A stretch of DNA of 23,863 nucleotides, from positions 1 to 23,863 of IMG/VR virus record IMGVR_UViG_3300042879_003684, one strand, 5' to 3'. The position numbers and the translations under genes were made by a program. The notes under the pieces were generated by a model. That model saw nothing but the letters and a program-made list of their open reading frames with translations, was not told the DNA's origin and did not search any database. Positions within the stretch are counted from its first letter, which is position 1. Every line of letters begins with the position of its first letter. Shown here in pieces: positions 1 through 23,863 of the stretch. Origin of the DNA: a virus.

Positions 1-139
1 CGATCCCGGTCGCCTTGCATCGCGGGCACCGACGCTCGCCGCGCTCAGTCGCGACGTAGCAGTCGCCGTGGCAGGTAGGGCACAGCCGCTCCACGGCGCG
101 AGGGGTGCGGGCAGTCTTCGTTGCGGCGGTGAGGTTCAC
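1..139 (-). CDS. Small Cys-rich zinc-ribbon protein (C-terminus cut off)
   Basis: The reading frame starts with GTG at 139 and runs off the left edge after 46 codons, so only the N-terminus is visible. After a basic segment of about 19 residues it shows a CPTC pair (Cys20, Cys23), an extra Cys27 and a CPRC pair (Cys38, Cys41) followed by Lys-Ala-Thr-Gly. This CxxC-x14-CxxC spacing suits a zinc ribbon of the DnaJ/rubredoxin-like kind. The start is supported by an AAAGGA ribosome site (154-149) nine bases upstream. It lies downstream of the 219-425 gene in the same direction, so the two are probably one early or regulatory transcript. The function is unknown. Zinc binding is inferred from the cysteines, and DNA, RNA or protein binding are all possible. 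Confidence 0.6.
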   Translation of the reverse strand, partial: MNLTAATKTARTPRAVERLCPTCHGDCYVATERGERRCPRCKATGI

Positions 140-160
140 GGTGTGTGGTCCTTTCGACGG
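140..160 (-). promoter_or_regulatory. Ribosome-binding leader shared with the neighbouring gene (copy 1)
   Basis: Read on the minus strand, this leader holds CGAAAGGACC, then ACACC directly before the GTG start. The same ten bases and the same ACACC end are found before the 219-425 gene. AAAGGA is the Shine-Dalgarno core, with a 9-nt spacer. Confidence 0.6.
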
Positions 161-169
161 TCTCGTCAG

Positions 170-205
170 TGCCCGCGTGACGGGCAGACCGGCCCCCGAA
201 GGGGC
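170..205 (-). other. Two tandem hairpins between the minus-strand genes
   Basis: On the minus strand, 13 nt after the stop of the 219-425 gene, the RNA can form GCCCC-UUCG-GGGGC (205-192). This is a 5-bp GC stem with a C(UUCG)G tetraloop, an exceptionally stable type. A second stem follows, TGCCCG-N5-CGGGCA (186-170). Neither is followed by a T-run, so a classical intrinsic terminator is not supported. They could reduce read-through, protect the upstream message or mask the start region of the next gene. Confidence 0.5.
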
Positions 206-218
206 GCGGTTTCGACCT

Positions 219-425
219 TCAAGGGTTGCTGATCACCTTGACCTCGTTGCCCCACCAACGGGCCAGCAGTTCAACGCCACCCTGCGGGGTCCACACGGAC
301 GGGTTGCAGGGGTAGGCGACGGTGCCGACATGGCGCACCGTGCCGCGGACGACGGCGCCGCCGGGCGGGAGGCCGGGGTGGTTGCTGTGGAACTCGACGG
401 TCTGGCCAATGCGGGGGGTGCTCAT
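219..425 (-). CDS. Small unknown phage protein, 68 aa
   Basis: This is a short complete reading frame starting with ATG at 425. An AAAGGA ribosome site at 441-436 has a 10-nt spacer, and a candidate promoter lies just upstream (498-470). The product is mostly beta-type sequence rich in Gly, Val and aromatic residues: GQTVEF near the start, a GAVVRGTVRHVGTVAY stretch in the middle and LLARWWGNEVKVI at the end. This pattern would suit a small SH3-like or beta-barrel fold, but no family was recognised. It shares its leader sequence with the following gene (1-139) and is probably co-transcribed with it. It faces away from the late operon, so an early or regulatory role is an inference from position only. 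Confidence 0.65.
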   Translation of the reverse strand: MSTPRIGQTVEFHSNHPGLPPGGAVVRGTVRHVGTVAYPCNPSVWTPQGGVELLARWWGNEVKVISNP

Positions 426-445
426 GGTGTCGGGGTCCTTTCGTC
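426..445 (-). promoter_or_regulatory. Ribosome-binding leader shared with the neighbouring gene (copy 2)
   Basis: Read on the minus strand, CGAAAGGACC is followed by CCGACACC and the ATG of the 68-aa gene. The first ten bases and the final ACACC match the leader of the 1-139 gene. Confidence 0.6.
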
Positions 446-469
446 GCGGTGTTCTCTGCGACGACGTGA

Positions 470-498
470 ACCCTAAACCGGCCGCACCCCAGGGTCAA
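470..498 (-). promoter_or_regulatory. Candidate sigma70-type promoter for the minus-strand genes
   Basis: On the minus strand TTGACC (498-493) is separated by 17 nt from TAGGGT (475-470). The -35 matches five of six consensus bases and the -10 keeps T1, A2 and T6. Transcription would start near 463, giving a leader of about 38 nt before the ATG at 425. Confidence 0.45.
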
Positions 499-604
499 GA
501 GGGTGTCTGCACTTTTCTGCCGTCCCGCTGGAACTCCAGCGTTTTCGCGCGACGATTCCCCGGCGTTGACCCGCACCGAGGGCACCGCGAGAGGGAGCGC
601 GGAG

Positions 605-623
605 TGTAGGCAACGCACCTACA
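605..623. repeat. Inverted repeat, possible operator
   Basis: TGTAGG and CCTACA form perfect 6-bp arms around a 7-nt spacer. A further CCTAC half-site follows at 628-632, so three half-sites are clustered. The position between divergent transcription units suits a repressor or activator site. The protein that would bind it is not known. Confidence 0.4.
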
Positions 624-642
624 TGCGCCTACCCCGGGCCTT

Positions 643-665
643 GACACGTCGCGGCGAGCCGTGTC
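643..665. repeat. Inverted repeat GACACG-N11-CGTGTC, possible operator
   Basis: Two perfect 6-bp arms (643-648 and 660-665) surround an 11-nt spacer. The left arm overlaps a TTGACA hexamer at 641-646. It could be an operator of a dimeric HTH protein, but chance is not excluded in GC-rich DNA. Confidence 0.3.
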
Positions 666-760
666 CGCTCTCGCGCGGAGTCCGTGACGGGCAAAGGGTG
701 CCGCGAGACAGCACCCGTCCTAGCCGGAAGCGCCCCGCGTGAGGATTCGTCGCGGAGAGG

Positions 761-790
761 TTGACGCCCGGCGCTGGCGGTGCGTACCCT
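761..790 (+). promoter_or_regulatory. Candidate promoter of the late (+) operon
   Basis: TTGACG (761-766) is followed after 18 nt by TACCCT (785-790). Five of six -35 bases match, and the -10 keeps T1, A2 and T6. The -10 mirrors TAGGGT on the opposite strand and TACCCT at 21823-21828, so a TAnnnT element with C or G in the middle may be usual here. Transcription would start near 797, about 140 nt before the first likely start codon. Confidence 0.45.
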
Positions 791-821
791 TTACGCCACT
801 TCGGTCCCGCTGCCCCGCCAC

Positions 822-846
822 AGGTGCGCCCTCATCCTGCGCACCT
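822..846 (+). other. Leader hairpin with 8-bp perfect stem
   Basis: AGGTGCGC (822-829) and GCGCACCT (839-846) are exact inverted arms around a 9-nt loop. The hairpin lies in the inferred untranslated leader of the late operon. No T-run follows, so it is not a standard terminator. It could be an operator, an attenuator or an antiterminator target. Confidence 0.4.
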
Positions 847-936
847 CGCCACGCGCCGCAGTCGTCGTCCCCCTCCCCGACCGGCCCGCTGCTACGCGAG
901 GCACGGTGGGCGCGGGACCGGAGTGACCTTCCCGCG

Positions 937-1131
937 ATGCTCTTGACCGCACGCGACCTCACCGCACGCGGCTTCGCTCCGCGGACTGCGCAGCGCCTCC
1001 TCGCGAGGCTCGCGCGCCAGGGACACGCGGTGACCATCGCGACAGGCGGGCGCCCCGCCCTCGCGGTCGACGCTGCGACGCTCGCGCGACTCGCGGGCGC
1101 TGACCTCGACGCGGTGACCGAGTGCCGCTGA
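937..1131 (+). CDS. Small putative HTH DNA-binding protein, 64 aa
   Basis: The frame is open from 739, but the upstream part overlaps the candidate promoter and has untypical composition. I chose ATG 937, which has GGAG at 920-923 (a long 13-nt spacer). From there the product begins MLLTARDLTARG. It then carries a helical, Arg/Leu/Ala-rich segment (APRTAQRLLARLARQG) that reads like the second and third helices of a winged helix-turn-helix, followed by a short beta-type stretch (HAVTIATGGRPALAV). It ends inside the start of the next gene with a 10-bp overlap. As the first gene of the late operon it may be a regulator, but this is inferred from fold and place only. Confidence 0.45.
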   Translation: MLLTARDLTARGFAPRTAQRLLARLARQGHAVTIATGGRPALAVDAATLARLAGADLDAVTECR

Positions 1132-1340
1132 CGGACGCCGAGCGACGCGCCCTCGACGCACGCAGCGCCGCGACGTGGCGCGACATCCGCGAGGCCGCGG
1201 AGTGCGCCTTCGACGCCGCGACGACGTACCGCTACTACGACGGCGCGCAGACACACGACTGCGCCGACATGACAACGCTCGCACGAGTGACGCGGCCCGC
1301 ACGCAAGCGCGACCGCGTCCGGTGGCGAGAGGACCGATGA
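1122..1340 (+). CDS. Small unknown protein, 72 aa
   Basis: The frame starts with GTG at 1122, overlapping the previous gene by 10 bp, and its stop overlaps the ATG of the ParB-like gene (ATGA at 1337-1340). The product is charged. It has an acidic-helical N-half (LTDAERRALDARSAATWRD) and a basic C-terminus rich in Arg. A Tyr-rich patch (TTYRYYDG) lies in the middle. No family is recognised. The tight coupling on both sides is the main support that it is a real gene. No membrane segment or signal peptide is present. Confidence 0.45.
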   Translation: MPLTDAERRALDARSAATWRDIREAAECAFDAATTYRYYDGAQTHDCADMTTLARVTRPARKRDRVRWREDR

Positions 1341-2017
1341 CGACTCCTGCGACGATGACAGCGAAGCGAAGCGCACCATCCCCGCGCGCGATGGACCAGG
1401 GCGTCGCGGCGGTCTACCTCCCGCTCGGCGAGCTGCGGCCGAACCCGCGCAACCCGCGCGCGCACGGCGCCGAGGTGGTGCGACTCGCGCGGACGATCCT
1501 GCGCACGACGTGGGGCGCTCCGATCATCGCGCAGGCGAGCACGCGGCGGATCATCGGTGGTCACGGGCGGCTTGAAGCTGCGCGCATGATCGCCGAGGGC
1601 GTCGAGGTCGACGGCATTCTCCGCGGCGGCGCCGAGCACTACTTCGACCGCAGCGCGCCGGGGCCGCTCATGGTCCCCGTGCGCCTCGTGGACGTGAGCG
1701 ATGCCGAGGCCGATGCGATGACCCTCGCGGACAACGCGAGGGCGCTGCAGGGCGACGACGACGCGGCGGCGGTCGTGGCAATGGCCACGGCAGCGTTCGA
1801 GCGCGACGCCGACGTGATGCGCGACATGGGCTATGGCGCCGCGGACCTCGACGCGCTGGTCAGGGCCGCGGGCGACGCGGTGATGCGCGATGCTCCCGCG
1901 GGGGACGCGCCGACGTACAAGGGCGACCCCGACGGGCGCGAGTTCAACGAGAGCGTTGAGGATGAGGTCGATTCGCTGACGTGCCCGCACTGCGGCGGCA
2001 AGGTGCCCCGTGGCTGA
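1337..2017 (+). CDS. ParB/Srx-fold N-terminal domain protein
   Basis: ParB-like nuclease or CTPase-fold domain proteins are common in phages beside DNA methyltransferases. The 226-aa product shows the family signatures: LRPNPRNPRAH (about 33-43, box I) and IIGGHGRLEAA (about 72-82, the GGHGR-type box II), then a VPVRLVDVSDAEADAM segment and LADNARAL, typical of phage ParB-like proteins. The acidic C-terminal part ends in a single CPHC knuckle (216-219). ATG 1337 was preferred to upstream starts because it overlaps the previous stop as ATGA and has AGAGGA upstream. The next gene starts inside its end. It lacks the C-terminal DNA-binding region of plasmid-partition ParB, so a partition role is unlikely. 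A role with the methyltransferase is an inference from adjacency. Confidence 0.8.
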   Translation: MTTPATMTAKRSAPSPRAMDQGVAAVYLPLGELRPNPRNPRAHGAEVVRLARTILRTTWGAPIIAQASTRRIIGGHGRLEAARMIAEGVEVDGILRGGAEHYFDRSAPGPLMVPVRLVDVSDAEADAMTLADNARALQGDDDAAAVVAMATAAFERDADVMRDMGYGAADLDALVRAAGDAVMRDAPAGDAPTYKGDPDGREFNESVEDEVDSLTCPHCGGKVPRG

Positions 2018-3011
2018 CGGTGCGGCTCCGCGGCTGCGGCGCATCGAGAACTACCCCGCGCTGCTCAACGAGGCGTGGGCGCAGGCTCACGCGCCGCGCG
2101 ACGCGAACGCGCCGACGGTGATCAGCACCTTCGCCGGCTGCGGCGGGTCGTCGCTCGGCTACCACATGGCGGGGTTCCGCGAACTCCTCGCGGTGGAGTG
2201 GGAGCAGAACGCCGCAGACACGTTCCGGCTGAACTTCCCGCACGTCCCGCTGTACCACGGCGACATCGCGAAGCTGTCCGTTGACGAGTGCTTGCGCCTC
2301 GCGGGTGTGAAGCCCGGCGAGTTGACGGTGTTCGACGGCTCGCCTCCGTGCCAGGGCTTCTCGACGGCGGGCAAGCGAGAGATCGGCGACGCGCGCAACC
2401 AACTGTTCCGTGAGTACTGCCGCCTGCTCGAAGGGCTGCGACCGCGCGCCTTCGTGATGGAGAACGTCAGCGGCATGGTGAAGGGCGACTTCAAGATCGT
2501 CTTCGCCGAGATCCTCCGCACGCTCAAGCGATGCGGCTACCGCGTGAAGGCGCGGCTGCTCAACGCGATGTTCTTCGGCGTGCCGCAGTCGCGCGAGCGC
2601 ATGATCTTCGTTGGCGTGCGCGAGGACATCGGGCGCGAGCCGTCGCACTCCGCGGGGTGGAGTGAGCCGGTTTCAGTTCGCGCCGCCGTTGCGCTGGCTA
2701 CCGCCACCGGCGTGCGCGAGGGCTTTGGCCCTCGCCATCCAGTCGGGGTTCGGAACCACGAATTCGAGAACAAGTGGCGCAGCATGGACCTTCCTAGCTG
2801 CACGATCGTCAAGAGCCGCCCGCCGATGCTTTCGTTCTCCGATGGCAGCGAGCGAGGCATGACGCCTGCTGAATGCCAGCGCGTCGGATCATTCCCCGAT
2901 GCGTTCCGCTTCGTCGGCAACGCATCGAAGGCCGTCGAGCGTATCGGCAACAGCGTCCCTCCGCTCCTGATGCGGTCCATCGCCGCGCACGTTCGCACGC
3001 TGGTGACGTGA
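2010..3011 (+). CDS. DNA cytosine-C5 methyltransferase
   Basis: The product transfers a methyl group from S-adenosylmethionine to C5 of cytosine in DNA. All core motifs of the family are visible in 333 aa: motif I FAGCGGSSLG (41-50, SAM binding), motif IV PPCQGFS with catalytic Cys114, motif VI ENV (151-153), motif VIII QSRER (193-197) and motif X GNSVPP (313-318). The variable stretch of about 205-275 should hold the target recognition domain, and the specificity cannot be read from it. The GTG start at 2010 overlaps the ParB-like gene by 8 bp, and the stop overlaps the next start (TGATG). No restriction endonuclease lies beside it. It is therefore probably an orphan phage methylase that protects DNA from host restriction or marks DNA before packaging. 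Confidence 0.93.
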   Translation: MADGAAPRLRRIENYPALLNEAWAQAHAPRDANAPTVISTFAGCGGSSLGYHMAGFRELLAVEWEQNAADTFRLNFPHVPLYHGDIAKLSVDECLRLAGVKPGELTVFDGSPPCQGFSTAGKREIGDARNQLFREYCRLLEGLRPRAFVMENVSGMVKGDFKIVFAEILRTLKRCGYRVKARLLNAMFFGVPQSRERMIFVGVREDIGREPSHSAGWSEPVSVRAAVALATATGVREGFGPRHPVGVRNHEFENKWRSMDLPSCTIVKSRPPMLSFSDGSERGMTPAECQRVGSFPDAFRFVGNASKAVERIGNSVPPLLMRSIAAHVRTLVT

Positions 3012-3487
3012 TGGGCCGCCCTGCCACATCCTCCGCGGAGGTCTTCGCGATGATCGTCGGCGCGCGTCGCGTCGGCGCCCCGCTGCGGCAATGCGCGCAG
3101 GCCGCGGGCGTCCCGTGGCGCACGTTCTGCGATTGGCTCAAGGCCGGACGCGACGGCGATGCGCGCTACGCCACGCTCGCGCAGGAGTGCGACGCCGCGG
3201 GTGCGCAGGTCGACACCGTGCTCCATGCGCGCGTGATGAAGGGCACCGAGAAGGACCCGAGGCTCGCGCTCGATGTGATCAAGTATCGCGACGCCGCACG
3301 CGCCCGCGCCGCAGAACTGCGGCTGCTCAAGGCACGCGGAACCGTCGAGGAGAAGCGCGCCGAGGGAACGCACGTCGACCGCGTGGAACACAACCTCAAG
3401 GATCCACTCGATGAGCTCCGTAGCCGCCTCGATCGCATCGCTGTCGCCGAAGAAGCGAGCGGCGATCCTCAGCGGGCTGACGACTGA
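3011..3487 (+). CDS. Putative terminase small subunit
   Basis: Small terminases bind the packaging site on phage DNA and load the large subunit. This 158-aa product starts with ATG in a TGATG overlap with the methyltransferase. It has an N-terminal helix-turn-helix (about 10-45: LRQCAQAAGVPWRTFCDWLKAG) followed by GRDGDARYATLAQECDAA, a pattern typical of phage small terminases. A helical middle (VMKGTEKDPRLALDVIKYRD) and a charged C-terminus follow. It lies directly before the large subunit gene and overlaps it by 77 bp, which is unusually long. Sequence similarity among small terminases is weak, so the call rests on the HTH, the size and the position together. Confidence 0.75.
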   Translation: MGRPATSSAEVFAMIVGARRVGAPLRQCAQAAGVPWRTFCDWLKAGRDGDARYATLAQECDAAGAQVDTVLHARVMKGTEKDPRLALDVIKYRDAARARAAELRLLKARGTVEEKRAEGTHVDRVEHNLKDPLDELRSRLDRIAVAEEASGDPQRADD

Positions 3488-4730
3488 GGGCGCCGCTGCG
3501 TTGCTCCATCGGTGGGAGTTCTGGGCGAGGCCCGATCAACTCCAGCCGCCGGGCGAGTGGCAAGCGTGGCTCATCCTCGCCGGTCGCGGGTGGGGCAAGA
3601 CACGCGCGCTGTCGGAGACGGTCCGCGCGTGGACTGCGTCGGGACGCTACGGTCGCATCGCCATCGTGGCGCGCACCGCTGCCGACGTGCGGGACGTGAT
3701 CGTCGAAGGCGAGAGCGGCATCCTGCGGGTGTCACCCGACGCAGAGCGCCCGCGGTGGGAACCTTCGCGACGACGGCTCACATGGCCCAACGGAGCGCAG
3801 GCAACGACCTACTCCGCTGACGAGCCTGACCAGCTTCGCGGGCCGCAACACGACGCGGCTGCAATCGACGAACTCGCGGCGTGGAGATACCCCGACGCGT
3901 GGGACCAACTGCGCTTCGGGCTTCGCCTCGGAGACAAGCCGCGCGTGGTGATCGCAACGACGCCGCGGCCGACGAAGATCATCCGCGACCTCATCGCATC
4001 GCCGGGCACGGTGATCACCCGCGGTCGCACGCGCGACAACGTGGCGAACCTCGCGCCGGGTGTCGTGACTGAACTCGAACGCCGCTACGCAGGCTCGCGC
4101 CTCGGGCGGCAGGAGCTCGACGGCGAGGTGCTTGACGACTCCGCGGGCGCGCTGTGGCGCTGGTCGTGGATCGACGCCGCGCGCGTCGCGAAGGCGCCCG
4201 ACCTGCGGCGCGTTGTCGTCGCGGTCGACCCCGCTACCACGTCGCACGACGAGAGCGACGAGACAGGGATCGTCGTCGCAGGCATCGGGTACGACGGCCG
4301 CGGGTACATCCTCGCCGACGAGAGCGGGCGCTACCGCCCCGAGGAATGGGCGCGGCGAGTCGCGAGCGCGTACACCACGCACCGCGCCGACGCCGTCATC
4401 GCAGAGGGCAACCAGGGCGGCGAGATGGTCGCCTCCGTGCTGCGCTCCGCGGGCGGCGCAGGGATGCCCGTTCGCATCGTGCACGCGAAGCGCGGCAAGG
4501 CTACGCGCGCCGAGCCCGTCGCGGTGCTCTATGAGCAGGGCCGCGTGTCGCACGTCGGATCGCTCGCGCGACTCGAAGACCAGTTGACGACGTGGGACCC
4601 GGCGACGGCGAGTGGCAGTCCCGACCGCCTCGACGCGCTGGTGTACGCCGTGACCGAGCTGATGGGCTCCGCGCCATCGACCGCAACGCCTCCCCGCCCC
4701 GTTCGCTCCGCGCCGTCGTGGGGCTTCTAA
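3411..4730 (+). CDS. terL: Terminase large subunit (packaging ATPase and nuclease)
   Basis: This motor pumps DNA into the prohead and cuts it. The 439-aa product has the ATPase part first: FWARPDQL, then Walker A GRGWGKT (58-64), Walker B AAAIDE (Asp153, Glu154) and the coupling motif ATTPRP. The RNase H-like nuclease follows, with acidic residues Asp273 (VAVDPATT), Glu332 (IAEGNQGG) and Asp408 (PDRLDALVYA). Length and layout fit complete enzymes of the terminase_6 type with RNase H-like C-terminus. ATG 3411 was chosen although it overlaps the small subunit gene by 77 bp. AAGGA lies 8 nt upstream, and conserved N-terminal sequence before FWARP would be lost with any later start. Confidence 0.95.
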   Translation: MSSVAASIASLSPKKRAAILSGLTTEGAAALLHRWEFWARPDQLQPPGEWQAWLILAGRGWGKTRALSETVRAWTASGRYGRIAIVARTAADVRDVIVEGESGILRVSPDAERPRWEPSRRRLTWPNGAQATTYSADEPDQLRGPQHDAAAIDELAAWRYPDAWDQLRFGLRLGDKPRVVIATTPRPTKIIRDLIASPGTVITRGRTRDNVANLAPGVVTELERRYAGSRLGRQELDGEVLDDSAGALWRWSWIDAARVAKAPDLRRVVVAVDPATTSHDESDETGIVVAGIGYDGRGYILADESGRYRPEEWARRVASAYTTHRADAVIAEGNQGGEMVASVLRSAGGAGMPVRIVHAKRGKATRAEPVAVLYEQGRVSHVGSLARLEDQLTTWDPATASGSPDRLDALVYAVTELMGSAPSTATPPRPVRSAPSWGF

Positions 4731-4733
4731 GCA

Positions 4734-6077
4734 ATGCCCCCCCGCACGAACTACGAGACCACGCCGTCGCCGATGGACCGCGTACAGCGGCGCCTCGGCG
4801 CAGGGCTGACGCCGCAGGCCATCACCGTCACGCAGCGCGCGGCGGATGAGGGGCGCATGGCGCTGTGGGCTGACCTTCTCGACGAGGTCCGGCAGGGCGA
4901 CCCGCACCTCCACGGCGACCTCCAGAAGCGGGAGTTGAGCGTCGCGGGCGCGGACTACGAACTGCGCCTCCCGACGGGCGCCACCAAGCGCGCAGGCGCC
5001 ACGGCGCTCCGTCTCTGCCAGGACGCCATCGAGGCCATCGCACCGCCCGCAGGGTCGCTCGCCGTGAGCTTCCGCGGGGCGATGCAGAACCTGCTCACGG
5101 CGAACTGGCACGGGCGCGCGGCCGTCGAGATGGTGTACTCGCGGGACGGTCGCTACACGATCCCCACCGAGGCGTATCCAATCCACGCGCGGCGCCTCTC
5201 GTGGTCCAACGACCTCGATTGGCGGCTCTACCTGTACGACGAGACGACGGGCGACACGCGCTTCTCTCGCTTCCCGGGCGTGCCGTTCAGCGACCGCGCG
5301 CTCTTCCCCGCGGGCAAGATCCTGCTGCACACGCCGCGGATGTTCGGCACCTACCCGACGCGCGAGGGGCTCGGCCGCGCGCTCGTGTGGTACTCCGCGT
5401 TCAAGCGGTGGACCGTGCGCGATTGGCTCGCCTTCGCGGAGTGGGCGGGCCGCGGGCTGCGCGTGGGCAAGTACGCCACGGGTCGTGATCAGAAGAACGA
5501 CGCTCGCGCCAACGAAGAGGACAAGGCTGCGTTGGAGGATGCCCTCGTCGCGATGTCATCGACGGTGGCGACCATCATCCCAGACGTGACCGACTTGCAG
5601 GTGATCCCGCCGCACTCGACGGAGGTTCACGCCGACCTCGTGAAGCTGTGCAACGGCGAGATGAGCAAGGCCATCCTCGGCGGCACGCTCACGAGCGACC
5701 CGGGCGACCGCGGCGCGCGCTCACTCGGTGAGGTGCACCTGCGCGCGATGACGCAGCTCCTCAAGAGCGACGCGGAGAACCTTGCGGACACGCTGCGCCG
5801 CGACCTCTTCGGCCCGCTCGTGCGCATGAACCTCGGCGACCGCGCGCCGGTGCCGCACATCGTGTTGAACGTCGAGCCGCCCGAGGATGCGAAGTCCCGC
5901 GCGGAGCGGCTGAAGATGTACATGGAGCACGGCCTTTCCGTCGGCGCCGAGTGGGTGCGCGACATGGAGGGCATCCCCTCGCCGCAGCCCGGCGAAGAGG
6001 TCATCGGCGGGCGGCCCGTCGCGGCGCCCGCACAGCCCGCACCCACGGCCACGGACCCGACCGACACGGGCGAGTGA
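4734..6077 (+). CDS. Portal protein, DUF935 (Mu gp29-like)
   Basis: The portal forms the dodecameric ring at the head vertex through which DNA enters and leaves. The 447-aa product matches the DUF935 family of Mu gp29-like portals in its landmarks. These include HGRAAVEMVYS, PIHARRLSW, an ALFPAGKILLHTP stretch, GLGRALVWYSAFKRW, RDWLAFAEWAGRGLRVGKY and NGEMSKAILGGTLT. The C-terminal about 30 residues are Pro/Ala-rich and disordered in appearance. The start ATG lies 3 bp after the terminase stop with only a weak ribosome site, so coupling to terminase translation is likely. Met14 is a second possible start. The stop overlaps the protease start (TGATG). Confidence 0.92.
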   Translation: MPPRTNYETTPSPMDRVQRRLGAGLTPQAITVTQRAADEGRMALWADLLDEVRQGDPHLHGDLQKRELSVAGADYELRLPTGATKRAGATALRLCQDAIEAIAPPAGSLAVSFRGAMQNLLTANWHGRAAVEMVYSRDGRYTIPTEAYPIHARRLSWSNDLDWRLYLYDETTGDTRFSRFPGVPFSDRALFPAGKILLHTPRMFGTYPTREGLGRALVWYSAFKRWTVRDWLAFAEWAGRGLRVGKYATGRDQKNDARANEEDKAALEDALVAMSSTVATIIPDVTDLQVIPPHSTEVHADLVKLCNGEMSKAILGGTLTSDPGDRGARSLGEVHLRAMTQLLKSDAENLADTLRRDLFGPLVRMNLGDRAPVPHIVLNVEPPEDAKSRAERLKMYMEHGLSVGAEWVRDMEGIPSPQPGEEVIGGRPVAAPAQPAPTATDPTDTGE

Positions 6078-7879
6078 TGGCGGTCTACGACGGGATCAAC
6101 TTCCGCCCGCCGGCCGGTGTGCGGAGCGCCTGCGCGCGCGGCATCGCGCTGCGCGAAGAGGGCTACGGCGGTGACGGTCTCCAGCCCGAGACGGTCGCGT
6201 GGGCGCGGCGCCTCTCGGCGGGTGAGCGCATCTCCCCGGAGAAGGCGCGAAAGATGAACGCGTGGTTCGCGCGACACGGCGCGAGCCCCGAAGAGAACCG
6301 AGCGCGGCGTGAGGACAAGACCTCGCCCGCGTGGGTCGCGTGGCTGCTGTGGGGCGGCGACGCAGGGCGCTCATGGAGCGCAAGGCTGGTGCGACAGATG
6401 GACGCGAGAGACAAGGCCGCGCGCACGTCGCGCACGATGCAGGGCGTCGGCGTGAAGCTCGACGCGATGGTGGGCGGCGGCGGTGACTCGCCGTGGAACG
6501 TGCTTGCCTACGAGGTCGCGCTGCAAGGCCGCGGGGACGTGGCGCTCACGCGCGCGGACTTCGAGCAGTGCATCGCCAACTTCATGCGGTGGGGCAAGGA
6601 GGTCCCGGTGGTGCTCTACCACGCGGACACCGATCCGATGTCGCACCCGATGGCGCGCGAGGCGCACGCGTGGATCACCGCGATGCGCGTCGGCTCCATG
6701 ATGCGCGACGGCAAGACGGTCGCGACCCTCGAAGCCCGCTTCCGGTGGGTCAACGCCGAGACGCGCGCCAGCGTGGAGCGCGGCGCCCTCGCGTATGGGT
6801 CCGTGACCCTCGTGCAGAACGGCGTGGACGAGGAGAGCGGCGACGACGTGGGGAGCTTCCTCTGGTCGTTCTCGCTGACCAACAACCCCGCGCTGGTCGA
6901 CATCCCGCGCATCGCCGCGCAGCACATCGCAGCGTCGGCGGCGACGATCCGCGCGGGGCGCTACTACGGCACCGTCGAAGACCGCGACGACGTGCTCGCC
7001 ATGCTGCGCGCGGAGTTGATGCTCCCCGCGCTCGCATCCGAGGCCGACGTGATGCGCGAGGTCGACAAGCTCGCCGCGTTGATCGGGTCCGGCGAGGACG
7101 AGACCGGCGTCGATGTGGACGACATCATCGAGTGCATCCGTGAGGCGATGCGCCTCCCCGCGCTCACCACCGCCGACGAGGTCATCGCCGCGGTCCGCAA
7201 GGCTCTCGCGTCGCCATCGAGCGACGCACAGAACTCGGCCAGCAACGCGCTGCCGATGCACCGCGGGCACGCGCCCGCCTCTCTCCGACAGGAGTTCACC
7301 ATGTCTCACACGTTCATCACCCTCGCGGCGCGGCTCGGCATCGCCTGCACCGACGAGGGGGCCGCGCAGCAGCAGGTGCTTGCGCGTGCCGAGGAGTCGC
7401 TCCCGATCCGCCGTCAGCTCGGGCTGTCGGTGGAGGCGAGCGCCAAGGATGTCACCGCCCGCATCGAGGCCCTCACCGCCGACGCCGCCCGCGTCACCGC
7501 GCTCTCCGCGGAGGTCGAGGCCCTCAAGGTCATCGAGGCCGACCGCGCCGCCCGCGAGGTCGCCGCGCACGTCGACGCGCTCTGCGCCGACCCCGCGATG
7601 GCCCGCTCGCGCGTGGCCCTGGAGGCGTTCGCCCGCGCCGACTACGCGGCCTTCTCGAAGGCGTACCCGCGCCCCGCGCACGGCGCCGTGTCGACGCTGT
7701 CGCAGCGCGTGACCGCGCCCGCCTCGGAGTCGCCGTCGCACCTGAGCGACGAGGCCGACTCGCACACCGACCGCGCCGACGTGCTCGCCCATGAGCTCAT
7801 GGCGAAGACCCCCGGGCTCTCCTACGCCGTCGCGCTGTCGCGCGCCTCGTCCATCCTCGTGCAGAAGGCGGTGTCGTGA
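6077..7879 (+). CDS. Head maturation protease (Mu gpI-like) fused to scaffold, with an extra N-terminal domain
   Basis: The 600-aa product has three parts. Residues 10-110 form a phage-associated domain with ISPEKARKMNAWFARH and AWVAWLLWGGDAGRSW, which I recognise from other phage head proteins but whose role is unknown. Residues about 135-280 resemble the Mu I-type protease: VPVVLYHADTDPM (His182), AHAWITAMRV, GALAYGSVTLV (Ser242) and the family ending SFSLTNNPALVDIP. His182 and Ser242 are candidate catalytic residues; I could not verify this. Residues 409-600 are a coiled-coil scaffold that can also be made alone from an internal start. The scaffold should guide capsid assembly and then be digested. 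The ATG at 6077 overlaps the portal stop. Confidence 0.85.
   Translation: MAVYDGINFRPPAGVRSACARGIALREEGYGGDGLQPETVAWARRLSAGERISPEKARKMNAWFARHGASPEENRARREDKTSPAWVAWLLWGGDAGRSWSARLVRQMDARDKAARTSRTMQGVGVKLDAMVGGGGDSPWNVLAYEVALQGRGDVALTRADFEQCIANFMRWGKEVPVVLYHADTDPMSHPMAREAHAWITAMRVGSMMRDGKTVATLEARFRWVNAETRASVERGALAYGSVTLVQNGVDEESGDDVGSFLWSFSLTNNPALVDIPRIAAQHIAASAATIRAGRYYGTVEDRDDVLAMLRAELMLPALASEADVMREVDKLAALIGSGEDETGVDVDDIIECIREAMRLPALTTADEVIAAVRKALASPSSDAQNSASNALPMHRGHAPASLRQEFTMSHTFITLAARLGIACTDEGAAQQQVLARAEESLPIRRQLGLSVEASAKDVTARIEALTADAARVTALSAEVEALKVIEADRAAREVAAHVDALCADPAMARSRVALEAFARADYAAFSKAYPRPAHGAVSTLSQRVTAPASESPSHLSDEADSHTDRADVLAHELMAKTPGLSYAVALSRASSILVQKAVS
7301..7879 (+). CDS. Scaffolding protein from a nested in-frame start
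   Basis: Inside the protease gene and in the same frame, ATG 7301 is preceded by AGGAG (7290-7294) with a 6-nt spacer. This is one of the strongest ribosome sites in the window. It would yield a 192-aa protein identical to the C-terminus of the protease. It begins MSHTFITLAARLG, then has a helical heptad-like section rich in Ala, Glu and Val (about 45-85 of the nested product) and a helical C-terminal third. This is the arrangement of Mu I/Z and lambda C/Nu3, where the separate product is the scaffold. Separate synthesis is inferred from the ribosome site and the family precedent. Confidence 0.75.
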   Translation: MSHTFITLAARLGIACTDEGAAQQQVLARAEESLPIRRQLGLSVEASAKDVTARIEALTADAARVTALSAEVEALKVIEADRAAREVAAHVDALCADPAMARSRVALEAFARADYAAFSKAYPRPAHGAVSTLSQRVTAPASESPSHLSDEADSHTDRADVLAHELMAKTPGLSYAVALSRASSILVQKAVS

Positions 7880-8283
7880 TGGCGACCTCCATGCGTCTCC
7901 CCGGCCTGATCCGTCAGGCCATCGCCGAGGCGACCATCGCTGACGGCGTGGCGTGCATCGTCGGCACCGCGGACTACTCCGCGGCCGTCGCGGGCAACAA
8001 CCCCGTCGCGGGCCTGATCGGCATCGCCAAGGTCGACGGCAACGGCTCCGTGGCGAGCGGCGGCACCGTCGACATCGTCACCAACGGCATCTACCCCGGC
8101 ATCGCGATGGCCTCCATCACGCAGGGGCAGGCCGTCACCGTGGGTGACAGCGCGGGCGGGCTCAAGCCCGCGGCGCCCTCGGCCGGCGTGAACGCGATGG
8201 TCCTCGGCATCGCCCAGGCGGACGCCGCCGCCGGCGACCGCGTCGCCGTCCAGATCGGCATCTACCTCATGCAGGGAGCGTGA
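7879..8283 (+). CDS. Capsid decoration or head-fibre protein, DUF2190-like
   Basis: The 134-aa product lies between scaffold and major capsid gene, the usual place of capsid cement proteins. It is a small, Gly/Ala/Val-rich, beta-type protein without cysteine pairs. Landmarks such as IADGVACIVGTADYSAAVAG, GIAMASITQGQAVTVGDSAGGL and AGDRVAVQIGIY agree with DUF2190-type decoration proteins, which bind the capsid surface and stabilise it. ATG 7879 overlaps the previous stop (TGATG); a GTG one codon upstream is equally in frame. Position and composition support the role. The family assignment is from pattern recognition, so the confidence is moderate. Confidence 0.7.
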   Translation: MATSMRLPGLIRQAIAEATIADGVACIVGTADYSAAVAGNNPVAGLIGIAKVDGNGSVASGGTVDIVTNGIYPGIAMASITQGQAVTVGDSAGGLKPAAPSAGVNAMVLGIAQADAAAGDRVAVQIGIYLMQGA

Positions 8284-8288
8284 TCACT

Positions 8289-9323
8289 ATGAACTCCAAC
8301 GACATCATCGCGCTCGCACAGCAGCGCCTCAGCGCCTCGCGTGGGCGCGACCTCTCCAAGCGCGTCGAGCTCGGGCTCGGCGTGGGCTCCGTCCACATCG
8401 ACCGCGCGCTCACCAACGTCGCGGTGCAGTACCAGAACAACGAGTTCATCGCGGACTCGGTGTTCCCCGTCGTGCGCGTCGCGAAGAAGAGCGACAAGTA
8501 CTTCAAGTTCAAGCCCGAGACGATGTTCAACGTCGCCGCCGTCGACGTGGTGGGCGCCGAGTCCATGCCGGGTCGCCCCGCCGCGGGACTCGACACGCCG
8601 GGCACGTTCTCGTGCACCGACCGCGCGCTGATGGACTTCATCTCCGTCGACGAGGAGCTCAACGCGGACGCCCCGCTGCAGCCCCGCATCGACGTGACGG
8701 AGATCCTCTCCAACTACCTGATGCTCGCGCGTGAGAAGCGCATCGCGGACATCGTCTTCGGCAGCGGCAACTACGGCTCCAACACCGCGGCGCTTTCGGG
8801 CGGCGACCAGTGGAATCAGTCCACCTCGGACCCCGTCGCGAACATCCTGTACGCGATCAAGACGCCGCAGGTGAAGCCCAACACGATGGTCATCGGGTGG
8901 GAGGCGTACGACGCCCTGCGCACCAACCCCAAGGTGCTGCAGTTCGTGCTGTCGCGCGCCTCGACGGGCTCGGGCGCCACGCCGCTGATGGTCGATGAGG
9001 CCACGCTCGCGGCGATGTTCCGCCTGAACCGCGTGATCGTCGGCGAGGCGAAGTACAACACCGCCGCCGAGGGCGCCACCCCTTCGATGGGCTACCTCTG
9101 GGGCAAGTTCTGCGCGCTCATCCGCGTGGAGCCGTCGCCCTCGCCGCGTCGCACGCAGACCTTCGGCTACACCATGCGCTTCGGCGCGATGGAGACCTCG
9201 ACCTTCTACGAGGGCAAGCCCGGTCGCGCGGGTGGCACCTACGTCAAGGTGGCGCACTCCGACGCCGACGAGATCGTGGGCGGCGAGTACACCGGCTACC
9301 TCTGGCGCACGGTGGTTTCGTGA
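8289..9323 (+). CDS. Major capsid protein
   Basis: This is the main shell protein of the head. The 344-aa product shows features of HK97-fold phage coat proteins of the E-like and related groups. It has YQNNEFIADSVFPVVRVAKKSDKYFKF near the N-terminus, a TDRALMDFISVDEELNAD segment, then AREKRIADIVF with a GGDQW loop and a conserved KPNTMVIGWEAYDALRTNPKVLQF. The C-terminus is beta-rich. ATG 8289 was chosen because GGGAG (8274-8278) lies 10 nt upstream, while the in-frame GTG at 8280 is too close to it. The protein is not obviously similar to Mu gpT, although most surrounding genes are Mu-like. Confidence 0.88.
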   Translation: MNSNDIIALAQQRLSASRGRDLSKRVELGLGVGSVHIDRALTNVAVQYQNNEFIADSVFPVVRVAKKSDKYFKFKPETMFNVAAVDVVGAESMPGRPAAGLDTPGTFSCTDRALMDFISVDEELNADAPLQPRIDVTEILSNYLMLAREKRIADIVFGSGNYGSNTAALSGGDQWNQSTSDPVANILYAIKTPQVKPNTMVIGWEAYDALRTNPKVLQFVLSRASTGSGATPLMVDEATLAAMFRLNRVIVGEAKYNTAAEGATPSMGYLWGKFCALIRVEPSPSPRRTQTFGYTMRFGAMETSTFYEGKPGRAGGTYVKVAHSDADEIVGGEYTGYLWRTVVS

Positions 9324-9649
9324 GTCGTCGGGATCGTCGACAGGGCTTCGCGCCTGACGCGGGTGACAGCACTCCGCGCACCGTGCTCGGCTTCACCCCG
9401 CCGCCGTCGTCGCAAGACATCGGCGCCGCCACGGAGATGCCCCTTGCGGGCGCTCCCGCGGGCGAGACGGAGGAAGCTGTGCCGCGTGTCGACGATCCCC
9501 CTGCGCCGCCCGTGGCGCGCTACCGCGCCCGCACCGTGATCACTCACAGCGGGCAGCGGTTCAACGCGGGCTCCGAGATCCCCGCGGAGGTCGTGCGCGA
9601 GATGCTCGCCTGCGGCCTCCGCGTCGGGTCCGACATCGTGAAGGGCTGA
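9320..9649 (+). CDS. Unknown head-region protein, 109 aa
   Basis: GTG 9320 overlaps the capsid stop by 4 bp. The N-terminal 65 residues are Pro/Ala/Asp-rich and look disordered. The C-terminal 40 residues form a compact unit (YRARTVITHSGQRFNAGSEIP, then EMLACGLRVG) that resembles the short modules found in Mu gp35-like or other head-completion proteins. No family can be named with confidence. Its place after the capsid gene, before the gp36-like connector, is where Mu carries gp35, so a head completion role is possible. Confidence 0.55.
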   Translation: MSRRDRRQGFAPDAGDSTPRTVLGFTPPPSSQDIGAATEMPLAGAPAGETEEAVPRVDDPPAPPVARYRARTVITHSGQRFNAGSEIPAEVVREMLACGLRVGSDIVKG

Positions 9650-9653
9650 CACC

Positions 9654-10136
9654 GTGGCAGAGCAGACCGCCATCGTCACAAGCGCGGACGTGACCGCGCG
9701 CCTTTCCACCCAGGCTTATGCGCGGCTCTTCGCCAAGAACGGCGGCGCGACCGCGGACACCACGTTTCGCGACCTGTGCATCTCCGAGGCGAACAGCGAG
9801 ATCCGCGTCCTCACGCGCGCCGCGTTCCCCGACGGGATCTACGCCACGACGGACACCCTCGACGTGATGATCGTCGGCAAGGGCGTTGACCTCGTGTGCG
9901 CCATCGCAGCTTCGCGACACGTCAGCTTCGACGACGAGGGCGCGTTCGCCACGCTCGGCCGCGCCGCGCGGATGTTCTTCAAGAACCTCAACCGCGATGC
10001 CGATGCTCGCGCGCCGGGGTCAAGCGCCGTGCGCCCGCTGCCTCGCGCCACCAACGTCAACATCACCAACGAGAGCGGCATCCCCACCAACCCGTTGACG
10101 CGCGCGGCGGACGGCTACGGCGGGTCCGACTTCTGA
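9654..10136 (+). CDS. Head-tail connector, Mu gp36-like (DUF1320)
   Basis: The 160-aa product fits the DUF1320/gp36 family of Mu-like phages, which is thought to sit at the head-tail joint. It has an N-terminal SADVTARLSTQAYARLFA segment, a helix starting CISEANSEIRVLTRAAFPDG, and a central helix VDLVCAIAASRHV that matches the helical hairpin of head-completion proteins. The C-terminus is Asn/Pro-rich. The GTG start has AAGGG 8 nt upstream. The stop overlaps the next start (TGATG). The order after it (gp10-like, gp37-like, gp38-like, sheath) supports the call. Confidence 0.75.
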   Translation: MAEQTAIVTSADVTARLSTQAYARLFAKNGGATADTTFRDLCISEANSEIRVLTRAAFPDGIYATTDTLDVMIVGKGVDLVCAIAASRHVSFDDEGAFATLGRAARMFFKNLNRDADARAPGSSAVRPLPRATNVNITNESGIPTNPLTRAADGYGGSDF

Positions 10137-10519
10137 TGGCCGAGCGGGTGTTCCTCGACGTGGAACGGGCCATCGCGGAGTTGTCCGCGGCCATCGATCA
10201 GGAGTTGCCGAAGGGCGCCCTCGACGGGGCTCGGATCGTTGCCGAAGAGGCCGCGACGAACCACCCATACACCAACCGCACGGGGCGCTTGCAGTCACGT
10301 ACGCAGGCCGGTCGCGTACGCGGGAGCGCGCTGCGCGGGCTCATCCGCGCTGAGGTGCTAGGCGACACGCGCTATGGCGGCTTCGTGGAACACGGCACGT
10401 CGCGCAACCGCCCGTATCCGTACCTCGGTCCCGCGTGGGTGCGCCGACAGGATGACTTCGCGCGTGCGGTCGACGCCGCGCTTGAGCGTGCCGCCGTGCG
10501 CGCGTGGAGTGCCTCGTGA
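10136..10519 (+). CDS. HK97 gp10-like tail-completion/neck protein
   Basis: The 127-aa product carries the hallmark of HK97 gp10-type and related neck proteins. NHPYTNRTGRLQSRTQ is followed by YGGFVEHGTSRNRPYPYLGPAW, in which the FVEHGTSR and PYPYLGPA patches are the conserved core. These proteins join tail tube to head connector. Start ATG 10136 overlaps the previous stop. Its end overlaps the GTG of the gp37-like gene. In Mu no gene of this type lies between gp36 and gp37, so the layout is slightly different here. Confidence 0.8.
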   Translation: MAERVFLDVERAIAELSAAIDQELPKGALDGARIVAEEAATNHPYTNRTGRLQSRTQAGRVRGSALRGLIRAEVLGDTRYGGFVEHGTSRNRPYPYLGPAWVRRQDDFARAVDAALERAAVRAWSAS

Positions 10520-11163
10520 GCCTCTCCCTCGCCGATGTCGACGGGCTGCTCTATGCGCAGCTCGGGACGATCCTGACCAACGTGACGACGGGCACGACCG
10601 CGGCGCGCCCCTTCGCGCTCGTCGGCCGCTTCGCCGGATCGCTCGACGAGACCAGCGTGCGCGAGGTCGTGACGCAGTACCCCGCCGCGCTGCTCTGCTA
10701 CGAGGGCGAGACGGTCACGCGCACGGTCAACACCCTCGCGGGTGACGCCGAGGATCGCGGTCTCAACGCCTGGACGGTCTACGTCTGCGTCGAGGACGCG
10801 CGCGCCATCGACGACGGCACCATCGGCACCACCACGGCGCCCGGCGGACTTCGCCTCGTGGACTCCGTGCTCGGCGTGCTCAACGGGCTCCTGATCGCCA
10901 CGACGGGCGCAGCGCCGCAGACCGCATGGATGGACCGTCGTCTGCGCTGCGTGGGCACGCGCGAGGCGCTCATCCGCCGCGGCGTGGTCTACGTCTACGC
11001 CGTGAGCTTCGAGGCGGCGCGCGCGCTCCCGCAAGTGACACCTGCTGACACGAGCGTTGAGCTTCTCGAAGTTCGCGGCGCCGTGAACCTTGTCGACACG
11101 TTCGACGATGACGACCCGAAGAACCCTGTTGTGCAGTTCATCGCAGACACCGCCGAGGAGTGA
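10516..11163 (+). CDS. Mu gp37-like tail terminator-region protein (DUF1834-like)
   Basis: The 215-aa product starts with LSLADVDGLLYAQLGTIL and contains a YPAALLCYEGE core strand and a VYVCVEDAR segment. Later come LRLVDSVLGVLNGLL and a long C-terminal beta part (VYVYAVSFEAARAL). This agrees with DUF1834, the gp37 family of Mu-like phages, which contains tail terminator-like folds. GTG 10516 was preferred to GTG 10504 because GGAG lies 6 nt before it and it overlaps the preceding stop. The following DUF2635 and sheath genes reproduce the Mu order gp37-gp38-L. Confidence 0.75.
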   Translation: MSLSLADVDGLLYAQLGTILTNVTTGTTAARPFALVGRFAGSLDETSVREVVTQYPAALLCYEGETVTRTVNTLAGDAEDRGLNAWTVYVCVEDARAIDDGTIGTTTAPGGLRLVDSVLGVLNGLLIATTGAAPQTAWMDRRLRCVGTREALIRRGVVYVYAVSFEAARALPQVTPADTSVELLEVRGAVNLVDTFDDDDPKNPVVQFIADTAEE

Positions 11164-11164
11164 G

Positions 11165-11365
11165 ATGCAGACCATTCGTGTGAAGGCCGTCGCAGACGCG
11201 CGGCTCCCTGTCCCCGGCGTGCCGGGGCGCTTCGTCGGGCGTGACCGCAAGACGGGCGAGATCATCGCGGGCGGCGTCGCCGTGTCCGCGGAGTCGTACT
11301 ACCTCCGCGCCGTCGCGCGCGGTGACCTTGCGCTCATCGAGAGCGCGGATGAGGTGCAGTCGTGA
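11165..11365 (+). CDS. DUF2635 protein (Mu gp38-like), 66 aa
   Basis: This small protein begins MQTIRVKA and ends with VSAESYYLRAVARGDLALIE, which is the conserved pattern of DUF2635 (start I-VKP, then V-x(3)-YWLRRLxDGDV). The family lies between gp37 and the sheath gene L in Mu-like phages, as here. Its exact job is unknown. ATG 11165 follows GAGGAG closely and lies one base after the preceding stop. The stop overlaps the sheath GTG. Confidence 0.8.
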   Translation: MQTIRVKAVADARLPVPGVPGRFVGRDRKTGEIIAGGVAVSAESYYLRAVARGDLALIESADEVQS

Positions 11366-12957
11366 CCATCGCCGTCGCTGGTGTCCCCGCGTCTCGCAAG
11401 ACGCCGGGCGTGAACTTCAACGTGGTCCTCGGCGGCTCGGGCACGAGCGCGGGGCAGGCCCCGCGCCGCATCATGCTCCTCGGGAACATGATCGCGACGG
11501 CGCTGACCAACTCGTCGCCGTCGTTCACCGTCGCCGCGGGCACCGCCGCCATCGCAACGCCCGTGTTCGTACCGTCGCCCGATGACGCGGCCACGCTCTT
11601 CGGGCGCGGCTCCGAGCTGCATCGCATGAGCATCTCGGTCTTCGCGCAGGACCCCTCCGCGACGCTCTACGCGACGCCCGTGGCCGAGGCGAGCGGCACC
11701 GAAGCGACTGGTATTCTGACCTTCGCCACGTCGGCGAGCGCGGCGTTCACCGTGCGCCTCCGCCTGTGCGGCGAGGTCATCGACGTGGGTGTGGCAAGCG
11801 GCGACACCGCGACGACCATCGCGGTCGCCGTGGCCGATGCGATCAACGACGCCCCTTCGCTTCCGTACACCGCGCAGAACTCCACTGGCGCGGTGACTGT
11901 CAGGGCGAAGCACGACGGACCGCGTGGCAACACGCTCGTGGTCGATGCGTACTTCGTGAGCAGCACGGGCGCCGAGGTGAGGATCACCACGAACTCGACC
12001 ACGTCGAGCGGCGCGACCACCGGCGTCTGGTCCTCGACTGACGCCATCGGCAGCGAGATCACCCTCGCGTCGGGCGCCACGCAAGACGACTTCACCAACG
12101 CGCTCGCGGCCATCGAGCCGCAGCGCTACGACCGCATCGTCGGGAGCTGCATCGACGCGACCAACGCGGGTCGCGTCGTCACGCACGTCAACGCGCAGGC
12201 CGGTCCGACGGTGCAGCTCCTCGAGCAGGCCCTCGTCGGTAGCACGGACACCTATGCGAACGTCGTGACCTTCGCGACAGGGCGCAACGCCTCGCGTCTG
12301 CAGGTGGTGTGGAACCACGCGACGGTGATCCCATGTTGGGAGGTCGCCGCGCAGGTGTGCGCCGCACGGCTCGCGGGCGACTCTGCCGCGGGCGGCTCGC
12401 GCGTCGGTGAGGCGAGCGACCCGGCCGCGAACCTCGACAGCATGGAGCTCGTGTCCGTTCTCATGGCGCGCGTCGTCGGTGACCAGCCGACCGCGACGGA
12501 GATCGAGAACGCCCTCAACAACGGCATCACGCCCGTCGGCGCTTCGGGCTCGCGCCCCGGCTACGGCGTCATCGTGCGGAGCATCACCTCGCGGTCGCTG
12601 CTCAGCGGTACGCCGAACTACGCCGTCCTCGACACGTCCAGCGTGACGGTGCCGGACTACGTCGCCGACACGCTGCGCTCCGACCTCGCGGTGACCTTCG
12701 CGGGCTGCAAGCTCTCGCCCGACTCCGACAGCGCGCCGACCGCGCCGCGCGTGGTCACGCCCTCCATCGTGCGGGCGCGCATCGCGCAGAAGCTCACGGA
12801 GATGGAGGCCGCGGCCATCCTGATCAACGTGACCGCGAACCTCTCGCTCCTCGTGGTCGAGGCCAACGCCCTCGTGCCCGGTCGTCTCGACTGCGAGATC
12901 CCCGCCGCGGTGATCCCCGGCCTTCACCTCGTCGCCGGGAACGTCCGGCAGCTCTGA
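11362..12957 (+). CDS. Contractile tail sheath protein (Mu gpL-like)
   Basis: The 531-aa product forms the contractile sheath around the tail tube, which marks the phage as a myovirus. Typical Mu L features are PGVNFNVVLGGSG at the N-terminus, RRIMLLGNM, FGRGSELHRM and an ATGILTF domain with VASGDTATTIAVAVADAIN and GPRGNTLVVDAY. The conserved C-terminal domain reads NYAVLDTSSVTVPDYVADTLR and later VRARIAQKLTEMEAAAIL. The GTG start overlaps the DUF2635 stop by 4 bp. The length fits the family of about 490-530 aa. Confidence 0.92.
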   Translation: MTIAVAGVPASRKTPGVNFNVVLGGSGTSAGQAPRRIMLLGNMIATALTNSSPSFTVAAGTAAIATPVFVPSPDDAATLFGRGSELHRMSISVFAQDPSATLYATPVAEASGTEATGILTFATSASAAFTVRLRLCGEVIDVGVASGDTATTIAVAVADAINDAPSLPYTAQNSTGAVTVRAKHDGPRGNTLVVDAYFVSSTGAEVRITTNSTTSSGATTGVWSSTDAIGSEITLASGATQDDFTNALAAIEPQRYDRIVGSCIDATNAGRVVTHVNAQAGPTVQLLEQALVGSTDTYANVVTFATGRNASRLQVVWNHATVIPCWEVAAQVCAARLAGDSAAGGSRVGEASDPAANLDSMELVSVLMARVVGDQPTATEIENALNNGITPVGASGSRPGYGVIVRSITSRSLLSGTPNYAVLDTSSVTVPDYVADTLRSDLAVTFAGCKLSPDSDSAPTAPRVVTPSIVRARIAQKLTEMEAAAILINVTANLSLLVVEANALVPGRLDCEIPAAVIPGLHLVAGNVRQL

Positions 12958-12969
12958 TCGGAGATCAAC

Positions 12970-13338
12970 ATGGCGCTCTACTCAGGCCCCGGCTTCATCC
13001 TCTACAACGGCGTCCCCGTGCTCCAGGCGGGCTCGATCACGTACAACGTCGAGACCGACAACAAGGACGTGAACACACTTCTCCTCGGGCGCGCGGGCTT
13101 CTCCGCGGGGCCGAAGAAGGTGCAGGCGTCGGTCGACAACGCCATCCCCGCGAGCGGCATGGAGCTCGACTGGCCCGCCATCGCGGAGGCGCAGTCCGAG
13201 GTGTCGCTCGGCTTCGTCATCGCGGGCGTGACGCGCAACGCGACGGGCGACGTGCGATCCGTGCGCGTGACGACCTCGACTGAGAACGCCAACGGCGTGA
13301 GCTTCGAGTTCCACGGGACCAGCGTGGGCTCGGTGTGA
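12970..13338 (+). CDS. Tail tube protein (Mu gpM-like)
   Basis: The 122-aa product polymerises into the inner tube of the tail. It is short and beta-rich, begins ALYSGPGFILYNGVPVLQAGSITYNVETDNK and contains VTTSTENANGVSFEFHGT at the end, as do Mu M-like tubes. ATG 12970 has GGAG 6 nt upstream and is separated from the sheath gene by 12 bp. The order sheath-tube-chaperone-tape measure is the standard one in contractile phages. Confidence 0.85.
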   Translation: MALYSGPGFILYNGVPVLQAGSITYNVETDNKDVNTLLLGRAGFSAGPKKVQASVDNAIPASGMELDWPAIAEAQSEVSLGFVIAGVTRNATGDVRSVRVTTSTENANGVSFEFHGTSVGSV

Positions 13339-13339
13339 C

Positions 13340-13984
13340 GTGAGCGAGCTTCCCGCGCAGTTCATCACCGACCGCCGCAGCCCGCTGCGCAAGGTTCTCG
13401 ACGCTTCGCGCAACGGGCGCGCCGTCGAGATCATCGAGTTTGACGGGTGCGACAACCGCTTTCGCGGCGTGCCCCTCGCGCTCCGCGCGCTCACCACCGA
13501 CGAGGAGTTGAAGCTCCGCGCGGTGGCGGCGAAGTGGTGCGTTGAAGCGGGCTTCGGCGAGTCGTTCCTCCTCGACACGCCCGAGGGTCGCAACACGGTG
13601 GAGTTCGAGGCGAAGGTGCAGACCATCGCCCTTGCGCTCTGCGAGCCTGCGCCGCCTCACGCGCCCGTCGCGGCGTCGGCCGATGAGCTGCGCGGGCTCC
13701 TGTTCGCCGACGAGGTCGCGGCGCTCTTCGAGGTCTATGTGGACTTCGTCACGAAGCGGTCGCCCATCAGCGCGGCGAAGAGCGCCGAGGAGGTGGCGTC
13801 GCTGGTCGACTCGTTGGGAAAAGGGACGACGCCGCTACAGCGGTTGAGTACCTTCGACGCCGTTACGCTGCGCACCATCGTGCGCGAACTGGTTGCACGG
13901 TGGACGAAGCTGACGAGCTCACCCTCGTCGCCTACGCCGCCGTCGACCGACACGGAGAGCGACTTGCCCGAGGCTTCGGGCTGA
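13340..13984 (+). CDS. Tail assembly chaperone, zero-frame product
   Basis: Tail assembly chaperones coat the tape measure while the tube polymerises, and usually exist as a short form and a frameshifted long form. This 214-aa frame starts with GTG 13340, one base after the tube stop. It has an N-terminal beta section (GRAVEIIEFDG), a helical middle (TTDEELKLRAVAAKWCVEAG) and EVAALFEVYVDFVTKRSPI. It contains the heptamer G_GGA_AAA in the correct phase at codons 159-161. After that point the zero frame ends in a Ser/Thr/Pro-rich tail (SSPSSPTPPST) with no clear fold. The family is called from position and frameshift site; the primary sequence itself is not diagnostic. Confidence 0.75.
   Translation: MSELPAQFITDRRSPLRKVLDASRNGRAVEIIEFDGCDNRFRGVPLALRALTTDEELKLRAVAAKWCVEAGFGESFLLDTPEGRNTVEFEAKVQTIALALCEPAPPHAPVAASADELRGLLFADEVAALFEVYVDFVTKRSPISAAKSAEEVASLVDSLGKGTTPLQRLSTFDAVTLRTIVRELVARWTKLTSSPSSPTPPSTDTESDLPEASG
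13816..13843 (+). promoter_or_regulatory. Programmed -1 frameshift site: slippery heptamer plus hairpin
   Basis: GGGAAAA (13816-13822) lies in phase as G_GGA_AAA, the canonical X_XXY_YYZ form. It differs by one base from the lambda G/GT site GGGAAAG. Nine nt later CCGC-TACA-GCGG (13832-13843) can form a small GC stem, extendable by an inner T-A pair. After slippage, reading continues without a stop to TAG 13990-13992. Confidence 0.7.
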
Positions 13985-13992
13985 TCGAGTAG
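13822..13992 (+). CDS. -1 frame extension of the tail chaperone (long form)
   Basis: In the -1 frame 56 codons are open from the slippery site to TAG at 13990-13992, ending 4 bp before the tape-measure ATG. Joined to the first 161 residues this gives a fusion of about 217 aa. Its C-terminal 30 residues (VDEADELTLVAYAAVDRHGE and following) are helical and acidic, more like a folded domain than the zero-frame tail. The coordinates give only the extension; it has no start of its own in the frameshift model. The alternative is an independent 30-aa peptide from an in-frame GTG at 13900. Confidence 0.6.
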   Translation, partial: RDDAATAVEYLRRRYAAHHRARTGCTVDEADELTLVAYAAVDRHGERLARGFGLIE

Positions 13993-13996
13993 AAGC

Positions 13997-16105
13997 ATGG
14001 CGCGGGCAGTCCTACAGATCGACGTGGACACGTCGGGCGTGCGGCGAGCGATGGGTGACCTTCGCGGCACCGCGCGCACGGCGCAAGCGGCCATGACCGC
14101 GGAGGCGCGGCGCGCGGCTGCGCAGCGTGACCGCATCGCCCGCGACGAAATCCGCCACAAGCAGCGCATGGACATCGAGACGGTGCGCTCACAGCGCGAC
14201 GCCGACCGCGCCCGCACGCAGAGTGCCGCGCAGGCGTCGCGCGAGCGCATCGCCGCAAGCAACCGCGAGGCCCGCGTTGACGTGGCGCGGATGCAGACTA
14301 CGACGCAACTCTTCATCGCCGCGGAGCGTGCGAAGACGCGCGCCGTTGAGCGTGAGGAGAAGCAGCGCACGCGGGCCGCGCAGACCGAAGAGCGCACGCG
14401 CGTCGCGGCGGCGCGAGCGGCAGCACGCGAGGTCACTCGCTCCGACCGCGAGCGCACGCGCGCAGGGCGTGACATCGGCTATGGGCTGCGCCGCGGGCTC
14501 AACGTCGGCGGTGATGCCGCGCTGAACGTCGGGCGCGTGGCCTACTCGCAGATCCGAGACGCACGGCGGCAGCGCGCCGAGAGCGAGAACACGCTCAACG
14601 GCGCCTTCTACCAGGCGCGTCTGACCGGCCCCGAGGCAACGGCAGCGCGCACGCGCATCGAGACGGAACTCGCCACGGGATCGCTGCGCGGGATGTCCAT
14701 GGAGGACGTCGCGGGCGGGCTCTCGCAGGCGCAGACGCAGTTCAACGTGCTCGCGGGCGGGGACCCGGCCGCTCGCGCTGCCGCGCTTGAGCGACAGGTG
14801 CAGCTCCTTGCGTTCGCGCGCAACACCTACCAGAGCCCCGGCGAGGTGCTTCGCGTCGCGGGAATGCTGGAGCAACAGGGCGTGACCGGCGCGGATCAGA
14901 TGTCGACCATCCGCAGCATGACGGGCATGGCGCAGGCCGGGTCCATCGAGCTCGGCAACGTCACCCGCGAGGCCCTTGGGCCGCTCATGCAGAACATCGC
15001 GCGCAGCGTCACCGCGGGGATGACCCCGGCGCAGCGAACGCGCGCGGTGCAGAGCGCGACGCTCGAAACGATGGCCGTCGGTGAGATTACGGCGCGCGCC
15101 GGTGGTCGATCTCGCGACATGCTCAACGCGCTCGCCAAGACGCGCGGGAGCATCACCAACGAGCGCACGCAGGAGAACCTCTACAACCGTCTGCGGTCGC
15201 AGGGCGGCGCCGAGGGGCAGGCCCTCGCGTCGAGCATGTTCACCGTGCAGAACGGCCGCGCGCGGCTCAACGAGGGCACGTCTGCGGTCGGGTTCCTCTC
15301 CCAGCTCGTCGCGGGCTTCGGCGGCGACGTGAATCGCGTCGGCAATATCGTTGGCGCGGGTGGTCCCGGCGCACCGATGGTGCTCGACGCTCAGCAGCGG
15401 CGCCTCATGCTCCTGCTCGCCTCGCAAGGGCAGGGCGGGCAGAGCATCGCGCAGAACGTCACTGCGATGCAGCGCGATGGCTCGACCTTCGGCGCGGCCG
15501 ACGAGGCGCGCGGGCGCGGCCTTCGCGACTCCGAGCAACTCACAGAGATCAACGCGCAAGAGACGAAGCGGCTCAACGCGCTGAACGATACCTCGGACGC
15601 AGTGGTCCGCTTCGGCCGCGCCCTCGACAACTTCACCGCGGAGCATCCCATCGGCTCCGCGGCAGTCCAGAGCGGCGCAGGGCTCCTCGGAGGTCTGCTC
15701 GGCGGCGCGCTGTTCTCGCGCATCGGCACCGCGCTCGCGGGCACGCGCATCGGCGCGGCCATCGCGGGCACCACCGCGGCCAACGGCGCGGCGGCAACGG
15801 GTGCCATCGGCGGCGCCGGTGCGGGACTCGCAGGCGCAGGGCTCGGAGTCGCAGCGGTCGCAGGCGCGGCGCGCACCGCGGCCACGGGTGACACCATTGG
15901 CGGCGGTCGGGCGTCGACCATCGAGCGCGTCAACGCAGGCATCGCGGCGCTGAACCCGGCGACGGCCATCGGCGAAATGGCATCACAGTTCGGTGGCGCC
16001 ATGATCCGCGCGCTCGCAGGTGCGAACATCACCGCGACGCTTGACCCCGTGACCGCCGCGCACGCGGCATCGCAGAACGCAACGCAGCCTGCGAGGCGCC
16101 CGTGA
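13997..16105 (+). CDS. Tail tape measure protein
   Basis: This protein sets tail length and later leaves with the DNA. The 702-aa product has a long charged helical N-terminal third (about residues 25-150, very rich in Arg, Ala, Glu and Gln, coiled-coil-like). A helical middle section with GMLEQQGVTGADQMSTIRSM follows, then a glycine/alanine-rich hydrophobic segment (about 551-628) with likely membrane-spanning stretches, as usual in tape measures. By the usual 0.15 nm per residue the tail would be about 105 nm. ATG 13997 follows the -1 frame stop by 4 bp. No peptidase or lysozyme motif was recognised. The stop overlaps the next GTG. Confidence 0.85.
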   Translation: MARAVLQIDVDTSGVRRAMGDLRGTARTAQAAMTAEARRAAAQRDRIARDEIRHKQRMDIETVRSQRDADRARTQSAAQASRERIAASNREARVDVARMQTTTQLFIAAERAKTRAVEREEKQRTRAAQTEERTRVAAARAAAREVTRSDRERTRAGRDIGYGLRRGLNVGGDAALNVGRVAYSQIRDARRQRAESENTLNGAFYQARLTGPEATAARTRIETELATGSLRGMSMEDVAGGLSQAQTQFNVLAGGDPAARAAALERQVQLLAFARNTYQSPGEVLRVAGMLEQQGVTGADQMSTIRSMTGMAQAGSIELGNVTREALGPLMQNIARSVTAGMTPAQRTRAVQSATLETMAVGEITARAGGRSRDMLNALAKTRGSITNERTQENLYNRLRSQGGAEGQALASSMFTVQNGRARLNEGTSAVGFLSQLVAGFGGDVNRVGNIVGAGGPGAPMVLDAQQRRLMLLLASQGQGGQSIAQNVTAMQRDGSTFGAADEARGRGLRDSEQLTEINAQETKRLNALNDTSDAVVRFGRALDNFTAEHPIGSAAVQSGAGLLGGLLGGALFSRIGTALAGTRIGAAIAGTTAANGAAATGAIGGAGAGLAGAGLGVAAVAGAARTAATGDTIGGGRASTIERVNAGIAALNPATAIGEMASQFGGAMIRALAGANITATLDPVTAAHAASQNATQPARRP

Positions 16106-17001
16106 CCGACGCGCTCAAAGACCTCCCCGAAGCGAGCTACGACGGCGTCACGTTCCCCGTCGAGCGGCTCGACTGGTCGGGCGGCAACGACCTCGTGGAG
16201 CACGTCGCGTATCGCCGCCCCGGCGCGGACGTGGAGCCCACCGGGCGCAAGGCGTACCGCGGGAGCTTCACCATCCCGCTGATCAACACGCCCGCCTTGG
16301 TCGCGCGCTACGGGCAACTCTTCCCCGGCAAGCGGTACGACCTGATCCGCGCCTTCGAGGATCGTCCCATCGCGACGCTGTGGCACCCGACGCTCGGGCA
16401 GCTCGCGGCTGGCATCGGCGAGATCAGCGAGACGGCGACCGCGGAGGATCGTGGCGGCGTTCGCATGACCGTCCAGTGGGTCGAGCACGACGCCTCCGTC
16501 GCGCTCGCACTCGGCCCCGACACGACGACGCCCGACGCCGCGCAACAGGGCGTCTCGCAGCTCGCCGACGACGCTGACGCGGCGAACGCCACGACCGCGG
16601 GCTATCAGGCCACGAAGCCGACGGTCAACGCGCAACTCGCGTACCTCGACGCGGCGCCGCGGACCTTCGCGCAGACCTCCGGCGCGCTGCGCAACATGCT
16701 CGCGCCGGTCGCGGCGAACCTCGCTCTCCCCGCGCTGTCGACTGCGAGCGCACACACCGCATTCGTCGCGCTGTCGCGGCTGTCGTCAGGCGTCTACGCC
16801 CTGCGCAACCAACTCATCCCCTCGCCGCAGCGCACGCGCTTCTACACCACGCCGGCGCCGATGGCGCTCTGGCAGGTGAGCCTCGCGGTGTACGGCTCGA
16901 CCGATTGGGTGACGCTCCTGCGCAGCGCGAACGCGATCACCAATCCCCTTCTCGTGCCCGCGGGGCGACGCCTCACGGTGCTCCCCCTGCCCGGGCGCTG
17001 A
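16102..17001 (+). CDS. DNA circulation / tail protein (Mu gpN-like) with LysM-like C-terminus
   Basis: The 299-aa product begins with a DNA_circ_N-type domain, as in Mu gpN. ASYDGVTFPVERLDWSGGNDLVEHVAYRRPG is followed by GRKAYRGSFTIPLI and later YGQLFPGKRYDL. Mu N and its relatives are structural proteins joining tail tube and baseplate; the DNA-circulation name is historical. The last about 50 residues (WQVSLAVYGSTDWVTLLRSAN and NPLLVPAGRRLTVL) look like the LysM-type module often found as a separate small baseplate protein (P2 gpX, T4 gp53-like). Here it is fused to the same chain. GTG 16102 overlaps the tape-measure stop. Confidence 0.8.
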   Translation: MTDALKDLPEASYDGVTFPVERLDWSGGNDLVEHVAYRRPGADVEPTGRKAYRGSFTIPLINTPALVARYGQLFPGKRYDLIRAFEDRPIATLWHPTLGQLAAGIGEISETATAEDRGGVRMTVQWVEHDASVALALGPDTTTPDAAQQGVSQLADDADAANATTAGYQATKPTVNAQLAYLDAAPRTFAQTSGALRNMLAPVAANLALPALSTASAHTAFVALSRLSSGVYALRNQLIPSPQRTRFYTTPAPMALWQVSLAVYGSTDWVTLLRSANAITNPLLVPAGRRLTVLPLPGR

Positions 17002-17004
17002 CGC

Positions 17005-18207
17005 ATGGCCACGACGCACACGGTCACGCTGACGCTCGCGAACGGGCCGACGCCCATCGACACATGGGACCGCGCCATCGTGTCGCTGTCGATGCTGCGC
17101 GCGGGGCAACCGTGGACGGTGTCGTGTTGGCGGACCACGACCGACCGCACGACGTGGGAAGTGCTCGCGCGGCGCGTGCGGCTCATGGACCGGGCGACGT
17201 TGAGCATCGACGGTCACCCGCAACTCGTGGGCCGCATCGAGACGTGGGAGCGACACGCGGAGGGCCACGGCGAATGCCTCGCGGTGCTCTCGGGTCGTGA
17301 CCTCGCGGGCGTGGCGCAGTCGTGGGACGTGAACCCGACGATCCGCATCCGCAACGCCGCCCTTGAGGACGCCCTGCGGGACATCTTCGGCGGGATGGAC
17401 CTCGACGTGCGCATCACCCCAGCGGCGGCTGCGCGTGAGGTGCAGAGCGCCCGCAGGCCCGGCGCGCGCGGCACCGGCACGAGGCCCCGCCGCAGCGTGG
17501 TCGACATCGCGCACCCGCGCGTCGGTGAGAAGGCGTGGCAGACCGCCGAGCACATCGTGCGGAGGCTCGGCTTCATGCTCTGGATCGCGCCGCGCACCGA
17601 CGGGAGCGTCGGCATCGTGGTGGACGCGCCGGACTACACGCAGGCGCCGAGCTACGCGCTCACCCGCACGCTCGATGCGCGCGGCGTCGGCGGCGGCAAC
17701 ATCCTCGGCGGCTCCGAGGTGTTCAGCACGCAGGAAGTCCCGACCGCGGTTGCGGTCTACACGGGCAGCGTGCGCGGGTCGGGCGAGTCGTCGCGGAGTC
17801 GCGCGAGCATCGTCAACGAGCCGCTCTTCGACCCCGCGATCAACCGCGGCTTCGTGCTCGAAGATGGCACGCCGCAGCCCGTGCACATGCGGAGCGACCG
17901 CGCGCGCACCCTCGAAGCAGCGACTCGCGAGGCGCGCCGCACCATTGCCGATGCGATGGCAGGCTTTCGGCGGTACAAGTGCAGCGTGCAAGGCTTCGGG
18001 CAGCGCGTGCAAGGAGACGATCGGCTCTACGCGGTGAACACCATCGCGACGGTGCGAGACGACCTCATGATCGACGCCGAGGGGCGCGGCATGGATGAGC
18101 GTATGCTGATCACCGACGTGGAGTTCACACACTCCCGCAAGGAGGGGCAGACCACGAACTTGACCCTCGTGCCGCTCGACTCCATCGTCGTGACGCCGGA
18201 GGTGTGA
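17005..18207 (+). CDS. Baseplate hub protein (Mu gpP-like)
   Basis: The 400-aa product corresponds in place and pattern to Mu gpP, a gp27-like hub that joins tail tube and spike. Visible landmarks are TVSCWRTTTD and an RLMDRATLSIDGHPQLVGRIETW start domain, AHPRVGEKAWQTAEHIVRRLGFMLWIAPRTDGSVGIVV in the middle, and AATREARRTIADAMAGFRRYKCSVQGFGQ in the hub core. The C-terminus has FTHSRKEGQTTNLTLVP, a conserved ending in this family. ATG 17005 lies 3 bp after the previous stop. Confidence 0.82.
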   Translation: MATTHTVTLTLANGPTPIDTWDRAIVSLSMLRAGQPWTVSCWRTTTDRTTWEVLARRVRLMDRATLSIDGHPQLVGRIETWERHAEGHGECLAVLSGRDLAGVAQSWDVNPTIRIRNAALEDALRDIFGGMDLDVRITPAAAAREVQSARRPGARGTGTRPRRSVVDIAHPRVGEKAWQTAEHIVRRLGFMLWIAPRTDGSVGIVVDAPDYTQAPSYALTRTLDARGVGGGNILGGSEVFSTQEVPTAVAVYTGSVRGSGESSRSRASIVNEPLFDPAINRGFVLEDGTPQPVHMRSDRARTLEAATREARRTIADAMAGFRRYKCSVQGFGQRVQGDDRLYAVNTIATVRDDLMIDAEGRGMDERMLITDVEFTHSRKEGQTTNLTLVPLDSIVVTPEV

Positions 18208-18208
18208 C

Positions 18209-18838
18209 GTGGGTGACGACGTGATTGAGTTCGTGAAGGTCACCGCGGCGACCGCGAGCACCTCGTCGCGCGTGCTCACGGTGCAGGCCGCGGGCGTCGG
18301 CGCCGAGGGTGACGACGACGGCGCGCAGGGCTTCGACGCCGTCGAGGTCGCGCAGCCCGCGGGGCTCATGGCTTCGCCGACGCTCACGCGGACGACGGAG
18401 GCCGTCGCGGTGCGGCGTGGCGATGAGCTCGTGGCGCTGGTCCTCATCGACAAGGGCGCCCCGGCGCAGAGCGTCGAGGCGGGCGAGACGCGGCTCTACG
18501 GCGTCGGATCCGACAACTCCACCGCGGTGATCCGGCTGCGCGCCGTGGGCGCCGTTCAGATCGTGGCGAAGACGGGGCAGCGCGTGGACATGCAGGGCGC
18601 AACGCAAGCGTTCGTGCGCGGCGACGACTACTCCACCGCGATGAACACCGCGGTCGATGCGATCAAGGTACTCAACACCGCCGTCGGCACCTTCGCGACC
18701 GCAGTGGGCGGCGCGCTCCCGCCCGTCGCAGCGGCAGCAACGACGCTCAACGCAGCCATTGTGGCGTGCAACTCGGCGCTTGACACCTTCAAGTCGTCGT
18801 CAGCGACGTGGCTTTCCACGAAGATCAAGGGCGAATGA
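18209..18838 (+). CDS. Baseplate spike protein (Mu gp45-like, gpV type)
   Basis: Mu gp45 is the membrane-piercing spike of the contractile tail. The 209-aa product has an N-terminal OB-like region (FVKVTAATASTSSRVLTVQA), an EVAQPAGLMASPTL segment and YGVGSDNSTAVIRLRAVGAVQIVAKTGQRVDMQGA, a beta-helix-like part typical of spikes. The last about 70 residues (from YSTAMNTAVDAIK) form an Ala-rich helix common in phage gpV-type proteins. No clear HxH metal site is seen at the tip. GTG 18209 follows the previous stop directly. The stop overlaps the next ATG (ATGA). Confidence 0.78.
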   Translation: MGDDVIEFVKVTAATASTSSRVLTVQAAGVGAEGDDDGAQGFDAVEVAQPAGLMASPTLTRTTEAVAVRRGDELVALVLIDKGAPAQSVEAGETRLYGVGSDNSTAVIRLRAVGAVQIVAKTGQRVDMQGATQAFVRGDDYSTAMNTAVDAIKVLNTAVGTFATAVGGALPPVAAAATTLNAAIVACNSALDTFKSSSATWLSTKIKGE

Positions 18839-19218
18839 CGTACGCAGTCGCGAGAGCCCGTAGCGGCGTGAACGGCGAGGTCCAGTGGGACGCGTCGCGC
18901 AACTCCTGGCGCCGCAGCCCGTCGCCCGCGGCAGAACTCGTCGTGATCGCGATGCAGTGTCAGCGCGGCGAGTGCCCCGTGGATCCCTCCCTTGGTGTCG
19001 ATTGGGCGAGCGTCGACAAGCTCCGCACCGACGCGCGCTCGCGCGCTGAGGACGCGATCCGCACGGGGCTCAAGCGGTACGTTGACTCCGGCGCCATCGC
19101 TGACCTCGTGGTGAGCGTCGAGGTCTACCCCGCGCGCGGGCTGCTCACCTTCGATGTGAGCTTCGTTGACGTGCTCCTCGGAGCACAGACCCGCCAGCGC
19201 GTGCGCGGCGAGAGGTGA
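18835..19218 (+). CDS. Baseplate wedge protein (Mu gp46-like, gpW/gp25 type)
   Basis: The 127-aa product occupies the Mu gp46 position between spike and gp47. It contains QCQRGECPVDPSLGVDW, then DARSRAEDAIRTGLKRYVDSGAI and VVSVEVYPARGLLTFDVSFVD, a pattern that fits the gp25/gp46 wedge family. ATG 18835 overlaps the spike stop as ATGA. The next gene starts 4 bp after the stop. Confidence 0.75.
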   Translation: MTYAVARARSGVNGEVQWDASRNSWRRSPSPAAELVVIAMQCQRGECPVDPSLGVDWASVDKLRTDARSRAEDAIRTGLKRYVDSGAIADLVVSVEVYPARGLLTFDVSFVDVLLGAQTRQRVRGER

Positions 19219-19222
19219 CCTA

Positions 19223-20728
19223 GTGGCATTCACGGGACGATCACGCGAGACCATCCGAAGCGAACTCCTCGCGTCGTGGGCAGCGAACTACGCCTCGCGC
19301 GGCGAGACGTTGCAGACCTCTGCAGGGAGCGATGCCTACCTCATGGCGAGCGCCTTCGCGGTGCAGATGGAGGGCATCGAGGCGCAGGCCGAGCAGACCG
19401 CGCTCGACATCCTCCCCGACACCGCGAGCGCGGAGGCACTGGACCGCCACGCCTTCGTCGACGGCATCGCGCGTCGGTCGGGCTTCACCGCGCGGCTGTC
19501 GGTCACGGTCACGTCGGGCGTCGCGACGACGTTCACCATCCCCGCGGGCACGCGCATGTCGTTCAGCGACGGCACGCCGTACGTCGTGGAGAGCGCAAGC
19601 GTCACGACCTCGGGCGGTCCGCCTTCGGGCACGATCAACGTTCGCGCGACCGAAGCGGGCATCGCAGGGACGCGGCTCGCGGGCGACGTGCTCACCTTCG
19701 CGACGGCTCCGTCAGGGCTCAACTCCACGGGCACCGTGGCGAGCGTGCTGCGACAGGGCACCGACGCGGAGAGCGACGAGGACCTTGCGGCGCGGATCAT
19801 TGCTCGCCGTCGCGAGCGGCCCGGCAGCGGCAACCGCGCCGATTGGGCGTCGTGGGTCGAGGCGTACACCGGCACGGAGATCGCGCAGACCTTCGTCTAC
19901 CCGCTGCTCGCGCCCCCCGTGAGCTTCCCCGGCGCGGGCACGCCGAGCACGCCTGGATGCGTCACGGTCGTTGCGGTCGGCCCCGCGCAGGGCGACAGCA
20001 CCACGAACACGCGCATCGTCCCCGTGGCCGACGTTGGTGCTGGCACCGCGGGCGCTGAGCTCACGCGCATCGAGGAGTACATCGAGGGCGACCGTCTCCC
20101 CGATGGCACCGACGTGAGCGACACGCCGAACGACGCGCTGCGGCCGGTCACGGTCACGCCGGGGAACTACTCCGTCGAGGCCATCGCCGTCAGCGCCGAG
20201 AACGTCGTGGTCGACGTGGTCGTGAGCTTCGCCAACATCCTCCAGTGGTCGGGCACGATGACCATCGTGTCTGCGTCGTCATCGACCCTCGTGGTGAGCG
20301 GCGACCATCTCGACAAGGTCGGGATGCGGATCATCGCGAACATCGGTACCGGCAACTACCGCGGCGGCTTCAAGCTGTTCACCCTCGGCGCGGGGAGCTT
20401 CGACAGCACCGACACGACCTTCACCATGAGCGACGCGACCATCGCGACGGCGACGGGCACGGTGTACCCCGGGCACGGGAACTTCAACGCGATGCGGACC
20501 GCCGCGCTCAACTACTTCGACGCGCTCGGTCCGGGCGACACGTCGCCCGCATCGCGGTGGCCCACCGAAGACGACACCTCCCGCGCGCGGCTGTACATCA
20601 CGGCCCTCGCGGCTGCGATCAACGGCGCCGAGGGAGTGCTCTCCGCGGAGACGACGACGCCCGCGGCGGACGTGTCGCCCGCGGCGAAGACCGTCGTCAC
20701 CCTCGGCACCTTCCGCACGACGACGTGA
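19223..20728 (+). CDS. Baseplate protein J (Mu gp47-like, gp6 type) with a beta-type insertion
   Basis: The 501-aa product is a baseplate wedge of the J/gp47 family. Landmarks are IEAQAEQTALDILPDTASAEALDRHA, TIPAGTRMSFSDG, ESDEDLAARIIARRRERPGSGNRADWASW, and the C-terminal TALNYFDALGPGDTSPASRW with LYITALAAAINGAEGV. Between VVVDVVVSF and NFNAMRTAALNYF is an extra Thr/Ser/Gly-rich stretch of about 80 residues (338-418), usually absent at this point in my recollection of the family. GTG 19223 was chosen (GAGGTG before it); an in-frame start at 19166 would overlap the previous gene by 53 bp. Confidence 0.85.
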   Translation: MAFTGRSRETIRSELLASWAANYASRGETLQTSAGSDAYLMASAFAVQMEGIEAQAEQTALDILPDTASAEALDRHAFVDGIARRSGFTARLSVTVTSGVATTFTIPAGTRMSFSDGTPYVVESASVTTSGGPPSGTINVRATEAGIAGTRLAGDVLTFATAPSGLNSTGTVASVLRQGTDAESDEDLAARIIARRRERPGSGNRADWASWVEAYTGTEIAQTFVYPLLAPPVSFPGAGTPSTPGCVTVVAVGPAQGDSTTNTRIVPVADVGAGTAGAELTRIEEYIEGDRLPDGTDVSDTPNDALRPVTVTPGNYSVEAIAVSAENVVVDVVVSFANILQWSGTMTIVSASSSTLVVSGDHLDKVGMRIIANIGTGNYRGGFKLFTLGAGSFDSTDTTFTMSDATIATATGTVYPGHGNFNAMRTAALNYFDALGPGDTSPASRWPTEDDTSRARLYITALAAAINGAEGVLSAETTTPAADVSPAAKTVVTLGTFRTTT

Positions 20729-20731
20729 CGC

Positions 20732-21124
20732 ATGGCGACCATCACCACGTTCACCCGCGCACGCCCCGCTGACTCAACGCAGGCCGTCGCGTCGCAGGAT
20801 CTCACGCCGTCCGCGCTCGGGCGCCTCGGGTCCGTCGTGGTCACCGAAGACCCCGCGCAGGATGGCGGCGCATCGGTCACGGTGCGAGAGGATGCCTACT
20901 CTTGGACGGGGCCGCTCGGCGCGAGCGTTGACCCTCGCACGGGGCGTCCCTTCCGCGCAGCACCGTGGGTGCCCGCGTACCCGACCGACCTACTTGCGCT
21001 CGCCACGGAGCTGCCCCTGAGCGCGTACCTCACCACGTCGCAGACCTCCTACGGCGGGCTCGTCGCCGCGGTCGCTACCATCCTCGGCGGGTGGGGCTGG
21101 ACCTCCGCGACGGAGACGGTCTAG
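20732..21124 (+). CDS. Unknown baseplate-region protein, 130 aa
   Basis: ATG 20732 lies 3 bp after the gp47-like stop. The product has an acidic, Thr/Ser-rich N-half, a short VTVREDAYSWTGPLG segment, a Pro/Trp-rich centre (FRAAPWVPAYP) and a helical C-terminus (YGGLVAAVATILGGWGW). No family recognised. Its stop (TAG 21122-21124) overlaps the stop of the antisense lipoprotein gene on the CTAG palindrome. In Mu no gene stands between gp47 and gp48 here, so it may be specific to this phage group. Confidence 0.6.
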   Translation: MATITTFTRARPADSTQAVASQDLTPSALGRLGSVVVTEDPAQDGGASVTVREDAYSWTGPLGASVDPRTGRPFRAAPWVPAYPTDLLALATELPLSAYLTTSQTSYGGLVAAVATILGGWGWTSATETV

Positions 21125-21750
21125 CCGCGCTCGCACCGCGACGTGCGGGCGTTGCACACGAAGCCCGCGCCGCAGACGTATCCGCACTCCGCGCAGTTGT
21201 ACCGCGGGCCGTTCGGGTCGACACAGAGGGCAACGCCGCACGCCACAAGCCCCGGCGCGCAGCGGTGGACGCACATGCCCTGTGAGCACGCGGGCACGCT
21301 GCCCACCCCGCGCGCAGCACACCTCACCCCGCAGGCGCCGCAGTTCGCGGGGTCGACGGCGAAGCTGTCCACGCACGTCGAGCCGCAGAGGTGTGGCGGG
21401 TCGCACGCCACCACGTCGCGCGACGGCTGCGGCGGGGCCACCACGTCGGGCTCGATGACCACATCAGCGGTCCTCGCGGCGTCGGACGATGCGGCGTCGC
21501 TGGAGCCCGTTGCGGGCACGTCGGCAGGCGGGACGGGCGTTGCCGCGTCGGGGGCGTCAGCGGGCACGGGCGGGGCCTCCGCGGGGCAGGAGCACGCGCT
21601 CACGGTCCCGGCCTCGTCGCAGACCTGCGCGCCGGCGACGCCGCCGGGGCAGACACACGCCGCGGTGGTGCCAGGGGTGCAGTCCCGCGGCGCGAGCTCG
21701 GCGGACACAGAGCACCCGAGGGCGAACGCAGCGGCGATGAGGTGGCGCAT
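21121..21750 (-). CDS. Secreted Cys-rich lipoprotein, candidate moron/cargo gene
   Basis: This is the only minus-strand gene inside the late operon. I chose ATG 21750: it starts a short signal sequence MRHLIAAAFALGC in which Ala-Leu-Gly before Cys13 acts as a lipobox. A longer in-frame start at 21816 would add a basic 22-residue extension before the signal. After Cys13 comes a Cys cluster at about 24-55 (DCTPGTTAACVCPGG, AGAQVCD, SACSCP). Residues 57-114 are a Pro/Ala/Asp-rich linker. From 116 to 209 there are two half-repeats with CVDxxxxDPxNCGxCG-type spacing (CVDSFAVDPANCGACG; CVDPNGPRYNCAECG). The style is characteristic of Myxococcota surface lipoproteins. Its function is unknown. It could be a lysogenic conversion or superinfection-exclusion factor, but this is inference. 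Confidence 0.72.
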   Translation of the reverse strand: MRHLIAAAFALGCSVSAELAPRDCTPGTTAACVCPGGVAGAQVCDEAGTVSACSCPAEAPPVPADAPDAATPVPPADVPATGSSDAASSDAARTADVVIEPDVVAPPQPSRDVVACDPPHLCGSTCVDSFAVDPANCGACGVRCAARGVGSVPACSQGMCVHRCAPGLVACGVALCVDPNGPRYNCAECGYVCGAGFVCNARTSRCERG

Positions 21751-21836
21751 GGGCGTCACTTTACGCTTGACCCTGCGAAGATTCCATGACGCGACGGATT
21801 CGCCACCGCGTCGCAACTCGTGTACCCTCCCCCGCG
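21751..21836. other. Divergent intergenic region between lipoprotein and gp48-like gene
   Basis: These 86 bp lie between the divergent starts at 21750 and 21837. The + strand candidate promoter (21800-21828) is listed separately. On the minus strand a TAAAGT (21763-21758) could be a -10 for the lipoprotein, but no good -35 is seen. Confidence 0.4.
21800..21828 (+). promoter_or_regulatory. Candidate second late promoter
   Basis: TCGCCA (21800-21805) is followed after 17 nt by TACCCT (21823-21828), the same -10 hexamer as at 785-790. The -35 matches four of six bases. The start would fall near 21835, two bases before ATG 21837, which would make a nearly leaderless message. Confidence 0.3.
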
Positions 21837-22460
21837 ATGCCGCAACGACCGCAGCCGCTACCCACCGCGCCGTCGCTCAATGACACCGAGCGTCTATTCG
21901 CGCGGCAGTTCGCGATGTTGCTCGGCCCCTGGTACGGCGCCGCGGACGGCACGCGCAACGCCGCGGAGGTCGAGGGCATCGGCGAGTCGCTCGCGGAGTC
22001 CAGCGGCACCAACGAGAGCGTGGGCCGCGAGGCGTTCGTCAACCTCGCGTCGACGCTGCTCCCTGAGTGGGAAGCGCTCTACAAGATCCCCGCGCCGCTG
22101 ACGACGACGGCCGCGCGGCGCACCTCGCTCCTCGCGCGGACGCGGGCAGGCTTCATCGCGCACCCGCGCACCATCGTCGAGGCCATCCGCGACATCGCTG
22201 GCGCCGATGCGACCGTGCTGGAGCCGCTGTGGTCTGAGGTCACCGCGGACCCCGAGCGTGTGCACGTCATCGTTGTGCGCATGAGTGCCGATGCCTACGG
22301 GACGCCACCTGACCACACCGCGACCTATCAGCAGATCGTCGACGTGGTGGGCCGCATGAAGCCCGCGCACATCGAGGCGGTCTACACCGGAACGCAGACC
22401 ACGGCATTCCTCACCGACGACCCAGACAGCCTCACGGACAACACCGTGTTGAGAGCGTGA
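21837..22460 (+). CDS. Mu gp48-like tail protein (DUF2313/YmfQ family)
   Basis: The product is a baseplate or tail-fibre connector of the gp48 family. The chosen start ATG 21837 gives 207 aa; an in-frame ATG at 21786 would add 17 residues, with poor ribosome sites for both. Landmarks are LFARQFAMLLGPWYGA, EGIGESLAESSG, LLPEWEALYKIP, TSLLARTRAGFIAHPRTIVEAIRDIAG, and a C-terminal VVGRMKPAHIEAVY, the usual ending of the DUF2313 family. The normal order gp47-gp48 is broken by the antisense lipoprotein and the 130-aa unknown. The stop lies 3 bp before the next ATG. Confidence 0.78.
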   Translation: MPQRPQPLPTAPSLNDTERLFARQFAMLLGPWYGAADGTRNAAEVEGIGESLAESSGTNESVGREAFVNLASTLLPEWEALYKIPAPLTTTAARRTSLLARTRAGFIAHPRTIVEAIRDIAGADATVLEPLWSEVTADPERVHVIVVRMSADAYGTPPDHTATYQQIVDVVGRMKPAHIEAVYTGTQTTAFLTDDPDSLTDNTVLRA

Positions 22461-22463
22461 CCG

Positions 22464-23012
22464 ATGGAACCACTCGCGAAAACATGGACGGTCTTGCAGC
22501 AGGTCGAGAGCGCGGACCTCAACCAGCTTCAACGCAACGCCGTCGCGCTGCGCCCTTCGGCTGGCACCGCCACGAACTCATGGAGCGCCGTTGCCAACGG
22601 GCAACAGGGCGTGATGTTCCAGAGCGAGAGCAACGTCGCCAACGGCACGGTGATCACCATCGACACGTCGCTCGATTGGCGCGACCGAGTGCTCTACGGG
22701 TGGGTTCTCGCGTACGGCGCGGCGACCTACCCGGGCAACGCCAACGACACCAACATGAACAGCGGCGCCGCGTCGCTGTATCACTTCGTTCTCTACACGG
22801 GCACGGGTGCCACCGACGCAGGCGCGGCGCTCGTGTCGAATGGGAACCCCCCCGGCATCGGGTACTTCACCGACATGGGTGTCACCAACGTGTTCATCTT
22901 CTGCGACACCGGCGCGGGCGGCGGAAAGCTCCGTATCTACAACGGCAGCGGCGCCGTGTTCTACACGCCCACGGTGTTCGTCTACGCAACGCAGGATCTC
23001 GGCAAGCGCTGA
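22464..23012 (+). CDS. Putative tail fibre or fibre-associated protein
   Basis: The 182-aa product begins with KTWTVLQQVESADLNQLQRN, an N-terminal type commonly seen in phage tail appendage proteins (W-x(n)-ADLNxLQ). The rest is beta-rich with many Gly, Asn, Thr and aromatic residues (DWRDRVLYGWVLAYGAATYPG; SLYHFVLYTGTG; VFIFCDTGAGGGKLRIYNGSG). This suggests a beta-sandwich that might bind a surface sugar. No enzymatic motif is seen. ATG 22464 is 3 bp after the gp48-like stop. The fibre call rests on position (after gp48) and composition, not on a named family. Confidence 0.55.
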   Translation: MEPLAKTWTVLQQVESADLNQLQRNAVALRPSAGTATNSWSAVANGQQGVMFQSESNVANGTVITIDTSLDWRDRVLYGWVLAYGAATYPGNANDTNMNSGAASLYHFVLYTGTGATDAGAALVSNGNPPGIGYFTDMGVTNVFIFCDTGAGGGKLRIYNGSGAVFYTPTVFVYATQDLGKR

Positions 23013-23050
23013 CCTCAACCTCTCTCGCGTCCACGCACTAGGAGCACATC

Positions 23051-23572
23051 ATGGGCAACCCCGCGTCATTCGTCACCGCCGCATCGACCGCCGACCGCAA
23101 CACCTTCGCCGCCGCGCAGACCTTTTCGGGCGGCATCGCCGTCACGGGCGGGATCACGGGCGGCGTGCGTCAGGTCGTGCCGTTCGGGCAGACCAACATC
23201 GTCACGGGCGACAACGCCACACCCGCGAGCTCGACGCCCGTGCAGACGCACTGGTGCGGCGTGTCGGGGCTCACGACGTGTGCCTTCGTCGCGATGCGCG
23301 CGGGCTCCGTGACGGGGCTGTCGATCAACCTCAACACCGCAGCGGCGGGCTCCAACCTCATCGTGGGCGTCTACAAGAACGGCACGATCATCAACGCCGC
23401 CGCCATCGTCACCCTGGCGAGCGCGACGAGCGACGTGAAGGGGCAGGGCACGTTCACGTCGGGCTCCTACGCGTTCGTCGCGGGTGACGTGATCGACGTG
23501 CGCATCCGCACCGGCTCGGGCTGGAGCGCGACCGCGGCCGACTGCTCCATCGCCGTCGAGATCGAGACCTGA
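23051..23572 (+). CDS. Putative tail fibre protein with repetitive N-terminal shaft
   Basis: The 173-aa product begins with ASTADRNTFAAAQTFSGGIAVTGG, in which the NTFxxAQTFSGGxxVxGG pattern is typical of fibre shafts. It continues as a compact beta domain (AMRAGSVTGLSINLNTAAAGSNLIVGVYKNG; FVAGDVIDVRI). Three cysteines are spread through the beta domain without obvious pairing motif. AGGAG lies 7 nt before ATG 23051, a strong ribosome site, after a 38-bp gap that follows the previous gene. The likely role is host recognition, inferred from position and style. Confidence 0.6.
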   Translation: MGNPASFVTAASTADRNTFAAAQTFSGGIAVTGGITGGVRQVVPFGQTNIVTGDNATPASSTPVQTHWCGVSGLTTCAFVAMRAGSVTGLSINLNTAAAGSNLIVGVYKNGTIINAAAIVTLASATSDVKGQGTFTSGSYAFVAGDVIDVRIRTGSGWSATAADCSIAVEIET

Positions 23573-23585
23573 GAGGGGCCGCGCC

Positions 23586-23863
23586 GTGGCGAAGATCAAC
23601 CCCATCACCCTCCGCGCGGCGTCGCTGACGCTGACGGGCTCTCTCGCCACGGTCGTCGGGACCGTGAGCACCGACAACGCGAACGCCACGAGCGGCGCGG
23701 CGTCCATCGGTTCGCTCGCGTCGTTGCGTCTCGTGTGCGCCTACGCGCGGCACGCATCGTCCACCACGGGGCGCCCCATCTTCGAGGTCGACCTCTCGAT
23801 GGACCCGCCGAGCACGGCGGCGGCGTCGGTGTCCAACTGGATGCCGGCGATGCTCCTCGACTC
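23586..23863 (+). CDS. Fibre-region protein, C-terminus cut off
   Basis: GTG 23586 is preceded by GAGAGGGG (23571-23578) and the frame stays open to the edge for 92 complete codons. The visible part begins MAKINPITLRAASLTLTGSL, then has STDNANATSGAASIGSLASLRLVCAYARHASS and a short beta segment RPIFEVDLSMDPPS. It looks like a beta-type structural protein such as a fibre or its attachment piece. The end is missing, so length and family are undetermined. Confidence 0.6.
   Translation, partial: MAKINPITLRAASLTLTGSLATVVGTVSTDNANATSGAASIGSLASLRLVCAYARHASSTTGRPIFEVDLSMDPPSTAAASVSNWMPAMLLD

Follow-up and report, generated by a model that had tools for sequence, protein, structure and literature searches.

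Antisense Gene in the Late Operon

Why does a single gene stand against the direction of a phage late operon, and what might its product do? The question was raised by a 23.9-kb IMG/VR virus record, which was analyzed at its full length and is called the window here. The window carried a plus-strand late operon of the Mu type (head and contractile tail), in which domain matches were obtained for Portal_Mu (1.9e-70), the terminase, the C-terminal domain of the sheath and Baseplate_J (1.7e-27). The insertion site was flanked upstream by the Baseplate_J gene (Mu gp47-like, denoted J; 19229..20728, plus strand) and downstream by a Mu gp48-like baseplate wedge gene (21837..22460, plus strand). The latter matched Phage_Mu_Gp48 with E = 3e-9, its 37.3 bits falling narrowly under the cut-off of 37.4, and ATG 21837 was more likely to be its start than 21786. 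Between them lay the sole minus-strand gene of the window (P0001; 21121..21750, ATG at 21750), which encoded a Cys-rich lipoprotein of 209 aa, as indicated by the ORF and its homologues. This gene ran tail-to-tail with a small plus-strand ORF of no assigned function (20732..21124) and was divergent from gp48. The antisense gene and the small ORF overlapped at their stop codons and shared the four bases of a CTAG palindrome (21121..21124). The small ORF was part of the J–gp48 insert in some insert-bearing lineages only; it was also seen between J and the lipoprotein gene at 6491-6928 of L056 and at like places in L055-L059, and it evolved faster than J in one pair.

In the protein, a short signal peptide and the lipobox Cys13 were followed by an early Cys module, and a linker rich in Ala, Asp and Pro led from there to the C-terminal part, which was again rich in Cys. 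The signal peptide MRHLIAAAFALG and the lipobox Cys occupied codons 1-13 (21712..21750, minus strand). The lipobox read F-A-L-G-C13, and the lipoprotein call was based on a rule-based pattern, with Cys13 closer to the N-terminus than usual. The pattern was satisfied by every full-length homologue, in which the Cys was at position 13-20. The initial annotation of a minus-strand Cys-rich gene with a lipoprotein signal between the gp47- and gp48-side genes was borne out. The Cys motif CVDSFAVDPANCGACG was found in the window protein. The C-terminal Cys-module region covered approximately residues 115-208 (21127..21408, minus strand), and nine Cys in it (C155-C206) were invariant among ten homologues; the lipobox Cys was almost invariant, with a fragment as one of the rows. 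An excess of changes at third codon positions was found in three of four close pairs (p = 0.002, 0.02 and 0.02), and the fourth pair gave p = 0.63. Judged by its sequence, the ORF is a real gene, beyond chance, because the frame, the lipobox and the nine C-terminal Cys were kept in homologues at the same place. The anatomy of the antisense gene is well supported.

A longer antisense ORF from TTG 21816 was rejected as too long, and the start was placed at ATG 21750 because both the homology and the promoter-like motif described below point there. A plus-strand ORF over the antisense gene (21143-21883) was judged to be a mechanical antisense frame of the kind usual in high-GC DNA. The structure model of the lipoprotein was poor (mean pLDDT 63, pTM 0.33), and the best match in the PDB fold search reached only E = 0.46; hence, no fold is claimed.

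Protein Family and Database Matches

The Cys style had been likened in the initial annotation to that of Myxococcota surface proteins and not of virion proteins, and the database matches agreed with this comparison. NCBIfam NF041328 (MXAN_6577-like) matched 7 of the 10 members, with a best value of 1.5e-13. The Cys-module pattern extended across much of the model in these members, but the scores displayed, which ranged from 34 to 51 bits, were all under the cut-off of 100 (34.1 bits for the window protein, 50.9 for the best). Shuffled or reversed copies gave no NF041328 match; hence, composition alone does not explain the matches. The Pfam family Stig1 (PF04885) was over the cut-off in L081 (25.7 vs 24.1 bits), and the window copy scored 14.2. 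This family is named after a plant one, and the common element is likely the Cys spacing.

The lipoprotein matched no virion family and no structural PHROG, and the members tested had no convincing PHROG match and no match to a defense model of PADLOC. No sequence match to known exclusion proteins was obtained in PHROG, PADLOC or phage records, and P0001 had no match in phage or plasmid records. A single-protein scan with the L054 lipoprotein returned only L054 itself, and the lipoprotein alignment contained no conserved stretch of 7-10 columns.

Distribution at the Baseplate Junction

The portal and baseplate J proteins were used as queries to gather related contigs. Twelve IMG/VR contigs from seven divergent lineages carried the antisense Cys-rich lipoprotein gene at the J–gp48 junction; the window and G001, G002 and G003 were counted as one lineage and L056-L059 as another. 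The gene was identical in G001 (39.5-kb record) and present as a 95% copy in G002, whereas G003 (J 69%) had a diverged copy ending at the contig end. The more distant carriers, with the gene between J and gp48, were L053, L054, L055, L056-L059, L063 and L081, and J identity to the window fell to about 48% among carriers. Against these 12 contigs with the insert stood 11 with an empty site, in which gp48 directly followed J (L060-L062, L064-L070 and L073). This is the pattern of an inserted moron, and the comparison of the locus in relatives supported the initial annotation to that extent.

The J tree was rooted with the outgroup L091, in which gp48 also adjoined J. The empty-site phages formed one nested clade (99/98 support), and a single clade of the insert-bearing rows was rejected (AU p = 0.0096). 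Before L081 and the outgroup L091 were included, the J tree showed a single change; with both included, it showed two. Since the insert-bearing clade was rejected, ancestral presence and one loss were favored over a single late gain; the simplest reading of the tree is that the lipoprotein gene was present at the base of the phage group and was lost once later. Hence, the moron claim held for an extra gene but not for a sporadic passenger, because every retrieved member of the basal lineages carried the gene and because an ancestral gene that was lost once agrees with the tree. This moron is more than a random passenger: its junction, its orientation and its type of protein stayed the same through deep divergence, and its loss left a clean empty site.

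The gene is dispensable, because the whole empty-site clade was without it. This clade kept the tail genes, which is consistent with no role in virion assembly or lysis. The fixed place among baseplate genes in many phages would suit a virion component, that is, a tail-tip or baseplate lipoprotein that is antisense by happenstance. Such a component is very unlikely, considering the nested clade with the same tail genes, the opposite strand, the lipobox, the promoter-like motif of the gene itself and the missing structural PHROG match. An outer-membrane spanin or another lysis lipoprotein is highly improbable as well. It would account for a lipoprotein in a phage whose host is probably Gram-negative, but a separate short sense-strand lipoprotein with a lipobox was present in G001, G002 and L064, so that the lysis role already has a candidate. 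This short Cys-containing protein was encoded at 6376-6627 of L011 (G001), 10952-11203 of L013 (G002) and 9824-10042 of L064. It lay close to the endolysin in G001 and downstream in the empty-site L064, was common to insert-bearing and empty-site phages, and is a candidate for an outer-membrane spanin of unusual type.

Promoter-Like Signal

A −10 box of the TANNNT type (TAAAGT; 21758..21763, minus strand) was located 7 nt before the antisense ATG and represents a candidate leaderless-type promoter. Another box of this type (TACCCT; 21823..21828, plus strand) was located 8 nt before the gp48 ATG 21837; it was kept in L051 and was not found ahead of gp48 in the other lineages checked. A TANNNT box ending 6-8 nt before the lipoprotein ATG was present in 6 of 7 lineages, whereas none of the 23 sense genes of the window had one. 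Over all loci, the signal was carried by 18 of 3223 ATG triplets, and 12 of these 18 were cassette or gp48 starts, two of the 12 being the window's own starts counted again in G001. In the whole of G001, the signal preceded an ATG ORF of at least 50 aa only at the lipoprotein gene and gp48. The G003 copy was truncated by the contig end before its start and was left out of the motif scoring. The box was first noticed in the initial lineages and was met again in L081, which was absent from the set that defined the motif. It also gives a simple rule for searches, namely to look between J and gp48 for an antisense ATG with TANNNT 6-8 nt ahead of it; the L081 copy has already been recognized in this way. 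In the seventh lineage, L053, the lipoprotein gene was the last of an antisense cluster and overlapped the gene upstream; hence, it may need no promoter of its own.

A −35-like hexamer (GTGACA/TTGACC) was found 18-19 nt upstream in L054, L057, L059 and L063, and also before gene 2 of L063 and G010; no such hexamer was seen ahead of the window copy. A scan for sigma-70 and terminator consensus sequences was empty, and no intrinsic-terminator-like site was detected in 20600-22500. The gene abuts the converging late gene. Morons usually possess a terminator of their own, although their definition does not demand one (PMC2629481). Leaderless promoters of this layout were reported in mycobacteria and Deinococcus-Thermus (PMC3898074, PMC12340547). 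As far as sequence can indicate, the antisense gene is probably read from its own promoter as a leaderless mRNA, and the independent expression proposed in the initial annotation gained a promoter-like signal far above background. The locus thereby offers a testable case of a promoter firing against a late operon.

Sequence Divergence at the Tail Genes

Among near-identical phages, the lipoprotein sequence changed far faster than its neighbors. Among L056, L058 and L059, J and gp48 were 97-99% identical, whereas the lipoprotein was 76-86% identical. The dN values were 0.09-0.18 for the lipoprotein vs 0.004-0.017 for J and gp48, and the dN/dS values were 0.39-0.92 vs about 0.06-0.13. In the same three contigs, one downstream tail-side gene was replaced or strongly diverged, and its neighbors were better kept; in the pair of the window and L051, both the tail-side gene and the lipoprotein were kept. 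The link between the divergence of the two genes comes from one trio and one pair, a small sample in which the three pairs of the trio are not independent. The positional counterpart of this second hypervariable gene in the window (23051..23572, plus strand) is a receptor-binding candidate by position only.

Superinfection-exclusion lipoproteins adjoin receptor-binding genes in T5- and T1-like phages, and T5 Llp acts on the receptor FhuA (PMC9586334). As in T5 Llp and T1 Cor, a phage lipoprotein was encoded beside tail or receptor-binding genes, and a disulfide is present in Llp too. Llp is single and small, whereas the proteins described here had 174-227 aa, a long Ala/Asp/Pro linker, Cys modules and no PHROG match. 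They shared the lipoprotein signal of Llp/Cor-type proteins and had no sequence similarity to known members. By analogy, the window lipoprotein most likely works like T5 Llp or P22 SieA, and it is a member of neither family.

Richer Inserts, Lifestyle and Host

The junction of G010 (5582-8090 of L042) carried a small putative regulator, a membrane-anchored protein and the lipoprotein on the antisense strand, and an Ant-like anti-repressor (PHROG 63, 1.4e-6) on the sense strand. The putative regulator resembled a ribbon-helix-helix protein by eye and had no Pfam match. In L063, the junction carried the lipoprotein and an antisense membrane protein common with G010. The ant moron of P22, which separates the late operon from the tailspike gene, combines the exclusion gene sieA with repressors and an anti-repressor (PMC2629481). 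The likeness to this moron (sieA, ant, mnt, arc) is that the insert occupies a constant position in the tail block and is missing from some relatives, and that the membrane proteins of G010 are accompanied by an Ant-like anti-repressor and by a small candidate regulator. The constant gene here was an antisense Cys-rich lipoprotein, however, and the phage type and probable host differ. The variable moron content and the second antisense membrane protein in G010 and L063 could also be expected of a passenger useless to the phage, or of a gene that affects other phages without involving the receptor. We consider this improbable, since the frame and the Cys pattern were kept over deep divergence and no PADLOC match was found.

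G010 is probably temperate because it encodes a tyrosine integrase domain, and a temperate relative favors the moron reading of the initial annotation. No integrase was found outside G010, and the majority of the contigs were fragments. A search of 15 records for Mu-type transposase (rve) and serine recombinase domains found neither. The host is probably a predatory myxobacterium; this we only infer, because two scans of genome contigs (J and portal alignments) gave no relative among cellular genomes.

Proposed Function

The promoter motif, the lipid anchor, the place beside tail genes and the hypervariability together suggest superinfection exclusion. The antisense gene may be an independently expressed moron that is fixed in the lineage and whose product, an envelope lipoprotein, most likely serves superinfection exclusion; we give this explanation about an even chance. 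The moron would be set against the late operon at the J–gp48 junction and transcribed on its own, and it would make an envelope protein that carries a lipid anchor, is rich in disulfides and is composed of Cys modules of the myxobacterial type. We infer that expression from its own promoter would occur early in infection and/or in the lysogen, and the opposing late transcript, running through the antisense gene, would silence it at the stage of virion production. Once lipidated, the protein would reside in the outer membrane and block or mask the surface receptor of its own phage and kin, so that the infected or lysogenic cell would be shielded from rival phages. Against exclusion, the lipoprotein had no sequence match to a known exclusion protein, defense family or PHROG, the clade of 11 contigs was without the gene, the integrase was seen only in G010 and the window copy had no −35 hexamer. 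The gene nevertheless provides a concrete superinfection-exclusion candidate in a little-studied group of uncultured tailed phages.

With the same moron anatomy, the protein may instead be a lysogenic-conversion factor that alters another surface trait (predation, cell–cell contact, outer-membrane exchange or protease resistance) and excludes no phage. The size of the protein, which exceeds that of Llp, and its modular build make such a conversion or social factor possible, and the host-type Cys modules and expected envelope display would agree with it. In its favor, too, recognition in myxobacteria is reported to be governed by the polymorphic surface receptor TraA (PMC6626042, PMC6372800). 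We hold this alternative to be somewhat unlikely; the hypervariability alongside the tail-side gene, the tail-gene adjacency and the P22-like insert of G010 favor exclusion. A bolder version of the exclusion explanation is improbable: the phage lineage would have adopted the myxobacterial Cys-rich surface-protein language and would use it for recognition, in a hypervariable module coupled to the phage adhesin. The prophage would then re-label the cell surface and exclude rival phages, cell–cell recognition or outer-membrane exchange would possibly be changed, and convergent late transcription would be the off switch.

Other Features of the Window

Ahead of the terminase genes, positions 1175-3011 of the window encoded a ParB-like protein and a C-5 cytosine DNA methylase (5.5e-60). 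A stretch of approximately 140 bases at 419-557 occurred again at two sites in G001, namely 29225-29366 (73%) and, in part, 1-85 (77%), and it is possibly a regulatory repeat.
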